The position numbers and the translations under genes are program-made. A stretch of 64,000 nt of DNA from the NCBI RefSeq assembly GCF_002557795.1, contig NZ_CP023777.1:2241001-2305000 (forward strand), given 5' to 3'. Position 1 is the stretch's first letter. Each line of letters starts with the position of its first letter. The notes below the pieces were generated by a model. The model searched no databases and was not told where the DNA came from. It saw only the letters and a list, made by a program, of their open reading frames with translations. This DNA is from Chitinophaga caeni. Its GTDB lineage: Bacteria > Bacteroidota > Bacteroidia > Chitinophagales > Chitinophagaceae. Positions 1 to 64,000 of this stretch are shown in pieces.

Positions 1-484
1 TCATAAAATCATCTACGGCAACACCTTCCCTTAAAAATTCAGGATTTGAAACCACGTCAAACGGAGTTTTGCAATTTTTAGCAATCACTTCGCGCACTTT
101 CTCCGCGGTTCCTACCGGCACGGTGCTTTTGTCAACGATGACTTTATAGTCGGTCATGATTTTACCTAAATGATCCGCCACTTTCAGGATATAAGATAAA
201 TCGGCAGAACCGTCTTCTCCCGGCGGAGTTGGTAAGGCTAAGAAAATAACCTGCGCATCGGCTATACCTTCTTCCAGGTTTGTAGTAAAGTGCAAACGGC
301 CTTGTTTCAAGTTCCGTTCGAATAACTTTTCTAGGCCGGGTTCATAAATAGTTATTTGCCCGTTGGACAATTTTTGAACTTTGTTGGCATCGATATCTAC
401 ACAAGTTACGTCATTGCCTGTTTCGGCAAAACAGGTCCCGGTTACTAGGCCAACATAACCGGTTCCTACAACAGAAATCTTCAT
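1..484 (-). CDS. ugd: UDP-glucose 6-dehydrogenase, N-terminal part (cut by window edge)
   Basis: This enzyme oxidises UDP-glucose to UDP-glucuronate in the cytosol for surface polysaccharide synthesis. Only the first 161 codons are in the window; the rest lies beyond base 1. The start ATG is the complement of 482-484. The protein opens with a Rossmann NAD motif (MKISVVGTGYVGLVTG) and continues with the family signatures VDIDANKV, YEPGLE, STVPVGT and NPEFLREG, in the order expected for the UDP-glucose/GDP-mannose dehydrogenase family. The aminotransferase gene upstream ends 7 bases before this start, so the two are probably one operon. A related UDP-sugar dehydrogenase is possible because the substrate-specific C-terminus is not visible. 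Confidence 0.93.
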   Translation of the reverse strand, partial: MKISVVGTGYVGLVTGTCFAETGNDVTCVDIDANKVQKLSNGQITIYEPGLEKLFERNLKQGRLHFTTNLEEGIADAQVIFLALPTPPGEDGSADLSYILKVADHLGKIMTDYKVIVDKSTVPVGTAEKVREVIAKNCKTPFDVVSNPEFLREGVAVDDFM

Positions 485-491
485 ATGGGGG

Positions 492-1619
492 TTATTTTAA
501 AAATGATAGAACAGATTCAATGATGTGTGACTGTTGATCTTCGTCCATTTCAGTATGTATCGGTAAGGAAATAACCTTGGTTGTTAGTTCATCGGTAATA
601 GGTAAATTAAATGCACTGCTTCCGAAAGCGGCAAACATTTTTTGTTTATGTGCAGGCACTGGATAATAAATCATTGCCGGCACTTGTTTCTCCTGCAAAT
701 AAGTTTGCAAGGCTAATCTATCCGCACCTTCGATCTGCAATGTATATTGATGGAATACATGATAGCTATATGCTGCCCTGAACGGCGTTACGATTTTGGG
801 ATGATTCGCAAAAGCGGCATCATAAGTATCAGCTACCTTTCTCCTAGCTTGTATATAGGAATCCAATAAAGGCAGTTTGATTCTCAAAACCACGGCTTGT
901 AAAGTATCTAAACGGGAATTTACGCCAACTACATCATGGTAATATCTTGCGGATTGGCCATGATTCGCTACCATCCTGATCTGTGCCGCTAAGGCATCAT
1001 CATTGGTAAATAAAGCGCCGCCATCACCGTAACATCCCAAGTTTTTGGATGGGAAGAACGAGGTGCAGCCAATATGCCCGATCGTTCCGGCTTTTTTAAC
1101 GCTACCATCTTTGGAAGTATAATCAGCACCGATAGCTTGCGCATTATCCTCGATCACTAAAAGTTGGTGTTTATCCGCGATTTCCATGATCGCATCCATA
1201 TCGCAAACGTGCCCGTATAAGTGTACCGGGACGATGGCCTTCGTTTTCGGGGTAATGGCCGCTTCGATCTTGCCGGGATCAATGCAATATGTTTGCGGAT
1301 CTACATCTACAAATATCGGTTTCAGGTTCAGTAAAGCGATCACCTCGGCAGTTGCAATGAAGGTGAAAGAAGGGGTGATCACCTCGTCGCCAGGCTGTAA
1401 ACCCGCTGCCATCATAGCAATTTGCAAAGCATCGGTACCGTTGGCACAGTTGATGACATGCTTTATGCCAAGGTAATTTTCCAACTCTTTTCCAAACATC
1501 TGCACGGGTGCCCCGTTAATAAAAGCAGCACTTTCCAGTACTTCTTGCATTGCAACATCCACTTGAGATTTTATCTTCGCGTACTGGCGCTTCAAATCAA
1601 CCATTTGTATCGGTACCAT
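492..1619 (-). CDS. DegT/DnrJ/EryC1/StrS sugar aminotransferase, WbpE-like
   Basis: PLP-dependent aminotransferase of 375 residues that would add an amino group to a keto sugar nucleotide for O-antigen or capsule synthesis. Visible signatures are NCANGTDALQIA near residues 57-68, EVITPSFTFIATAE near 79-92, IEDNAQAIGA with PLP-contacting Asp158, and SFFPSKNLGCYGDGGA with the Schiff-base Lys192. From memory the sequence closely resembles WbpE, which aminates UDP-3-keto-N-acetylglucosaminuronate, but the exact substrate is inferred. The adjacent ugd makes a uronic-acid nucleotide, which fits. Start choice is uncertain: the ATG at 1619 gives MVPIQMVDLK, and the ATG five codons later also fits the family. 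Confidence 0.9.
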   Translation of the reverse strand: MVPIQMVDLKRQYAKIKSQVDVAMQEVLESAAFINGAPVQMFGKELENYLGIKHVINCANGTDALQIAMMAAGLQPGDEVITPSFTFIATAEVIALLNLKPIFVDVDPQTYCIDPGKIEAAITPKTKAIVPVHLYGHVCDMDAIMEIADKHQLLVIEDNAQAIGADYTSKDGSVKKAGTIGHIGCTSFFPSKNLGCYGDGGALFTNDDALAAQIRMVANHGQSARYYHDVVGVNSRLDTLQAVVLRIKLPLLDSYIQARRKVADTYDAAFANHPKIVTPFRAAYSYHVFHQYTLQIEGADRLALQTYLQEKQVPAMIYYPVPAHKQKMFAAFGSSAFNLPITDELTTKVISLPIHTEMDEDQQSHIIESVLSFLK

Positions 1620-1649
1620 TCAGGAAATAGATTTTTATTTTAAAGTGAG

Positions 1650-1657
1650 CAAATTTA
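1650..1657 (-). promoter_or_regulatory. -7 promoter element of the aminotransferase-ugd operon
   Basis: On the minus strand the sequence reads TAAATTTG, matching the Bacteroidota -7 consensus TAnnTTTG, about 30 bases upstream of the aminotransferase start. No convincing -33 TTTG is visible at the usual spacing. Confidence 0.45.
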
Positions 1658-1682
1658 CAAAAAATGAGATTGGGCAGGGGAT

Positions 1683-1690
1683 TATATTTG
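1683..1690 (+). promoter_or_regulatory. -7 promoter element of waaA
   Basis: TATATTTG matches the Bacteroidota -7 consensus TAnnTTTG and lies 35 bases before the GTG start of waaA. It is divergent to the element at 1650-1657. The -33 box is not clear. Confidence 0.45.
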
Positions 1691-1725
1691 CAAGATTTTA
1701 ATAACATTACGTTAAAGTAATTATA

Positions 1726-2988
1726 GTGGGATTTTCTACAATATTATACAATATAGCTATTGCTGCATACGCCGCCGGGGTAAGGGTCGCGGCCAGTTTA
1801 GGTAAGGAAAAGGCCCGGTTATGGCTCGATGGCAGGAAAAATTGGCGGCAAAAATTGGCAGATGCGGTGGAAAATGACCAGCCTTATATTTGGATGCATG
1901 CTGCCTCCCTCGGGGAATTTGAGCAGGGACGCCCCTTGTTAGAGGCTTTCAGGAAAGATTATCTCCGTTATAAACTCATCTTGACATTCTTCTCTCCCTC
2001 GGGGTACGAGAACAAGAAAAACTATCAAGGAGTGGATACCATATGTTATTTGCCATTGGATACGGGGAAGAATGCAAAGGATTTTCTTGCCATCGTTCGC
2101 CCGGAATTGGCCATTTTTGTCAAATACGAGTTTTGGTACCATTATTTAACCCAATTGTCCTATCAAAATGTGCCTACAGTATTGGTTTCAGGGCTATTCC
2201 GGGAAAAACAGGTGTTTTTTAAACCTTATGGTGGTATGTTTAGGAGATTATTGCAGGGTTTTGATAGAATTTTTGTGCAAAATGAAGATTCTTTGCGCTT
2301 ATTAACCGGTATTCAACTAAATAATGTGACGCTTGCCGGGGATACCCGTTTTGATAGGGTTTGGGCCGCGCGCTTACAAGCGAGGGACTTACCGCTGATA
2401 GAACAATTCGTTGGGGAGCAAAAAGCTTTAATCGCCGGGAGTACTTGGCCTAAGGATGAAGAAATTATCGCTGCGTGGTGGCAAAATGCAAAGCAAGAGG
2501 GGAGGGTTATCATCTTGGCGCCGCACGAAATCGATGGGGAACATATCGCGCAAATCCAGCAAAAATTTCCCGGGGCTACTAGGTATAGCGAGTATGCTAA
2601 GAACCCGGTGACTACTTCTAAAGTACTTATTATCGATAATATCGGGATGCTGAGCGCCATTTATAGGTATGCTTATGTAACTTATGTTGGTGGCGGGTTC
2701 GGCACGAGTGGTTTACACAATATCCTAGAAGCGGCAACATATAGCAAACCCGTACTATTTGGACCCAATATCGAGAAGTTCCCCGAAGCTATCGAATTAG
2801 TTCAACTACGGGGTGCATTTATTGTTAGGGATGTATTTTCTTTTACCACCACAGTTGCGGGCCTAAGCGAGATGCCTAAATACAGGGAAACTGCCACGGT
2901 TGCAGGTAAATTCGTGGAAGAGCGGCAAGGGGCAACCCGGAAAATCCTCGATTATATTCATGGAAAACGTTTCCTGACAACATTGTAA
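1726..2988 (+). CDS. waaA: 3-deoxy-D-manno-octulosonic acid (Kdo) transferase
   Basis: Transfers Kdo from CMP-Kdo to lipid A precursor at the inner face of the cytoplasmic membrane (GT30 family). The 420-residue length is normal. Residues 1-25 form a hydrophobic N-terminal membrane anchor. MHAASLGEFEQGRP near residues 57-70 carries the conserved Glu64 that acts as catalytic base in the family. The C-terminal half has the donor-binding pattern YVGGGFGTSGLHNILEAA followed by KPVLFGPNIEKFPEA. The start is GTG; no ATG upstream fits the frame. The 3' end overlaps the convergent gene at 2958 by 31 bases. Confidence 0.93.
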   Translation: MGFSTILYNIAIAAYAAGVRVAASLGKEKARLWLDGRKNWRQKLADAVENDQPYIWMHAASLGEFEQGRPLLEAFRKDYLRYKLILTFFSPSGYENKKNYQGVDTICYLPLDTGKNAKDFLAIVRPELAIFVKYEFWYHYLTQLSYQNVPTVLVSGLFREKQVFFKPYGGMFRRLLQGFDRIFVQNEDSLRLLTGIQLNNVTLAGDTRFDRVWAARLQARDLPLIEQFVGEQKALIAGSTWPKDEEIIAAWWQNAKQEGRVIILAPHEIDGEHIAQIQQKFPGATRYSEYAKNPVTTSKVLIIDNIGMLSAIYRYAYVTYVGGGFGTSGLHNILEAATYSKPVLFGPNIEKFPEAIELVQLRGAFIVRDVFSFTTTVAGLSEMPKYRETATVAGKFVEERQGATRKILDYIHGKRFLTTL

Positions 2989-3761
2989 AACTGTTGTACT
3001 AGGTGGTCCTCTTCCAACCAGCCCAATTTGAGCTTCAGTTCCCTTTCTATCCAGTTATTGGCTTCGTGGATGTCGGTAAATTCGTTGATAGTCTTAACAG
3101 ACCTGTCGTACATGGCAATATCCCCACGGAAAAGCTCCTGGATATATTGAAATTTATCATTGATACCAATTGCTTTCCTTAGATCGGGGATGCTCATCTG
3201 GCCCAATTTCTGACCGAGCTCTACCGTGTTTTTACGGAGGGAGTTATTAAGCGATTTACCATCCGCTTCATCCTCATCTATATCAATGGAAACAGGTGGT
3301 TTCTTGGGTGATGTTGTCACCGGGCTTGCCACGTTCGCGGCAAGATCGAAGAGGCTCGGCATAATTGCGCCGTTCGAAACCACGGTTTCTTTATTGACTT
3401 CTTCGGTTTCCAAAGGCTTTTGGGCCGGGAGCGGATCTACAATTTCTGGCGATGGTTCCGGTGCTACTTCGACCTTGGCGGCAAAAGTTTGCGCCGCTTC
3501 GATTTCCCGGTTTAGGGCCGGTGGTGGTGGCGGGGTAGGTTGTGCTTGCATAGCTGCTATTTCTTCCACGGGCCTACTGGGCATAATAACAGCGATATTA
3601 GGCTTGCTGCTTGCTGCTTGGGGCTGTGATTGTTGTTGCAGATGCAAATGATGCATCACTTCTGCCTGTAGCAGTTGCGAATAATACGAAATGGTGTATA
3701 AATCGGAATTGGAATCCTTAAGCGATGACAATTTGTCGATTAATGCATTGATTTTTTCCAT
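2958..3761 (-). CDS. Conserved hypothetical protein with proline-rich linker
   Basis: A 267-residue protein that I do not assign to a named family. The N-terminus (MEKINALIDKLSSLKDSNSD) is predicted helical. A low-complexity linker rich in Pro, Ala, Gln and Glu follows, and the C-terminal ~90 residues form a charged helical domain with SIPDLRKAIGINDKFQYI and NNWIERELKLKLGW. No signal peptide or membrane segment is seen, so it is probably cytoplasmic. An in-frame ATG at 3809 would add 16 residues. I prefer 3761 because a -7-like element (TAACTTTA on the minus strand, 3809-3816) overlaps the upstream ATG. The C-terminal domain looks like a Bacteroidota-specific conserved region. Confidence 0.75.
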   Translation of the reverse strand: MEKINALIDKLSSLKDSNSDLYTISYYSQLLQAEVMHHLHLQQQSQPQAASSKPNIAVIMPSRPVEEIAAMQAQPTPPPPPALNREIEAAQTFAAKVEVAPEPSPEIVDPLPAQKPLETEEVNKETVVSNGAIMPSLFDLAANVASPVTTSPKKPPVSIDIDEDEADGKSLNNSLRKNTVELGQKLGQMSIPDLRKAIGINDKFQYIQELFRGDIAMYDRSVKTINEFTDIHEANNWIERELKLKLGWLEEDHLVQQFYNVVRKRFP

Positions 3762-3852
3762 GCTGACTCCTGTATTAATGCATTTAGAACGATTTTCTTT
3801 TATTTGCATAAAGTTACAGAATTTAAGAACTTAATTATCAAAAGAATAATAT

Positions 3853-4425
3853 ATGTTTATTGAACCTTCACTTTCAGGCGGTAGCCGCAGGGGTTGGATT
3901 GAAGTAGTTTGCGGATCCATGTTCTCCGGGAAAACCGAAGAATTGATCCGCCGATTAAAACGCGCCAAGATCGCCAACCTGGAGGTGGAAATCTATAAAC
4001 CCCTATTAGATACACGCTACGACCTTGAAAATATTGTATCGCACGATGAAAATAAAGTGGTGTCAACCCCTATTGAGAGTTCTCAACAAATATTATTACT
4101 TGCGCAAGAGGCGGATGTAATTGGCATCGATGAAGCACAATTTTTTGATCCGGAGTTACCCAATGTTTGTGAAACACTCGCCTTGAGAGGTATCAGGGTA
4201 ATTGTTGCCGGGCTGGATATGGATTACCAGGCCAGGCCTTTTGGCCCGATACCGCAATTACTAGCGAGGGCAGAATATATTACCAAGTTACACGCCATCT
4301 GCGTGAAATGTGGCAATATTGCCAATTACTCTTTCCGTAAAAGCGGGGATGACAATACTTTTTTACTCGGGGAAAAAGACTTGTACGAGCCGCGGTGTAG
4401 GCATTGTTATTACAACGAAAAATAA
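3853..4425 (+). CDS. tdk: Thymidine kinase (type II)
   Basis: Phosphorylates thymidine with ATP in the salvage pathway. The 190-residue protein has the P-loop [14 protein letters not shown] from residue 21, the Walker B-like IDEAQFF near residue 94, and two zinc-binding Cys pairs, CVKCGN and CRHC, in the lasso domain near the C-terminus. The N-terminal extension [10 protein letters not shown] before the P-loop is typical of Bacteroidota thymidine kinases. It is divergent from the hypothetical gene at 2958-3761 and convergent with the GtrA gene, 2 bases away. Confidence 0.96.
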
Positions 4426-4427
4426 AA

Positions 4428-4952
4428 TTATTGCTGGATAGTGGCGGAGGTTTCGCCATTTGTAGCCACTATTGGGTTTTTAACCTTAAATGTGAATTTT
4501 TTCTGCGTAATATAGCTGAAACATACCACGATGATCGTAGTCAAAATCTTGGAAACGGTCGGGTACAAATGGAAATGTTCTACGAACAATTTCAGGAAAA
4601 TATAATTGAGGGCGATGCAGATCGCGACCAGTAGGAAATAGCGGAATAATTGCACCCTTCCCCGCAAGTTGGATTCCGAAAATACAATGTATTTAGAGAG
4701 TAAAAAACCTGTGGGGAACGTGATGGAAAAAGAAATGATAAATGCCATGATATGCGGCGAGATCGTAACAATCCCGAGGTCAACCATGGATTTTTGCAGG
4801 ATAAAATTGTAGCTGATGAAATATATTAAAATATCCAGCACCGTATTGCCTCCGCCACAAGCTACGTAACGGAAAGTTTGAAAAGGAATATATTTTTCAA
4901 ACGGCTTATAAAAGAATGCTAGAATATTTAAAATGAGCTGTTGCATATCCAA
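4428..4952 (-). CDS. GtrA family membrane protein
   Basis: A 174-residue inner-membrane protein with four hydrophobic segments. FRYVACGGGNTVLDILIY near the N-terminus is the GtrA family opening, and the last segment is followed by SYITQKKFTFK, also typical. GtrA-like proteins are thought to flip or help flip lipid-linked sugars used for cell-wall or O-antigen decoration. The role here is inferred from family only. No glycosyltransferase is adjacent, so the partner is not visible. Confidence 0.88.
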   Translation of the reverse strand: MDMQQLILNILAFFYKPFEKYIPFQTFRYVACGGGNTVLDILIYFISYNFILQKSMVDLGIVTISPHIMAFIISFSITFPTGFLLSKYIVFSESNLRGRVQLFRYFLLVAICIALNYIFLKLFVEHFHLYPTVSKILTTIIVVCFSYITQKKFTFKVKNPIVATNGETSATIQQ

Positions 4953-5013
4953 ACTGGCGCAAAGTTATATTATTTCCGGTAGTTCTTCACGCGGTAACCC
5001 CGTAAAAAATAGG

Positions 5014-6495
5014 TTACTGTTTGCGCATCTCCTGCCTGTTGATCCAATTGGTAGCTTTCTTCTCCGGGATTTTTAAGGGGTCTACTTCTTCCCAAGCTTG
5101 AACTGCTAGAAGTGCGGCCACCGTAGCTTCCATCGGGTCATTATTGTCTAACGCGCCTGCTTTGAAATATTTTCCTATAAAACCGGTATCGAATTGACCG
5201 GTAATAAATGGGGCCTGTTGCAAAGCCCATTCCCCGAATGGTAGCGTGGTTTTGATTCCTTCTACACGGTATTCTTGAATAGCACGGATCAACCGCTTGC
5301 GCGCTTCCTCCCGGTCTTGTCCCCAGGCGATTAATTTAGCAATCATCGGGTCGTAAAAGATAGGAATGTCCATGCCGGCTTCATAACCATCATCAACCCT
5401 AACGCCGTAACCGTCGGGGCGGATGTAAGTATTCAAGGAACCGGTGTCTGGCAAGAAATTATTTGCTGGATCTTCCGCGCAAATCCTTAATTCGATAGCG
5501 TGGCCATTGATTTTGAGATCTTCTTGGCTGAATGGCAGTTTTTCTCCCCTGGCAATGGCAATTTGCAATTTTACCAAATCAAGGCCGGTAATCATTTCTG
5601 TTACCGGGTGCTCCACCTGCAAGCGGGTATTCATTTCGAGGAAATAGAAATTCAATTGCTCATCTACAAGAAATTCTACCGTGCCAGCGCCGTAATAATT
5701 ACAGGCTTTTGCTACATCGACGGCTTTTTGTCCCATAGCTGCCCTGATCGCTGGAGTAAGTATAGAAGATGGGGCTTCTTCGATTAATTTTTGATGCCTT
5801 CTTTGGATGGAACACTCCCTTTCGAATAGGTAAACATAGTTACCGTGTTGGTCGCCTAAGATTTGAATCTCGATATGCCTCGGCGCCGCAACATATTTCT
5901 CGATAAACACGGCATCATCTCCGAAAGCGCTGAGGGCTTCACTTTTAGCAAGCCGGATTTGCTCTTCCAGGTCCTTTTCATGTTCAACAACCCGCATTCC
6001 TTTACCACCGCCACCGGCAGAAGCTTTTACGAGGATGGGGAAGCCGGTTCTTTTAACTACTTCCTTGGCTTCATTTAAATCTTTAAGGGGAGTTTCGGTT
6101 CCTGGCACCATTGGGACATCGAACTTTTGAGCGGCTTGCTTGGCGGCCAGTTTACTGCCCATCGTCTCGATTGACGCGGCAGAAGGGCCTATAAAGGTGA
6201 TGCCTGCCTTGGTGACAGCATCGGCAAAGCCTGCATTTTCGCTGAGAAAGCCGTAGCCGGGATGGATCGCATCAGCGCCGGTTTGTTTTGCCACGGCGAT
6301 GATCTTATCGCCTATTAAATAAGATTGAGATGATGGGGCCGGCCCGATACAAATGGCCTCATCGGCAAATTGTACAAAGGGCATCGTCCTGTCGGCTTCC
6401 GAAAACACGGCCACGGTCAGTATCCCTAATTCACGCGCAGAACGCATTACCCGTAAAGCTATTTCCCCCCTATTGGCTACAAGAATCTTTTTCAT
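5014..6495 (-). CDS. accC: Biotin carboxylase subunit of acetyl-/propionyl-CoA carboxylase
   Basis: Carboxylates biotin on the carrier protein with ATP and bicarbonate. The 493-residue protein begins MKKILVANRGEIALRV and has the biotin-carboxylase N-terminal domain, the ATP-grasp glycine loop GGGGKGM at 161-167, ECSIQRRHQK near 227-236, and the catalytic stretch EMNTRLQVEHPVTE at 287-300. The C-terminal tail with KKATNWINRQEMRKQ resembles the propionyl-CoA carboxylase type found in Bacteroidota. No accB or carboxyltransferase gene is adjacent, so the partner subunits must be elsewhere. A -7-like TAACTTTA on the minus strand at 6515-6522 may serve it. Confidence 0.94.
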   Translation of the reverse strand: MKKILVANRGEIALRVMRSARELGILTVAVFSEADRTMPFVQFADEAICIGPAPSSQSYLIGDKIIAVAKQTGADAIHPGYGFLSENAGFADAVTKAGITFIGPSAASIETMGSKLAAKQAAQKFDVPMVPGTETPLKDLNEAKEVVKRTGFPILVKASAGGGGKGMRVVEHEKDLEEQIRLAKSEALSAFGDDAVFIEKYVAAPRHIEIQILGDQHGNYVYLFERECSIQRRHQKLIEEAPSSILTPAIRAAMGQKAVDVAKACNYYGAGTVEFLVDEQLNFYFLEMNTRLQVEHPVTEMITGLDLVKLQIAIARGEKLPFSQEDLKINGHAIELRICAEDPANNFLPDTGSLNTYIRPDGYGVRVDDGYEAGMDIPIFYDPMIAKLIAWGQDREEARKRLIRAIQEYRVEGIKTTLPFGEWALQQAPFITGQFDTGFIGKYFKAGALDNNDPMEATVAALLAVQAWEEVDPLKIPEKKATNWINRQEMRKQ

Positions 6496-6551
6496 GCGAA
6501 ATTTATAAAGTGGGTAAAGTTAAGTAATTACAACTAAGTATCGTGCTTTGC

Positions 6552-6583
6552 TTGGGGAAGTGGATAAATTGATTGTATTTTTG
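6552..6583 (+). promoter_or_regulatory. Promoter of ccmB
   Basis: TTG at 6552-6554 and TATTTTTG (TAnnTTTG consensus) at 6576-6583 are 21 bases apart. The -7 element ends 8 bases before the ccmB ATG, so the transcript would have a very short leader. Confidence 0.5.
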
Positions 6584-6591
6584 TTGCCGAG

Positions 6592-7251
6592 ATGACTGCG
6601 ATACAACAAATTTGGTTCCTGGTTAAAAAGGATATGGTGCTGGAATGGCGCCAAAAACATGCTTTTTTCGGCATTTTGCTATACGTGTTTTCAACCGTGT
6701 TTGTCATCAACCTGATGATTCACCAGCCGGATGAAAAGATCTGGAATGCACTGTTTTGGGTTGTGCAGCTGTTTGTATGTGTGAATGCTATAGCAAAAAG
6801 CTTTTTGCAGGAGAGCAAGGGACGTTTACTGTATTTTTATGCTATCGTTCACCCGAGGCAGTTTATCTTGGCGAAGCTGATCTACAACGTATTGTTGATG
6901 ATTATCATGAGTGTCATTGCCTTGGTTTGCTGTGTTATCTTCTTGGGTAATCCTATTATTAAGCCCTTGTATTTTATCGGGGTGGTATTGTTGGGTGGCG
7001 TAAGTTTATCGCTTTTATTTACGATGCTGGCGGCATTGGCAGCCCAGGCAAGCCAGAACGCAGCCCTGATGGCTATTATGGGATTCCCGCTGGTTTTACC
7101 GGTATTGATGTTATTGGCCAATATTTCGAGAAGTGCATTTATAGCAGTTTTGCAGCCCGGTTTAACGAGGATGTTTTACTTATTGGCGGGTATGGATATA
7201 CTGGTGATAGCTTTGGCCTGTATACTTTTCCCGTTTTTATGGAAAGATTAA
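6592..7251 (+). CDS. ccmB: Heme exporter protein CcmB
   Basis: Membrane subunit of the Ccm system used in cytochrome c maturation. The 219-residue protein has about six hydrophobic segments. The N-terminal cytoplasmic stretch KKDMVLEWRQK followed by the first membrane segment is the CcmB pattern, as is QESKGRLLYFYAIVHPRQFILAKLIYN in the middle. ccmC normally follows closely, but here a 484-base gap holding a short mobile element separates the two. No ccmA ATPase is seen in the window. Confidence 0.88.
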   Translation: MTAIQQIWFLVKKDMVLEWRQKHAFFGILLYVFSTVFVINLMIHQPDEKIWNALFWVVQLFVCVNAIAKSFLQESKGRLLYFYAIVHPRQFILAKLIYNVLLMIIMSVIALVCCVIFLGNPIIKPLYFIGVVLLGGVSLSLLFTMLAALAAQASQNAALMAIMGFPLVLPVLMLLANISRSAFIAVLQPGLTRMFYLLAGMDILVIALACILFPFLWKD

Positions 7252-7262
7252 TCATTTCAAAA

Positions 7263-7582
7263 CATTGTTGTCCAGCTAAAAATGCTTTAAAGGTACTTGA
7301 ATTCCTTACCTGGACAAGGATATAAGCGAATGATGATACATTCACCCCCCGCCAAGAGAACCGTGGAACTTCGCACCGTTGATAGCGAAGGGTAGCTTGG
7401 CCATACAGTAGTAGCAAGGCCAGATCGAGCGATCAAATTGGTGGCCGTGATGGCCAATTTGTGCCCTTTTTTGGTGCTTTTTTGGGTAAACAAAAAAGTG
7501 CAAGAAACGAGCAGATGATCATTGAATCGAACTATTGCGGGATCAAATTGCTCCCCGGTTAAAATTTAGTCGGACAACAATG
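7263..7582. mobile_element. Non-coding element with terminal inverted repeats (MITE-like) between ccmB and ccmC
   Basis: The left end CATTGTTGTCCAGCTAAA (7263-7280) and the reverse complement of the right end (7565-7582, CATTGTTGTCCGACTAAA) match at 16 of 18 bases. Both ends are flanked by a near-identical direct repeat, ATTTCAAAA at 7254-7262 and ATTTCAAAT at 7583-7591, which looks like a target-site duplication. The 320-base interior has no credible gene. It contains an A/T hairpin CTTTTTTG-N6-CAAAAAAG at 7477-7498. The ends recall IS4-type elements of Bacteroidota, which is from memory. The TSD call is weakened by another ATTTCAAATA at 7600-7609. Confidence 0.6.
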
Positions 7583-7682
7583 ATTTCAAATATTCATTAA
7601 TTTCAAATAAAACCGTGGGCTTTCTGAAGGTTATTCAAACTATTGCAGGGCTTTTATACGAATCCGAATTTCCTGGAAAAGC

Positions 7683-7713
7683 TTTGTGATTATTCATAAA
7701 ACCTGTAGGTTTG
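7683..7713 (+). promoter_or_regulatory. Promoter of ccmC
   Basis: TTTG (7683-7686), a 19-base spacer and TAGGTTTG (7706-7713) match the Bacteroidota promoter closely. It sits downstream of the inserted element and 22 bases before the ccmC ATG, so ccmC-ccmD do not depend on transcription from ccmB. Confidence 0.7.
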
Positions 7714-7735
7714 CCCCCACATATCACGAGGAACA

Positions 7736-8401
7736 ATGAAGAAACATTGGTGGAAAATTTTAAGTGTAATACTCTTATTATACACTATTATAGCAGGTTT
7801 TTATATCCAGATTCCATCTATCGGAACAAATGGTCAAACCTCCCGGAATCTTGTTTTTCACGTTCCCATGTGGATCGCGATGTACACTTTGTTCACGATC
7901 TCTGTCGTTAACTCGATCCGTTATTTAGCTTCCAATAACCTGAAGATGGACATTTTAGCTTCCAGCGCCGGTAGTGTTGGGGTGCTATTCGGGGTAATGG
8001 GTTTCCTGACCGGCTCACTTTGGGCCACTTATACCTGGGGTGGAACCCTTACGGATGATCCTAAGCAGGTTAGTACTTTCATCGCTTTATTGATCTATCT
8101 CGCTTACCTCGTACTGAGAATGTCTTTTACCGATTTGGATAAAAGGGCTAAAGTGTCAGCCATATATAACATTTTCGCCTTCGCTTTACTGATTCCGCTA
8201 ACCTATATCATACCGAGGATGCAAGAATCCTTACACCCGGGAAGCGCCAGTACGCCTGGCTTTAAGTCTAGCGATACAGCCCATACCTTGCAAATGGTGT
8301 TTTACCCCGCATTTACCGGTTGGACGCTGCTCAGTGTTTGGATCTATACTTTACGTGTTCGATATAAAAAATTAGCGCTTAAAAATATACTTCATGGTTA
8401 A
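7736..8401 (+). CDS. ccmC: Heme exporter/handling protein CcmC
   Basis: A membrane protein of the heme-handling family that presents heme during cytochrome c maturation. The 221-residue protein has about six membrane segments. It carries the tryptophan-rich motif TGSLWATYTWGGTLTDDP at residues 92-109, a variant of the WGxxWxWD heme-binding loop. Candidate heme-ligand histidines are His42 in FHVPMW and the one in SDTAHTLQ. The gene overlaps the following ccmD-like ORF by 8 bases, so translation is probably coupled. Confidence 0.92.
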   Translation: MKKHWWKILSVILLLYTIIAGFYIQIPSIGTNGQTSRNLVFHVPMWIAMYTLFTISVVNSIRYLASNNLKMDILASSAGSVGVLFGVMGFLTGSLWATYTWGGTLTDDPKQVSTFIALLIYLAYLVLRMSFTDLDKRAKVSAIYNIFAFALLIPLTYIIPRMQESLHPGSASTPGFKSSDTAHTLQMVFYPAFTGWTLLSVWIYTLRVRYKKLALKNILHG

Positions 8402-8633
8402 AAGAACCTTCTTTTTGCTGGCCAACTTATTCTTATTGCTGATATCTTCGGTGGCATCGGCTCAACAACAAAATACGGAAACCGGATTCCTGAATGAATG
8501 GATGCGGAAAGACGATAAGATTAACGTAGTTGTGGCTGTTCTAGTGATCATTTTTATCGGTATCGTGTTATACCTTTTTAGACTGGATCGCCGCTTAAAG
8601 AAATTAGAAGACGAACAAGCAAATTCTAACTAA
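8394..8633 (+). CDS. ccmD: Small CcmD-like membrane protein
   Basis: A 79-residue protein with an N-terminal hydrophobic segment or signal peptide ending SVASAQQ and a second membrane helix at about residues 44-62, then a charged tail (RLDRRLKKLEDEQANSN). Its position directly after ccmC with an 8-base overlap, its size and its topology match the CcmD-like proteins that accompany CcmC in Bacteroidota. Sequence similarity to proteobacterial CcmD is slight, so the name rests mainly on context. Confidence 0.7.
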   Translation: MVKRTFFLLANLFLLLISSVASAQQQNTETGFLNEWMRKDDKINVVVAVLVIIFIGIVLYLFRLDRRLKKLEDEQANSN

Positions 8634-8666
8634 ACATACCAAAACAATATCCAAAACAATTTTTTT

Positions 8667-10097
8667 ATGGCTAACGCACTTGCACCGGAAGCTCACTATA
8701 ATTTCTTCAGTAGTGTAGAAAGAAGCTTCGATAAAGCAGCGCAATTTACCAAGTGGGAAAAGGGTATCCTTGAGCAAATCAAGGCCTGTAACTCGGTTTA
8801 TCGCATGAGATTCCCCGTGAGAGTTGGTAGTTCGATCGAGGTGATCGAGGCTTACCGTGTACAACACTCGCATCATAAATTGCCCTGTAAAGGTGGTATC
8901 CGTTTCAGCGAAGAGGTGAATCAAGATGAGGTGATGGCCCTGGCCGCCCTGATGACTTACAAATGTGCTATCGTAAACGTTCCTTTCGGTGGCGCTAAAG
9001 GTGGTATCAAGATTAACCCCCGCAATTATACCCCGTTCCAATTGGAAGCAATCACCCGCCGTTACACGGCTGAATTGGTGAAGAAAAACTTTATCGGCCC
9101 CGGCATCGACGTTCCTGCACCTGATTACGGTACCGGTGAACGCGAAATGAGCTGGATCCTCGATACATATATGAGCCTCCGTCCCGGTGAAGTGGATGGC
9201 CTCGGTTGCGTTACCGGTAAACCCATTGCTCAAGGCGGTGTGCGCGGACGTAAGGAAGCTACCGGTTTAGGTGTTTTCTACGGTTTGCGCGAACTTTGCA
9301 ACGTGAAGGAAGACATGGAAAAGCTGGGTTTGGAACCCGGTTTAGACGGGAAACGTGTTGTAATCCAAGGTTTAGGTAACGTGGGTTACCATGCTGCCAA
9401 ATACTTTTACGAAGCAGGATCTAAAATCACTTGCCTGATCGAGTTTGATGGCGCCATCTATAGTGAAAAAGGAATGAATCCCGACGAAGTACTGAAACAC
9501 CGTCAAGAAACCGGTTCGATTTTGAACTTCCCAGGGAGTAAAAACCTTACTATCAACATGGAAGGACTGGAAGTGGATTGTGATATCTTGATCCCGGCTG
9601 CCCTGGAAAACGTGATCGATGCCGATAATGCCCCGCGCATTAAAGCTAAGATCATCGGTGAAGCTGCAAATGGTCCCATTACGCCGGAAGCCGACGAAAT
9701 CCTAGCCAAAAAAGGCGTAATCGTAGTACCGGATATGTTCCTGAATGCTGGTGGTGTGACCGTTTCATACTTCGAATGGTTGAAAAACCTGAGCCATGTT
9801 CGTTACGGTCGCCTCGGTAAACGCTTCGATGAGAATATGAACATTCACATTTTACAGGTTATCGAAGATTTAACCGGCAAAAAAGTGTCTGCACAAGAAC
9901 GTAAATTTATCGCTCACGGCGCCGACGAGGTGGATTTAGTGTATTCCGGTTTGGAAGAAACCATGTACACGGCCTTGCATGAAGTGAGAGAAGCTTATAT
10001 GAAGAATCCTAAGATCAACGATATGCGTACCGCTGCTTATGTAGCTGCTATCGACAAAGTAGGTGCTTCTTACGAACAACTGGGTATTTTCCCTTAA
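8667..10097 (+). CDS. gdhA: Glu/Leu/Phe/Val dehydrogenase family, probably glutamate dehydrogenase
   Basis: Catalyses reversible oxidative deamination of glutamate to 2-oxoglutarate and ammonia. The 476-residue protein has the substrate-binding Lys75 in PCKGGIRF, Lys99 in MTYKCA and catalytic Lys111 in GGAKGG. The 24- and 12-residue spacings between them equal those of known glutamate dehydrogenases. The dinucleotide fold motif is [13 protein letters not shown] near residue 230. It starts 33 bases after the ccmD-like gene on the same strand but is functionally unrelated. A strong bidirectional terminator follows. Confidence 0.93.
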
Positions 10098-10123
10098 TAT
10101 TTTTATTACAATATTTATATGCC

Positions 10124-10157
10124 AAAAATGCCTTGCCCTAAACGGCAGGGCATTTTT
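10124..10157. terminator. Bidirectional rho-independent terminator
   Basis: A 14-bp stem (10124-10137 with 10144-10157, one G-U pair, 6-base loop) runs A-tract to T-tract. It can end gdhA on the plus strand and the convergent gene at 10156-10599 on the minus strand. Confidence 0.8.
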
Positions 10158-10599
10158 ATGGGTAAACCGGCAATTCTTGCATGAAAGTAGCTTTGCCGCC
10201 AAATTTATCCATGTGGCAACAAAAGGTATGTTGCCCGTTCGTGATTACGAGGTAAGTTGCAGGTATGGCCAAGTGGTAACGGATGACTTGGTCCAGTACA
10301 TTTTCTGAAAGCGGCACTTTCATTTCTTTACATTCCACGATCATCCAAGGCTGCATCTCCCGGTTGTAAACAACGATGTCGCAACGTTTCTTCAACGTGC
10401 CCAGCAAGATTTCCCGCTCTAGGGCTATAAGAGCTGATGGATATTTTAATGTTTGAACAAGGTAAGTCATGAAGTTTTGTCTTACCCATTCCTCCGGGGT
10501 TAAAACAACATATTTCTTCCGGTAAGCATCCCAAATTTGATGCTGCCCGTTTTGCTGAACAATTTTAAATGTCGGTTCTGGAAATTGAATAGGAATCAC
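10156..10599 (-). CDS. HsdR N-terminal-like (PD-(D/E)xK) domain protein
   Basis: A stand-alone 147-residue protein matching the N-terminal nuclease domain of type I restriction R subunits (HSDR_N_2 type). Candidate catalytic residues are Glu61 or Glu63 in EREIL, Asp74 in KRCDIVVY and Glu89-Cys-Lys91 in IVECKE, which fit the PD-(D/E)xK layout. No HsdM, HsdS or helicase domain is adjacent, so it is not a restriction system here. Single-domain homologues are common in Bacteroidota chromosomes and their role is unknown. The last two bases lie in the terminator stem. Confidence 0.82.
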   Translation of the reverse strand: MIPIQFPEPTFKIVQQNGQHQIWDAYRKKYVVLTPEEWVRQNFMTYLVQTLKYPSALIALEREILLGTLKKRCDIVVYNREMQPWMIVECKEMKVPLSENVLDQVIRYHLAIPATYLVITNGQHTFCCHMDKFGGKATFMQELPVYP

Positions 10600-10663
10600 C
10601 TTACAAAACTAAGTAAATAAGGTTGATTCATCCTTTTTACTTATATTTACTTGTCAAAAAGCT

Positions 10664-11434
10664 ATGAAGACAAAAGCAGAAATTGTAGCTAATTGGCTCC
10701 CTCGCTATACGGGAGAGAAGTTGGAAAACTTTGGATCTCACATTCTCCTAACTAATTTTACGAATTATCTCACCCTTTTTGCTGAATGGAACAACGTGAA
10801 GATTGTTGGAATGGATAAACCCATGCCCTGTGCAACGGCGGGAGATATAACTATTATCAACTTCGGGATGGGCAGCCCCAGCGCTGCTACCGTTATGGAT
10901 TTACTATCGGCCATCAAACCGAAAGCAGTTTTGTTTTTAGGTAAATGTGGCGGTTTGAAGAAGAAAAATGCTATAGGTGATTTAATCTTGCCTATCGCTG
11001 CCATCAGGGGAGAAGGTACCTCGAATGATTATTTTCCACCCGAAGTTCCCGCGTTGCCGGCCTTTGCTTTGCAAAAAGCGATCTCGACCACTATCCGGGA
11101 ATATGAATGCGATTACTGGACGGGTACCTGTTATTCTACCAACCGCCGGGTATGGGAGCATGACGAAGAATTTAAAGCTTACTTGGAAAGTATCCGTGCC
11201 ATGGGTGTTGATATGGAAACGGCTACCATATTTTCTGTCGGGTTTTATAACAAAATCCCCACGGGTGCATTGTTATTAGTTTCTGATCAACCAATGGTGC
11301 CGGAAGGGGTAAAAACAGCTGCCAGCGACCGTAAGGTAACATCTAAGTTCGTAGAGCGCCATTTAAGAATCGGTATCGATTCCCTGAATAACTTAATCAA
11401 CAATCACCTCACGGTAAAACATCTCCGGTTTTAA
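10664..11434 (+). CDS. amn: AMP nucleosidase, short form
   Basis: Splits AMP into adenine and ribose 5-phosphate. The 256-residue protein is a single phosphorylase/nucleosidase domain without the long N-terminal region of the E. coli enzyme. Family signatures visible are NFGMGSPSAATVMDLL near 67-82, LFLGKCGGLK at 90-99 and GVDMETATIFSVGF near 185-198, where the Met-Glu pair binds the ribose. The stop overlaps the start of the next gene as TAATG, so the ABC ATPase is probably translated with it, although no functional link is known. Confidence 0.9.
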   Translation: MKTKAEIVANWLPRYTGEKLENFGSHILLTNFTNYLTLFAEWNNVKIVGMDKPMPCATAGDITIINFGMGSPSAATVMDLLSAIKPKAVLFLGKCGGLKKKNAIGDLILPIAAIRGEGTSNDYFPPEVPALPAFALQKAISTTIREYECDYWTGTCYSTNRRVWEHDEEFKAYLESIRAMGVDMETATIFSVGFYNKIPTGALLLVSDQPMVPEGVKTAASDRKVTSKFVERHLRIGIDSLNNLINNHLTVKHLRF

Positions 11435-13194
11435 TGGACAAAAAAGCCTTGATCTCCGTGGAAGGCCTGGAAGTAGCATTCCAATCTACCGGGCATACCA
11501 CTAACGCTGTTAAGGGCATCTCTTTTCATGTTGCCCCGGGTGAATTATTGGCAATCGTAGGGGAAAGCGGTTCCGGGAAATCGGTTACCGCACTTTCCAT
11601 CATGCAGTTGATTCAATCACCTGGAAAAATTACGGCAGGAAAAATCATCTTCAACGCGAAAGCCTATCACCATCAAAACTTATTAACAATTCCTGGACAG
11701 CAGGTCCAAGCTTACCGCGGGAATGATATCGGTATGATATTCCAAGAGCCGATGACTTCCCTGAATCCATTATATACATGTGGAAACCAGGTAATGGAAG
11801 CCCTGCGATTGCACAAAAAAGTAAGTAAAAGGGAGGCTCGCCGCCAAACCATCGAGTTGTTTACCCAGGTGCAATTGCCGATGCCGGAACAAATGATCGA
11901 TAAATACCCGCATGAACTTTCGGGAGGACAAAAACAGCGGGTTATGATTGCTATGGCCATCTGTTGCAAGCCATCTTTATTGATTGCTGATGAGCCAACT
12001 ACGGCCCTGGATGTGACGGTTCAAAAAGAAATATTAAGCCTCATTAAATCCCTACAGGAAGAACTCGGTATGGGGGTAATTTTCATTACCCACGACTTGG
12101 GCGTGGTGGCTGATATTGCCGACCGCGTGCTGGTAATGTATAAAGGGGGGATTGTTGAGGAAGGGTCGGTAAAGGAAGTATTTCAACATCCCCGGCATCC
12201 TTATACGAAGGGGTTATTGGCTTGCCGACCTTCATTGGACCATAAGCTTACGCGGCTGCCGGTAATTTTGGACTTTATGGAGATGCTTCCCGGTGGTACT
12301 TTCAAGGAAAAATTTACCGATATAAAGAGTTTGCAACAATCCTTGGTGGTACCGATCAGCAGCATCGAGGAAAGGTTGCATTCCCTGGGAAACCGGCAAA
12401 CCATTTTGGAGGTGAGAAATTTGAATAAATGGTTCCCGGTGAAGAAAAATTTCTTCGGGAAGGTGACGGAATGGTTCAAGGCGGTAGATGGTATTAGTTT
12501 TGATGTTAAAGAAGGTGAAACCCTTGGCCTAGTGGGCGAATCGGGTTGCGGTAAGACTACCTTAAGCCGTAGTTTACTTAGGTTGACGGAACCTACCGGC
12601 GGAGAAATTATTTACAAGGGACGAAGCTTGCTGGACTGTTCGCGATCTGAAATGCACGATATCCGTAAGGAGATGCAGTTAATTTTCCAAGATCCTTATT
12701 CATCCTTGAACCCCAGGTTAACGATCGGGGAAGCGATTTTGGAACCGATGAAAGTACACGGGATGTACGGTAATGATAAGCTGAGGAAGGAAAAAGTTTT
12801 GGAATTGCTTACCAAGGTTAACTTGCAACCGGCTCATTATAGTCGCTATCCGCATGAATTTTCCGGTGGACAACGTCAAAGGATAGTAATTGCAAGGGCT
12901 TTGGCGGTGGAGCCGAGTTTTATTATTTGCGATGAATCTGTTTCAGCTTTGGACGTAAGTATACAAGCCCAAGTATTAAACCTGCTAATGGATTTACAAA
13001 AGGAATTTAATTTCACATATATATTTATTTCGCATGATTTATCGGTGGTTCATTTTATAAGTGATAGGATGATGGTAATGAGAAAAGGTAAGATAGAAGA
13101 GATGGGCAACGCGGATGCCATTTACATGAATCCTAGTTCAACATATACCCGGAAGTTGATCGATGCTATTCCCGGGCAAAAAATGCACGGTTAG
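11434..13194 (+). CDS. Double ABC transporter ATPase, peptide/nickel (Dpp/Opp/YejF) type
   Basis: A 586-residue protein with two fused nucleotide-binding domains that would power peptide import. The first has Walker A GESGSGKS (43-50) and signature LSGGQKQR; the second has GESGCGKT (about 367-374) and FSGGQRQR. Each ends with the oligopeptide-transporter C-terminal stretch [11 protein letters not shown] or [16 protein letters not shown]. The fusion resembles E. coli YejF. No permease or binding protein is nearby, so those subunits must be encoded elsewhere. The start overlaps the amn stop by one base. Confidence 0.9.
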
Positions 13195-13247
13195 AGTTAT
13201 ATTTTACTGATTGCCAATTAAACTTTTAGAGAAAAGAATTGTTCTTT

Positions 13248-13279
13248 TTTGGTCGAGTTGATTAATAATCGTAACTTTG
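13248..13279 (+). promoter_or_regulatory. Promoter of queA
   Basis: TTTG (13248-13251), a 20-base spacer and TAACTTTG (13272-13279) fit the Bacteroidota promoter. The element lies 29 bases before the ATG chosen for queA and inside the longer open frame, which argues against a start further upstream. Confidence 0.7.
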
Positions 13280-13308
13280 CACCCTTTAAAATTCATTCAT
13301 ACCGTAAT

Positions 13309-14358
13309 ATGAAATTATCACAATTTAGATTTGACCTCCCAACCAACCTGATTGCGCAACACCCATCTAAGACCAGGGACGAATCTCGTTTAATGGTCGT
13401 GCACAGGGATTCTGGAAAGATTGAACACAAGTTATTCAAAGACATCCTGGGTTATTTCAATGACAAAGACGTAATGATCGTGAACAATACGAAAGTATTC
13501 CCTGCACGTTTGTACGGACGTAAAGAGAAAACCGGTGCTAAAATCGAAGTGTTCTTGTTGCGTGAACTGAATAAAACAAACCGCCTTTGGGATGTAATTG
13601 TTGACCCGGCTCGTAAAATCCGCGTGGGCAACAAGTTATATTTCGGGGATGATGAGTCTTTGGTTGCCGAGGTTATAGACAACACCACTTCACGTGGTCG
13701 TACGATCCGTTTCTTGTTCGATGGTTCTGAAGAAGAGTTTAAACAAGTACTGGAAAGTTTAGGTGAAACACCGCTACCAAAGTATATCAAACGTAAGCCG
13801 GAAGATGACGATAAAGAGCGTTATCAAACAGTTTACGCTAAGTATGAAGGTGCCGTGGCTGCCCCGACAGCAGGTTTACACTTTAGCCGTGAATTGATTA
13901 AGCGCTTGGAAATCAAGGGGGTTAAGTTTGCGGAAGTAACTTTGCATACGGGTTTAGGTACATTCCGCCCGATCGAGGTAGAAGATTTGAGCAAGCACAA
14001 GATGGATGCCGAGTATTTCCATATCGAGGAGAATGCTGTTAAAATCGTTAACAAAGCGAAAGAGGAAAACCGCCGTGTCTGTGCTATCGGTACTACCAGT
14101 GTACGTGCTGTAGAATCTTCCGTGACGGCTCAAAATCATTTGAAGGCTGCCGAAGGTTGGACGAATACGTTCATTCATCCCCCGTATGATTTCTCGATTC
14201 CTAATTCCTTGGTAACCAACTTCCACCTACCTAAAACTAGTTTGATAATCATGGTCTGCGCATTTGCAGGTTACGATCTTATCATGGAAGCTTACCAGCA
14301 AGCTATCAAAGAAAAGTATCGCTTCTTCAGTTATGGAGATGCCATGTTGATTTTATAA
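13309..14358 (+). CDS. queA: S-adenosylmethionine:tRNA ribosyltransferase-isomerase
   Basis: Builds epoxyqueuosine on tRNA by transferring the ribosyl part of S-adenosylmethionine. The 349-residue protein opens [20 protein letters not shown], the usual QueA N-terminus, and shows [53 protein letters not shown] and [15 protein letters not shown] in the expected order. The frame is open 20 codons further upstream, but that stretch contains the promoter, so the ATG at 13309 is preferred. The gene is followed by a terminator. Confidence 0.96.
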
Positions 14359-14378
14359 TCATCTACAATATTACATGG

Positions 14379-14410
14379 AAAGGTTCCGTCATCAAACGGG
14401 ACCTTTTTTT
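14379..14410 (+). terminator. Rho-independent terminator after queA
   Basis: An 11-bp stem (14379-14389 with 14396-14406, one G-U pair), 6-base loop, then seven or more T. Confidence 0.8.
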
Positions 14411-14519
14411 ATGCACCTTCTTTAAGCGCTGGTAGTGCTTGATTCTCTCCCAAGGGGAAATTCTTATTTTTACAGCTTATATCTTTTATTTTTACTTCAG
14501 ATTCAATTTTACTATTACT

Positions 14520-15203
14520 ATGCAAGCCAGGAAGAATATAGCCGTTATAGTTGCCGGGGGCTCGGGTCAAAGAATGGGTGCTGACAAGCCCAAGCAGTTC
14601 TTGCATCTGTCTGGCCTACCCATAATTCAACACACCGTACAGGCGTTTTTAGATGCCTTGGAAGATATAGAAATCATATTGGTATTACCAAAAGCCCACT
14701 TGGCCATGGCGGCGGCTATCATTCCCAAGCTAAGTAAGCCGGGTTCTATCACTATTATTGAAGGAGGTGCAACCCGTTTCCATTCCGTAAAGAATGGTTT
14801 AGCTCAAATAGATGATCCTGCGGTAGTATTTATACATGATGGAGTACGGCCCTTGGTAAGCAGCCAGCTTATACACAGTTGCCGTGAACATGCGTTAAAA
14901 TATGGTAATGCCATTCCGGCCATTCCCATGAAAGATAGTGTCAGGCAGTTGTTTCCCGAAGAAGGTATCAATAAAGCAGTGAACAGGGAACATTATAAAA
15001 TCATCCAAACGCCGCAAACTTTTCTTTCAGAGATCATTGTACCGGCATTTGAAACAACCTATAACGAATCATTTACGGATGAAGCAACCGTCATAGAGCA
15101 AACAGGCCATGCGGTTCATTTAGTAGATGGAGAAGAGGGCAATATAAAAATTACCCGCCCCTTGGATTTGATAATTGCAGAATCCCTCTTAAATAACAGT
15201 TAG
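14520..15203 (+). CDS. ispD: 2-C-methyl-D-erythritol 4-phosphate cytidylyltransferase
   Basis: Third step of the non-mevalonate (MEP) isoprenoid pathway: MEP plus CTP gives CDP-methylerythritol. The 227-residue protein has the nucleotide-binding N-terminus AVIVAGGSGQRMGADKPKQF, the FIHDGVRPLV motif and TDEATVIE. An upstream in-frame ATG at 14439 would add a hydrophobic 27-residue leader that is not expected in this cytosolic family, so 14520 is used. Its presence implies the MEP rather than the mevalonate pathway. Confidence 0.94.
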   Translation: MQARKNIAVIVAGGSGQRMGADKPKQFLHLSGLPIIQHTVQAFLDALEDIEIILVLPKAHLAMAAAIIPKLSKPGSITIIEGGATRFHSVKNGLAQIDDPAVVFIHDGVRPLVSSQLIHSCREHALKYGNAIPAIPMKDSVRQLFPEEGINKAVNREHYKIIQTPQTFLSEIIVPAFETTYNESFTDEATVIEQTGHAVHLVDGEEGNIKITRPLDLIIAESLLNNS

Positions 15204-15309
15204 CAACCCAAAAGCCGGAAAAACAAAAACAAAATCTACGCCCAAATCATAATACAAGAAACATCAATCAAAAGGGCTATAATAATCCTTGAAACCCTTA
15301 AGCCCGTGA

Positions 15310-16293
15310 TCATTGTTGGTCGCTGCTCCCTTGCCCTTTATTAATTTTGTTTAATATTTGGTGTGCAACTTCCAAGGCTTGGAAGCCATCAATCGCGTTA
15401 ACGGGTACAGGTGTATTATTCAAGATGCTGTCACGGAAAAGTTCGAGTTCCATCCGAATGGCGTTTGACTGTTTTACTTCCGGGTTATCAATAGCGATGG
15501 TTTTCTTACCGGAATTGGTGGCAATATCCAAGGTAAATTTCCCTTCATCTTCCGGTGTTTTTAACTTGATGATCTCTGTTTTCTTATCCAGGAAATCGAT
15601 GCCGATGTAGGCATCTTTTTGGAACAGCCGCATTTTACGCATCTTTTTTAACGAGATCCGGCTGGAAGTAAGGTTGGCGACGCAACCGTTATGAAATTCG
15701 ATACGTACGTTAGCAATGTCGGGTGTATCGCTCATCACGGCAACCCCGCTTGCAGATATCCTGCTAATAGTGGATTTTACTATGCTTAGGACAATGTCAA
15801 TATCATGAATCATCAGGTCGAGGATAACGCTAACATCGGTACCGCGTGGATTAAATTCTGCCAACCTATGCACCTCGATAAACATGGGCTTGAGTTGGTA
15901 TCCCTTCAGGGCGAGGAATGCAGGGTTAAAACGCTCTACGTGTCCCACCTGAAATTTCACATTTGCCTCTTCAACTAACTTTACCAGGGTTTTACCTTCA
16001 TCGATGGTATTGGTCATGGGCTTTTCCACGAAAATGTGTTTTCCATTCCGGATTGCCATTTCACAAATCTGGAAATGCAAGGTGGTAGGGGCAACGATAT
16101 CAATCGCATCTACTGCCAATATGAGTTCTTCGGCAGAGGTATAACGCTTAATATCGTACTGGTCGTGCACGCTTGAGGCATTGCTGTCGTTGGGATCAAA
16201 AAATCCTACGACCTCTACATCTTTCATATTGGTAAGCTGCGATAAATGAATTTTCCCAAGGTGACCTACGCCGAACAATCCGATTTTAAGCAT
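15310..16293 (-). CDS. Gfo/Idh/MocA family NAD(P)-dependent oxidoreductase
   Basis: A 327-residue oxidoreductase with a Rossmann N-terminus (IGLFGVGHLGKIHLSQL), the family motif EKPMTNT at about residues 95-101, and the C-terminal domain signature DLMIHDIDIVLSIV, where the His-Asp pair normally acts in catalysis. VGHVERFNPA is also characteristic. Members oxidise or reduce sugars, sugar nucleotides or inositols. Substrate is not deducible here. Some relatives work with DegT aminotransferases on UDP-sugars, but the one in this window is 14 kb away. Confidence 0.86.
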   Translation of the reverse strand: MLKIGLFGVGHLGKIHLSQLTNMKDVEVVGFFDPNDSNASSVHDQYDIKRYTSAEELILAVDAIDIVAPTTLHFQICEMAIRNGKHIFVEKPMTNTIDEGKTLVKLVEEANVKFQVGHVERFNPAFLALKGYQLKPMFIEVHRLAEFNPRGTDVSVILDLMIHDIDIVLSIVKSTISRISASGVAVMSDTPDIANVRIEFHNGCVANLTSSRISLKKMRKMRLFQKDAYIGIDFLDKKTEIIKLKTPEDEGKFTLDIATNSGKKTIAIDNPEVKQSNAIRMELELFRDSILNNTPVPVNAIDGFQALEVAHQILNKINKGQGSSDQQ

Positions 16294-16579
16294 ATGATTA
16301 CGATTTATTTGCCAAAAACAATATAAAATATTGCTGCAAAGTAAAGATGTAATTACTAAATGATAAAGAAAAATATATGAATCCCATTAAAATCGAATTC
16401 ATCTAATACATGAAGGCAAATACTAACAGTGCCATGAAAAATTATCATCAATTCATGCAAAATTTGCAAACGCCAATAAATATGCAAGCCGGCTAGGTTT
16501 TTTCACGAACAATTTCAACAAACAATGGTATTTCAAAGAACTATATTATTTTCGGCTTAACTGAGCCATATCATGATTA

Positions 16580-16618
16580 TATGTTTTACAGTTATCTATT
16601 GTATGTTTTACCGTTATC
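16580..16618. repeat. Pair of 17-base direct repeats in the gap between radC and the oxidoreductase
   Basis: TATGTTTTACAGTTATC (16580-16596) and TATGTTTTACCGTTATC (16602-16618) differ at one base and start 22 bases apart, about two helical turns. The rest of the 431-base gap 16294-16724 is AT-rich and shows no gene. Function unknown; a regulator site is possible. Confidence 0.6.
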
Positions 16619-16724
16619 CCCGGTACCAAGTGGTCTCATATCGCCTGATAAGGCCCCTGTATCAAAAATGTGATATCTAAACTGTAAATATTGCGTTATA
16701 CTTCTTTCTTTATACGGCAACCTA

Positions 16725-17438
16725 TCAAATCAAACCATCTTCCTTAAAGCTAAAGTAACCATGATCGGAAACTATCAGGTGATCAATGACTTCAATATCT
16801 AATAGCCTGCCTGCTTGGACAAGTTTTTTCGTGATATTAATATCCGCGAGGCTTGCTTTCAATGAGCCTGAAGGGTGGTTGTGACATACAAGTATTTTCG
16901 TGGCTTTATATAATAATGCCTCCTTGAAAACAATTTTCGGATCTACTACGGTTGCCGTCATTCCTCCTTGGCTGATACAGCGGTGGTGTACCACTTTGCT
17001 GGAATGATTTAAAAAGAGCGCATGAAACGATTCGTGGTCTTGATCGGCTAACAGGGGTTGTAAATAATTGGCTGCTTCCCGGCTATTGGTAATTGTAGTT
17101 TTGTCTAAATGCCCCTCGCACTGCCTTCTCCTGCCCAATTCTAATGCCGCTGCAATTGTTATCGCTTTGGCGGGACCGATGCCATTTACCTGGAGTAAGA
17201 ACCTGATGTCTTGCTTGGCTAGTTCTGCTAACTTGTTTTGCGACAACTGTAGGATTTCATCCGCTAGTTCTACGGCAGATTTCTTCCCGTTTCCAGACTG
17301 GATGAGAATACCCAAGAGCTCTTTATTACTTAACGATGATGCTCCCTTACGGTAAAGTTTTTCCCTGGGTTTATCCTCTTCTGGCCAATGTTTAATGCTT
17401 TTTAGTACCGGGGCTTCCAAATAAATAATTGCTTCCAT
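16725..17438 (-). CDS. radC: RadC family (JAB/MPN metalloprotease-like) protein
   Basis: A 237-residue protein of the RadC family. It has an N-terminal helix-hairpin-helix region (LLQVNGIGPAKAITIAAALELGRR) and the C-terminal JAB metal site HNHPSGSLKASLAD, matching HxHP...S...D. Despite the name, a direct DNA-repair role is not established for this family. The in-frame ATG at 17459 would add 7 residues; I chose 17438 because the -7 box CAAAGCTA (minus-strand TAGCTTTG) at 17457-17464 overlaps the upstream ATG. The chosen start is MEAIIYLEAP. Confidence 0.9.
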   Translation of the reverse strand: MEAIIYLEAPVLKSIKHWPEEDKPREKLYRKGASSLSNKELLGILIQSGNGKKSAVELADEILQLSQNKLAELAKQDIRFLLQVNGIGPAKAITIAAALELGRRRQCEGHLDKTTITNSREAANYLQPLLADQDHESFHALFLNHSSKVVHHRCISQGGMTATVVDPKIVFKEALLYKATKILVCHNHPSGSLKASLADINITKKLVQAGRLLDIEVIDHLIVSDHGYFSFKEDGLI

Positions 17439-17456
17439 ATTTCCCTCCAATTTTCT

Positions 17457-17497
17457 CAAAGCTAATATTTTTAGTTTTGAAATACTAATATTTTTAG
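17457..17497 (-). promoter_or_regulatory. radC promoter with two copies of a palindromic 13-mer
   Basis: CTAATATTTTTAG occurs exactly twice, at 17462-17474 and 17485-17497, with starts 23 bases apart. Each copy has CTAA/TTAG arms. The first copy overlaps the minus-strand -7 element TAGCTTTG at 17457-17464. The layout suggests a repressor operator, but no regulator is identified. Confidence 0.5.
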
Positions 17498-17597
17498 CAT
17501 TTCTCCAAAATTTTCTCCTTTATTTCCCTAATAGTGGACAGTAGGGCTTTTTAGAACTTTTATTTGGGTTCATCCTAAAAAAAATGTCTGCAAAGGA

Positions 17598-17626
17598 TTG
17601 ATATGCGGGTAAAATCCTTAGTTTTG
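17598..17626 (+). promoter_or_regulatory. Promoter of prs
   Basis: TTG (17598-17600), an 18-base spacer and TAGTTTTG (17619-17626) match the Bacteroidota promoter. The -7 ends 18 bases before the ATG chosen for prs. Confidence 0.6.
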
Positions 17627-17644
17627 CAGCTCTTTTCCTTGATC

Positions 17645-18595
17645 ATGAATCCATCAGTTAAAATCTTTACGGGCAATAGCAATCCTGCCTTGGCAGAGAA
17701 AATTGCGGCCAGGTACGGCAACGGCCTGGGTAAGGTCAAAATCCAAAAATTTAGTGACGGCGAATTTCAGCCGGTCTTTTTGGAAAGTATTCGCGGTGAC
17801 TACGTTTTCTTGGTACAAGGTACCAACGCGCCTTCCGACAATCTTATGGAATTATTATTGATGATTGACGCCGCAAAACGTGCTTCTGCGGGTTATATCA
17901 CGGTGGTAATACCTTATTTCGGGTTTGCAAGGCAAGATCGTAAAGACAAGCCACGCGTAGCAATCGGCTCCAAATTGGTAGCTAATTTGTTGACTTCTGC
18001 TGGTGCTAACCGTGTGATTACCATGGATTTGCACGCACCGCAAATCCAGGCTTTCTTCGATATCCCGGTAGATCATCTCGACAGCTCTGCAATTTTTATA
18101 CCTTATATAGAAAATCTAAAGCTAGAAAATCTTACCTTTGCGTCCCCAGATGTGGGTAGTACTACCCGCGTAAGGGAAGTTGCGTCGTATTTCAATGCTG
18201 AAATGGTGATTTGCGACAAGCATCGTAAGCGTGCTAACGAGATTGCTTCCATGGTAGTGATCGGTGATGTGAAAGATAAGGACATCGTTTTAATTGATGA
18301 TATCTGCGACACTGCCGGTACATTGACTAAGTCAGCGGCCTTGTTGATGGAGAAAGGGGCAAGGAGTGTTCGCGCTTTCTGTACGCACCCGGTTTTGAGT
18401 GGTAAAGCTTACGAGAATATTGAAAATTCGGTGCTTGATGAGTTGGTGGTGTGCGACACCATTCCATTGAAGCAAGAATGCCCGAAAATCAAGGTGATCA
18501 GCGTGGCGGATTTGTTCGCGGTAGCAATCCGAAATATGCATGAAAACAAGTCTATAACGAGCTTGTTCGTGCACAGCCAGCGAAGGGATCGCTAA
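17645..18595 (+). CDS. prs: Ribose-phosphate pyrophosphokinase
   Basis: Makes PRPP from ribose 5-phosphate and ATP. The 316-residue protein starts MNPSVKIFTGNSNPALAEKI and shows KFSDGEFQ, GYITVVIPYFGFARQDRKDK, the regulatory loop MDLHAPQIQAFFDIPVDHL, and the PRPP-binding loop IVLIDDICDTAGT. The frame is open for 14 more codons upstream, but those contain the -7 element, so the ATG at 17645 is chosen. It is followed by rplY and pth, a common bacterial grouping. Confidence 0.96.
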   Translation: MNPSVKIFTGNSNPALAEKIAARYGNGLGKVKIQKFSDGEFQPVFLESIRGDYVFLVQGTNAPSDNLMELLLMIDAAKRASAGYITVVIPYFGFARQDRKDKPRVAIGSKLVANLLTSAGANRVITMDLHAPQIQAFFDIPVDHLDSSAIFIPYIENLKLENLTFASPDVGSTTRVREVASYFNAEMVICDKHRKRANEIASMVVIGDVKDKDIVLIDDICDTAGTLTKSAALLMEKGARSVRAFCTHPVLSGKAYENIENSVLDELVVCDTIPLKQECPKIKVISVADLFAVAIRNMHENKSITSLFVHSQRRDR

Positions 18596-18635
18596 TAAAC
18601 AAGTTTTTACTTTTTAATTTATAAATGTTTAATCA

Positions 18636-19217
18636 ATGAACACAGTAACAATCGAAGGACAACTCAGGAGCGACCTAGGCAAAAAAGCCACCCGCCAACT
18701 TCGTTCTGAGGAGAAAGTGCCTTGTGTTATTTACGGGGGTGCTGATAGCATTTCATTTTCTGCTCCAATCGCGGTATTAAAACCCTTAGTTTACACTTCC
18801 CGTTTCCAACTTGCGGAAATTAAATTGGACGGCAAAGTTTACAAATGTGTAGTGAAAGACTTACAATTTGACAAGGTAACTGACGAATTAGCACACATTG
18901 ACTTCATGGAATTGGTAGACGACAAGAAAGTGATCGTTTCCATCCCTGTTAAGTTAGTAGGCCAATCCGTAGGTGTTAAAGCCGGTGGTAGGTTAGTAGT
19001 AAAGATGAAGACTGTAAAAGTTAAGTCTTTACCGAAAGATTTGGTAGAGCACTTAGAAGTTAGCGTTGAAAATTTAGAGCTCAATGAAAATATCCGCGTA
19101 GAGGACATCGAAGCTCCAAACATGGAGATTATGAACTCTGCCCGTATTCCAGTAGCTTCCGTAGTAATGACACGTCAATTGCGTCAAGAAGAGGCAGCAG
19201 AAGGTAAGAAAAAATAA
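18636..19217 (+). CDS. rplY: 50S ribosomal protein L25/CTC, long form
   Basis: Binds 5S rRNA in the large ribosomal subunit. The 193-residue protein has the L25 N-terminal domain (GQLRSDLGKKATRQLRSEEKVPCVIYGG) followed by the TL5/CTC beta domain (LRVE..IPVKLVGQSVGVKAGG region near 105-120), so it is the long CTC type rather than the short E. coli form. The tail is charged (EEAAEGKKK). It is in line with prs 40 bases upstream, and a terminator follows directly. Confidence 0.95.
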   Translation: MNTVTIEGQLRSDLGKKATRQLRSEEKVPCVIYGGADSISFSAPIAVLKPLVYTSRFQLAEIKLDGKVYKCVVKDLQFDKVTDELAHIDFMELVDDKKVIVSIPVKLVGQSVGVKAGGRLVVKMKTVKVKSLPKDLVEHLEVSVENLELNENIRVEDIEAPNMEIMNSARIPVASVVMTRQLRQEEAAEGKKK

Positions 19218-19241
19218 TTGGGTAAATAATTTATCTTAATG

Positions 19242-19270
19242 GCCCGGCTGTTTTTTTGGCCGGGCTTTTT
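19242..19270 (+). terminator. Rho-independent terminator after rplY
   Basis: GCCCGGC (19242-19248) pairs with GCCGGGC (19259-19265), followed by TTTTTATTTTT. The loop is T-rich. Confidence 0.85.
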
Positions 19271-19373
19271 ATTTTTGCGGTAGTTTTAGATAATATGGCA
19301 ATCTTTTTGCTATACTGCACCGAAATTCTCGGTTACAACCTTTGTATCCTTATATAATGAATATTGCTAATGT

Positions 19374-19943
19374 ATGAAATACCTCATTGTAGGCTTGGGT
19401 AATATAGGCTCTGAATACGCCCATACCCGCCACAACATCGGTTTTGATATTGCAGATGCGTTTGTTGCCAAGCACAACGGTAATTTCAAGGGCGATCGTT
19501 TAGCCGATATCGCTGAAATTAAATGGAAAGGCAGGACATTTATTGTTATTAAACCCAACACCTACATGAACTTGAGCGGTAAGGCGGTCAAGTATTGGAT
19601 GGATAAGGAGAAGGTATCCATGGAGAATATTTTAGTTCTCGTGGACGAATTAGCTTTACCGATTGAAACCCTGCGGTTAAGAGGCAGTGGCAGTGATGCC
19701 GGTCATAATGGATTAAAAAATATCCAGGATTTGCTGGGAACCACGAATTACCCGAGGTTACGTTTCGGGATTGGGAATAATTACCAGAAGGGCCGCCAGG
19801 TTGACTTTGTACTAGGTAAATGGACAGAAGCGGAACTTGCAATCGTGAAAGCCAAGATCGAAAAAAGTACCGAGATTATTGAAAGCTTTGCCACTATAGG
19901 AATTCAACGAACGATGAATAATTATAATAACCTGGCTTTTTGA
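19374..19943 (+). CDS. pth: Peptidyl-tRNA hydrolase
   Basis: Releases tRNA from prematurely dropped peptidyl-tRNA. The 189-residue protein has the N-terminal MKYLIVGLGNIGSEYAHTRHNIGF motif with the catalytic His in RHNIGF, the KPNTYMNLSGKAV motif with substrate-binding Asn, and GSGSDAGHNGLKNI with the second conserved His. Length is normal. It follows rplY after a terminator, so it is probably transcribed separately. No clear -7 box was found upstream. Confidence 0.96.
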   Translation: MKYLIVGLGNIGSEYAHTRHNIGFDIADAFVAKHNGNFKGDRLADIAEIKWKGRTFIVIKPNTYMNLSGKAVKYWMDKEKVSMENILVLVDELALPIETLRLRGSGSDAGHNGLKNIQDLLGTTNYPRLRFGIGNNYQKGRQVDFVLGKWTEAELAIVKAKIEKSTEIIESFATIGIQRTMNNYNNLAF

Positions 19944-20141
19944 TCTTAGAAAGTAATTGTATATTTCATGCCTAAAAGGTACCCTACCTTTCAAGCTATG
20001 GACCACTTTTCCGGGTATACCGGCACTTATATATCTTATAATTACACGGGGAGGATATAAGATATCGATGTTGCGGTACCCCTTGCAGAATTGGCTATAG
20101 AACAATGACCATAGGCTTTATTAACCTTAAATACACGCATT

Positions 20142-20753
20142 ATGAAAATTATCTGCGTTGGAAGAAACTATGCCAAACATGCAGAAGAACTTAAGAATGA
20201 AGTGCCCTCCGAACCCGTGATTTTCATGAAACCCAAAAATGCCCTGCTGCAAAACAACCATCCATTTTATTATCCGGAGTTTACGGAAAACTTACATTAC
20301 GAATGCGAGTTGGTATTGCGAATTTCGAAAAATGGGAAACACATCCAGGAACGTTTTGCCAATAGGTATTACGACCAGGTTACTGTGGGCATTGACTTTA
20401 CGGCGCGTGATATCCAAGAGAAGCTGAAGGCCAAAGGATTGCCTTGGGAAATTGCAAAATCATTCGATAACTCTGCTATCGTTGGCAAGTTTATCCCCAT
20501 TGCCCCAACATTGAACTTGGCAAACCTCAACTTTTCTTTGCAGAAGAACAAGGAAGTAGTTCAACAAGGGAACACCGGGGAAATGATTTTCTCCTTCGAT
20601 AAGCTCGTGGCTTATATCTCCAAGTATTTCACCCTCAACATCGGCGACCTTATTTTTACAGGCACCCCGGCAGGTGTTGGCCCCGTGGAAATCGGTGATA
20701 GCCTCGAAGCATTTATCGAAAATGACAGTTTGCTAGAATTTATGGTAAAATAA
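20142..20753 (+). CDS. Fumarylacetoacetate hydrolase (FAH) family protein
   Basis: A 203-residue single-domain FAH-fold enzyme. It opens with MKIICVGRNYAKHAEEL and has FMKPKNAL, the metal-binding YECELVL region, VTVGIDFTARDIQ, AKSFDNSAIVG and IFTGTPAGVGPVEIGDSL, all typical. Members act as acylpyruvases, oxaloacetate decarboxylases or related hydrolases with Mg2+. The exact substrate cannot be told from sequence. It is convergent with marR. Confidence 0.9.
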   Translation: MKIICVGRNYAKHAEELKNEVPSEPVIFMKPKNALLQNNHPFYYPEFTENLHYECELVLRISKNGKHIQERFANRYYDQVTVGIDFTARDIQEKLKAKGLPWEIAKSFDNSAIVGKFIPIAPTLNLANLNFSLQKNKEVVQQGNTGEMIFSFDKLVAYISKYFTLNIGDLIFTGTPAGVGPVEIGDSLEAFIENDSLLEFMVK

Positions 20754-20760
20754 TATTGGC

Positions 20761-20827
20761 TTAGCTGCGAAACCGGAGTTGATTGATCGTCGTGGCAACG
20801 TAAGTAACCCGGGCTTCGCAGGGCTAA
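20761..20827. terminator. Imperfect long hairpin between convergent FAH gene and marR
   Basis: TTAGCTGCGAA (20761-20771) can pair with TTCGCA-GG-GCTAA (20815-20827) with a small bulge, enclosing about 43 bases. The position between two convergent genes suggests a terminator, though the T-tract is weak. Confidence 0.35.
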
Positions 20828-20828
20828 T

Positions 20829-21269
20829 TTATTCTAACGGGATATTCGAATAAATTACATCCAAGATCCGTGTCAGTTCATCATAGTCTTTTTCCGACAA
20901 GTTTTGCCAACCCGTTTTACGCATATCCAGTACCAGTGGCCTCACATCTTTATATTTATCTACACCCTTCTCCGTCAGTTGTAGAAATACCTTGCGACGA
21001 TCTTCCTTGGATGCCATCCGGCTCACCAATTCTTTCTTTACCAACAATTCAATGATCCTCGATACCGTGGTAATATCCTTGGAGGTGTGTCGAGCTAACT
21101 CATTGTGCGTTAGTTTTTTATGCTTGTAGATGTTTTCAATCACCAGCCATTGATCCACCGTGATATCCTTATTCAAGGAGTCGAATGTTTTTTGCCAATA
21201 ATTGCGCAATTTTTTTAATGTAGCATCCAGCTTGTAAAATGATGGATTGCTGATGAAAGTATCGGGCAT
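20829..21269 (-). CDS. MarR family transcriptional regulator
   Basis: A 146-residue winged-helix repressor. The central region HKKLTHNELARHTSKDITTVSRIIELLVKKELVSRMASKEDRRKV contains the recognition helix and the wing with the DRR motif that marks MarR proteins; flanking helices form the dimer interface. It is divergent from the fused branched-chain dehydrogenase gene, with a palindrome-containing 87-base gap between them, so it probably controls itself and that gene. The effector is unknown. Confidence 0.92.
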   Translation of the reverse strand: MPDTFISNPSFYKLDATLKKLRNYWQKTFDSLNKDITVDQWLVIENIYKHKKLTHNELARHTSKDITTVSRIIELLVKKELVSRMASKEDRRKVFLQLTEKGVDKYKDVRPLVLDMRKTGWQNLSEKDYDELTRILDVIYSNIPLE

Positions 21270-21274
21270 ATTCT

Positions 21275-21309
21275 TATATTTGCATTAGCAACAGTTGCAG
21301 TAGCAACTA
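21275..21309 (+). promoter_or_regulatory. -7 element and candidate MarR operator upstream of the fused bkd gene
   Basis: TATATTTG at 21275-21282 fits the -7 consensus on the plus strand. Directly after it come GCAAC-A-GTTGC (21288-21298) and a further GCAACTA (21303-21309), giving a repeat of TAGCAAC half-sites that overlaps the expected transcription start. This is where a MarR repressor would bind. Assignment to the adjacent MarR is inference. Confidence 0.5.
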
Positions 21310-21356
21310 TTTTTTGATGATCTGGAACCAACCATTTTACACCAAAACTTTTTTAC

Positions 21357-23471
21357 GTGTTTAAAGATAATGTAAGCCATTCAACTTTGAAAGCAACTTC
21401 CTTTAATAAGGAAAGAAGCGAGGCGGAAATAGACACGTTACTCCAAGCGTATCGATTCATTTGTACCGCCAAAAGTATGTCTGAAACCTACGAGGCCAAC
21501 CGGAATATTTGCAAATACGTGCATTCTACTTCCCGTGGCCACGAAGCTATCCAAATCGCAACGGGTATGCTCATGGAACCAACAGATTTCGTGAGTCCGT
21601 ATTACCGCGATGATAGCATGTTGCTAGGGATGGGTTTCAGTCCTTACGAATTGATGTTGCAATTATTAGCCAAAAAAGATGATCCCTTTAGCGGTGGTAG
21701 GTCATATTATTGCCACCCGAGCAGCAATGATCCCGCGAAGCCTAAAATTCCCCACCAGAGCAGCGCTACAGGTATGCAAGCGATCCCGGCAACGGGTGTA
21801 GCGCAGGGCTTGCAATACCTTGAAAAATCAGGTCTCTTGCAGGGTGATCAACAACCTATTTCCTTATGCTCCATCGGTGATGGCAGTATGACCGAGGGGG
21901 AAGTGAGTGAAGCGCTGCAATTTGCCGTTTTACACCGATTGCCAATTATCTACCTGGTACAAGATAACGAGTGGGGTATTTCAGTGAGTGCCCGGGAAGC
22001 CCGTGCCATGGACGCTTACGAGTATGCAGCAGGTTTCAAGGGCTTGGAGAGGATGAGGGTAGATGGAAGCGATTTTGAAGCCAGCCTGGAGGCGATGCAA
22101 GCCGCGGTAGCATATGTTCGTGTGCAGCGCAAACCGATACTGGTGCATGCCACGGTGCCTTTATTGGGGCATCATACATCGGGAGTACGTAAGGAATGGT
22201 ACCGTAGCATACAGGATTTGGAAAAACATGCTGCGAATGATCCTTTACCTAAATTATATCAACGCTTAGTAGCATTAGGGATCAATGAAAAGACTTTGGA
22301 TTGGATCGCGATGGAAAGTCAACAACAGGTAGATGAAGCTTTTGAGCAGGCCAAAAATGCTGAAGAGCCCCAATTAAGCTCTATTCACGACTTTGTTTTT
22401 GCGCCTACCCCGGTAACTGTAGAAAAAGGTGAACGCATGCCTGCCAACGGGGCTAAAGTAGTGATGGTTGATGCCGCGTTGCATGCGGTAGAAGAAATTA
22501 TGAGAGCATATCCCGAAGCCATTTTATACGGCCAGGACGTTGGCGGCCGCTTAGGTGGCGTTTTCCGCGAAGCAGCTACTTTAGCAGGGAAATTCGGGGA
22601 TGACCGGGTTTATAACACAGCCATTCAAGAAGCTTATATTATAGGAAGCACGGTAGGCTTATCCGCGGTAGGGGTGAAGCCTATAGTGGAAGTGCAGTTT
22701 GCCGATTATTTCTACCCCGGTTTTAATCAACTGGTGAGCGAAATTTCCAAATCCTGTTACTTAAGCGGGGGGAAATACCCCGTACAATCTTTGATCCGTG
22801 TTCCCATCGGCGCCTACGGCGGTGGCGGACCGTATCATTCTGGATGCATAGAATCTACCTTGTTGACGATTAAAGGGATTAAGATCGTATATCCTTCTAA
22901 TGCTGCGGATATGAAGGGTTTGATGAAGGCTGCTTTCCTCGATCCGAACCCCGTTGTAATGTTAGAGCATAAGGGTTTGTATTGGAGTAAAGTACCCGGT
23001 ACATTGGAAGCGATGTGTATTGAACCCTCGGAAGATTACGTGATTCCTCTCGGTAAGGGGCGCTTGGTGCTGGATGCTACGGGAGAAAAAGTAAGTAATG
23101 GGGAAAGTACCTGTATCATCACTTATGGGATGGGCGTATACTGGGCGAAAGCAGCCGCGGTAAATTTTCCCGGGCAGATAACGGTTATTGACCTTAGAAC
23201 GCTATATCCTCTCGATGAGGAGCTTGTCTTTGAAACCGTTCGGAAACATGGCAAATGTTTGGTGCTTACTGAAGAACAGCTTAATAATTCTTTCGTTCAG
23301 TCCTTGGCAGCAAGGATACAGGAACAATGTTTTAAGTACCTGGATGCGCCGGTGTTTACGATGGGCGCTTTAGACCTTCCTGCGGTACCTTTGAATACGG
23401 CTTTGGAAAAAGTAATGTTACCAACGGTGGAGAAAGTCGTAGCCAAGCTACAACATATAATGAGTTATTAA
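21357..23471 (+). CDS. Fused E1 alpha/beta of branched-chain 2-oxoacid dehydrogenase
   Basis: Thiamine-diphosphate-dependent E1 component of 704 residues with both subunits in one chain. The alpha half has HEAIQIATGM, CHPSSNDPAKPKIPHQSSATGMQ and the TPP motif GDGSMTEGEVSEAL...QDNEWGISV. The beta half begins near residue 370 and has ILYGQDVGGRLGGVF, TAIQEAYIIG and a C-terminal transketolase domain. This pattern fits 2-oxoisovalerate dehydrogenase rather than pyruvate dehydrogenase. E2 and E3 are not adjacent. The start is GTG at 21357; the first in-frame ATG would remove about 40 conserved residues. Confidence 0.9.
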   Translation: MFKDNVSHSTLKATSFNKERSEAEIDTLLQAYRFICTAKSMSETYEANRNICKYVHSTSRGHEAIQIATGMLMEPTDFVSPYYRDDSMLLGMGFSPYELMLQLLAKKDDPFSGGRSYYCHPSSNDPAKPKIPHQSSATGMQAIPATGVAQGLQYLEKSGLLQGDQQPISLCSIGDGSMTEGEVSEALQFAVLHRLPIIYLVQDNEWGISVSAREARAMDAYEYAAGFKGLERMRVDGSDFEASLEAMQAAVAYVRVQRKPILVHATVPLLGHHTSGVRKEWYRSIQDLEKHAANDPLPKLYQRLVALGINEKTLDWIAMESQQQVDEAFEQAKNAEEPQLSSIHDFVFAPTPVTVEKGERMPANGAKVVMVDAALHAVEEIMRAYPEAILYGQDVGGRLGGVFREAATLAGKFGDDRVYNTAIQEAYIIGSTVGLSAVGVKPIVEVQFADYFYPGFNQLVSEISKSCYLSGGKYPVQSLIRVPIGAYGGGGPYHSGCIESTLLTIKGIKIVYPSNAADMKGLMKAAFLDPNPVVMLEHKGLYWSKVPGTLEAMCIEPSEDYVIPLGKGRLVLDATGEKVSNGESTCIITYGMGVYWAKAAAVNFPGQITVIDLRTLYPLDEELVFETVRKHGKCLVLTEEQLNNSFVQSLAARIQEQCFKYLDAPVFTMGALDLPAVPLNTALEKVMLPTVEKVVAKLQHIMSY

Positions 23472-23498
23472 CATTTCGAAAAAAAATTACGGCTTTAC

Positions 23499-23530
23499 TT
23501 TGAAAATTAAATTTTTAGCAGTTATCTTTG
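23499..23530 (+). promoter_or_regulatory. Promoter of tRNA-Met
   Basis: TTTG (23499-23502), a 20-base spacer and TATCTTTG (23523-23530) match the Bacteroidota promoter, 40 bases before the tRNA. Confidence 0.65.
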
Positions 23531-23570
23531 CACTCCGATTTTGAAGATGATGACGATGTGACGTGCATTT

Positions 23571-23644
23571 GGCGAGGTAGCTCAGCTGGTTAGAGCACAG
23601 GATTCATAACCCTGAGGTCTCGGGTTCAAGTCCCGATCTCGCTA
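23571..23644 (+). tRNA. tRNA-Met (anticodon CAT)
   Basis: A 74-base cloverleaf. The acceptor GGCGAGG pairs with TCTCGCT, leaving a G-U at 1-72; the D arm is GCTC...GAGC; the anticodon loop TTCATAA presents CAT; the T arm is TCGGG-TTCAAGT-CCCGA. The CCA end is not encoded (ACA follows). The anticodon stem lacks three consecutive G-C pairs, so it is more likely an elongator than an initiator. A tRNA-Ile with modified CAT cannot be excluded. Confidence 0.9.
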
Positions 23645-23648
23645 CAGG

Positions 23649-23681
23649 AAAAAGGCTTCCAGGTTACCTGGAAGCCTTTTT
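23649..23681. terminator. Rho-independent terminator after tRNA-Met
   Basis: A perfect 15-bp stem (23649-23663 with 23667-23681) with a 3-base loop TTA and A/T-tracts on both sides. It serves the tRNA and may also serve the convergent RhuM-Fic gene, whose stop lies at its edge. Confidence 0.9.
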
Positions 23682-24672
23682 AGTTATATCCATTAATTAG
23701 GTTCACCACTACCTGCGCAATAATTTCTTTTTCTTCCGGTTTACTCTCTGCAATCATTAAGGTCAACGCTACCAGTGCATTATCTGCAATCCGTTTTGAG
23801 CCATCTTCCCGGTAAAGGATATTGTTTTTTTCAAGAAACCAAACGAACAGGAAAGCTGCGATACGCTTATTTCCATCAGAGAATGAATGATTTTTTACAA
23901 CGAAATAAAGGAAGTTCGCGGCCTTCTCTTCAATGCTGGGATATAATTCTTGTCCACCGAAGGATTGGTAGATCGTCGCTATAGAACTTTTGAAAGATTC
24001 ATCTTTTTCGTTACCAAATAAGCTGCTGCCACCGAATTTATCTTTAAGGCCATGGATAGCTTTCATTGCTTCTTCGTACGAAGCAGTAAAAGTATGCTGG
24101 GTATGGGTAGCTTCTATGGTAAGGTTGCGATGGTCATACTTATCCAGGACATCCAGCGCATAGGTATAATCGGTTATTACTTTTAATAGCCCGTTAGCTT
24201 CATCGGAAGAAAGGGGTTGAGTGCCGATCACATTGCCCATCAACCGCACCGTTTGCTTGAGGGCTTCAAATTGTTCGCTTTTCTCTTGTAGCCGTTTTTC
24301 GTTCAGGGCATATCCTTGGGTCAGGTATTCTTTTAGCACCTTGTTTGCCCAGATACGGAATTGTGTGCCGCGTATGGATTTGATCCGGTATCCGACGGAT
24401 ATTATTACATCCAGCGAATATTGCTCAATTTTGCGTTTAACGGCTCTTTTCCCTTCATTTTGAACTGTCAAGGATTCCTTGACAGTTCTTTCGCGTTCAA
24501 GTTCACCGTCTTTAAATATGTTATTTATATGCAAACTAATATTTTGTTTGCTGCTTTGAAATAACTCTATCATTTGACTTTGCGTCAGCCATACCGTATC
24601 CTGATCAAGTGCCACATCTATCGATGTTTCCCCATCGGGTGTTTGATAAATGACGATCTGATTATTTTCCAT
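23680..24672 (-). CDS. RhuM-Fic/Doc two-domain protein
   Basis: A 330-residue protein joining two known domains. Residues 1 to about 120 are a RhuM (virulence protein) domain, with VWLTQSQMIELFQSSKQNIS, YSLDVIISVGYRIKS and TQFRIWANKVLKEYL. The C-terminal part is a Fic/Doc domain with active-site motif HSFSDGNKR at 262-270, matching HxFx(D/E)(G/A)N(K/G)R. Fic enzymes transfer AMP or another phosphate-containing group onto proteins. The Lys in place of Gly in the motif is Doc-like, so phosphotransfer is possible. No separate antitoxin gene is visible. It sits head-on to tRNA-Met, a common site for acquired genes. Confidence 0.88.
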   Translation of the reverse strand: MENNQIVIYQTPDGETSIDVALDQDTVWLTQSQMIELFQSSKQNISLHINNIFKDGELERERTVKESLTVQNEGKRAVKRKIEQYSLDVIISVGYRIKSIRGTQFRIWANKVLKEYLTQGYALNEKRLQEKSEQFEALKQTVRLMGNVIGTQPLSSDEANGLLKVITDYTYALDVLDKYDHRNLTIEATHTQHTFTASYEEAMKAIHGLKDKFGGSSLFGNEKDESFKSSIATIYQSFGGQELYPSIEEKAANFLYFVVKNHSFSDGNKRIAAFLFVWFLEKNNILYREDGSKRIADNALVALTLMIAESKPEEKEIIAQVVVNLINGYN

Positions 24673-24866
24673 ATTGTATTTTTTATTCCAATAAAGTTAA
24701 CGAATCGAAGTGTACAAATCATTAGCAGTCAATATGCTATGCAACTCCCAGTCGCAATATTTCTTCCAATCTCGCTGTGCCAAAGGACAAAAAAAATTCA
24801 ATTTTTAAGAAAAAAATTTTCTGCGGAAACCCTGGACAGGAACTATGAAATACAATAGAAAATAAT

Positions 24867-24885
24867 TACTTTGTAATTCAAAGTA
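24867..24885. promoter_or_regulatory. Palindrome TACTTTG-N5-CAAAGTA upstream of a small membrane protein gene
   Basis: A perfect 7-bp inverted repeat (24867-24873 and 24879-24885) 53 bases before the gene at 24938. It resembles an operator for a dimeric regulator, possibly overlapping the promoter. No regulator gene is adjacent. Confidence 0.5.
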
Positions 24886-24937
24886 CTTTTTATAATTTAG
24901 GGTTGTATTTTAATCATCGAATCTTAAATCATTATAA

Positions 24938-25240
24938 ATGGAACCTGAAACATTCAGGATTGTTATTTCCATAGCAATGATAATAGCTATTGCCGCTGCA
25001 ATGCTCAGTATTATTGGCATTACTACAACCGGTTTTTACCCGGGTATTATCGTGCTTTGCCTCTTGGTTTTGATCCCGGTGGCTGCCAGGTATTACGCAA
25101 AGAATATTATTAACCGGTCCAACAGTTTTAGGAAAAAATGTTATACGATCCTGGCGGTTATCAACCTGCTATTAATCTTAATCATATTATGGATGACGTT
25201 TGTAATCGTGCATGACCGCGTACTCCGCGATTGCTGTTGA
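24938..25240 (+). CDS. Small membrane protein, unknown function
   Basis: A 100-residue protein with three hydrophobic segments (about residues 8-28, 33-50 and 68-90), a basic loop NIINRSNSFRKKC between the last two and a Cys-Cys C-terminus. No family is recognised. It follows a palindromic operator-like site and precedes the radical SAM gene by about 110 bases on the same strand, so they may be linked in expression. The ATG at 24938 is the first in frame. Confidence 0.6.
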   Translation: MEPETFRIVISIAMIIAIAAAMLSIIGITTTGFYPGIIVLCLLVLIPVAARYYAKNIINRSNSFRKKCYTILAVINLLLILIILWMTFVIVHDRVLRDCC

Positions 25241-25349
25241 TTAAATACAACACGCTTGAATTTATGAACCAAATACAGCGGGCTGAACATAGCGAACTAA
25301 TATCCTTACAACGCATGCCATTTTCAATTATCATTAAACCTACATCACC

Positions 25350-26729
25350 ATGAAAATTGACCTCATCATCGCATACATTCAACGTTATGAATTTGGTCAT
25401 GAACGCGATTTCGTGCCCCCGATTACGGGAATTCACCTGGCGGCCATAACGCCAGCGGAACACTCCGTTAGGGTCATTCATCAACAGGTTGATAAGATCG
25501 ACTTGGAAACCGATGCGGATCTAATCGCAATATCCTTTTTTAGCGGTTTTGCGCTGTCTGCGTACAATTTAGCGGTCGAGTTCCGTAAAAGGGGGAAGCT
25601 GCTCGTGGCGGGCGGGCCGCATGTTACTTATTGTAAAGACGAAGCGCTACAGTATTTTGATGCGATCGTAACAGGTGAAGCTGAAAACGTGTGGCCAGTA
25701 CTGTTGAATGATGCAGCGAATGGACAATTGAAAAATATTTATACCGGAACTCCCTGCGATATGAAAGATCTGCCGACACCCCGGTACGATCTTTTACCCA
25801 ACCGTTTTTTTATAAAAAAAGTAATACAGGCCACGCGCGGCTGCCCATTTTCATGCTCTTTCTGTACCGTGCCTTCCCTGAACCCCGGTTTTAGGTTAAG
25901 GCCGGTAAAGGATGTTATCCGCGATGCGGCTTATGATCAATTTGAATACTGGTGGCAAAGAAAAGTTGTATGGTTTTGGGATGATAATCTTACGATCAAA
26001 AGACCATATATCAGGGAATTATTAAAAGAAATGATCCCCTTGAAGAAATGGTGGCTCACCCAGGCTAGTATGGATATTGCCAAGGATCCGGAGTTGTTGG
26101 ACTTGATGAAAAAATCAGGTTGTATAGGTGTATTCCTGGGGATTGAATCTTTCGGGATAGAATCACTTGAGGATGCTAACAAAAGACAGAATAAAATTGC
26201 TAATTACAGTGCGGCTGTAAAAGCAATCAGGAAACGTGGTATCGCGGTAATGGCAGGGTTTATAGCCGGATTCGATCATGACGATGAACATAGTATTATC
26301 CAAATGGCGGATCAATTAATGGATATAGGGATCGATGTCCCTTTCCTGAGTATTATGACGCCGTTCAGGGGAACGCCTATTTATAACTCCCTTCACAAAG
26401 AAGGCAGGATATTAGAAGATCGGAATTGGAATTTTTATAACGGCTACAACGTGGCTTTTGTTCCCAAAAAAATTAGTGAAGTGCAACTATTACAGGCACA
26501 TCGATCTTTATGGAAGAAATCATTTTCTCCAAGATATGCTATAACAAGGATCTTGCGTGGATTATTTACTTTAAGATGGGGCGCTTTTTTATTATCAACA
26601 TTTATGAATACATTCTATTGCTATAAACGGGTTAAACGAAATCTTCCCATAGATATGACTCAACGGGAAGATATTCATACAGCAGTAGCGCCGATATTGC
26701 CTTCGCATCGGGAACTCGTTCAAATTTAG
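25350..26729 (+). CDS. B12-binding domain radical SAM protein
   Basis: A 459-residue enzyme. Residues 1 to about 130 form a cobalamin-binding-like Rossmann domain ([43 protein letters not shown]), although the DxHxxG loop is absent. The radical SAM domain has the cluster motif C165-x3-C169-x2-C172 in [14 protein letters not shown], then [10 protein letters not shown] and IGVFLGIES, as in the BchE/HpnP-type group. Members carry out methylations or cyclisations on lipids, tetrapyrroles and natural products. The substrate here is unknown and no biosynthetic cluster surrounds it; both neighbours are small membrane proteins. Confidence 0.88.
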
Positions 26730-26779
26730 ATTGAAAATTCAATATATTGTGATGTAGAATATTATTGATATATCATTTT

Positions 26780-27058
26780 ATGAAACTAGGTGTCATCATC
26801 AAAGTAATCTTGCTGGCCTTACCCATTTTTGTGCTAATATATGTATTCTTATTTAGGGATCATTTCAGTCCCGGAAACAGCATCGGCGGCGGATCTTACG
26901 ACCTGATGAAAATGTACACATCATTAGGAGCTAGTGTATATTTATTTTTATACCATATTTTGCTTCTTATTACAAAAGGGAAAGAGCATAAATATTTATT
27001 CATAGCAGCATTTCTTACACTGGTAATCACGGTAATATTGACGATAAAAAGCTTTTGA
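26780..27058 (+). CDS. Small membrane protein, unknown function
   Basis: A 92-residue protein with three hydrophobic segments: an N-terminal one (KVILLALPIFVLIYVFLF), a middle one near residues 55-70, and one at the C-terminus. The loop between the first two is FRDHFSPGNSIGGG. The ATG at 26780 is used; the frame is also open from a TTG at 26765. It lies 50 bases after the radical SAM gene and may be co-transcribed. No family recognised. Confidence 0.55.
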   Translation: MKLGVIIKVILLALPIFVLIYVFLFRDHFSPGNSIGGGSYDLMKMYTSLGASVYLFLYHILLLITKGKEHKYLFIAAFLTLVITVILTIKSF

Positions 27059-27066
27059 TTTTCAAC

Positions 27067-27666
27067 CTATGAATGGTAAGTACGTGCAACAATTCCTAAC
27101 GGGAATGATTTTACATCTACCAATGTAAGATCCATTGGTTGTAATACGTCGTTGAAAATCGTAAGCCCTTTGCCTAAAACAACAGGGTGGGTAACCAGGT
27201 GATATTCGTCGATCAAACCTGTTGCTATCAAGCTCCGCATAAATCCGGCGCCACCGAGCGCAGAGATAGGCTTGCCTGGTTCTGATTTGAGTTTTCTTAT
27301 TTCTTCGGCCAGGTCCCCATCGAAAATTTTGGCTTCTACCCAGGATTTTGCAGCAAGTGCTTGCTCCGCTGTTTCTGTTTTTATAGGGTCAATACCTTTA
27401 AAACCTTTTTGAGTAAACAGTCCCTTAGGGATCTCGTTCATTGGCGCAGCAAAGGGACCGCTCGCCGTGGGCCAGTAAGGAGCCATAGATACGAATGATT
27501 TTCTTCCCATTATAATCAAGCCTGCGTCCATGCTTTGACTAACAGCCCAAGCCCTTGAGCTCTCATCTGAGGACTTAAATATCCAATCGTTTTCCCCATT
27601 GGGACCACATACAAACCCATCGATTGTTATCGACATTTTCATCATTAATTTTCGCATAAGTAACAT
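27067..27666 (-). CDS. Dihydrofolate reductase-like (RibD C-terminal domain) protein
   Basis: A 199-residue member of the DHFR-like RibD_C family, with MSITIDGFVCGPNGENDWIF near the N-terminus, MGRKSFVSMAPYWP and GGAGFMRSLIATGLIDEYHLVTHPVVLGKGLTIF in the C-terminal half. These proteins probably reduce small substrates with NADPH; a role in riboflavin synthesis is unlikely for this stand-alone type. Several in-frame ATGs lie in the first eleven codons, so the exact start is uncertain. Confidence 0.85.
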   Translation of the reverse strand: MLLMRKLMMKMSITIDGFVCGPNGENDWIFKSSDESSRAWAVSQSMDAGLIIMGRKSFVSMAPYWPTASGPFAAPMNEIPKGLFTQKGFKGIDPIKTETAEQALAAKSWVEAKIFDGDLAEEIRKLKSEPGKPISALGGAGFMRSLIATGLIDEYHLVTHPVVLGKGLTIFNDVLQPMDLTLVDVKSFPLGIVARTYHS

Positions 27667-28108
27667 TTAATTTTCTCAAATGTACGGTATATCAACAGAA
27701 CAGGGGGAGGGGGAAAGTGACAATCTTAGATGGTGAATGCGTCTGTAAATATTTTAGAGAGCATACCTTTTAAAAGAACAAGAATTAGTTTGATTTGGAT
27801 GTAGTATTACTACTAGATAATCTTATCATTTTTAATTTTCTTATAAAATTGATCTAAGTGAGAGATGGTTAAAGCACCACAAGTAGTGTATTGTAACTGG
27901 TTTTTTAATCCGAACCTTTAGGACTTTTCTTGACGGAAACTTATCAATTTGGGCTTAGTAATTTAATAATTAAAAAAGAATGATTATATAATCTTATATT
28001 CATCAGAATTGTGCGAACATGTATGAATAGATGTTGTTTATATTGATATTTTGTAAACCTAGATTATTTATCGCTTTGTAATCTTCACATTAGTAAAAAC
28101 TCCAAATC
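27667..28108. other. AT-rich gap with no gene
   Basis: About 440 bases of strongly AT-rich sequence without a credible reading frame or RNA. Together with the following two lipoprotein genes it forms a low-GC patch, which suggests recent acquisition or decay. Confidence 0.5.
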
Positions 28109-28898
28109 ATGAATAAATCTATTTTATTAATCGTTATTTGCAACCTGGTTTTTGCTGGTTGCAGAAAAAATAATAATGGATTAGAGAACACTGATCAATC
28201 ATTTGAATAATGATTTTAGTCTCAAAGTAAATAATGTTCCTGTTGAAGGACAGGTTGGTACAGATGAATTTACTAATTACTATTCTCAAATTGTTTTAGG
28301 TAATCGAGATATTGAAATGGGAGGTGATGCCAATTACTATACTCCACTTAGTCATACTGGAAGTTTGTATGCAGGATTTTATTACGGAAAGGTAGAAATT
28401 AGAGCTCCTTATACGAAAAGAGGGTTAACAATTATGGCTACCGTTATTTTTAAATATGATTATAATCGGCAGAAGGGCATTATATATAAAATTGATAATG
28501 TAAGCTCTGGCGAGGGATATCTATTAAATTTTATAGGAACACAAGGAGATATAGTAGATATAAACATTATGGGATATTTACAACCCGTAACAACAACAAG
28601 CGAAAACCAGGATCTTATAACAGGAGGGAACGCTGTATATAATGCAAATGAAAGGAGAACAATTATAAGGTCTATTAATGGTAAGGTTAAAATTACAGCG
28701 GGATTAAATGCCGAAGTATTTCAGGTTGGCGAAGAGCTTGAAGCAGGCTTTGTGGTTCAATCAGCTCAAAATGAAGTCGGTGTGCATTCTGGATATATTA
28801 CTTTTGAAATAAAGGTTGCTGCAAGTGGCTGGAATATTCATTACCCAAATTTTTATCATACCGGAACAATTCACGGTTCATTTTATGGCACACTTTAA
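28109..28898 (+). pseudogene. Lipoprotein gene split by a frameshift
   Basis: The reading frame from ATG 28109 encodes a clean lipoprotein signal (MNKSILLIVICNLVFAGC, lipobox Cys18) but stops at TAA 28208-28210 after 33 codons. The following 231-residue frame (28203-28898) lacks an ATG or a signal; it could only begin at TTG 28203. Removing one base near 28205-28208 would join the two into a 260-residue secreted lipoprotein. The body is beta-rich (DFSLKVNNVPVEGQ at its start, GTIHGSFYGTL at its end) and resembles small Bacteroidota surface lipoproteins, but no family is assigned. It may be a real mutation or a sequencing error. Confidence 0.65.
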
Positions 28899-28907
28899 TT
28901 TTAAATT

Positions 28908-29432
28908 ATGAGTTTTTCTAGGAATGGACTTGGGAGTATTATTACATTTTTTATGATGTTAACCGCTTGTAATTTCCAGGAGAATTATAAAAATGGTTTC
29001 GTTACCCATATAAAAAATACTGTTTTTTATGATAGGGTACCCACCCAAAAGCATCCTTTAGCATGGACCGAAGTGTACCATTTGAAGGATTCCTTCAAAA
29101 TTCATTATTTACCAGCAAAGAATATTCTGCTTGCGTATAGAGCTAATATCCCGGATACTTTGCGTATCATAGAATCTGAGAATAACGAAGGCGGGCAAAG
29201 CTATAAGAAACAATATAGGGATTTCGAGTATTTGGGAGAATTCGAGCTAAATGATCTCCCCCCTGAATTTTCGCAATTAATTTATATCAATCCTAAAAAT
29301 ATGGATATACTGCAAATCGATCTAATTAAATCGGACTCAATCGGAACAAAGAAGTTCGTCAGTGGCATCGTTTATATGCATGACAGTATCAACTATTTAA
29401 AGGATGAACAGCTTCTTTCAATTTTTCAGTAA
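28908..29432 (+). CDS. Putative lipoprotein, unknown function
   Basis: A 174-residue protein with an N-terminal hydrophobic segment ending in the lipobox MLTAC (Cys21), so it is probably lipid-anchored in the outer membrane or periplasm. The mature part is charged and shows no motif I know. It starts 9 bases after the broken lipoprotein gene and is likely in the same transcript. Base composition is AT-rich like its neighbour. Confidence 0.6.
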   Translation: MSFSRNGLGSIITFFMMLTACNFQENYKNGFVTHIKNTVFYDRVPTQKHPLAWTEVYHLKDSFKIHYLPAKNILLAYRANIPDTLRIIESENNEGGQSYKKQYRDFEYLGEFELNDLPPEFSQLIYINPKNMDILQIDLIKSDSIGTKKFVSGIVYMHDSINYLKDEQLLSIFQ

Positions 29433-29479
29433 TGTGTGCTATAAGTTTAAGTAACATGGCTTGAAAGACCGGGAGACAC

Positions 29480-30280
29480 CTACTCTTCCAACAACTTCTC
29501 AATCTCCTTGGCCAATTGATCCACTTTATCTTCACCGTAACCGGTAGATACGAAACGGATCACCCCGTTTTTGTCAATCAAGAAATTTTTGGGTATAAAT
29601 GAAGTAGCGTATTTGTCCCATACTTTTTTGTCGGGATCTATGGCAACATTAAAATCAATGCCTTTCTTTTTTAGTTCTTCGCTGGAGGTAGCTACTTTAG
29701 ACCGTTCTTCGCCACGTGAAACGGGAAGAAAAACGAAAGCTTTATCTTTAAATGGCGCAATAATTTTAGATGGAATTTCATGGAACTCCATGATACAAGG
29801 TCCGCACCATGTGGCCCAAAAATTGAGCAATACCACTTTACCTTTTAAGGAAGATAGTGTTACTTTTTCCCCGGTGAGCATTTCCACGGTAAAATCTGCC
29901 GCGGCATCGTTCACGTTTAGTTTATAGCTTTCATCGATCTCGGGGATTCTCTTCTGAATGGTGGCAGGAGCTGTTTTAACGCGCTTCGCCTTCTCTTTCA
30001 TCTCTGCTTCTGTCAATAACTTGATCTCCATGATAAACCTTTTATCATCCCCAACCTGATCTCCAAACTTCTTTCTCAGCATTTCCATTTTTTCATCGGA
30101 AACACCTTTATTCATTGATTTCAATTGATTGGGATCCAAGTTCTTAAGTAAATAATCCTTATCCACAACGGCTGAATCGTTAATTACGATGATATACTGG
30201 GGTACAGCAACCGTTTTTTCCTGCGCTTTGGCAAAGAAGCCTGAAGATATCAGTAATATTATGATGAATACTTGTTTCAT
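29480..30280 (-). CDS. TlpA family thiol-disulfide protein
   Basis: A 266-residue periplasmic protein. A signal peptide (MKQVFIIILLISSGFFAKAQ) is followed by about 100 helical residues of unknown role, then a thioredoxin-like domain from about residue 120, with the active site WATWCGPC (Cys159 and Cys162). The cis-Pro loop is ATSFIPKNFLIDKNGVI. TlpA/ResA-type proteins reduce or rearrange disulfides in the periplasm. It is divergent from the erythromycin-esterase-like gene, and two tandem palindromes lie just upstream of its start. Confidence 0.9.
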   Translation of the reverse strand: MKQVFIIILLISSGFFAKAQEKTVAVPQYIIVINDSAVVDKDYLLKNLDPNQLKSMNKGVSDEKMEMLRKKFGDQVGDDKRFIMEIKLLTEAEMKEKAKRVKTAPATIQKRIPEIDESYKLNVNDAAADFTVEMLTGEKVTLSSLKGKVVLLNFWATWCGPCIMEFHEIPSKIIAPFKDKAFVFLPVSRGEERSKVATSSEELKKKGIDFNVAIDPDKKVWDKYATSFIPKNFLIDKNGVIRFVSTGYGEDKVDQLAKEIEKLLEE

Positions 30281-30313
30281 GGTAAGCCATTTTAGTCGGC
30301 AACAGAATATTAG

Positions 30314-30348
30314 TTACGAATATATCGTAATTATACGAAAAAATCGTA
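30314..30348. promoter_or_regulatory. Two tandem operator-like palindromes, TACGA-N5-TCGTA
   Basis: TTACGA-N5-TCGTAA at 30314-30330 and TACGA-N5-TCGTA at 30334-30348 have centres 19 bases apart. They lie 34 bases upstream of the TlpA start and about 100 bases upstream of the divergent esterase gene. Such paired sites suit a dimeric repressor; a BlaI/MecI-type regulator is my guess from the way TlpA-like genes are often associated with BlaI/BlaR1 in Bacteroidota. No such regulator is in the window. Confidence 0.55.
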
Positions 30349-30445
30349 AATATTTTGATCCCTAAACCTATCAACAAGTTACCGCAATGATACAATCTCT
30401 TCACAATTCTGTATCTTTCCTTGACTATTAACATACGCAATCCCA

Positions 30446-31696
30446 ATGAAAACTATCTACAGCACAGCCATTTTCATCTTCACAGTTTTAATTACAAGAT
30501 TTGTAAATGCACAGGATCATTTTCCCATCAGAACTATCGATCCATCTGATATAAATTTCCATGATTTAATGCCTGTGAAATCTGTTCTAAAGAATTGTTC
30601 CATGGTATTGCTAGGGGAACAAACCCATGGAGAAGCGACTACTTTCGAAGCGAAAATCAGGTTGATAAAATATTTGCATGAAGAAATGGGTTTCGATGTG
30701 TTAGCTTTTGAAAGTGGTTTCTATGATTGTGCTGATGTGTGGAAACTTGTTCAGGCTGGAGCTAACGTGAAAGATGCAGTAAAAGGCAACCTTTTTTATA
30801 TGTATGCTGACAGCAAGGAAATGTTGCCATTATTTGAATATTTACAGCAACAACTAAATACTGCTCGCCCCCTCGAATTAGCAGGTTTCGAGAGCCAACA
30901 TACCGGCGCCGCATCGAAAGAACGGCTCTTTGATAATTTTAAAATGTACCTGGATAAATACGCTCCTAATACCAGCCTAAACAATTGGGATATTTTCAAA
31001 TCCATTGGAACTAAAATGTTTGGCTCCAATCAATATTTACCTTCTTTGCCGGATCAAAAAATGTTTTTCCAGATGATCGATAAATTGTTAGCCGTAACAA
31101 GAAAATCAAGATCAGGTGAAGATATTACTGGGCAAAATGGCTTTTGGTACGAGGTGACGAGAAGCCTTGCATCCCAAGCGAAACGTTACTGGAAACTGGT
31201 GAAGGGGAATGAATTAAGTGTGCGTGATTTGCAGATGGCTAATAATCTGACATGGTTGGCAAATGATTATTATAAAGGGAAAAAGATCATCGTATGGGCA
31301 CATAACATTCACATTGCAAAAGAAACCAAGGAGCTTAATTCGGATAACCCGGAAATGGATTTCTTGAAAACGTATGTTCCGATGGGGACTACCATAAAGA
31401 AGAGATTCGGTAAGAAAGCTTATATGCTAGGTTTTGTTAGTGAAATGGGTACTTATATGAATTACGTGGACAGCAAAATATTATCTGTACCCGGAGTCGA
31501 TTATAATACAATTAATCATCAACTGGCCCTTGAACCGATGTCTTATAATTGGTTCGATTATACTAAGGGTAGATTGCACCAGGAAAAAGTTAACGGTGTA
31601 GCAACTTTATTTGATTTTATAACATTGGAAGGAAAGTGGAACAAGGTGTTCGATGGATGGTTCTTTATTAGGAAAGCGGTGCATGTTACGAGGTGA
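30446..31696 (+). CDS. Erythromycin esterase family protein
   Basis: A 416-residue secreted protein with a signal peptide (MKTIYSTAIFIFTVLITRFVNAQ). The family core is present: LLGEQTHGEATTFEAKIRLIKYLHEEMGFDVLAFESGFYD, giving Glu58, His61, Glu63 and Glu89, which align with the EreA/EreB active site, and later IIVWAHNIHIAKE with a conserved His. EreA/B open the macrolide lactone ring, but most chromosomal members have unknown substrates, so macrolide resistance should not be assumed. A long hairpin follows the gene. Confidence 0.87.
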   Translation: MKTIYSTAIFIFTVLITRFVNAQDHFPIRTIDPSDINFHDLMPVKSVLKNCSMVLLGEQTHGEATTFEAKIRLIKYLHEEMGFDVLAFESGFYDCADVWKLVQAGANVKDAVKGNLFYMYADSKEMLPLFEYLQQQLNTARPLELAGFESQHTGAASKERLFDNFKMYLDKYAPNTSLNNWDIFKSIGTKMFGSNQYLPSLPDQKMFFQMIDKLLAVTRKSRSGEDITGQNGFWYEVTRSLASQAKRYWKLVKGNELSVRDLQMANNLTWLANDYYKGKKIIVWAHNIHIAKETKELNSDNPEMDFLKTYVPMGTTIKKRFGKKAYMLGFVSEMGTYMNYVDSKILSVPGVDYNTINHQLALEPMSYNWFDYTKGRLHQEKVNGVATLFDFITLEGKWNKVFDGWFFIRKAVHVTR

Positions 31697-31720
31697 TCGA
31701 TTTATTCTCCCCGTATTAGT

Positions 31721-31766
31721 ATCTAATTGATGGGGGATACAGGCTTGTATCGCCCATCAATTAGAT
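31721..31766. terminator. Long hairpin between convergent genes
   Basis: A perfect 14-bp outer stem (31721-31734 with 31753-31766) and an inner 5-bp stem GATAC/GTATC. It lies between the esterase-like gene and the convergent SUFU-domain gene and probably terminates both, although flanking T-tracts are short. Confidence 0.6.
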
Positions 31767-31778
31767 TTACCGCATTAT

Positions 31779-32888
31779 TTACTTCAAAGATGACCGTTTA
31801 CGCACTACATGGCTCATCCCTTCATTAATCATCTCCTCCAATAAAGTATAGCCCCCATTAGGGATGCTGTGGGCATATTCCCTTTCTTTTAATGTAATCG
31901 GCGTACACCAATAAAGATTTAATTTATCACCATACATGTCCGGTAATGCTATATTAGAACCGTTATACAGCGCTGCTGATAAAATTAAACTTTCATATTC
32001 GCCGGGTAATTCTTTGGCGCTATTGGTATGACCTTCCCCGTACCAGGTTATGTCGCGCCATGGTGAATCAGCCATCCCGCTAATGATTTCTGCGAACCGC
32101 ATTTGCGCTTCTGCATCAAAATCTTTCATATCTATTGCAATGGCTAGTTCCATCCTACGGAAACCGGATGCATTATCATTATATAAATAATCTACCCATG
32201 GCATGGCACGGATACCGATGCCCATTGACAGAAAATATTTGATGCCGTCTTTTTCAAATTCACCGATGGCCATCGGTGGCCATTGATCGCCGTCGATAGC
32301 ATAATATTTTTGTATTGGGCCGAATATTTCTTCATACGTGCTGATGTACTTTTCTTGTAATGCTCCCCATTGCGTATTGCTTTCTCCTTCCCAGGAGTTC
32401 CAGAACTCAGTTGCGCGGGCTACTTGCCCGTAGATGATAGGCGTCGCGTTTTCATTCATTGGAAACATCATGCTCAACTCCGTAGAGCCAGTACAGCTGC
32501 TTGCATAGGCTATGGGCTGATCTGAATATAATGTCCAGCCGGGGATGAACCCGATGATTTTATCATCATACAAAGCGGCTGCGCCATCGCCGCTTTCTAG
32601 CCAGACGATGCTTAAGCGTTCTGCTTCCAATGGCGGCAATCCATCTGGATGGTCACAGAAGCTTGCTTCTATCATCGGTGCCTGACCTTGGCTCATGGCT
32701 TCAAAATCGCGGGTAGCCGGTGCTGTTTTGAGGTTGCGTAACCAGCAGGCGCGGGGTTCAAATTGATGGGCAAATTTTTGACCGGGGAATAAATAGAAAT
32801 AGGCAGTGCGATCATCTTGTTCTATTACAGCTTGTAGGGTACCCCTCGTGTTTGTCTCTTCTAGCAAGACAACTGGGTCATTCATCAT
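31779..32888 (-). CDS. Suppressor of fused (SUFU) domain protein
   Basis: A 369-residue cytoplasmic protein without signal or membrane segments. The C-terminal half matches bacterial SUFU domains: AKELPGEYESLILSAAL, then LNLYWCTPITLKEREYAH followed by a C-terminal helix. The N-terminal 180 residues are of unknown type, with many Trp and acidic residues. Bacterial SUFU proteins are often immunity proteins to polymorphic or contact-dependent toxins, but no toxin gene is next to this one. The SUFU assignment is by eye from the C-terminal motif. Confidence 0.65.
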   Translation of the reverse strand: MMNDPVVLLEETNTRGTLQAVIEQDDRTAYFYLFPGQKFAHQFEPRACWLRNLKTAPATRDFEAMSQGQAPMIEASFCDHPDGLPPLEAERLSIVWLESGDGAAALYDDKIIGFIPGWTLYSDQPIAYASSCTGSTELSMMFPMNENATPIIYGQVARATEFWNSWEGESNTQWGALQEKYISTYEEIFGPIQKYYAIDGDQWPPMAIGEFEKDGIKYFLSMGIGIRAMPWVDYLYNDNASGFRRMELAIAIDMKDFDAEAQMRFAEIISGMADSPWRDITWYGEGHTNSAKELPGEYESLILSAALYNGSNIALPDMYGDKLNLYWCTPITLKEREYAHSIPNGGYTLLEEMINEGMSHVVRKRSSLK

Positions 32889-33057
32889 AATTGTCGTGAT
32901 TTAGGTATATGCAATAATGTCTCGAAGAACCAAATTTAATGTAAATGCTACTTTCGTGTGATATTAATTTTTTTAACATCTGTCCTTATCTTTTGTTAAA
33001 ACACTTGCGGATCATTTTTTCTTTTAATGTTAAAGTTTAGTTTCGGATTTCATCAAA

Positions 33058-33468
33058 ATGATTTCTATGAAACAAAAAACATCCACAGCATTTGTTGTTG
33101 CTTCATGGGCAGCCTTATTGATTGGGATGGTAGGCTACTTGATCGGTTTGTTTAATGCCGACTTGGAGTTGAATGAGAAAGGTTATTATTTTACCGTGTT
33201 GATGTTTGGCTTATTTGCCGCTGTATCTGTTCAAAAATGTGTTCGGGATAGATTGGAGAATGTACCGGTAACAGATTTGTATTACGGCATCAGCTGGGTT
33301 GCCACATTGCTGGCAATTTTACTATTGATCATCGGTTTATGGAACGCCACCATGCAGCCGAGTGAAAAGGGATTCTACGCATTCGCATTTTTATTAAGCC
33401 TCTTCGGGGCAATCGCGGTTCAAAAAAATACACGCGATAACCAAGCATCACGCATCATAAACGATTAA
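33058..33468 (+). CDS. YiaA/YiaB-type inner membrane protein
   Basis: A 136-residue protein made of two homologous halves, each with two membrane helices: AALLIGMVGYLIGLFNADLELNEKGYYF and ATLLAILLLIIGLWNATMQPSEKGFYAF. Each half ends AVQK followed by an Arg/Asp pair, as in the YiaAB domain repeat. Function in the family is unknown. The start may be ATG 33058 or the ATG three codons later (MKQKTS). Confidence 0.85.
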   Translation: MISMKQKTSTAFVVASWAALLIGMVGYLIGLFNADLELNEKGYYFTVLMFGLFAAVSVQKCVRDRLENVPVTDLYYGISWVATLLAILLLIIGLWNATMQPSEKGFYAFAFLLSLFGAIAVQKNTRDNQASRIIND

Positions 33469-33933
33469 AAGGGTTCGCGGGTTAATTGCCTTGTCTTTTA
33501 ATCCGCGAATAATTCCCGAATTATAAATGATCGAAGTCTTTTTATTGCACAACCGGTCATATAGTTCTTTGTTCCAAGTGGAAATCATCAAGTATTTGCA
33601 TCTCCGTATACATTTCCCCCTAAATTTTGCTATAAAAACCGTATTAATACAGCCTATTCGCCCTTTTTGTGTCCGTTTATGAGAATTACTGTCCGCTTTC
33701 GAAAATGACCATTTTTTGAATGCCATCCTTCCCGATGAAAGGATTTCTACCACTTCGTGAGATTTCGTGAGTTCGGTATCGTTTTATTCTTGTAAGTAAT
33801 TGATTATTAGTATTTTAAATTGATTTTAGCCAGTGTTCGCATGTAATGAAAGCGGACACTTTTGGTAGGTTATTGGACCGTTGTTCCAGCGGTAACTATT
33901 CCCTTTTCAAGCCTTTAAAGCCGCGCTACATTT
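33469..33933. other. Gene-free gap with a spaced inverted repeat
   Basis: No credible gene is seen in 465 bases. TGTCCGCTTTC at 33690-33700 has its exact reverse complement GAAAGCGGACA at 33848-33858, 147 bases apart, and another GTGTCCG is at 33670-33676. A sequence partly matching the sigma-54 -24/-12 pattern (TAGCCA...TCGCA) lies at about 33826-33840. It may be a decayed upstream region of a lost gene. Confidence 0.4.
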
Positions 33934-33934
33934 G
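33927..33934 (+). promoter_or_regulatory. -7 element for the secreted protein gene at 34006
   Basis: TACATTTG matches TAnnTTTG, 71 bases before the ATG at 34006. No matching -33 box. Confidence 0.4.
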
Positions 33935-34005
33935 TGTTAACAAAACGAAATAACAACAAATCAAATTTTTCAAATACTAATTCAAAACATTTAAAACATA
34001 CTATT

Positions 34006-34389
34006 ATGAAAACAATGATCGCCTTATTTGCCGTATTATTTTCTTTACAATTAAATGTGAATGCAAACGGTAAAGCAACAAAAACAAATGAACCCGCGGA
34101 TAGCATAGAATATATTGCCGGTACTACGGATGTTATCAAGCATGTTTATAGCGAAGAGTTCAATACTTGGATCGAGATGCGTTATATCAATGATGATGAA
34201 CTGCCTTTGAAAGTCATCTCTAAATTGATGAAAAAGGTACCCAATGCCGATTTTGTTAGCATCGTTGAACTAAACGTTGAAGGTATCAAAACATATATCA
34301 TTACATTGGAAGATACGAACACTTACAAGGTTGTAAGATGTGGTGATAAAGGCCAATTCGGGATTTTACAGTCTTTACAAAAACAATAA
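34006..34389 (+). CDS. Small secreted protein, unknown function
   Basis: A 127-residue protein with an N-terminal signal peptide (MKTMIALFAVLFSLQLNVNAN) and a mature domain of about 105 residues: YIAGTTDVIKHVYSEEFNTW near its start and IVELNVEGIKTYIITLED near its end. The alternating pattern resembles a small periplasmic alpha/beta domain, but no family is assigned. The frame is open upstream to 33934, but the ATG at 34006 places the signal peptide at the N-terminus. A terminator follows. Confidence 0.7.
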   Translation: MKTMIALFAVLFSLQLNVNANGKATKTNEPADSIEYIAGTTDVIKHVYSEEFNTWIEMRYINDDELPLKVISKLMKKVPNADFVSIVELNVEGIKTYIITLEDTNTYKVVRCGDKGQFGILQSLQKQ

Positions 34390-34408
34390 TGCCGCCAATC
34401 TATACAAG

Positions 34409-34439
34409 AAAAGCCTGTCACGGTTGACGACAGGCTTTT
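34409..34439 (+). terminator. Rho-independent terminator
   Basis: An 11-bp stem (34409-34419 with 34429-34439) followed by a T-tract, directly after the small secreted protein gene. Confidence 0.8.
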
Positions 34440-34475
34440 TGCTATTTTATGTGCCAGCATTTTAAACGGCTATAT

Positions 34476-35405
34476 TTATTGATAACTAAATGTGTTCGGT
34501 AATACCCACCTGGCCTTGTAAATTTTTAGTCCTTCTTGCTTGAAAATACGCTTTCCTTCTAAATCAAATATTTCATCGGTCCACCATTGTTCTTTAGGAA
34601 ATATCACGATGGTAGGATATCCAGCAGGGCCACTGGATACACTTTTTATGCCCTTCTGCCTTCTTGTTTTTACCTGTTCCAATGATCCTGTTCCCGGGTC
34701 GTAAATATAAATGTGTTGATGATCCGTAAACCACAATGAATCTTTCCCATGTACAGGGAATAAATCATGACCTTGCTCCCCCGGTAAAGGGTGGTGAAAT
34801 GCTAACTGTAACCGCGGCTTCCCATTTTCCAGAACATATTTATAAGCGTACATTTCATGCATTCCCGCGGACCATAACAAGGATCTTTTCTTATCCCAAA
34901 CAAGATTATGTGCAAAGGGTAAAGCATATTGTATATAAGGAACCGTATCTTGTTGAATAGTTGTATCAACTTGGAACAGCCGCAAATAGTTCCCCGTACT
35001 CGATGCGCTCACGATGTTTCCCCCGGGCAAAACTTCTATCGAATGCGTATTACCTCCCGCGTAAGCATGGAATAAAATCTTTTTATCGTAGATTCTAATT
35101 AGCGCTATACCCCCGCCAGAAGCACTTGTTAAAAGGAATCGGCCATTATAAATGATTTTTGCGTCACTAGGATTATTAAACCATTTGACATGTGTAGCCG
35201 GAAGTTGCATGCTATCCGCTTTCCATTCCCAGCTAATAGTTCCTTTCCCAGGATCGATAATAATTACCCTATGTTGGGATTGTTCAGCAGCAACGATTAG
35301 TTTTTTACCCTTTGGTAATACAAATTCTTGTGCGTAGCTATTATGCCAAGTCCATACAAGTAAAATTACCAGGAAAGAAATATATATAAGCTGTTTACTT
35401 CTCAT
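34476..35405 (-). CDS. Secreted beta-propeller-like protein (DUF6528-like)
   Basis: A 309-residue secreted protein with a signal peptide ending in SYAQE. The mature part has repeated strands such as LIVAAEQSQHRVIIIDPGKGTISWEWK, GGNTHSIEVLPGGNIVSAS and HNLVWDKKRSLLWSAG, spaced as in a PQQ-like beta-propeller. ATHVKWFNNPSDAK and VFPKEQWWTDEIF fit the DUF6528 type from memory. It may bind or degrade a carbohydrate, but no function is shown. The C-terminus ends at PNTFSYQ without a sorting domain. Confidence 0.65.
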   Translation of the reverse strand: MRSKQLIYISFLVILLVWTWHNSYAQEFVLPKGKKLIVAAEQSQHRVIIIDPGKGTISWEWKADSMQLPATHVKWFNNPSDAKIIYNGRFLLTSASGGGIALIRIYDKKILFHAYAGGNTHSIEVLPGGNIVSASSTGNYLRLFQVDTTIQQDTVPYIQYALPFAHNLVWDKKRSLLWSAGMHEMYAYKYVLENGKPRLQLAFHHPLPGEQGHDLFPVHGKDSLWFTDHQHIYIYDPGTGSLEQVKTRRQKGIKSVSSGPAGYPTIVIFPKEQWWTDEIFDLEGKRIFKQEGLKIYKARWVLPNTFSYQ

Positions 35406-35454
35406 GAATACAAAATAATATTTTCAAAAGAAATAGTTTAACCCTTTTATAGAC

Positions 35455-35485
35455 ACAAAAAAGGGGAAGCTACTCACTTCCCCTT
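35455..35485 (-). terminator. Rho-independent terminator after the MFS gene
   Basis: On the minus strand a 9-bp stem AAGGGGAAG/CTTCCCCTT (35461-35469 with 35477-35485) is followed by a T-tract, 23 bases after the MFS stop. Confidence 0.75.
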
Positions 35486-35507
35486 GGGTATCCTTTTAAG
35501 GTCAAAA

Positions 35508-36773
35508 TTATTCTGCGGTAACTGCAACACCCGTTAAGGGTGCGGTGGTAGTACCCCGCGATTTAATTACCTGGTTTACCTGGCTAAGCATGATTAATGA
35601 AATGATCATGGTGCCAATGATCACATAACCCAAAGTATCAAAATGTTGCAGGGAGTGATTGCTGTTTTCCACCACGATTAAACCGGCAAGAGAAGATGCT
35701 ATACCGCCGGATAATTGTTGCACGGATGAGTTTATACTCATGAACGCGCCGCGGTCTTGCAAAGCGGGTACAGCCGATAATAAGGCGGTAGCGGCGATCA
35801 TCCGCGAACTAACCCCTATAAACATTACAACCGAAATAGCAATAACCTGGAATAGGGTAGCGGTATGCAAATTCGTATAAACATATACTAACAACATGGT
35901 TAGCAAGGAACCGAACATAAAAATCTTGAATTTGCCGACTTTATCACTGGCAATTCCCATTAAAGGACTGATCACGAGTGTAAATAGGCCCGTTATAAAG
36001 TAAATCAAGGGAATGTCATCCTGTGCGATCCCGAGGTTGAACGTATTGAAGGTGGTACCGAAAGGCATCAGCATAAATCCCCCGGTTGCCATCAATGTGG
36101 TGGCACCGAAGCCCAGCAAATATTGTTTTTTACTCAAGGTCTTCGTGAGGTGAGTGAATGCATTTACCGGTTTACTAAGTTTCAAATGTTCATTGATAGG
36201 CTTCAGGAAGAATAGGGCAATGCCTAGGCAAATCCCGAAGATACTAATCATCGTGAATGGTGCATGCCAAGAGTAATGATTGGCCAAAACCAAGCCGATG
36301 GGTAAGCCTGCTACTTGGCTGACACCGAAAGCCATTTGAATAAATCCCATGGCGCGGCCCCGTTGTTCCAAGCTGAAGAGATCCGTAACGATGGCAAACC
36401 CGATTGAACCCGTAACACCACCAAACATGCCCGTTACGATCCTCGCCAGTAGAAGTGTATGGTAATCGGGAGCTAGGCTACAGAAAATAGTTCCGATGAT
36501 AAAGCCGATATAAAAGAAAATCAGCATGTTCTTGCGATCGAATTTATCGGCAAAACCGGCGGCAAGGAAACCGGAAATCCCGGCGCTGAAAGCATAGGCA
36601 GAAACCACGAACCCGAATTGGGACGCGGAGATGTTGAGTGTTGGCATCAAGATGGCTCCCAATGGGGAAAGTACCATGAAGTCGAGCACGATCGTAAATT
36701 GTAATACAGCCAACAGGATTATCACCAAGATTTGATACTTGGTGAATTGTTGAGATTTTAATTGAGTCGTCAT
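35508..36773 (-). CDS. MFS efflux transporter
   Basis: A 421-residue major facilitator with about 12 hydrophobic segments. Motif A-like DKFDRKNMLIFFYIGF follows the second helix, and MFGGVTGSIGFAIVTDLFSLEQRGRAMGF lies around helices 4-5. The layout is that of 12-helix drug or sugar efflux proteins (AraJ-like). It is the last gene of an operon tetR-HMA-like-MFS, so expression is probably controlled by the TetR regulator. The exported substrate is unknown. Confidence 0.9.
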   Translation of the reverse strand: MTTQLKSQQFTKYQILVIILLAVLQFTIVLDFMVLSPLGAILMPTLNISASQFGFVVSAYAFSAGISGFLAAGFADKFDRKNMLIFFYIGFIIGTIFCSLAPDYHTLLLARIVTGMFGGVTGSIGFAIVTDLFSLEQRGRAMGFIQMAFGVSQVAGLPIGLVLANHYSWHAPFTMISIFGICLGIALFFLKPINEHLKLSKPVNAFTHLTKTLSKKQYLLGFGATTLMATGGFMLMPFGTTFNTFNLGIAQDDIPLIYFITGLFTLVISPLMGIASDKVGKFKIFMFGSLLTMLLVYVYTNLHTATLFQVIAISVVMFIGVSSRMIAATALLSAVPALQDRGAFMSINSSVQQLSGGIASSLAGLIVVENSNHSLQHFDTLGYVIIGTMIISLIMLSQVNQVIKSRGTTTAPLTGVAVTAE

Positions 36774-36796
36774 TGGACTAAGTTGATAAACGAATG

Positions 36797-37042
36797 TTAA
36801 CCGGGTAATACTTCACAGTGATAACCGGCTTTTTGAACTAGGTGGATAATTGCGTGCTCCTGGACTGAAGCACAAACAACACGTAGTACTTTATCCTCAT
36901 CATCTAAAGCCACGTTCCACTTCCTGATGCCGGGCGTAGTGTTGAGGATATTGGCTACCCTGGAGACGGCATGGTCATCTGCCAGGTTTGTTTTAAAGAC
37001 GAAGATGTCATGGTTTTCTTCGCCGGATGTTGGGTGTTGCAT
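36797..37042 (-). CDS. Small HMA-like ferredoxin-fold protein without the CxxC motif
   Basis: An 81-residue protein with the beta-alpha-beta-beta-alpha-beta pattern of heavy-metal-associated domains (IFVFKTNL, VSRVANILNTTPGIRKWNVALDDEDKVLRVVC, VQEHAIIHLVQKAGYHCEVLPG). The metal-binding CxxC of the first loop is replaced by LADDHA, so it probably does not bind metal in the usual way. It lies 16 bases after tetR and 23 bases before the MFS gene on the same strand, so it is part of that operon. Confidence 0.7.
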   Translation of the reverse strand: MQHPTSGEENHDIFVFKTNLADDHAVSRVANILNTTPGIRKWNVALDDEDKVLRVVCASVQEHAIIHLVQKAGYHCEVLPG

Positions 37043-37058
37043 GGTAATAGACTTTCGA

Positions 37059-37652
37059 TTACGATGGTTGCAACGCTTTCAAAACCAATTGTAATGTTTG
37101 TTTTAGATGATCCTCGTTCAGTTGGAAAGGTTCATCTCCAATAGGATTGCGTTGCGTATGAAATTTGATCAATTGATACAATGGGGCAAATGCAATGGAC
37201 CAGTATACTTCTAATGGTAAATCGATTAATTCCTTTTTTTCAATAGCATTCTTAACAAATTTTCCTAGTATTTCTTTGAAGGGTTGTTTAATGATAGGTT
37301 GAATTTTTTGATATACGTTTGAATAGCGTATTTTCTCTATAAACTCAACTTCCAACGGGTATTTTACAAAATACCGTGACCTGTTTTGCCATTGTAACTG
37401 TAAGCCGGCTGCAAAATGCATGTCAGGGTCAAAGTCTTTTAGGGATTCCCGCACCATCTCTTGGGCTATCTCCGTGCTGACTTTCGTAATTAAATCGTCT
37501 TTATCCTTATAATAAATATATAATGTTGCAGGTGAGATCCCGGCGGCTTTAGCCAATTTATTCATGCTAAAACCATCCAAGCCTTCCTCTACGATCAAGC
37601 TTACCGTGTATTGGCGCACTTTACAGATCTTATTTTCATCCCTTACCCGCAT
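37059..37652 (-). CDS. TetR/AcrR family transcriptional regulator
   Basis: A 197-residue repressor. The N-terminal helix-turn-helix is GFSMNKLAKAAGISPATLYIYYKDKDDLI, typical of TetR; the rest is a helical ligand-binding domain. It heads the operon with the HMA-like protein and the MFS transporter. A perfect palindrome lies directly behind a -7 element just upstream, which implies autorepression. The -7 element ends only 4 bases before the ATG, so the mRNA may be leaderless. Confidence 0.92.
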   Translation of the reverse strand: MRVRDENKICKVRQYTVSLIVEEGLDGFSMNKLAKAAGISPATLYIYYKDKDDLITKVSTEIAQEMVRESLKDFDPDMHFAAGLQLQWQNRSRYFVKYPLEVEFIEKIRYSNVYQKIQPIIKQPFKEILGKFVKNAIEKKELIDLPLEVYWSIAFAPLYQLIKFHTQRNPIGDEPFQLNEDHLKQTLQLVLKALQPS

Positions 37653-37656
37653 CTTG

Positions 37657-37684
37657 CAAAGGTAAGTAAATGAACATTCATTTA
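37657..37684 (-). promoter_or_regulatory. tetR promoter with TetR operator
   Basis: The minus-strand -7 element TACCTTTG is at 37657-37664. Behind it is the palindrome TAAATGAA-CA-TTCATTTA (37667-37684), 8-bp arms with a 2-base centre, in the space between -7 and -33 where a repressor would block RNA polymerase. Confidence 0.65.
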
Positions 37685-37729
37685 TAAAATTATTTCTTCA
37701 TGATAATTACGCCCTTGTTATTGGAAAAA

Positions 37730-38218
37730 TTAAGCGTTGATAACCAACCTCTTCTGTGCCAATAATGAAATAGGTAACCCTACGCATAGGATCAAGATGA
37801 GGCTACTTAAAATGGCGCCTCCCCATTCAAAAGGTCTAATAGATGCATTGGATAAAGGTAAAACCACGAAGTTCATCGTTCCGTAGATCAATAAACCGTA
37901 GACGAGACCAACTAAAAATTGATTGGGTAATACTTTGAAAATCAACCGGTAAGATGGAACGAGAACAAGGCAGAAAATGAAAGCTACCAAGTAATGAAAC
38001 AAGATGCCGCGCCAGAGCATAATATCCCTCGCTTCGAATGCATCATTGCCATATACGCCGCTGGCAATGTATACGAAAATTGGTTGCACATCCCACCTGC
38101 CTGTCCTGATGATATACATCAAACATGCAGCGATGCCATCCAAGGTGCCGGTTACTAAGGTGGCGATAATAATAGTCCGCAAGGTTTTTGCGTAGTGTTT
38201 TTTGGGGCTGGTATTCAT
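37730..38218 (-). CDS. Four-helix membrane protein, unknown function
   Basis: A 162-residue inner-membrane protein with four hydrophobic segments. RTIIIATLVTGTLDGIAACLMYI is the first; GVYGNDAFEARDIMLWRGILFHYLVAF contains a conserved-looking acidic stretch before the second; the third is LVGLVYGLLIYGTMNFVVLPLS and the fourth is near the C-terminus. The pattern resembles YagU/DUF1440-like proteins, a weak guess. It is divergent from the SusC gene, with a 356-base gap between. Confidence 0.65.
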   Translation of the reverse strand: MNTSPKKHYAKTLRTIIIATLVTGTLDGIAACLMYIIRTGRWDVQPIFVYIASGVYGNDAFEARDIMLWRGILFHYLVAFIFCLVLVPSYRLIFKVLPNQFLVGLVYGLLIYGTMNFVVLPLSNASIRPFEWGGAILSSLILILCVGLPISLLAQKRLVINA

Positions 38219-38574
38219 ACGATTTCAATAAAAAATGGTTGTCCCGTATCACAATATACGAACTATTTCCGGCAGCGCAAATCCCTTGCATTAACGGGCT
38301 CTAATTCAACGTGATGGCGATATGCAACAAAGCATACCCCAATTTTGATACCCTGCGCGTTAACAAATCATCCCCTAAATGTAAACATATCCATTACCTG
38401 GAATTTTGTTCTTGCGGTTAAATTTGGATGATCGTTATTCCACGTTAGGCCGTTTCATTTAGAAACCGCTTTTAACCTTTTTGATTACTGGAATATGATA
38501 CAACCAAGATTCATGTTTTATTCAATTTAAAAGAAAGTATTTCCACGTCCTGTACATTTCAAAATTCCAATGTT
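38219..38574. other. Upstream region of the SusC gene
   Basis: A 356-base divergent gap. No gene, RNA or clear palindrome was found and no convincing -7 box for the SusC gene. No anti-sigma/ECF sigma pair or hybrid two-component regulator is adjacent. Confidence 0.4.
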
Positions 38575-41500
38575 ATGCAAAACATGTACAAACTTTTTAG
38601 CTCATGGAAGCCATGGACCGTTTTATGGTGTTTGCTCCTATTGCAGCTAGTTCCTGCTTATGCTCAATCAACCCAGGTTTCAGGGAAGGTGTTTTCACAA
38701 GATAATGAACCGGTTATGGGCGTTACCATCCGTTTGAAAGGTACCTCCACGGGTACTGCTTCCCTGGAGGACGGCTCATACAAAATCACTGCTAAGAAAG
38801 GCGATGTACTCGTATTCTCCTTCGTAGGGTACGCTTCGCGGGAAGTGATTGTCGGGGACCAGCAGGTAATTAATATCACTTTACAGGAATCCAATAGCAA
38901 CCTCGAAGAGTTAGTCGTGGTGGCTTACGGTGTCCAGAAGAAAAAAGTCGTAACAGGCGCCACCGTTAAGGTCAACAGCGAAGATCTAGGTAAAAACCAT
39001 GCACTGAGTATGGAGCAAGCTTTACAAGGACAAGCTGCCGGTGTAAACATTACCGCTAATTCCGGTCAACCTGGCGATGCCTTGAAATTTAATATCAGGG
39101 GGGTGGGTACTAATGGTAATTCTAACCCGCTATTTATTGTAGATAATATGCCTGTAGATGATATTTCGTACCTCAATCCTGCCGATATTGCCAGCATCGA
39201 TGTATTGAAAGATGCTGCGTCTACCGCCATTTATGGAGCGCGTGCAGCTAACGGTATCGTGATGATTACCACGCATAAAGGTCGCGCCGGTAAGATGCAG
39301 GTGGGCTTAGATGCTTATTATGGCTGGGCAAATCCATATAAAAAGCTGGATTTATTAACAGCTCATGAATATGGTATTATTATGAACGAGGCCTCGATCA
39401 ATTCCGGCAAAGCGCCTATTTATTCCGATGAAGAACTGGCTGCTTTAGGGAAAGGTACCGATTGGCAGGATGCCGCCACCCGCCAAAATGCGCCTATTCA
39501 AGCTTATACTTTTTCATTGGCGGGTGGAAACGATGTCTCTATTTTTTCATCGGCGCTTTCGTACCAAGGGCAAGAGGGTGTTATCGGTTTAGAAGATCAA
39601 TCTTACTTCAACCGTATTACTTTCCGCTTGAATTCCGAACACCGCTTGTATGAAGGCCGCTTGAAGATTGGGGAGAATATTACCTACAGCCACGCGGCTA
39701 GTAACGGCATCGGTACCGGGAATATTTATAATAACTCGATCCGCGGGTTACTAAATGCCAGCCCAACTTTCCCGGTTTATAACGGGGACGGTACCTTTGG
39801 TGTCTCCTCGCTCAGCGCGGAAGAAGTGAACCCTATCGGTATCATGTATTATACAAATATGTCGAAAAACATTACCGACAGGATTGTAGGGAATATATAT
39901 GCGGACCTGGCTCTTTATAAAGACTTACATTTTCGTTCCGATTTCGGCTTGGATCTTAATATATTTTCAACTAACTCTTTCACCCCGGTTTATACATTAA
40001 CCAATAACAATAAAAATACTGCCGATTATGCTACCCAAGGTTTATACCGGAATACTGCCTGGAACTGGGATAATTTTTTTACTTATAGCAAATCTTTAAA
40101 AGATCATGACTTCAGCCTGATGGTAGGTATGTCGGCAAGGAGAACCCGGGGGTTCGATGTAAGCGGTAGAAAGGAAAATCTAATTATAAAGGATTTCTAC
40201 CACGCTATCTTGAACAATGCTACCAACGAAGCTACCCAGCAAGCCATGGGGAGCATGTCAAATTATGCTTTGAGTTCTTATTTTGGTCGTTTGACATATT
40301 CATTTAAAGAGAAGTATTTATTTAATGCCACCTTGCGGCGCGACGGTTCCGTGAACTTCGGACAAAATAGCCGCTATGGCACTTTTCCGGCAGTTTCAGC
40401 AGGCTGGATTATAACTGCGGAACCTTTCTCGATGCCTTCGTGGGTTAACTTCTTGAAAATTCGCGGTGGCTGGGGACAAAATGGTAATGATAGGATCGTA
40501 GCGGATGCTTACCGCGCAACCGTAAGCTCTAGCTACAGGGCTTATTATTTCGGTGGTGATGAACGTTTCATCGGGACTTCGCCCGATAAAATCCCGAACC
40601 CTAACGTGAAATGGGAAACATCCGAGCAAACGAATGTCGGTTTTGATGCGACCTTGTTTAAAAGCTTGGAGTTGACCTTCGATTGGTATAATAAGACTAC
40701 CCGCGATTGGTTGGTACAAGCGCCAATCCCGGCCATCGTTGGTACAGGAGCTCCTTATATCAACGGTGGTAACATCGTGAATAAGGGCGTCGAAATCGTA
40801 GCTAGTTATAGCGGTAAAGTAGGCGGATTGCAATTCAATATCGGGGGAAACATCGCCTTCAATAAAAATAAAGTATTGTCAATTCCTAACCAGGAGGGCG
40901 TCATCCATCCCGCGTACAACAATGTGTTGTCTTCAAATATGGACGAATACTACCGGGCGCAAAACGGTTACCCGATCGGTTATTTCTACGGTTTAAAGAC
41001 GGATGGTATTTTTCAGAATGCTGAAGAGATCGATGCCTACAAAAATTCGAAGGGAACGGTTATCCAACCAACGGCAAAACCCGGGGATGTGCGTTTCGTT
41101 GACCTGAACGATGATGGTGTGATCAATGGGGATGATAAAACCATGATCGGTAACCCTAATCCGACGCATACTTACGGTATGAACCTAAGTGCTTCTTACA
41201 AAGGGTTTGATGCATCTGTACTGTTCTATGGTGTAGGTGGAAACACCGTTGTAAACGGCAGCCGCGCCAATGATCGCTTTTATAATAATTATACAACCGA
41301 AATATTTGACCGGTGGACAGGCGAAGGTACCTCCAATTCAATACCGAGGGTTACCCTGGGGGATGAGCCCAATGGTAACTACACCAAGTTCTCTGAGCTT
41401 TACACCCACAATGGCGCTTACCTGAGAATAAAAAGCTTGAATATCGGTTACGATTTTAAGAAAACAATTGCTAAACATTTGCCAGTAGAGCAATTACGTT

Positions 41501-41655
41501 TATATGTATCCGGTCTGAACCTTTACACTTTCACCCACTATAAAGGAATGGATCCAGAAGCAGGTTTCGGGATCGACAGTTGGTCATCGGGAACTGATTT
41601 AGGTTATTACCCGATGCCGAGAACAGTTATGGTTGGTTTAAATGTTAAATTCTAA
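38575..41655 (+). CDS. SusC/RagA family TonB-dependent outer-membrane transporter
   Basis: A 1026-residue outer-membrane protein that imports ligands captured by its SusD partner, driven by TonB. It has a signal peptide ending AYAQS, a carboxypeptidase-regulatory-like domain (STQVSGKVFSQDNEPVMGV through QVINITLQES, about residues 32-108), the SusC signature LEELVVVAYG near 112-121, a plug domain (MEQALQGQAAGVNIT, DVLKDAASTAIYGARAANGIVMITT) and the beta barrel. The short N-terminus has no STN domain, so there is no built-in sigma signalling. It is followed 8 bases later by susD. The substrate cannot be told. Confidence 0.94.
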   Translation: MQNMYKLFSSWKPWTVLWCLLLLQLVPAYAQSTQVSGKVFSQDNEPVMGVTIRLKGTSTGTASLEDGSYKITAKKGDVLVFSFVGYASREVIVGDQQVINITLQESNSNLEELVVVAYGVQKKKVVTGATVKVNSEDLGKNHALSMEQALQGQAAGVNITANSGQPGDALKFNIRGVGTNGNSNPLFIVDNMPVDDISYLNPADIASIDVLKDAASTAIYGARAANGIVMITTHKGRAGKMQVGLDAYYGWANPYKKLDLLTAHEYGIIMNEASINSGKAPIYSDEELAALGKGTDWQDAATRQNAPIQAYTFSLAGGNDVSIFSSALSYQGQEGVIGLEDQSYFNRITFRLNSEHRLYEGRLKIGENITYSHAASNGIGTGNIYNNSIRGLLNASPTFPVYNGDGTFGVSSLSAEEVNPIGIMYYTNMSKNITDRIVGNIYADLALYKDLHFRSDFGLDLNIFSTNSFTPVYTLTNNNKNTADYATQGLYRNTAWNWDNFFTYSKSLKDHDFSLMVGMSARRTRGFDVSGRKENLIIKDFYHAILNNATNEATQQAMGSMSNYALSSYFGRLTYSFKEKYLFNATLRRDGSVNFGQNSRYGTFPAVSAGWIITAEPFSMPSWVNFLKIRGGWGQNGNDRIVADAYRATVSSSYRAYYFGGDERFIGTSPDKIPNPNVKWETSEQTNVGFDATLFKSLELTFDWYNKTTRDWLVQAPIPAIVGTGAPYINGGNIVNKGVEIVASYSGKVGGLQFNIGGNIAFNKNKVLSIPNQEGVIHPAYNNVLSSNMDEYYRAQNGYPIGYFYGLKTDGIFQNAEEIDAYKNSKGTVIQPTAKPGDVRFVDLNDDGVINGDDKTMIGNPNPTHTYGMNLSASYKGFDASVLFYGVGGNTVVNGSRANDRFYNNYTTEIFDRWTGEGTSNSIPRVTLGDEPNGNYTKFSELYTHNGAYLRIKSLNIGYDFKKTIAKHLPVEQLRLYVSGLNLYTFTHYKGMDPEAGFGIDSWSSGTDLGYYPMPRTVMVGLNVKF

Positions 41656-41663
41656 TTCCACGT

Positions 41664-43238
41664 ATGAAAAAGATATTATTAGCCTTATTGGCGGCCACGT
41701 TATTGTCTGCCTGCGGCAAAAATTTCCTGGACATAGATCCAGTTGATAAAAAAACGATCGATAATTTTTATAAAACGCCTACCGATGCTTTCGAAGGATT
41801 GGTGGCAGCTTATAATGTATTGAACTGGGATGGTTACGGCAATATTTTGTTGACATCCGAGATAGCATCCGATAATGCTTTCGGCGGTGGTGGAAACTCC
41901 GACAACGGTATGCGGCAATGGGATCGCAGTGAGAAGATTTACGATCATAATGCCGAAGCTTGGACTAAATACTACACCGGTATTTACCGTGCCAACATAT
42001 TATTATCAAAAATTGATGAAGTGGATTTTGAAGGAGATGAAGATTTGAAAAATATGTATATAGCGGAAGCCAAATTTTTACGTGCTTATTTTTATTTTGA
42101 TCTCGTACGCATGTTCGGTCATGTACCCTTGGTTAAAGTTCCGCTGGAAGCAGGGCAGTACAATGTTCCACAAGCAGCTCCCGATAGTATCTACATGTTC
42201 ATTGCGACTGATCTAAAAGAAGCAATTCCCCATTTATTAGATAAAAAATATGCTGAATATACTTCAACAGAATATGGCAGGGCCACCAAATGGGCTGCCG
42301 AAAGTTTGCTCGCCCGCGTATTTTTATATTACACGGGGTATTATGGTAAACCAGGTATTGCCGGGGTTATTACTAAGGCCGATGCGTTGACAGCCATAGA
42401 AGATGTTATTGTTAATAGCGGTTATGACCTGGTTCCCAAGTATTCAAATATATGGCGGGCATCCGCGGAGAGTACAACGGATTATGCAGGGCAAAACAGC
42501 CAGGAAGGCGTGTTTAATATCCAGTATACTTATAAGGGCTTGAAAGATGGGAACGAGCGAAATGGTAACCGGGTACAGGTTATGATCGGCATCCGGAGCC
42601 AAGTGTTGCTACCGTATTATAATGGCTGGGGCGCTTGTACCGTGAACCCCAAGTTATGGAATGCTTTTGATGTAGCAGATTTAAGGAGAAATGCTTCTAT
42701 TATTTCTATCGAAGGAGAAGGTTTTGCCGGGCAATACTCCCTGGGAGATCAATACCAGTACACCGGTTATTTCCAAAAGAAATATACCCCGCTAAACGAT
42801 CAGAAGCCTGAAGATTTAGGGGGCGATTTTCAAATCGACAACTATGATAATTATCTCGCCATACGTTTTTCCGATGTGTTGTTAATGGCGGCTGAATTGA
42901 ACCTGGACGCCGATTTAGGTAAAGCGCAAGCATATTACAACCGTGTACGCGATAGGGCATTCGGTGACGAACTGCACCGCAAAACATTAACGGGAGACGC
43001 TAACGGCATGCAGTTGATTATGGATGAAAGGAGATATGAATTTGCAGGGGAAGGAATCCGTTATTGGGACTTACTGCGGCAAGGGCTAAACATCGCTAAA
43101 AGTGCCATAGACAATACCAGTACAAACTCGGAATTGAATGTAAACTTCCGCGAGATCACCATGGGATTATTCGCGATTCCCGAAACACAAATCAATATTT
43201 CTAATGGCAACCTCGTACAAAACGATGGTTGGAACTAA
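41664..43238 (+). CDS. SusD/RagB family nutrient-binding lipoprotein
   Basis: A 524-residue outer-membrane lipoprotein that closes over the SusC pore and binds the ligand. The lipobox is LLSAC (Cys17), followed by the usual FLDIDPVDKKTIDNFY start. YIAEAKFLRAYFYFDLVRMFGHVPLV and the C-terminal MDERRYEFAGEGIRYWDLLRQG are classic SusD signatures. It is translated from the same transcript as susC and precedes another lipoprotein gene. Confidence 0.94.
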   Translation: MKKILLALLAATLLSACGKNFLDIDPVDKKTIDNFYKTPTDAFEGLVAAYNVLNWDGYGNILLTSEIASDNAFGGGGNSDNGMRQWDRSEKIYDHNAEAWTKYYTGIYRANILLSKIDEVDFEGDEDLKNMYIAEAKFLRAYFYFDLVRMFGHVPLVKVPLEAGQYNVPQAAPDSIYMFIATDLKEAIPHLLDKKYAEYTSTEYGRATKWAAESLLARVFLYYTGYYGKPGIAGVITKADALTAIEDVIVNSGYDLVPKYSNIWRASAESTTDYAGQNSQEGVFNIQYTYKGLKDGNERNGNRVQVMIGIRSQVLLPYYNGWGACTVNPKLWNAFDVADLRRNASIISIEGEGFAGQYSLGDQYQYTGYFQKKYTPLNDQKPEDLGGDFQIDNYDNYLAIRFSDVLLMAAELNLDADLGKAQAYYNRVRDRAFGDELHRKTLTGDANGMQLIMDERRYEFAGEGIRYWDLLRQGLNIAKSAIDNTSTNSELNVNFREITMGLFAIPETQINISNGNLVQNDGWN

Positions 43239-43265
43239 TATTTTTCAAGGTAAATATTCTTATAC

Positions 43266-44039
43266 ATGAAAAAGTTACGCAATACTCTATATATAGCCAT
43301 CATCGCAAGTTCGTTCGTAGCTTGTACCGCTAAGGAAGATCGCGAGTCGATGGGTAAACCATTACCCGCAGATCAATTGGAGTTTACGGTGACGCAAACA
43401 CCAGGCTATGATAACGAGGTAACCATGGAAAGTCTCACCCCGGAGATAATTCCATATTGGGATTATGGTTTCGGTGTATCAAACGCACGTAAGTTCAAAG
43501 CGGTAATCCCCTTTGCAGGAACTTTCCCGATCAAATATTACGCTTACGGAAAAGGCGGCCCCTCTGTAGACTCAGTAGAAATTACCGTAACGGAAAATGA
43601 TGCTAATTTCTTTGCTGACCCGTACTGGGATTTATTAACAAACGGCGTCGATGGTAAAACTTGGGTATGGGCTGTTGATAATCCCCTGGGCTGCATTACC
43701 GGCGGTGGCGATTACCGGGATAACGGTCCCACATGGTGGAAAGATAACATGGCGGATCAACAAGCAATCATTAATGATAAGATGACATTTGACTTAAACG
43801 GTAGTTATAATTTCGAGTTGATTACACCGAATGGTAATAAACCGGGTAAATTCAGCTTCGATGTGGAAAGCATGAAGTTATCTTTCGTGGGAAGCGATGT
43901 TAGTAACGGGCAGAATTGGAATTACGATATAATAAAGCTCAATGAAAATGAACTGGTAATCGCGGCTACACATATTGAAAGTTGGGGCGGGTTCCGCAAC
44001 TTTTACTTCTTCAAGAAAGAAGGATTTGTGTACCCGTAA
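43266..44039 (+). CDS. SusCD-associated lipoprotein, PKD-like N-terminus
   Basis: A 257-residue lipoprotein (lipobox FVAC, Cys20). The N-terminal ~100 residues look like a PKD/Ig-like fold (FKAVIPFAGTFPIKYYAYGKGGPSVDSVEITVTEND). The C-terminal part has GKTWVWAVDNPLGCITGGGDYRDNGPTWW and ends with GGFRNFYFFKKEGF. This type often accompanies SusCD pairs and may be a surface glycan-binding protein. It lies 27 bases after susD and is followed by a terminator, closing the operon. Confidence 0.75.
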   Translation: MKKLRNTLYIAIIASSFVACTAKEDRESMGKPLPADQLEFTVTQTPGYDNEVTMESLTPEIIPYWDYGFGVSNARKFKAVIPFAGTFPIKYYAYGKGGPSVDSVEITVTENDANFFADPYWDLLTNGVDGKTWVWAVDNPLGCITGGGDYRDNGPTWWKDNMADQQAIINDKMTFDLNGSYNFELITPNGNKPGKFSFDVESMKLSFVGSDVSNGQNWNYDIIKLNENELVIAATHIESWGGFRNFYFFKKEGFVYP

Positions 44040-44068
44040 TTGCTAGGTATGAATGTGTGAAAAGACAG

Positions 44069-44103
44069 AAAGGTTGCCTGTTAGCAGGTAGCCTTTTTCT
44101 TTT
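44069..44103 (+). terminator. Terminator of the SusCD operon
   Basis: A 12-bp stem with two wobble pairs (44069-44080 with 44085-44096), a 4-base loop TTAG and a T-rich tail. Confidence 0.75.
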
Positions 44104-44190
44104 ATCAGGATGCCGGCCACCTTATTACCATCGCCTGCTACATGCAAAGTTTTTTTTACCTACTTTTATGAATCAAGATATTAAATCCGC

Positions 44191-44541
44191 ATGGAGAATA
44201 AGCAAAATGCCTATTTCATAACCCGTTGGCAATCCCAGATCAAAAAGGGATTGTTCGAGTATATCATCATGTTGCTCTTGCAAAAACAAGAGCGCTACGG
44301 TTATGAATTGATCAGCGAAATCAAGAAGTTGGCTGACATGGATATTGCAGAAGGAACGATTTACCCCCTGCTGAGCAGGCTCAAGAAGGAGAAACTGGTG
44401 GATTCCAGGTGGGTTGAAATGGATGAAGGTGTTCCCCGCAAATATTATAAACTTACAGAGCAAGGTAACGAATACCTCGAAGCCATGTATCAATACCTCG
44501 GTGAACTGATGCAAGCCATTACTGATTTGAAAAACGTGTAA
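44191..44541 (+). CDS. PadR family transcriptional regulator
   Basis: A 116-residue winged-helix regulator. The HTH and wing read ERYGYELISEIKKLADMDIAEGTIYPLLSRLKKEKLV, the PadR hallmark, and the short C-terminal helix (EQGNEYLEAMYQYLGELMQAI) serves dimerisation. glpK starts only 5 bases after its stop, so regulator and kinase are in one transcript, and it may control the glp genes. A TACTTTTA at 44161-44168 could be its -7 element. No effector is known. Confidence 0.9.
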   Translation: MENKQNAYFITRWQSQIKKGLFEYIIMLLLQKQERYGYELISEIKKLADMDIAEGTIYPLLSRLKKEKLVDSRWVEMDEGVPRKYYKLTEQGNEYLEAMYQYLGELMQAITDLKNV

Positions 44542-44546
44542 TCTTT

Positions 44547-46034
44547 ATGAACGGTCATATCTTATCCCTCGATTTAGGGTCTAGCACGGCAGGAGTCGTC
44601 TTATTTGATAAAAAAGGGCGCGTTGTAAAACAATTGCAGAAGGAATACGATAAGTATTACCCGCAACCCGGTTGGATCGAAGTAGACCCGGATGAAATAT
44701 GGTTTAGCATGCGTGCTGCCATAGAGGAGCTGATGAATGCTTCCGGCATTACCGCTGCTAATATCGCGGGGATCGGCATCTCCAACCAGCGGGAAACCAC
44801 TGTTATATGGGACAAAACCAACGGCCAGCCTATTTATAATGCTATCGCTTGGCAAGATCGCAGATCTTCCAAAATCTGCGATGATTTTCGTTACCAAGGA
44901 TTTTCAGAGTTGATCCGGGAAAAAACCGGTTTGTTGTTGGATGCCTATTTTTCTGCAAGCAAGATTAGCTGGATCTTGGATCATGTTCCCGGTGCCCGCG
45001 CTAAGGCAGAACAAGGGAGCCTTGCTTTCGGGACGATAGACTCCTGGCTGATTTGGAAATTAACCGGCCAGCAAGTTCATGTGACCGATATTACCAATGC
45101 TTCCCGTACCATGTTGTTTAATATCCATACGTTGGATTGGGATGCCGATTTGTTGAAACTATTTAATATTCCACATAAACTATTGCCTGGAACTTGCAGT
45201 AACAGTGAGATCATCGCTTACACTGCGCCTGCCATATTGGGCGCCCCGGTTCCGATCGCGGGAGTTGCGGGAGATCAACATGCGGCCTTGTTTGGACAGA
45301 TGTGCCTGGAGCCGGGGATGGTTAAAAATACTTACGGTAGCGGCTGTTTCGCGTTGATGAACACCGGGGATCAACCCGTTTTGTCGCAACACCATTTATT
45401 GACAACGGTTGCTTGGAAGATCGGGGATAAAGTGACTTACGCATTAGAAGGAAGTGTTTTCGGCGGGAGTTCCGTGTTTCGTTGGATGAGGGACGGGTTA
45501 GGGGTTATTGAAGCTACCGCGGAAGTTGAAGCCTTGGCCCAAACCGAAGAAGATAACGGGGGCGTAATGTTCGTGCCGGCATTGGCAGGCCTCGGTGCTC
45601 CTTATTGGGATGCCTATGCACGCGGTATGATTATCGGTATTACGCGCGGCACTTCTGTTGGGCACATTGCAAGGGCAGCCTTAGAGGGTGTAGCGCTCGG
45701 TTTGGCTGATGCCCTGGAAGCCATGGAAAAAGATAGTGGCCGCAAGATAGGGGAGATCCGTGTAGATGGTACATCTGCAACTTATCCCTTTTTCATGCAA
45801 CTCCAGACGGATTTGCTCCAATACCCGGTTACCCGTCCGGCTGTAATGCCTTCAAGTGCTTTGGGCGCCGCATATCTAGCGGGTTTGGCTACAGGGTTTT
45901 GGGATTGGCAAACCGTAAAGAAGATGTACGAACCGGGGGAGTCCTTCTCCCCAAGGCAAGACATGGAATTTAGTAATCGATTGAGAAGCCGTTGGAAGAA
46001 AGCTATTGCCCGCGTGCAAAATTGGGATCTTTAG
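44547..46034 (+). CDS. glpK: Glycerol kinase
   Basis: Phosphorylates glycerol to sn-glycerol 3-phosphate with ATP. The 495-residue FGGY-family protein starts ILSLDLGSSTAGVVLFD and shows GIGISNQRETTVIWD, AIAWQDRRS, GTIDSWLIWKLTG, GVAGDQHAALFGQMCLEPGMVKNTYGSGCF and LAGLGAPYWD. The phosphate-1 loop DLGSSTAG differs from the common DQGTTSSR, and the usual GGASANNFLMQ region reads GTSATYPFFMQ; these are divergent but conservative. Another FGGY sugar kinase is possible, yet glpD, glpT and glpQ follow directly. Confidence 0.9.
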   Translation: MNGHILSLDLGSSTAGVVLFDKKGRVVKQLQKEYDKYYPQPGWIEVDPDEIWFSMRAAIEELMNASGITAANIAGIGISNQRETTVIWDKTNGQPIYNAIAWQDRRSSKICDDFRYQGFSELIREKTGLLLDAYFSASKISWILDHVPGARAKAEQGSLAFGTIDSWLIWKLTGQQVHVTDITNASRTMLFNIHTLDWDADLLKLFNIPHKLLPGTCSNSEIIAYTAPAILGAPVPIAGVAGDQHAALFGQMCLEPGMVKNTYGSGCFALMNTGDQPVLSQHHLLTTVAWKIGDKVTYALEGSVFGGSSVFRWMRDGLGVIEATAEVEALAQTEEDNGGVMFVPALAGLGAPYWDAYARGMIIGITRGTSVGHIARAALEGVALGLADALEAMEKDSGRKIGEIRVDGTSATYPFFMQLQTDLLQYPVTRPAVMPSSALGAAYLAGLATGFWDWQTVKKMYEPGESFSPRQDMEFSNRLRSRWKKAIARVQNWDL

Positions 46035-46358
46035 TCCCGGATTTTATGGATTTCATAAGTTTCACAGATTATCCTTTATCCTGCCTAAATTTTATTTCAC
46101 GTTAAATATTTTCATCCTTTTCTATAATTATTAAATGACACTGCTTTCGAAAGATCGCGGTGTTTTTTATGTCCCGGCTGTTATAATCAACACCTGGTTT
46201 AAAACATTTTCATGCTATTGATGTTAATTTTTTATCATTTTAATAGAAATATTTGTAGTGTATCGTATTCCGATGTACCTTGTAACGGTATGGATAATTA
46301 GTTAACGAGGTATATTCGTTAACGATACAAAGAATTCTAAGCGGATAATTATTACGTT
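46035..46358. promoter_or_regulatory. glpD upstream region with palindromic operator candidates
   Basis: GTTAACGA (46301-46308) and TCGTTAAC (46316-46323) form an 8-bp inverted repeat with a 7-base spacer. GTTAACGA recurs at 46318-46325 inside the perfect palindrome TCGTTAACGA (46316-46325). An outer pair TGTATCG (46259-46265) and CGATACA (46323-46329) encloses them. The cluster lies about 35 bases before the glpD ATG and probably binds a regulator of the glpD-glpT-glpQ genes. No strict -7 box was found; AATATTTG at about 46248-46255 is near consensus. Confidence 0.55.
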
Positions 46359-47927
46359 ATGATGCGGGAAAATTTATTAGCACAGTTTAAATCGAAGATC
46401 GACCAGGAATGGGATGTGGTTGTTATTGGTGGAGGTGCTACCGGGATCGGTGCTGCACTTGAAGCAGTTACCAGGGGATATAAAACCTTGTTGGTTGAGA
46501 AAGCAGATTTTGCAAAATCTACATCCAGCAAAAGCACGAAGTTGGTGCATGGCGGCGTGCGGTACTTGGCTCAAGGGGATGTAGCCCTGGTGCGGGAAGC
46601 CAGCGTTGAAAGGGGATTACTATTAAAAAATGCCCCGCATTTAGCGCATAACCTTTCCTTCGTAATTCCAGCATATTCATGGTTTGATGGGATCTTTTAT
46701 ACAATCGGGTTAAAACTCTACGACTGGATGGCAGGGCGATTAAGCCTTGGCCGTTCCTTATATATTTCCCGTAAAAAAACTATCGAACGTTTACCTACGA
46801 TTAAGCAAGATCACCTTTCTGCTGGGGTATTATATCATGATGGCCAATTTGACGATTCCCGCCTGGCTATTAACCTGGTGCAAACTTTCTTGGAGCATGG
46901 CGGCATCGCTATTAACTACATGGAAGTGAAGGCGATGGAAAAGGATATAACTGGGAAATTGAGCGGCCTTAAACTTCAGGATAATGAAACCGGTGAAGTA
47001 TTTCATGTAAAGACAAAAGGTGTTATTAACGCTACCGGCGTATTTACAGACGATGTTTTGCAAATGGATGATCCTAATGAACCCCGTTCTATCGTGGCCA
47101 GTCAAGGAGTACACCTGGTATTGGATCATAGCTTCCTCCCGGGAAAGACGGCGTTAATGATTCCCAAGACCAGTGATGGCAGGGTGCTTTTTGCAGTTCC
47201 ATGGCATAATAAATTGGTAGTAGGTACTACCGATACTCTCGTCGAGAGCATTAGCCTGGATCCCGTAGCTTTAGAAAAGGAGATTCAATTTATTCTCGAT
47301 ACAGCCGATCAATATCTTACGAAAGCACCTAAAAGAACGGACGTGTTGAGCGTTTGGGCCGGGCTTAGACCTTTGGCAGCGCCTACGGGAGAAAAAGCCA
47401 AAACGAAGGAAATTTCAAGGAACCATAAAATAATGGTAACGCCTTCAGGTTTGGTAAGTATCCTCGGTGGTAAATGGACAACATACCGTAGAATGGGTGA
47501 AGATGTAGTTACGAAGCTCGAAGAAGTGCACCAGTGGAAGAAAACGACTACCGCGACAAAATTCCTCCCGATTCATGGTTTCGTCGAAAACACCGATGAA
47601 AACAACCCCCTATATTTTTATGGCGCCGATATGCCCGGCATTCAAGCATTAGCCGCTTCTGAACCCGGAATGAGCGAGGTTTTATCTGAATCCCTCCAAA
47701 TCATCGCGGCACAAGTGGCTTGGGCGGTGAGGCATGAGTTGGCGCAACAGGTTGAAGATGTGTTGGCGAGAAGGATCAGGGCCCTTTTCCTCGATGCCCA
47801 CGAAGCGGTACGCATAGCGCCGAAAGTGGCTGCTATCATGGCCAAAGAGTTGAATAAAGATACAACCTGGGAGCAGGAACAAATTCAATCATTCAATACC
47901 TTGGCATCCACCTACATGCTAAGCTAA
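46359..47927 (+). CDS. glpD: FAD-dependent glycerol-3-phosphate dehydrogenase
   Basis: Oxidises glycerol 3-phosphate to dihydroxyacetone phosphate and passes electrons to the quinone pool at the inner membrane. The 522-residue protein has the FAD motif VVVIGGGATGIGAALEAVTRGY near residues 19-40, the signature STKLVHGGVRYLAQGDVALVREA, IYHDGQFDDSRL-type substrate region (LYHDGQFDDSRLAINLV), VWAGLRPLAAP and LVSILGGKWTTYRRMGED. The start MMRENL has two adjacent ATG codons. glpT follows 43 bases later. Confidence 0.95.
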   Translation: MMRENLLAQFKSKIDQEWDVVVIGGGATGIGAALEAVTRGYKTLLVEKADFAKSTSSKSTKLVHGGVRYLAQGDVALVREASVERGLLLKNAPHLAHNLSFVIPAYSWFDGIFYTIGLKLYDWMAGRLSLGRSLYISRKKTIERLPTIKQDHLSAGVLYHDGQFDDSRLAINLVQTFLEHGGIAINYMEVKAMEKDITGKLSGLKLQDNETGEVFHVKTKGVINATGVFTDDVLQMDDPNEPRSIVASQGVHLVLDHSFLPGKTALMIPKTSDGRVLFAVPWHNKLVVGTTDTLVESISLDPVALEKEIQFILDTADQYLTKAPKRTDVLSVWAGLRPLAAPTGEKAKTKEISRNHKIMVTPSGLVSILGGKWTTYRRMGEDVVTKLEEVHQWKKTTTATKFLPIHGFVENTDENNPLYFYGADMPGIQALAASEPGMSEVLSESLQIIAAQVAWAVRHELAQQVEDVLARRIRALFLDAHEAVRIAPKVAAIMAKELNKDTTWEQEQIQSFNTLASTYMLS

Positions 47928-47970
47928 TTTTTCAATTTCACGTTTATTATTTATTCCACTTTAGAGTAAC

Positions 47971-49305
47971 ATGAACTGGTTAAAACCACCGGCGCACAAG
48001 CCTACTATTCCACAATCAGAAATTAAAAGTAAATATACCTGGATGAGAATGCAGGTATTTATCGGCATCTTTATCGGTTATGCAGGTTATTACCTGGTAA
48101 GGAAAAATTTTTCTATGGCTATGCCGGATCTTATGGAAAAAGGTTTTTCCAAGGGAGATCTTGGCTTGGCTCTTTCCGGCGTTTCCATTGCTTACGGTTT
48201 GAGCAAGTTCCTGATGGGAAATGTTTCTGATCGCAGCAATGCGAGGATCTTTATTTCATTAGGCTTATTTCTTTCTGCCCTAACGATGTTGTTAATGGGA
48301 CTGTTCCCTTGGGCAACGGGTTCCATCGGTATCATGTTTGCTTTACTGTTTTTAAATGGTTGGTTCCAAGGTATGGGGTGGCCTCCCAGTGGCAGGGTAA
48401 TGGTGCATTGGTTTTCTATCAAGGAAAGGGGAACGATGATGTCTATCTGGAATGTTGCGCATAATGTGGGTGGCGGTTTAGTAGGGCCTTTAACAATCCT
48501 CGGAATGTATTATTTCGGGATGTGGCAAAGTAAGTTTTTCTTCCCGGCGGCTGTTGCCATGGTTTTGGCGGGGATTGCCTATTTGCTGGTAAGGGACACG
48601 CCGCAGTCTTGCGGTTTGCCTTCTATCGAAGCTTACAAAGATGATTATCCGAAAGACTACAGTAGCAAGTCGGAAAATGAAATGACAGCCAAGGAGATTT
48701 TCTTGAATTATATTCTCCCGAATAGGTTGCTGTGGTACATTGCTTTGGCCAATATATTTGTCTATCTACTCCGTTACGGTGTATTGGATTGGGCGCCTAC
48801 TTATTTAAAAGAAGCGAAGGGGTTTAATGTGAATGAATCTTCCTGGGCATATTTTATCTATGAATATGCAGGGATTCCGGGTACCTTATTATGTGGCTGG
48901 ATCAGTGATAAGGTGTTTAAAGGTCGCCGGGCTCCTGCCACGATTATTTACATGGCATTGGTCTTAGTTTTCGTGTTGATATATTGGAAGAATCCTCCAG
49001 GTAATATTTGGGTAGATAACATGGCTTTGTTTGCTATCGGCTTCCTAATTTATGGCCCCGTGATGCTGATTGGCGTACAGGCTTTGGATCTTGTTCCGAA
49101 GAAAGCGGCGGGTACTGCGGCGGGCTTGACCGGTTTGTTCGGCTACTTGGGTGGCGCCATGTTTGCCAATGTTGCCATGGGGTATATCGTGGATCATTTT
49201 GGTTGGGATGGCGGTTTCGTTATCTTGATAGTGGCTTGTTTGCTCGCCATTTTTTTTACGTTATTGACTTGGCGCAAGGAAAAAGAAAGGTTAGGATTAA
49301 TTTAA
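47971..49305 (+). CDS. glpT: Glycerol-3-phosphate transporter (MFS, organophosphate:phosphate antiporter)
   Basis: A 444-residue, 12-helix antiporter that imports glycerol 3-phosphate in exchange for phosphate. The N-terminal [15 protein letters not shown] with the conserved Arg, [23 protein letters not shown] and [27 protein letters not shown] are hallmarks of the GlpT/UhpT family, as is [12 protein letters not shown] related sugar-phosphate transporter is possible by sequence alone, but its place between glpD and glpQ makes glycerol 3-phosphate the best guess. Confidence 0.93.
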
Positions 49306-49354
49306 CATACAACAGTCCAGGATACTGTAATTTCACGAGTTAAAAATTATACAA

Positions 49355-50299
49355 ATGATGGTACGTTCATCGATGTCTGCCTTACTTGTGGGAAGCTTGT
49401 TATTGTCAGCTTGCTCCTCCCAGAAGAAAGCAGCATCTCAAAAAAATGTTGCTTCCATGGAAAATCAATTCCCTGCTTTTGATTCCGAAGCGCATAGGGG
49501 AGGTAGGGGACTGAAACCTGAAAACACCATACCCGCTATGAAAAATGCGATCGATATTGGTGTTACAACACTGGAGATGGATGCGAATATTACCAAGGAT
49601 TTGAAAGTTGTTGTTTCGCACGACCAGTACATGAACCCGGATATCTCCACTGCTCCGGATGGTACACCCGTTACCCGGCAGCAGGTGAAAGATTTGTTGT
49701 TATATCAAATGAATTATGCTGATATCGTTAAGTATGATGTGGGGATGCGGGGAAACCCGAATTTTCCGCAGCAGGAAAAGATGAAGGTAAACAAACCCTT
49801 GTTGTCTGATTTGATTCAAGCGGTAGAGAAATATACCCAACAGGAAGGTGTTGCCCCGAAATGGTATAACATCGAAACAAAATCATCTGCCAAGTACGAT
49901 GGCGTTCGGAATCCAAAGCCGGAGCAATTCGTGGCATTGCTGATGAAGGTGGTTATTGATAACGGTATCGTGGATAGAACCGTGATACAGTCTTTTGATA
50001 AAAGAACTTTGCAGGTTTTACATAAGAAATTTCCTGCCGTAAAAACTTCCTTCTTGATCGGTGATAATAACAAGAAATCGCTGGATGAAAATATCAAGGA
50101 TCTAGGTTTTACGCCTTTTATCTTGAGCCCTGATTATAAGTTGGTGACACCTGCTTTGGTGAAAGCCTGCCATGATAAAGGTGTTAAGATCGTTCCCTGG
50201 ACAGTGAATGATAAAGCCAAGATTCAAGAACTGAAAGATATGGGAGTAGATGGTATTATCTCAGATTATCCCAACTACTTCAAAGAGCTCGGAATGTAA
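49355..50299 (+). CDS. glpQ: Glycerophosphodiester phosphodiesterase (lipoprotein)
   Basis: Hydrolyses glycerophosphodiesters to glycerol 3-phosphate outside the inner membrane. The 314-residue protein has a lipobox LLSAC (Cys20), the active site SEAHRGGRGLKPENTIPAMK with the catalytic His, LEMDANITKDLKVVVSHDQYMN with the second His and metal ligands, and a C-terminal VPWTVNDKAKIQELKDMGVDGIISDYP. Lipid anchoring fits a role in the periplasm, supplying GlpT. It closes the glp cluster. Confidence 0.94.
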   Translation: MMVRSSMSALLVGSLLLSACSSQKKAASQKNVASMENQFPAFDSEAHRGGRGLKPENTIPAMKNAIDIGVTTLEMDANITKDLKVVVSHDQYMNPDISTAPDGTPVTRQQVKDLLLYQMNYADIVKYDVGMRGNPNFPQQEKMKVNKPLLSDLIQAVEKYTQQEGVAPKWYNIETKSSAKYDGVRNPKPEQFVALLMKVVIDNGIVDRTVIQSFDKRTLQVLHKKFPAVKTSFLIGDNNKKSLDENIKDLGFTPFILSPDYKLVTPALVKACHDKGVKIVPWTVNDKAKIQELKDMGVDGIISDYPNYFKELGM

Positions 50300-50438
50300 A
50301 ACCGAATAGTGGACGAATAAATAGCCGCCTCAATCTTGGGGCGGTCCATGTTCACGGATGATACCGGATTTAGGGATTGCACGGATTTTTTGTTCGAGTT
50401 TTGTTTTGTTCGAGTTTTTGGGGTTTAATTAGGTTTAT

Positions 50439-51164
50439 TTATTGGTTGACTAGGTATTTTAACAGGAGGCCTACTGCTACCGCGATCGACATGCTGATGA
50501 GTGTGCCTACTAATAAATATTCCGTTTTTACTTCTTCTTTGGCCGTGTTATATCTTAATATACTTTTTGCCGCAATTAAGAGGCCTATAGCTTCATATTG
50601 GCCGATAAAAACTAATACGCCAATTATTAATCTTTCTATGATGCCAATGTATTTCCCGGCATTTACCAAGCCTTTGTCGGCGGTACTGCTTCTTGGTGTC
50701 GATATTTGATCTGCCCAATGCTTGGTAGCTAGGCTGATGATGATGGAAGAGGGATATACCAAGAAGAATATTCCGGCAGCAAAATACCAGGCATTGCCTT
50801 GGTAATAGAATTCCAATATCTCTTTTTCGGTAGGAAATAGTTGGAATTGCCAACACCAACACAAGACGATTACGGCCATATGTGCCAGTTGATCATAAAC
50901 GAAATTCCTGAAGTTGGGCTTTAGATAGGATTTGAACAAATCTATCAGGAAATGACTGATGGTGATGATCGCTACAGTTTGTATATATTGAAAGCCCATG
51001 AATAACAAGGCCGTTACACCCGTAATCAGAACATGTAAATACAGTAGGGGCGACTTTATCTTCCGTTCGTTCCTATCATCTATCCAAGATCTCTTTTGTA
51101 ATGCAAAATCGCTCACCAGGTGCGCAAAGATCAGCTTGGTTAACCAAATAATGCTATTTTCCAT
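50439..51164 (-). CDS. DUF3307 membrane protein
   Basis: A 241-residue inner-membrane protein with about six hydrophobic segments. The N-terminus IIWLTKLIFAHLVSDFALQKRSWIDDRNERK is the DUF3307 signature. The middle has FLIDLFKSYLKPNFRNFVYDQLAHMAVIVLC. Function is unknown. The start overlaps the end of the satD-like gene by 11 bases, so the two are translationally coupled; this pairing recurs in Bacteroidota as far as I recall. Confidence 0.85.
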   Translation of the reverse strand: MENSIIWLTKLIFAHLVSDFALQKRSWIDDRNERKIKSPLLYLHVLITGVTALLFMGFQYIQTVAIITISHFLIDLFKSYLKPNFRNFVYDQLAHMAVIVLCWCWQFQLFPTEKEILEFYYQGNAWYFAAGIFFLVYPSSIIISLATKHWADQISTPRSSTADKGLVNAGKYIGIIERLIIGVLVFIGQYEAIGLLIAAKSILRYNTAKEEVKTEYLLVGTLISMSIAVAVGLLLKYLVNQ

Positions 51165-51786
51165 GTTCGATAAATGCTTGTGTTAATACTTTGTATTGTT
51201 CTAACAGGTAGGCCATCTCCTCGAAGCGGGCAGCTTTAACTTGCTGATTGATAGTTGCCGCAGATTTTTTTAACAAGGTGGCTGCCTCCTTCTGGTTTTT
51301 CCCTAATAAAAGATAATATAATACTTCCGCTTGCTTGGCTGTTACTTGGCTTACCAAGCTATCGGTGTAATGGGCTATCAAATCATAAGAGATATCAAAA
51401 ATAGCGTCACCGCAAGTTATCAGTAAGTGCTGTTGGCTCTTCGGATCCGTAATCCGGTCTAATGCACGTCCTGAAGTTACAAAAATATCTTCTAGGTGGG
51501 AGTCGAGGTTGGAGATATCTGCTGCTACATAGCCCAAGCTAATGCTTTGGCGAATATCTACCCGCGCCTCTTGCATACTATGTGAGATGGCTTTTAGCCT
51601 GCATTGCAGCATTTTATGGTATACCGTGGCTGCATCCTTTACTAAAACTTGGAAGGAATCGCCCCGGTAAAATTCAAGCTTGTCACACTCGGGGAATTGC
51701 TCTTGTATTTCAATTAATAGTAGCTGGAAATCCCGGCTATCTAACTTGGTGGAATTAACGATATCCGCAGTAATAACTGCTTCCAT
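51154..51786 (-). CDS. SatD-like protein with C-terminal helix-turn-helix
   Basis: A 210-residue cytoplasmic protein of the SatD family. The N-terminal 140 residues (AVITADIVNSTKLDSRDF, FYRGDSFQVLVKDA, DIRQSISLGY) resemble nucleotide-cyclase-like or CYTH-like folds by pattern. A C-terminal LuxR/sigma-4-like helix-turn-helix follows (LLLGKNQKEAATLLKKSAATINQQVKAARFEE, about residues 160-191). It is the first gene of the operon with DUF3307 and probably regulates it through the inverted repeats upstream. The ligand is unknown. Confidence 0.75.
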   Translation of the reverse strand: MEAVITADIVNSTKLDSRDFQLLLIEIQEQFPECDKLEFYRGDSFQVLVKDAATVYHKMLQCRLKAISHSMQEARVDIRQSISLGYVAADISNLDSHLEDIFVTSGRALDRITDPKSQQHLLITCGDAIFDISYDLIAHYTDSLVSQVTAKQAEVLYYLLLGKNQKEAATLLKKSAATINQQVKAARFEEMAYLLEQYKVLTQAFIEHGK

Positions 51787-51813
51787 TATTATTTACTTTG
51801 ATGGATGACTAAG

Positions 51814-51911
51814 TTAGGTTATTTAGCCTAATTTTCAAAAAATAAGTATTATTTTACGAATTTTTATAGAATTAGTTTTTATGTACGAATTTTATGAAAA
51901 TCAGGCTAAAT
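51814..51911. promoter_or_regulatory. Inverted-repeat cluster upstream of the satD-like gene
   Basis: ATTTAGCCTAATTTTC (51821-51836) recurs as its reverse complement at 51896-51911 with one mismatch. The left copy also forms TTAGG-N8-CCTAA (51814-51831). Between them TACGAATTTT occurs twice (51855-51864 and 51884-51893). This 137-base gap lies before the satD-like start and after the nitroreductase stop, so it likely holds the satD promoter and operators. Confidence 0.55.
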
Positions 51912-51923
51912 TGACTAATTAAA

Positions 51924-52523
51924 TTACATCCATTGTACTTTTTCACTTAAAGGGCGGGTTCTCCTGCCAACTTTATGGATGGGTTCATCGCTGTAACCAA
52001 GGTACAGGAAGCCCATAATTTGGTCCTCTTCCCCTAATTTCAAGTATTCTTTCATGGCTGGTTTTAAGGCCATACCACCGGTACCCCAGTAAGCGGCAAT
52101 ACCCATGCTGCTGGCACCCAAAAGAATATTTTCAATAGCGCAGGAAGTCGCTGCTAGCTCTTCCAATGCCGGGATTTTAGGATTAGCGCCGCGTTTCATG
52201 GCCATGACCACCAGGTGGGAGGCCAAGTCGCCCATGGACTTTAACTTGTCGTAAGTGCCGGGAACGAATTGTTCCGGTTGCGCATTCGCTTTATAAAGTT
52301 CGGCATGCGCCAGGCAGAATTCCTGCACTTTTTCACCCGCGTACACCATGAAATACCAGGGTTCGGTTAAGCCGTGGGTAGGCGCCCAGTCTGCTAATTC
52401 GAATAATTGTTGCACTTGTGTATCTTCGATCTTTTTACCATTCATGCTTGCCGGCTTAATGGTGCGGCGCGTTAGTATGATATCTTTCAAGATACTAGCT
52501 TGATCCGTTGTTGTTGTGCTCAT
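51924..52523 (-). CDS. Nitroreductase family protein
   Basis: A 199-residue FMN-dependent oxidoreductase. RRTIKPASMNGKKIEDTQVQQLFELADWAPTHGLTEPWYFMVY holds the FMN-binding Arg pair and the family APTHGLTEPW variant of the nitroreductase motif. LGASSMGIAAYWGTGG and FLYLGYSDE are also typical. It resembles YdjA/NfnB-like enzymes that reduce quinones or nitro compounds. It lies 11 bases after the thioesterase gene, probably in one operon with it and rdgB. Confidence 0.9.
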   Translation of the reverse strand: MSTTTTDQASILKDIILTRRTIKPASMNGKKIEDTQVQQLFELADWAPTHGLTEPWYFMVYAGEKVQEFCLAHAELYKANAQPEQFVPGTYDKLKSMGDLASHLVVMAMKRGANPKIPALEELAATSCAIENILLGASSMGIAAYWGTGGMALKPAMKEYLKLGEEDQIMGFLYLGYSDEPIHKVGRRTRPLSEKVQWM

Positions 52524-52534
52524 TCTCTATCTGT

Positions 52535-52975
52535 TTATGATTCTTTAATTTCCATGGCAGCTTTTAAGGCGGCAGGAACTTTAGTTATTTTTCTTTGCGT
52601 GTAATCGAAGCATACCATGCCGGTTTTAGCTTCGGCAATTAGTAGGTCTTTCCCTTCGCGGCGCGTTGAAACCTTGTAAAATAAGTCGAAGCCGAAAGCC
52701 GAAAATTCAGAGGCGCATACCTCGAACTGTAATATATCGCCATGGAAGCTTTCATTTTTATACACGATGGCAACATCTGCCATGATCAGGCCTGCGCCGA
52801 AAGCATCCAGTTCGCTAGCGCCCAGGCTTTTCAAGAACTGGACCCTGGCATCGTGGATCATGGAAAGGATGGCATCATTCCCTACATGCCCACCGTAATT
52901 AACATCCTGGATCCGAACCGGGATCTGCATGGAAAATGCATACCGATCCGGCATATCAATTTTAACTCTAGCCAT
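52535..52975 (-). CDS. Acyl-CoA thioesterase (4HBT hotdog family)
   Basis: A 146-residue hotdog-fold protein. MQIPVRIQDVNYGGHVGNDAILSMIHDARVQFLKSLG matches the 4HBT active-site region, with Asp in RIQDVNYGGHVGND acting in hydrolysis. FDLFYKVSTRREGKDLLIAEAKTGMVCFDY is the second conserved strand region. The substrate acyl-CoA is unknown. It sits between rdgB (15 bases away) and the nitroreductase gene. Confidence 0.88.
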   Translation of the reverse strand: MARVKIDMPDRYAFSMQIPVRIQDVNYGGHVGNDAILSMIHDARVQFLKSLGASELDAFGAGLIMADVAIVYKNESFHGDILQFEVCASEFSAFGFDLFYKVSTRREGKDLLIAEAKTGMVCFDYTQRKITKVPAALKAAMEIKES

Positions 52976-52990
52976 TCGTATGATAAATTA

Positions 52991-53566
52991 TTACCTGTTT
53001 TTTAAAAAGTCGATAAGTTGCCGGAAAGCCTTTGCCCGGTGACTATAACTATTTTTTTCCTGCATATCCATCCCCGCGAAGCTGGTAGTGCTGCCATTGG
53101 GGATGAAAATAGGATCGTAACCGAAACCCTTTTCGCCACTTCCCGTACCGGCGATTTTCCCCTCGCAGACACCTTCAAACTGGTATTCCCTTTCATCGAG
53201 AATCAACGAAATAACGGTTCTAAACCGCGCGTTCCTGTTAGTTTTTCCTTCCATTTCGGCCAGTACCTTCACGATATTATCGGCAGCGGATTTTTGTTCA
53301 CCTGCATACCTGGCCGACAATACGCCCGGTGCGCCATTGAGAGCGTCTATTTCAAGGCCGGTATCTTCGGAGAAGCAATTTTTACCCGTCATGTTATGTA
53401 TAACGGTTGATTTCTCCCTGGCATTGGCTTCCAGCGTGTCGTGTGGTTCGGGGATATCGATGTCGATCCCGGCATCTTGCAGGGTGATGATTTCGAAAGC
53501 ATTCCCTAGCATACTTTTGATTTCCTTTACTTTATTTTCGTTGTTCGTAGCAAAAACTAGCTCCAT
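52991..53566 (-). CDS. rdgB: Non-canonical purine NTP pyrophosphatase (RdgB/HAM1)
   Basis: Removes ITP, dITP and XTP from the nucleotide pool. The 191-residue protein begins MELVFATNNENKVKEIKSML, has CFSEDTGLEIDALNGAPGVLSARYAGE with the metal-binding Glu-Asp, and GEKGFGYDPIFIPNG and SHRAKAFRQL at the C-terminus, all family hallmarks. Length is normal. Confidence 0.96.
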   Translation of the reverse strand: MELVFATNNENKVKEIKSMLGNAFEIITLQDAGIDIDIPEPHDTLEANAREKSTVIHNMTGKNCFSEDTGLEIDALNGAPGVLSARYAGEQKSAADNIVKVLAEMEGKTNRNARFRTVISLILDEREYQFEGVCEGKIAGTGSGEKGFGYDPIFIPNGSTTSFAGMDMQEKNSYSHRAKAFRQLIDFLKNR

Positions 53567-53585
53567 GCTAAATATCTTGATAAAA

Positions 53586-54083
53586 TTAAATATTAAAAAG
53601 TTGTTTCAGAGCTTGCCATAATTTACCTTTCAAAACCTTATTTTCATTGATTACGGTAAGGGGCTCCGACGAAACGAATTGAACACCATCGATGAACTGT
53701 ACCTGGTAATTAGGTATATCGCTAATATTCAATTTGTTAGGTTCTAAACCAAAGCCGATGGCCTTTTGAAATGGCAGCACCTGTTGTAATTCCCGCAGGT
53801 TTGTAGCAGGGAAATGCTTTAAATTGACCAGGGCAACATCCTGCATACCGAGTTGACAAGCATTCAAAATATTGGTGAGCAAATTGAATAATTCATCGTT
53901 TAAATACGCTTCATTTTCATTTTGTACGAGCAAGGCGATATTTTTTTGATTTTCACCTAAAAATTTGAGTTTCGGCAGCTCTTTTTGAACCGTTTTGGCC
54001 GGGTTTTTAATCCCGGGAATGATAGGCTGGTCGTAGATCTTAGCCAATAAATAAGGATCAAATTGTATCTTGTCTAAGCCCAT
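53586..54083 (-). CDS. Conserved hypothetical protein
   Basis: A 165-residue soluble protein with no signal peptide. It begins MGLDKIQFDPYLLAKIYDQPIIPGI and contains NIALLVQNENEAYLNDELFNLLTNILNACQLGMQDVALVNLKHF, which looks like an alpha/beta fold, then QKAIGFGLEP. The family is unrecognised. It lies 19 bases upstream of rdgB on the same strand and is probably the first gene of that operon. It is divergent from ilvE. Confidence 0.65.
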   Translation of the reverse strand: MGLDKIQFDPYLLAKIYDQPIIPGIKNPAKTVQKELPKLKFLGENQKNIALLVQNENEAYLNDELFNLLTNILNACQLGMQDVALVNLKHFPATNLRELQQVLPFQKAIGFGLEPNKLNISDIPNYQVQFIDGVQFVSSEPLTVINENKVLKGKLWQALKQLFNI

Positions 54084-54208
54084 ACAGTTTATATTTGTTA
54101 GTGTTAGGGTGATTCCAGGGTAAGAAAAATACGTTTATTTGCAAATCGTTCCCTGAACGAGTCTTCTCGTAAGCGAGTGTAAAATTATTGAGATAAAACC
54201 GATAAACC

Positions 54209-55315
54209 ATGATGGTAGAAGATTATTCCACGACAAAATCAGCACTGATGGAAGAAAGCAAAAAGAAGATCAAGGTAACGAAAATCAAGGAGTCCAGGAT
54301 TGGAGCTGTTGATTTCAATAACCTAGCTTTTGGTAAAATGTATGCCGACCATATGCTGGTGGCTGATTTTGACGGTAAGGAATGGGTGAACGCGGAGATC
54401 CTTCCATATGGAAATATCAGCGTCAGCCCATCAAATGCAGCTTGGCATTACGGCCAGGCCATCTTTGAAGGCATCAAAGCCTATAAGGACCAGGAAGGTA
54501 ACCCGATGATCTTCCGCCCGGTTGACAACTTTAAAAGGTTCAACGTTTCCGCGGAACGTATGGGTATGGTTAGCGTTCCTGAATGGTTATTCATGGGCGG
54601 TTTGGCCCAGTTGATCGATATGGATCGCGACTGGATCCCGACAGGTGAGGGTTGCTCCCTGTACCTGAGGCCCTTCATGATCGCATCCGATGAGTATATC
54701 GGTGTGCGTCCGTCGGAGCATTATAAATTCATGATCATCAATTCGCCGGCAGGTCCTTACTTCAATAAGCCGATCAAATTGTTGGTGCAAGACAAATATG
54801 TTAGGGCATTCCCGGGTGGTGTTGGCTATGCGAAAGCAGCCGGTAACTACGGGGGCACGATGTACCCGACAGAATTGGCCAAGAAAGCCGGTTACGATCA
54901 AGTACTCTGGGTTGATGGGTTTGAATATAAGAGCTTGCAGGAATGCGGCACCATGAACTTATTTGTAATCATCGGCAACAAGGCTATTACGCCGGATCTT
55001 AGTCAAGGTACAATCTTGGCAGGGGTAACCCGTGCCAGCGTGATGGAACTACTCAAAGATATGGGCTTAACTGTAGAAGAGCGCCCAATTTCTATCGATG
55101 AAGTGATCGCGGCCTATAAAGATGGTACATTGCGCGAGGTATTCGGAACCGGTACCGCCGCAAGTGTAGCATATGTTGAACAATTGGATTATAAAGATGT
55201 TAGCATCAAATTGGATACAACTAAATACGCGGTTGGTAGTGAAATCATCAAGCAGATGGATGCTATCCGTACCGGGAAAGTAGCTGACACGCGGGGTTGG
55301 AATTTCCGTGTATAA
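54209..55315 (+). CDS. ilvE: Branched-chain amino acid aminotransferase
   Basis: Interconverts branched-chain amino acids and their 2-oxoacids. The 368-residue protein is the longer eukaryote-like class IV type, with GNISVSPSNAAWHYGQAIFEGIKAYK, LYLRPFMIASDEYIGVRP, the PLP Lys in GYAKAAGNYGG, and QECGTMNLFVIIGNKAITPDLSQGTILAGVTRASVMEL. The first two codons are both ATG, and a later ATG at codon 14 is also possible. It feeds the fused E1 dehydrogenase at 21-23 kb metabolically. A terminator follows. Confidence 0.95.
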   Translation: MMVEDYSTTKSALMEESKKKIKVTKIKESRIGAVDFNNLAFGKMYADHMLVADFDGKEWVNAEILPYGNISVSPSNAAWHYGQAIFEGIKAYKDQEGNPMIFRPVDNFKRFNVSAERMGMVSVPEWLFMGGLAQLIDMDRDWIPTGEGCSLYLRPFMIASDEYIGVRPSEHYKFMIINSPAGPYFNKPIKLLVQDKYVRAFPGGVGYAKAAGNYGGTMYPTELAKKAGYDQVLWVDGFEYKSLQECGTMNLFVIIGNKAITPDLSQGTILAGVTRASVMELLKDMGLTVEERPISIDEVIAAYKDGTLREVFGTGTAASVAYVEQLDYKDVSIKLDTTKYAVGSEIIKQMDAIRTGKVADTRGWNFRV

Positions 55316-55366
55316 TTAACAGCAGTGCAATCACTAAATTAGTTATGTGATTCTATATAAATAAAC

Positions 55367-55400
55367 GGGACCCACCTTGCAAGAGTTGGGTCCCCTTTTT
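55367..55400 (+). terminator. Rho-independent terminator after ilvE
   Basis: GGGACCCA (55367-55374) pairs with TGGGTCCC (55387-55394), followed by a C and five T. Confidence 0.8.
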
Positions 55401-55542
55401 AACGGGGGAGTAGGAGATGTAGCGTTTTGTCATATATATAAAACCAACCAAGACAATAAAATAGCAGCAAATTTGCCTTTCGGGGCAATTTAAATACACC
55501 AAAATTCAACAATATTACAAATAATATTACCCCTTAAGAGTT

Positions 55543-55842
55543 ATGACAATTGCAGAATTTAATGCATCTTTGCAGCTCGCACAACCGCCAGCCGACTTAT
55601 CGCCGGCCTTGCAAGCATTATGGTGGGATGCGAAAGATGAATGGAACCGGGCGCATGATATAGCGCAAGACATTCGTAGTACAGCCGGGGCATGGATACA
55701 TGCCTATTTGCACCGGAAAGAAGGAGACGAGGGCAATGCTGAGTATTGGTATGCAAGGGCAGGTAAATTAATGCCTCCCAATACGTTAGATGAAGAATGG
55801 CAGCAGATCACTGCTGAGCTTCTTGGTTGTGCGGTCAAATAA
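55543..55842 (+). CDS. Small conserved protein, unknown function
   Basis: A 99-residue soluble helical protein with many Trp and Ala residues: LSPALQALWWDAKDEWNRAHDIAQDI and GAWIHAYLHRKEGDEGNAEYWYARAGKLMP. I recall this pattern as a widespread conserved small protein; WIHAYLHRKEGD is its most distinctive stretch. No function is known. It lies between ilvE and rpsL, each with its own control elements. Confidence 0.8.
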   Translation: MTIAEFNASLQLAQPPADLSPALQALWWDAKDEWNRAHDIAQDIRSTAGAWIHAYLHRKEGDEGNAEYWYARAGKLMPPNTLDEEWQQITAELLGCAVK

Positions 55843-55875
55843 ATTTCCGGTTTGTTAAAAAAACTTGCAAACAAT

Positions 55876-55906
55876 TTTGTAAATCTAATAGTTAGTTATA
55901 CCTTTG
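55876..55906 (+). promoter_or_regulatory. Promoter of rpsL-rpsG
   Basis: TTTG (55876-55879), a 19-base spacer and TACCTTTG (55899-55906) are a close match to the Bacteroidota promoter, 69 bases before rpsL. Confidence 0.75.
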
Positions 55907-55974
55907 CCCTCCCAAATTCCCATTCAGGGTATTTGGTTGTCATTGTAAACCGACAGCAAAAAACATAGGTAAGA

Positions 55975-56355
55975 ATGCCTACAATACAACAATTAGTAAG
56001 AAAAGGAAGAGAAATTATCCGGGCTAAGTCAAAATCCAGAGCATTGGATAGTTGCCCGCAGCGCCGTGGCGTATGTACCCGTGTGTACACTACCACGCCT
56101 AAGAAGCCAAACTCCGCTTTGCGTAAAGTAGCGAAAGTTCGTTTGACTAATAAAGTAGAGGTGATCGCATATATTCCGGGTGAAGGTCACAACCTTCAAG
56201 AGCACTCTATCGTGTTGATTCGCGGTGGTAGGGTTAAAGACTTACCGGGTGTACGTTACCATATCGTACGTGGATCTTTGGATACTGCGGGTGTGAAAGA
56301 TAGGAAGCAAAGCCGTTCTAAGTATGGTACTAAGAAAGAAAAGGCTAAGAAATAA
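55975..56355 (+). CDS. rpsL: 30S ribosomal protein S12
   Basis: A 126-residue decoding-centre protein of the small subunit. It begins [20 protein letters not shown] and carries [19 protein letters not shown] and [16 protein letters not shown]. The two lysines at which streptomycin-resistance changes arise (in PKKPNSA and RVKDLPG) are both wild type. rpsG follows 30 bases later. Confidence 0.98.
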
Positions 56356-56385
56356 TTGTTAAAATAGTTGAAATTTTTCAAATAA

Positions 56386-56853
56386 ATGAGAAAGCAAGCT
56401 GCGAAAAAATTACCCTTGGCTCCAGATCCAAAATTTGGTGACAAAGTGGTAACCCGTTTTGTGAATAACATCATGGAGCAAGGTAAAAAAAGCGTTGCCT
56501 ATAAAATATTCTACGACGCGATCGATAGAGTTAGCGAAATCACTAGCGAAAACGGTTACGAAGTATGGAAAAAAGCATTAGCTAACGTAACTCCTGCCGT
56601 TGAAGTTAGAAGCCGCCGTATCGGTGGTGCTACCTTCCAAATCCCTTCAGAAGTTCGTGCCGATAGGAAAGTTTCCTTGAGTATGAAATGGTTGATCCGT
56701 TACGCTTCTGAAAGAAACGGTAAGAGCATGGCCGAAAAATTAGCCAACGAAATCGTTGCTGCTAGTAAAGGTGAAGGTGCCGCTTTCAAAAAGAAAGAAG
56801 ATACCCACCGTATGGCTGAAGCTAACAAGGCATTCTCCCACTTTAAAGTTTAA
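56386..56853 (+). CDS. rpsG: 30S ribosomal protein S7
   Basis: A 155-residue protein that nucleates assembly of the 30S head. MRKQAAKKLPLAPDPKFGDKVVTRFVNNIM and VEVRSRRIGGATFQIPSEV are the S7 signatures; length is normal. It is normally followed by fusA, but here a strong terminator and 6.6 kb of unrelated sequence come next. Confidence 0.98.
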   Translation: MRKQAAKKLPLAPDPKFGDKVVTRFVNNIMEQGKKSVAYKIFYDAIDRVSEITSENGYEVWKKALANVTPAVEVRSRRIGGATFQIPSEVRADRKVSLSMKWLIRYASERNGKSMAEKLANEIVAASKGEGAAFKKKEDTHRMAEANKAFSHFKV

Positions 56854-56905
56854 TAGCCATACCAGCGGGCAATCGTTCCGTTGTTTAGATGGTTTGCAAA
56901 ATATT

Positions 56906-56955
56906 ATAGCAAATACTATAGTTTTCTAACTATTGGTATTTGCTATATTTTTTTT
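56906..56955 (+). terminator. Strong terminator after rpsG
   Basis: An 11-bp stem ATAGCAAATAC/GTATTTGCTAT (56906-56916 with 56936-56946) is extended by an inner 6-bp stem ATAGTT/AACTAT and followed by a long T-tract. It ends the rpsL-rpsG transcript. Confidence 0.85.
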
Positions 56956-57000
56956 GATTAATATCTTCCCTCCATCTTGCTGCATCCTGTAATGGTCGAG

Positions 57001-57180
57001 CATTGAAACCACGAGCGCTCGAAACTCGGTTTTTCGAGTTTGGAACTACAATTGTTCGAAACCTGCTTTTCTTGTTTTGACCTTCGAATTTTATCTTGAA
57101 ATAACCTTAAGCCCTTCTTGATTCGAGTCCCCAAGCTTGGACTCCCGTTGGGAACAAGATTCTGCTGATAGAACATCGTG
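57001..57180. repeat. Cluster of short palindromes, degenerate relatives of the 101-bp repeat
   Basis: CGAGCGCTCG (57012-57021), AAACTCG-N6-CGAGTTT (57022-57041) and GAGTCC-N8-GGACTC (57125-57144) lie close together. CGAAACCTG...TTTTC...TGTT at 57057-57080 resembles the reverse complement of part of the tandem unit that follows. No gene is credible here. Confidence 0.55.
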
Positions 57181-57285
57181 TTCGGCAACATTAGAAATTC
57201 AACAAATGGCCGTGAATGTGCGAGGAGTTAGTGCCGCTTCGTTTCCAATACAATTTTAAGTGTCCTTAATTGTGCGTGGGTCCGA

Positions 57286-57512
57286 GCTTGGAAGCTCGCA
57301 CCAGCAAGGGCTTGGGATCTTGGGGCAAAGCATTAAAAAGCGCACCGGGGTTTCGAACACGAAAAATCAGGTTTCGGGTGTCAATGGCTTGGAAGCTCGC
57401 ACCAGCAAGGGCTTGGGATCTTGGGGCAAAGCATTAAAAAGCGCACCGGGGTTTCGAACACGAAAAATCAGGTTTCGGGTGTCAATGGCTTGGAAGCTCG
57501 AACCAGCAAGGG
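57286..57512. repeat. 101-bp tandem repeat, 2.2 copies
   Basis: Units start at 57286, 57387 and 57488. The first two are identical over 101 bases; the third matches for about 25 bases with one change and then ends. Each unit begins with GCTTGGAAGCTCG; in the first, preceded by CGA, it forms CGAGCTT-GG-AAGCTCG (57283-57298). An open frame of 100 codons across it is only a by-product of the repeat, since it repeats with a frame shift of 101 bases. Confidence 0.9.
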
Positions 57513-57548
57513 CAACAGTGAGTATTACGTTGTGCAATAAAATGAAAA

Positions 57549-57573
57549 GGGCTATCCTGTAAAGGGATAGCCC
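57549..57573 (-). terminator. Terminator of the collagen-like operon
   Basis: On the minus strand GGGCTATCC/GGATAGCCC (57549-57557 with 57565-57573) is followed by TTTTCATTTT, 41 bases after the stop of the collagen-like gene. Confidence 0.8.
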
Positions 57574-57613
57574 TATCAGAATTAATAATCAATCATTTAG
57601 AGGTATAAATATG

Positions 57614-60600
57614 CTATTTGATACTTACTAATACCTTGATTTTGCCAGTTTTACCATCAAACTCCTGTAGCGCTTTACCGATTACCTGTCCTGGTTTTAC
57701 CTTGTTGATATCCGCTTTCATGGCATAACCCGGTTTGCTCGAAGAAACGAGTAGGTCACCGCGTTTAATAACCCCTCCTTCATCACAAACCTTCGTCGGA
57801 ATAACCCCGATGACACCCATCGGAACTTGTTTTTCTATCGTTTGATCTTCAATATCCTTTTCTGTCAATAATACCCCGGGTTTCGTGGCATATACTCCTG
57901 CAACCAGCGTAGAATAGGCTTCTTGACTCTTTTCCACGGTGCGATCGACATCAACGGAAATGACGAGGACATCGCCAGGCTCATAAGCATCTTTAGATCC
58001 TTGAACATCAAATGATTCCGCTACGTCCGCCCCGGAATTTTGCGTACCGCCGTTGAAAAATCCGCGGCCAGCCTTATTAATACGGGCAACATTGGCTCCG
58101 GAAGATTGGAATACCGCGAGGTTTCCGGAAGCTCCCGTATGATTTGCCAAGATGGTAGTGCCTGTTCCGGCTGTTGTAATGTGAACAACAGGTTGCGAGT
58201 TTGATGAATTAAAATTAGCAAACCTAGCTGCTCTACCGGTACCAAAATTCGGAACCCAACCGTAGATGGCGTTACCGGAACCGTCAACGGACGCTTGAAC
58301 TCCATCCCCGCTACCACCTGCATTCGCCGTAATACCATTACCGTTGCCTTCTGTCAAAGCTAATAGAGCAGGTCCGTTCCCCGCAGGGTTAGATGAATAA
58401 AATAATCCGCCATATCCACCTGTACCGGAAGATAAACCGTAAACACCCGCTGTACCAAAATTGGCAAATATGGAATTTACTTCCCCCTTAATTGCGGGGC
58501 TTGTACCCGTTGCTTTATCTACTTTGAAATTCCCTGCCGTCCCGTTACCTACGGTCGTTACGGTAATTACATCGTTGTCATTATCCGTATTGAAAATATC
58601 AAACCTTCCTGCCCTACCTAAACTAAAGGAGGGAACCCATGCATATAATGCATTACCGCTACCATCCACGTTTGTTTCTACGCCATTGCCGTCTTTACCT
58701 GCATTTGCTGTAATAGCATTGCCATTACCATCCGTAAGAGCTACTAATGCAGGACCGGTCCCGCCGGTATTAGCGGCATGAAATAAACCTGCAAAGCCTC
58801 CCGTTCCGCTAGAAATTCCGAAAATACCTGCTGCTCCGAAGTTTCCGAAGATCGTATTCACTTCCCCTCTTACTGCGGCGCCGACGCTATTGGTATTATC
58901 TACTTTAAATGAGGCAGCGTTACCCAAGGTGTTGTCTGGAATGTTACCATTTCCATTTGTAACAACTTCCAAGGTATTAGCATCGATATTAGTGGAATTA
59001 AAGTTTTCAAATCTGCCTGCACGGCCTGTACTGCCGTTTACTCCTACTTGCCCGTAAACGCCAACCCCGGTATTATTGGTGCTTGAAGCGATAAAACCCC
59101 TGACACCGTATCCTCCCCCGTCATTTCTACCAACCACGGCACCGGCTATATCGCTGGTAGTTCTACCAACGATAGCTTCCCCGCCGCCATTGTTGTCTCC
59201 AACTATTCCTGCGGATGTTTGTTGACTAGTTATACCATGCACAGAAAAGCCGTTTCCCGTATTCGAGACGATACCAGCCCCGTTTCCCGTAGTATTCACC
59301 GTTAAACCGGTACCATTCCCTACGGTTGAGATAGCCGCCACGTTATTATTGTTCGCATTGTTGTATATCGCCATAGAAGCTGCAGAGCCATTATTAGAAG
59401 TGGCTATTAAACCTATACCGCTATTACTGTTCGCATAAACGCCTGTTCCCGCGCCGGAAGAATTTCCGTAAACTCCCAAACCGGTAGGTGTGACACCATA
59501 TACACCCCAGCCGCTTCCATCTTGTGAACCCCAAACGCCAATACCTAAACCGCCTGTTCCAGCGTTAACGCCTCTAACCGCCGCGCTAAATCCACCCGGC
59601 GCTGTTTGGAGAATATCACCACGGATAGCGCTCACGTTGACCGTGGTGCTGTTGTTGGCTCCCCTGATTGCCGTTCCATCACCATCGTTTGTAAGGTCAA
59701 ACATGGTATTGGCCAGGTTTAATGTCGCGGAATACGGCAAAACTAAGCCGGAAGAAATAGTAGTAGGTTTCCAATTAGTACCATCAAAGCCTAGTAATTG
59801 ATTGGCTAAAGGAGGAGTTGCTTCTACGGGTGTACCATTTAATTTTACCACGGTAGGATTCGGGTAATTTCCTGATAAATCGCCCCCGGCGGCCCCAGTT
59901 AATTCCCCGGCAGGTCCTTGTGGACCCGCTGGTCCAACCGGTCCGATCGGTCCAATTGGTCCGGGATCACCTTGTATTCCTTGTGGGCCTGTTGCTCCTG
60001 CCGGACCTATAGGTCCCGGATCGCCTTGTACACCCTGTGGTCCGACAGGTCCCGGATCACCTTGTGGGCCTTGTGCTCCGGCTGGCCCAACTGGGCCGAT
60101 TGGTCCCGGCGCTCCCATTGCCCCTGCTGGGCCTATGGGACCAGTTGCACCTGTAGGTCCGGGCACGCCTTGTACTCCTTGCGGACCGGCAGGGCCTGTA
60201 GCTCCCGGGTCTCCCTGGTCCCCTTTAGGACCTTGCGGCCCCGCAGGCCCGGGATCCCCTTGATCGCCCTTATCCCCTTTATCGCCTTTAACACCGTTAG
60301 CTGAATATAATGCGAACGGCACAGCTAATAAAGGCGAAGTTCCGAGCACGGCATAACTGCTGCTACCCACGGCTACTTCTACCTTCAGATATTGATTGGC
60401 ATTATTCCATGGAACACTGTTGAAGGTTCCGGTTTGCGCTGCTCCTTTCCCGATCTGTAGATTAAATAACCCAAGGCTATTAGTTATTACATCGTGCATT
60501 TCCTGGTATTGAACCGGCCCAGCCGAAGAGCCTCCCAAAATGGAAATTCTTACCGATAACGCTTGATTAGAGAGCACGGTTCCATTTGCATTTCGTGCCA

Positions 60601-60694
60601 CCGCCTGGTAGTTGATGCCCGAAAAGCTGTTTTGAGCTTTAGCTAAGCCCCAAGAGCTGGATAGAAATATAAGTAGGATTAAAATTCGTCTCAT
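57614..60694 (-). CDS. Collagen-like secreted protein with tail-fibre-like repeats
   Basis: A 1026-residue secreted protein. A signal peptide (to KAQ, residue 21) leads into a beta-rich domain starting [15 protein letters not shown], known from many Bacteroidota surface proteins. Residues 134-265 are 44 uninterrupted Gly-X-Y triplets, rich in GPA, GPQ and [16 protein letters not shown] follows, then about 550 residues of Gly/Asn-rich repeats ([24 protein letters not shown] and variants, [10 protein letters not shown]) that look like a trimeric beta-helix. The last ~140 residues begin SGADVAESF and end in a beta-rich domain ([12 protein letters not shown]). It is probably a trimeric fibre on the cell surface. 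It overlaps the upstream gene by 4 bases. Confidence 0.85.
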
Positions 60695-61134
60695 TTTGTT
60701 GATTTTTTAGTTTGGGGTTGAATGGTAGATTTGGTTGGAGTTGCTGCATTAGCTTTAGGTTCGCTCATTCCCCCCTGCATTTCCGGGGCTTTCGCTTTTT
60801 CTGCCGATTGATTAAGCTCTGCGGCTTTTTTCTTAGCTTGCTCGCCGTTCATCGCGGAAGGTAGTTGCGTATTGGAACTTGCTTTGGATTGAGCAGCGGC
60901 TTTACGGGCAGGGGCAGGGCTCGAGGGCCTATAATTAGTGAAAATCTGTTCCCGGATAGGTCTGCTCGGATCGAATTTCATCTTTTCTTCCGGTTTTATA
61001 TTCAACTTGCGGATATCTTCATCGAAAGAATTGAATAGTAAATATTTAGTAGATGCTTTGCCCTTGGATTGGCCTTTTGCATAGACCGACATCAAGCAAA
61101 CAATAGCTAATGACATGAGTAGTTTCATTTTCAT
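60691..61134 (-). CDS. Small secreted Ala/Lys-rich protein
   Basis: A 147-residue protein with a signal peptide ([22 protein letters not shown]). About 45 residues of ordinary composition follow ([39 protein letters not shown]), then a low-complexity tail rich in Ala, Lys, Ser, Gln and Pro, probably disordered. The family is not recognised. Its stop overlaps the start of the collagen-like gene (ATGA), so the two are translated together and the product may assist or attach that protein. Confidence 0.7.
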
Positions 61135-61188
61135 ATTCCAGTTTATTTGGGTGTAGAGAATGTTTGTTTTATAAGTTGATAGTAGACA

Positions 61189-62355
61189 TTAATCTGCATA
61201 CATATTGACTAACAATCCTAGCTTAAAAGTTCGGGTTTGGTACATGGTTCCGTCTGTAGGCATGATATAGGCCATATTAATCTCGAAGGGTTTCAACCGG
61301 AAGCCCGCTCCTAGGGAAGCATGTTGCCTGTGACCCTTCAATTCATTTTCATAAAAATATCCGGCCCTGATAAAAAGCTGCTCCCGGTAAGCATATTCCA
61401 CACCGGTAGCGAAGGTCAACTCCTTGATCTCTTCTTTGAACCCGCCCGGAGCATCTCCAAACGAGCTAAATATAGATTCTACGACGCTCCTGTCCGGATC
61501 TTTTCCCTTGATGATCACATCCGTAGGAAATCCTTGATCATCAAGCTCGTATTGCGGTGGGGTAGGTATTAATAATTTATTGATATCCAGTGCGATAGTA
61601 AATGTGTGTTCAGTTGTATGGACGAAGGTATAACCCCCGCCGATCTTCAGATTCATCGGTAGGAATGTTTTCTTATTATCATCATCCGAATAACTTAATT
61701 TCGAACCGATGTTAGAAAAACTGATCCCCCAGCAATACCGGTTACCAAAATCTATATGATCTGCATAATTTTGGTAGTAAAACCCAACATCACCCGCCAC
61801 GGCGCTGGCCGCTTTCTGCTGGATGCCGTTATAAGTACCTTCACCTAAATCACTGCGGATATAGCGTAACGATACTCCCAACGAATAATGATCACCTAAT
61901 TTCCGCGCATAGGTCGCATCTATAGCGAATTCGCGCGGCTTGTAATTGGAAAGTTGCTGACCATTATCATCGCGGAAGGTGACCGTTCCGTGCGACATGT
62001 ACCGCAACGAGGCCCCGATAGCTTCCTTGCCGTTAAAGCTTTTGAATCCGGATAAATAAGCCACGGCAGATTGCGTGTTATCATTATTCAGCTCATATAG
62101 CCATGGAGAATAGGATGCGCCGATGCCCCAATCGCCGGCGAAGGCTATTTTAGCGGAGTTGCCCAACAGGTCATTGACATTGGGGGCAATCCCCGTCATG
62201 GCACTTCCGACAGCGCTCGTTCTAGGGTCGGGGTTGATCATTAAGAAAGGAGCGCCAACCTGCAAAGAATTGGGAGCCGATTTTTGGGCGACCAGGGACA
62301 ATGCCGGTAAGCATACCATGCCCAGGACACAAACTGATCTGTAGAAATATTTCAT
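61189..62355 (-). CDS. PorV-like type IX secretion outer-membrane protein
   Basis: A 388-residue outer-membrane beta-barrel protein of the PorV/PorQ (FadL-like) group. After the signal peptide (to LVAQ) comes PFLMINPDPRTSAVGSAMTGIAPNVNDLLGNSAKIAF, the PorV N-terminal signature, and the barrel ends with LGLLVNMYAD. PorV shuttles T9SS cargo from the SprA translocon to the attachment machinery. No porU is adjacent, so this may be a paralogue tied to the neighbouring secreted proteins rather than the main housekeeping copy. Confidence 0.85.
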   Translation of the reverse strand: MKYFYRSVCVLGMVCLPALSLVAQKSAPNSLQVGAPFLMINPDPRTSAVGSAMTGIAPNVNDLLGNSAKIAFAGDWGIGASYSPWLYELNNDNTQSAVAYLSGFKSFNGKEAIGASLRYMSHGTVTFRDDNGQQLSNYKPREFAIDATYARKLGDHYSLGVSLRYIRSDLGEGTYNGIQQKAASAVAGDVGFYYQNYADHIDFGNRYCWGISFSNIGSKLSYSDDDNKKTFLPMNLKIGGGYTFVHTTEHTFTIALDINKLLIPTPPQYELDDQGFPTDVIIKGKDPDRSVVESIFSSFGDAPGGFKEEIKELTFATGVEYAYREQLFIRAGYFYENELKGHRQHASLGAGFRLKPFEINMAYIMPTDGTMYQTRTFKLGLLVNMYAD

Positions 62356-62394
62356 ATTGGATGATTTAGATGCCGGGCAGACATCGGTATATGA

Positions 62395-62910
62395 TTATTG
62401 GATGACGATTTTATCGGTGTAGACCTTACCATCGACCTTGAGAATAACGGTGTAAATACCACTGGCGAATTGATCTGCCGGCACTGGTATCAAGACTTTA
62501 CCGGTTCCATATTGCCTGATGTCTTGAAAGATGATTTGTCCCGCGGCGTTCATAATAATCACGGTAGTAGTAGCTTCCCGCGCCAAATCGAACTGAATTT
62601 TCATGGTAGTCTTCACCGGGTTGGGAAATATCATGAAGTTGGTTACAATAGGGATACCGAGGGGAGGCCTTGGTATTATCTCCGGTTGATGAAAGCCTTG
62701 GCTAAGCATCCGGTTGCCCGAAGAAAGCGTTAAAATTGCGAAATCACCGATGGTATATTCATATAAAACACCGTTTGCGATGGCAGTGCCGCCAGTACTG
62801 GCTACAACTTCACGCACGAGTTGCAACTCGAATTGAGCCTTGGTCGGTTTCGATAGTAATAACAGGTTGAGCAGCAAACAAATACAGGAGGGTAGAAGTT
62901 TGGACTTCAT
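62395..62910 (-). CDS. T9SS type A sorting-domain protein
   Basis: A 171-residue secreted protein: a signal peptide (to TKAQ), about 65 residues containing VVASTGGTAIANGVLYEYTIGDFAIL and SQGFHQPE, then a C-terminal type A sorting domain (about 92-171) with FMIFPNPVKTTMKIQFDL, IIMNAAGQIIF and FASGIYTVILKVDGKVYTDKIVIQ. The sorting domain sends proteins through the type IX system to the surface. It is the first gene of the reverse operon, 39 bases upstream of the PorV-like gene. Confidence 0.9.
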   Translation of the reverse strand: MKSKLLPSCICLLLNLLLLSKPTKAQFELQLVREVVASTGGTAIANGVLYEYTIGDFAILTLSSGNRMLSQGFHQPEIIPRPPLGIPIVTNFMIFPNPVKTTMKIQFDLAREATTTVIIMNAAGQIIFQDIRQYGTGKVLIPVPADQFASGIYTVILKVDGKVYTDKIVIQ

Positions 62911-63442
62911 GCTTGGATAGATTTAAATAAAAATGAAACAGATTAGATTATTTAACAGCTTATATGCCCTTTGGTGCCGGGCGGATAAAATATAGATTAC
63001 CGTGCCAGGGCAAGAATATCAGCATTATTAGCTATTAATATTTATACAGTTACAATTAAATAGTAAAAATAAGGTTGACACATTCTGATTATAGGGTTTA
63101 ATTAGAATAGGTCATATTCGATTATCAGATTCTACTTACCATTAATAGGTATAAAATTAATAATTATAAACCCATTACATATAATCTACCGGCTTAAAAA
63201 TGATAACTGGCTGCAAACACCTGAAAACTGGAAGAAAATAACCGGTTCCATGACAAATATGTTGTAAGTAATAGCTAATTTTGCGCCTTCACTACAAACA
63301 AGGGTAGTTTAGGATAAGGTTATCGATATTTCGCAGCATTACCAATGATTTAACAATTAAACAAATTACTTGGTTTTATTTGTAAATAAAAAAATCTTAC
63401 CTTTGCCCCCCAAATTGCATTATTTTTAGTCATTTTATAATT
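62911..63442. other. Divergent gap between the reverse operon and fusA
   Basis: 532 bases, AT-rich, no gene or RNA recognised. It holds the fusA -7 element at its right end. No -7 box for the reverse operon could be pinned down. Confidence 0.4.
63398..63405 (+). promoter_or_regulatory. -7 promoter element of fusA
   Basis: TACCTTTG followed by CCCCCC matches the -7 consensus and the rpsL promoter at the same eight bases, 38 bases before the fusA ATG. A TTTG at 63379-63382 is only 15 bases away, shorter than usual. Confidence 0.6.
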
Positions 63443-64000
63443 ATGGCAGACTTACGATTTCAAAGAAATATTGGTATTGCGGCGCATATCGATGCCGGTA
63501 AAACCACTACCACAGAGCGTATCCTGTATTATACAGGTAAAACCCACAAGATAGGTGAGGTTCACGAAGGTGCAGCTACCATGGACTGGATGGCGCAAGA
63601 ACAAGAGAGAGGTATTACCATCACATCGGCTGCAACTACTTGTTTCTGGAACTTCCCTACCGATCAAGGACAAGTTACGCCTGATACTAAAAGTTTTAAA
63701 TTTAACATCATTGACACGCCAGGTCACGTGGACTTTACCGTAGAGGTAGAGCGTTCCCTTCGTGTATTGGACGGTTTGGTGGCTTTGTTCTGTGCCGTAT
63801 CCGGTGTAGAACCACAGTCTGAAACCGTTTGGCGTCAAGCAAACCGTTACCGTGTACCACGTATCGGTTTCGTAAACAAGATGGACCGCTCCGGTGCCGA
63901 CTTCTTGAACGTTGTAAAACAAGTTAAAGAAATGTTGGGCGCAAATCCTGTTCCTTTAGTATTACCTATCGGGGCAGAAGATTCTTTCAAGGGCGTGGTT
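63443..64000 (+). CDS. fusA: Elongation factor G, N-terminal part (cut by window edge)
   Basis: The translocase GTPase of translation. Only 186 codons are visible. The G1 motif [19 protein letters not shown] (residues 14-32) is followed by the switch regions ([35 protein letters not shown]) and [25 protein letters not shown] is the Bacteroidota-type start. It has its own promoter element and is separated from rpsG by 6.6 kb. Confidence 0.97.

Follow-up and report, generated by a model that had tools for sequence, protein, structure and literature searches.

The rpsG–fusA junction of Chitinophaga caeni

In the window, by which we mean the whole 64,000-nucleotide stretch of the Chitinophaga caeni chromosome analysed here, four genes of a putative surface-fibre locus stand between rpsG and fusA, which raises the questions of what these genes produce and whether they came to be there by splitting the str operon. 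The genes rpsL (30S ribosomal protein S12; 55975..56355, plus strand; TIGR00981, 228.7 bits, cut-off 112.95) and rpsG (30S ribosomal protein S7; 56386..56853, plus strand; TIGR01029, 204.6 bits, cut-off 135.85) are not directly followed by fusA (elongation factor G; 63443..64000, plus strand; TIGR00484, E 1.1e-92; a 734-aa open frame running past the window end), as they would be in the canonical contiguous rpsL-rpsG-fusA arrangement, since a gap of 6,589 bases with four opposite-strand genes lies in between.

An earlier note on this DNA had described a strong terminator after rpsL and rpsG, a fusA gene beginning some 6.6 kb later with its own -7 element, and a four-gene operon on the opposite strand inside the interval, and we found all three. 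A hairpin followed by a T run, a probable terminator, lies 3' of rpsG (56898..56954, plus strand; arms 56898-56916 and 56936-56954), and the segment 56850-56960 that contains it folds at -35.9 kcal/mol (z -6.6), with none of 200 shuffles equally stable; this hairpin is absent from the output of a simple terminator scan, which gave 10 sites in total against a shuffle mean of 8.8. The fusA promoter and leader, about 95 bases long (63348..63442, plus strand), correspond to a stretch that is alignable between occupied and empty sites of other genomes, and include TACCTTTG (63398-63405, plus strand), which we take to be the -7 promoter element. A sigma-70 promoter scan, whose model does not cover Bacteroidota promoters, gave 20 sites versus 15.2 (sd 4.1) in shuffles, and an Rfam scan of the region gave no matches. 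As for the repeats that had also been reported in the interval, the tandem repeat near rpsG is real (101-base unit, 2.3 copies, 99% matches), being part of a copy of an intergenic repeat family (57053..57513, no strand assigned) recognised from tandem-repeat and chromosome matches, but it is not specific to the rpsG–fusA site, because this family is dispersed over the chromosome (103 matches to a 760-base intergenic query, counting the query itself and its own hairpin).

The four genes and their products

The four compact minus-strand ORFs (57614-60694, 60691-61134, 61189-62355 and 62395-62910), hereafter the block, are spaced by a 4-base overlap, 54 bases and 39 bases, respectively, and a 10-pair hairpin with a T-rich tail (57548..57574, minus strand) could terminate their operon. 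The 171-aa protein encoded at 62395..62910 (minus strand) carries a sorting tail of type A of the type IX secretion system (T9SS; TIGR04183, 42.9 bits, cut-off 23), the match covering residues 94-171, i.e., the C terminus, as in a type A substrate. The gene at 61189..62355 (minus strand) encodes a paralogue of PorV, an outer-membrane carrier of the T9SS family, homologous to PorV over most of its length (NF033710, 373.6 bits, cut-off 250; solved PorV 6h3i, E 1.5e-63). Core PorV is usually linked to porU (peptidase C25 family). The core, porU-linked PorV of this genome, which encodes SprA as well as porU-porV, lies elsewhere, next to a C25 peptidase gene (G000:C1:727.6 kb), whereas the block paralogue is a second copy that is not beside a C25 peptidase gene, and the paralogue copies of the genus form one clade apart from the porU-linked PorV of the window's genome. 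The 147-aa protein encoded at 60691..61134 (minus strand), in which we recognised by eye a signal peptide and a low-complexity C-terminal part, matched nothing in Pfam and NCBIfam and only itself in the protein collection; counterparts at 23-36% identity are present in 31 other full blocks (32/62 counting that of the window).

The fourth product, a collagen-like protein of 1026 aa (57614..60694, minus strand; PF01391, E 2.4e-15, 56.5 bits, cut-off 27.2), hereafter the fibre, consists of a signal peptide (by eye), an N-terminal domain (residues 16-88), collagen repeats from residue 133, Gly-rich repeats and a conserved C-terminal domain (residues 886-1026; 57617..58039, minus strand). The latter was defined by protein-collection matches (1552 proteins at E<=1e-3; among the 120 matches listed, all except the window's own are 67-79% identical), has no match in Pfam, and its predicted single-chain model is of low confidence (mean pLDDT 61.5). 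Searches with Pfam and NCBIfam profiles revealed no T9SS C-terminal sorting domain in the fibre at E<=0.001.

The N-terminal domain weakly resembles Bdello_MAT_N (NF053851, E 1.1e-9, 38.3 bits, below the cut-off of 60), and among six other fibres five match this profile, every one below the cut-off, and one (P0002) has no match. Like the mosaic adhesive trimer (MAT) fibres described in Bdellovibrio (PMC10769870), the protein is predicted to be secreted and continues after its N-terminal domain into a long repetitive shaft; nevertheless, it falls outside the MAT family by score, has a different, highly conserved C-terminal domain, is linked to T9SS genes and contains collagen repeats, whereas the main text of PMC10769870 never mentions collagen. 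Collagen-type repeats are shared with the bacterial collagen-like adhesins Scl1, Scl2 and Lcl, but the fibre scores far below the cut-offs of those families (78.5/325, 72.3/400 and 63.5/500 bits). A parallel in gene arrangement is found in the carrier-substrate pairs of Flavobacterium johnsoniae, as presented in PMC12618676, where the gene of an outer-membrane carrier, PorP/SprF-like, adjoins that of a type B substrate bearing a T9SS tail and the products are surface adhesins. The block differs in having a PorV paralogue for a carrier and a type A tail, which is borne by a small protein of its own, no tail being recognised in the fibre. A literature search, which took in few subscription papers, returned no description of the four-gene block.

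A fibre gene paired with a small type A gene

Of 40 fibre loci outside the genus, 32 have a small type A gene immediately upstream of the fibre gene, on the same strand and with a spacing of -38 to 113 bases. The 40 loci were chosen by the fibre C-terminal domain alone, with exclusion of three (L194, L196 and L200) fetched for extra PorV copies; of the fibre places known to us, 54 outside the genus and 6 more outside the family, they cover 41, with 3 in the excluded loci and 16 left out, several near contig ends. Among control loci, which were 36 long rpsG loci and not random stretches, a small type A gene is found anywhere in just one, where it precedes a protein with a fibre-type N-terminal domain. 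The pair of tail protein and fibre was found in f1 and f19, both families of the phylum; the eight loci without a small gene directly upstream include both loci of families f47 and f51.

The PorV gene behaves differently, since the pair keeps its orientation while PorV changes place. No PorV was found near the fibre in any of the 40 loci, chosen without regard to PorV, and, of 19 extra stretches, 16 were chosen around PorV copies, two relocated blocks among them; in the 14 other PorV neighbourhoods a fibre is present in 3 only. Therefore, the link of PorV to the pair is drawn from the genus Chitinophaga plus three other loci. The same four kinds of part as in the block, in another order, were observed in G188, G205 and G275.

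A possible T9SS-displayed fibre

In the T9SS, type A tails are bound by PorV, which itself docks on SprA (PMC10994853); substrates of type B are served by cognate carriers, whose genes are often their neighbours (PMC12618676). We favour, with moderate confidence, the reading that the block is an old surface-fibre cassette lodged in a probably still older boundary between transcription units, encoding a fibre that the T9SS would display with the help of its own PorV carrier, the display step being the one that we infer. The four proteins would reach the periplasm through Sec, from where the small type A protein would exit through SprA on a PorV-type carrier, and the encoded paralogue may be that carrier or, instead, a surface anchor dedicated to the fibre unit; the fibre would then be exported, or held at the surface, via the small type A protein, and would project as a trimer for adhesion. 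The adjacency of the pair outside the genus and the presence of SprA and porU-porV in the genome speak for display. Against it stand the 147-aa protein, for which about half of the blocks show no recognisable counterpart, the lack of PorV at the 40 outside loci, the poor model of the fibre C-terminal domain and the tree of the N-terminal domain, in which one genome (G004) does not group with the clade given by the PorV and tail-protein trees. Moreover, PMC12618676 states that PorV recognises every type A tail, so that a second PorV would be unnecessary, which also counts against the model.

More tentatively, and with distinctly lower confidence, we propose that a tail-less trimeric fibre is delivered by the T9SS via a separate small type A "ticket" protein, assisted in Chitinophaga by a dedicated PorV paralogue. 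If true, this would be a type A counterpart of the dedicated type B carriers and might explain what holds MAT-like fibres at their surface end. It is about equally conceivable, though we would not bet on it, that co-expression alone accounts for the presence of the small type A and PorV genes in the operon and that the fibre crosses the outer membrane otherwise, as its lack of a recognised tail and the eight loci without an adjacent small gene would allow; direct adjacency in the other 32 loci and in two families, and an orientation that persists while PorV moves, are harder to reconcile with mere co-expression.

History of the block at the rpsG–fusA site

Within the genus, block genes adjoin fusA in 67 of 79 genomes. 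The fibre, PorV and tail genes are together in 62 of the 74 genomes in which one contig carries both rpsG and fusA on the same strand, and the five genomes without rpsG and fusA on one contig still have block genes beside fusA; in G087 the stretch analysed ends before the fibre, and in G066 the block is split by a contig end. The 12 genomes without a full block beside fusA are scattered on two trees: absence is polyphyletic, with 6 changes, on the rpsL+rpsG+fusA species tree (12 absent of 72 genomes; the other seven of the 79 are two whose region ends ahead of fusA and five with no contig that carries both rpsG and fusA), and requires 6 changes, at least 4 of them forced, on the rpoB tree (30 genomes). 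Remnants of the block remain in place in G008 and G049 (the reversed control gave one weak match), and the full block lies at another place in G071 and G067, a group II intron maturase being found beside the relocated copy in L193. Because the block is so widespread, its absences are scattered, remnants and relocation were each seen in two genomes, and tandem copies occur, we read these sequences as indicating an ancient presence of the block in the genus, followed by loss, relocation and duplication.

The rpsG–fusA junction was also compared at 67 named loci outside the genus (rpsG at most 83% identical), 37 of which reach fusA: 23 have gaps of <600 bases and 14 have gaps of 1.1-9.6 kb, while 19 of the 67 show no fusA in >8.5 kb and 11 end too early. 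Hence the junction, although it belongs to what the earlier note had called one of the most conserved bacterial operons, is not well conserved in the family. The spacing comparison suggested there gives, at the level of the genus, the very outcome that the note had named as refuting its reading, since related genomes share the large gap. Within the DNA examined, the block was found at none of the 67 loci. The proposed insertion after rpsG stands as probable, although not as a recent event, since it probably occurred before the genus diversified. At three outside loci (L050, L054 and L080), rpsG is followed by a gene for a protein of 279-294 aa whose N-terminal domain is of the fibre type (26-30% identical), without the collagen-fibre C-terminal domain and without PorV at the locus; in L080 a small type A gene precedes it, and an older related pair of this type may have occupied the rpsG site.

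Such proteins also lend something to the view that the block, as an exchangeable cassette, arrived at this one site repeatedly, the empty sites being partly primitive. This scenario, which we regard as unlikely, can further draw on G004, whose PorV paralogue and small type A protein both group with those of G016, G022, G076, G015, G021 and G089, unlike in the rpoB and fusA trees, and on the tandem copies in G043 and G062 (two of eight multi-copy genomes compared), in which PorV is 98-100% identical but the fibres are only 65-70% identical. However, the PorV-paralogue tree broadly tracks the species tree (24 of 52 splits in common for 55 single-copy genomes, against a label-shuffled maximum of 2), the remnants point to loss, and no transposase or integrase was detected with Pfam and NCBIfam profiles among the four interval genes, notwithstanding the intron maturase beside the relocated copy. 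From the trees, the block was probably transferred once. We also considered a mobile-element insertion hotspot after rpsG and rejected it: in the ORFs following rpsG in other genera (58 of 93 selected; 62 Pfam families matched), the 25 families listed are metabolic, transport, regulatory and other, with no transposase or integrase among them.

The fusA promoter and the position of the block

The -7 box upstream of fusA is present at all 72 genus sites scored and at 17 of the 23 outside loci with gaps of <600 bases, where about 0.05 per locus would be expected from the motif density of the window. The idea that fusA gained its own promoter after the insertion is thus unsupported, and the boundary that separates the rpsL-rpsG unit, closed by a terminator, from a fusA unit with a promoter of its own probably predates the block, as judged from these sequence comparisons.

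Retention beside fusA in most genomes of the genus could mean that the place matters, the operon being kept there to couple fibre synthesis to growth rate or gene dosage; we find this quite improbable, as the block is on the opposite strand, two genomes have it elsewhere and in none of 62 blocks is the tail gene preceded within 200 bases by a housekeeping -7 box. Since the block lies on the strand opposite to fusA, its position is probably tolerated rather than functional, and we conjecture that the highly conserved flanks could let strains swap or lose it by homologous recombination. Least credible of all, and in our opinion hardly worth entertaining, is a recent insertion that split the str operon in the window's lineage and after which fusA evolved a new promoter: the wide gap, the repeats beside the block and the short gaps at outside loci invite it, but the spread of the block through the genus, the -7 box at every genus site scored and at most short-gap outside loci, and the genome-wide dispersal of the repeat speak against it.

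Implications

The tempting account of a split operon is corrected by these comparisons, in that the split is an old genus trait, the fusA promoter did not follow it and the rpsG–fusA junction is loose in the family. They expose, instead, a conserved pair of a small type A protein and a tail-less fibre, with which a PorV copy travels in Chitinophaga. If the pair works as proposed, the cargo of the T9SS would be wider than the tail-bearing proteins, and cargo lists based on tails would miss such fibres.

Structure of the rpsG–fusA interval

In the window, rpsL (55975-56355) and rpsG (56386-56853, with a stable hairpin after the gene) are followed by an interval of 6,589 bases, which ends at the start of fusA (63443). 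This interval contains a dispersed repeat and four closely spaced minus-strand genes (hereafter the block), coding for a small protein with a type A sorting tail of type IX secretion (T9SS; the tail protein), a PorV paralogue, another small protein with no known relatives and a collagen-like fibre of 1026 amino acids. The split, the repeats and the four opposite-strand genes are as the earlier note had described them. The terminator scan, whose total was no higher than in its shuffles and which missed the rpsG hairpin, placed a T-rich-tailed hairpin after the last block gene. The intergenic repeat (57053-57513) occurs chromosome-wide, its copies often neighbouring (103 matches to the intergenic query, query itself counted).

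The block within the genus Chitinophaga

Block genes were found beside fusA in 67 of the 79 genus genomes sampled. An insertion between rpsG and fusA, as the earlier note proposed, probably did take place, but it is old. rpsG and fusA lie on the same contig and strand in 74 genomes, with gaps of 241-786 bases (11 genomes), 1,525 bases (one) or 4.7-20 kb (62). Fibre, PorV and tail gene were matched within all 62 long gaps, the 1,525-base gap holds a fibre piece only, and none of the three was matched, at the threshold used, in the 11 shortest gaps. Beyond the 74, block genes adjoin fusA in five genomes (G005, G066, G070, G087 and G020). Of the 13 gaps above 10 kb, eight contain PorV in two or three tandem copies; in G081 there are several broken matches, and in G077, G018, G017 and G057 a single PorV. 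In the three tandem blocks of G064 (stretch L185), the PorV frame is broken in two copies (at about 6.6 and 12.8 kb) and open in the remaining one, reflecting either decay or sequencing error. Upstream of rpsG in G019 (stretch L151), rpsL is 74% identical to that of the window, against 98-100% for the other genus genomes tabulated, either by replacement or through an assembly problem.

Loss, relocation and possible exchange

The empty sites inside the genus are mostly secondary losses. On an rpsL+rpsG+fusA tree of 82 rows (72 from the genus and 10 from outside it), six changes are required to account for the 12 genomes that lack a full block; on an rpoB tree of 30 genus genomes the 10 block-absent ones also need six, of which well-supported branches force at least four. 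Remnants were recovered in G008 (60 residues matching the small tail gene) and G049 (a fibre piece), the reversed control search giving one weak match. Two of the 12 (G071 and G067) carry a full block relocated elsewhere, its PorV clustering with that of G090, from the same species clade; in the remaining 10, every PorV shows at most 44% identity. A group II intron maturase ORF (L193 1982-3259) adjoins the relocated block of G067. Empty or remnant sites were compared with occupied ones in 12 pairs, which cover eight of the 12 genomes and, sharing genomes, are not independent: 11 align both after rpsG (at least 70 bases) and over at least the last 95 bases before fusA, and the G007-G019 pair aligns before fusA only.

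The PorV-paralogue and species trees have 24 of 52 splits in common. PorV and tail protein of G004 cluster with six other genomes, at odds with its species position, its fibre N-terminal domain falling outside that grouping; the PorV and tail-protein grouping argues against a purely vertical history. In G043 and G062 (two of eight multi-copy genomes compared), tail proteins and PorVs of tandem copies are 98-100% identical but their fibres share 65-70% identity, a pattern suggestive of copies having undergone exchange or conversion with each other; PorV copies are 75-86% identical in G078, G011, G091 and G092.

The fusA promoter and the age of the site

The housekeeping -7 box (TAnnTTTG) is present upstream of fusA at 72 of 72 genus sites. 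For promoter age, more weight falls on the 67 loci outside the genus, because the empty genus sites are mostly secondary losses. The box lies at most 120 bases from fusA in 17 of 23 outside loci with gaps below 600 bases, and within 120 bases in 23 of the 37 where fusA was seen; therefore the rpsG–fusA transcription boundary probably predates the block, and the suggestion that fusA gained its promoter after the insertion is unsupported. By contrast with fusA, the tail gene has no such box in the 200 bases preceding it, either in the window (62911-63110) or in any of the 62 genus blocks scored, where arithmetic from the window motif density predicts 5-6 by chance; the block operon may therefore use another sigma factor.

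Genes after rpsG in other genera are mixed. Three of the 67 outside loci (L080 11336-12990, L050 12194-13036 and L054 3597-4481) encode, after rpsG, a short protein (279-294 amino acids) whose N-terminal domain is of the fibre type; in L080 a small type A gene precedes it, and therefore a related pair may have occupied this site earlier.

The fibre and tail-protein pair beyond the genus

The strongly conserved C-terminal 141 residues of the fibre were found in eight genomes of the phylum sample (296 in all) and in 49 genomes of the family sample (394 in all); both counts include the window genome, the latter also nine genomes of the genus. This domain was the sole criterion for selecting 40 loci outside the genus; in 32 of them the gene immediately upstream, in the same orientation, is a small tail gene, all in families f1 and f19; the single f47 and single f51 loci have none in that position. 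Any such small gene occurs in one of 36 control loci, that of L080. PorV is present in none of the 40. Three further genomes, found through PorV, carry a tail gene, then the fibre, then a small Ala/Pro/Lys-rich gene and last a PorV (three of 14 PorV neighbourhoods fetched, relocated blocks apart). Thus, judging from these neighbourhoods, the core unit is the tail protein with the fibre, PorV being an addition in some lineages. A LytTR-type regulator gene precedes the four-part unit in both genomes whose upstream gene was scanned, which belong to two other genera (L194 2397-3137 and L196 12217-12723).

A second PorV and its possible role

The window genome encodes SprA and, elsewhere, a PorV adjoining a C25 peptidase gene (porU-porV), so the block PorV is an extra, second copy. 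It should not be named PorV2, since NCBIfam already applies this name to another family (NF052325); L200 7194-8336 matches that family far below cut-off. PorV is described as docking on SprA, where its pore loops grip the type A tail (PMC10994853), and one account has all type A tails using PorV and the cognate carriers of type B tails often encoded next to their substrates, helping to decide where these end up (PMC12618676). By analogy with the type B carriers, the small type A protein would be the substrate of the PorV paralogue and would in turn bring out or anchor the fibre. The fibre N-terminal domain resembles, with a score below cut-off, that of the Bdellovibrio MAT fibres, which are proposed to be held at the cell surface by an unidentified partner (PMC10769870). 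Seen as a split operon, the locus is ordinary; its moderate interest lies in the fibre unit and the tie of that unit to T9SS.
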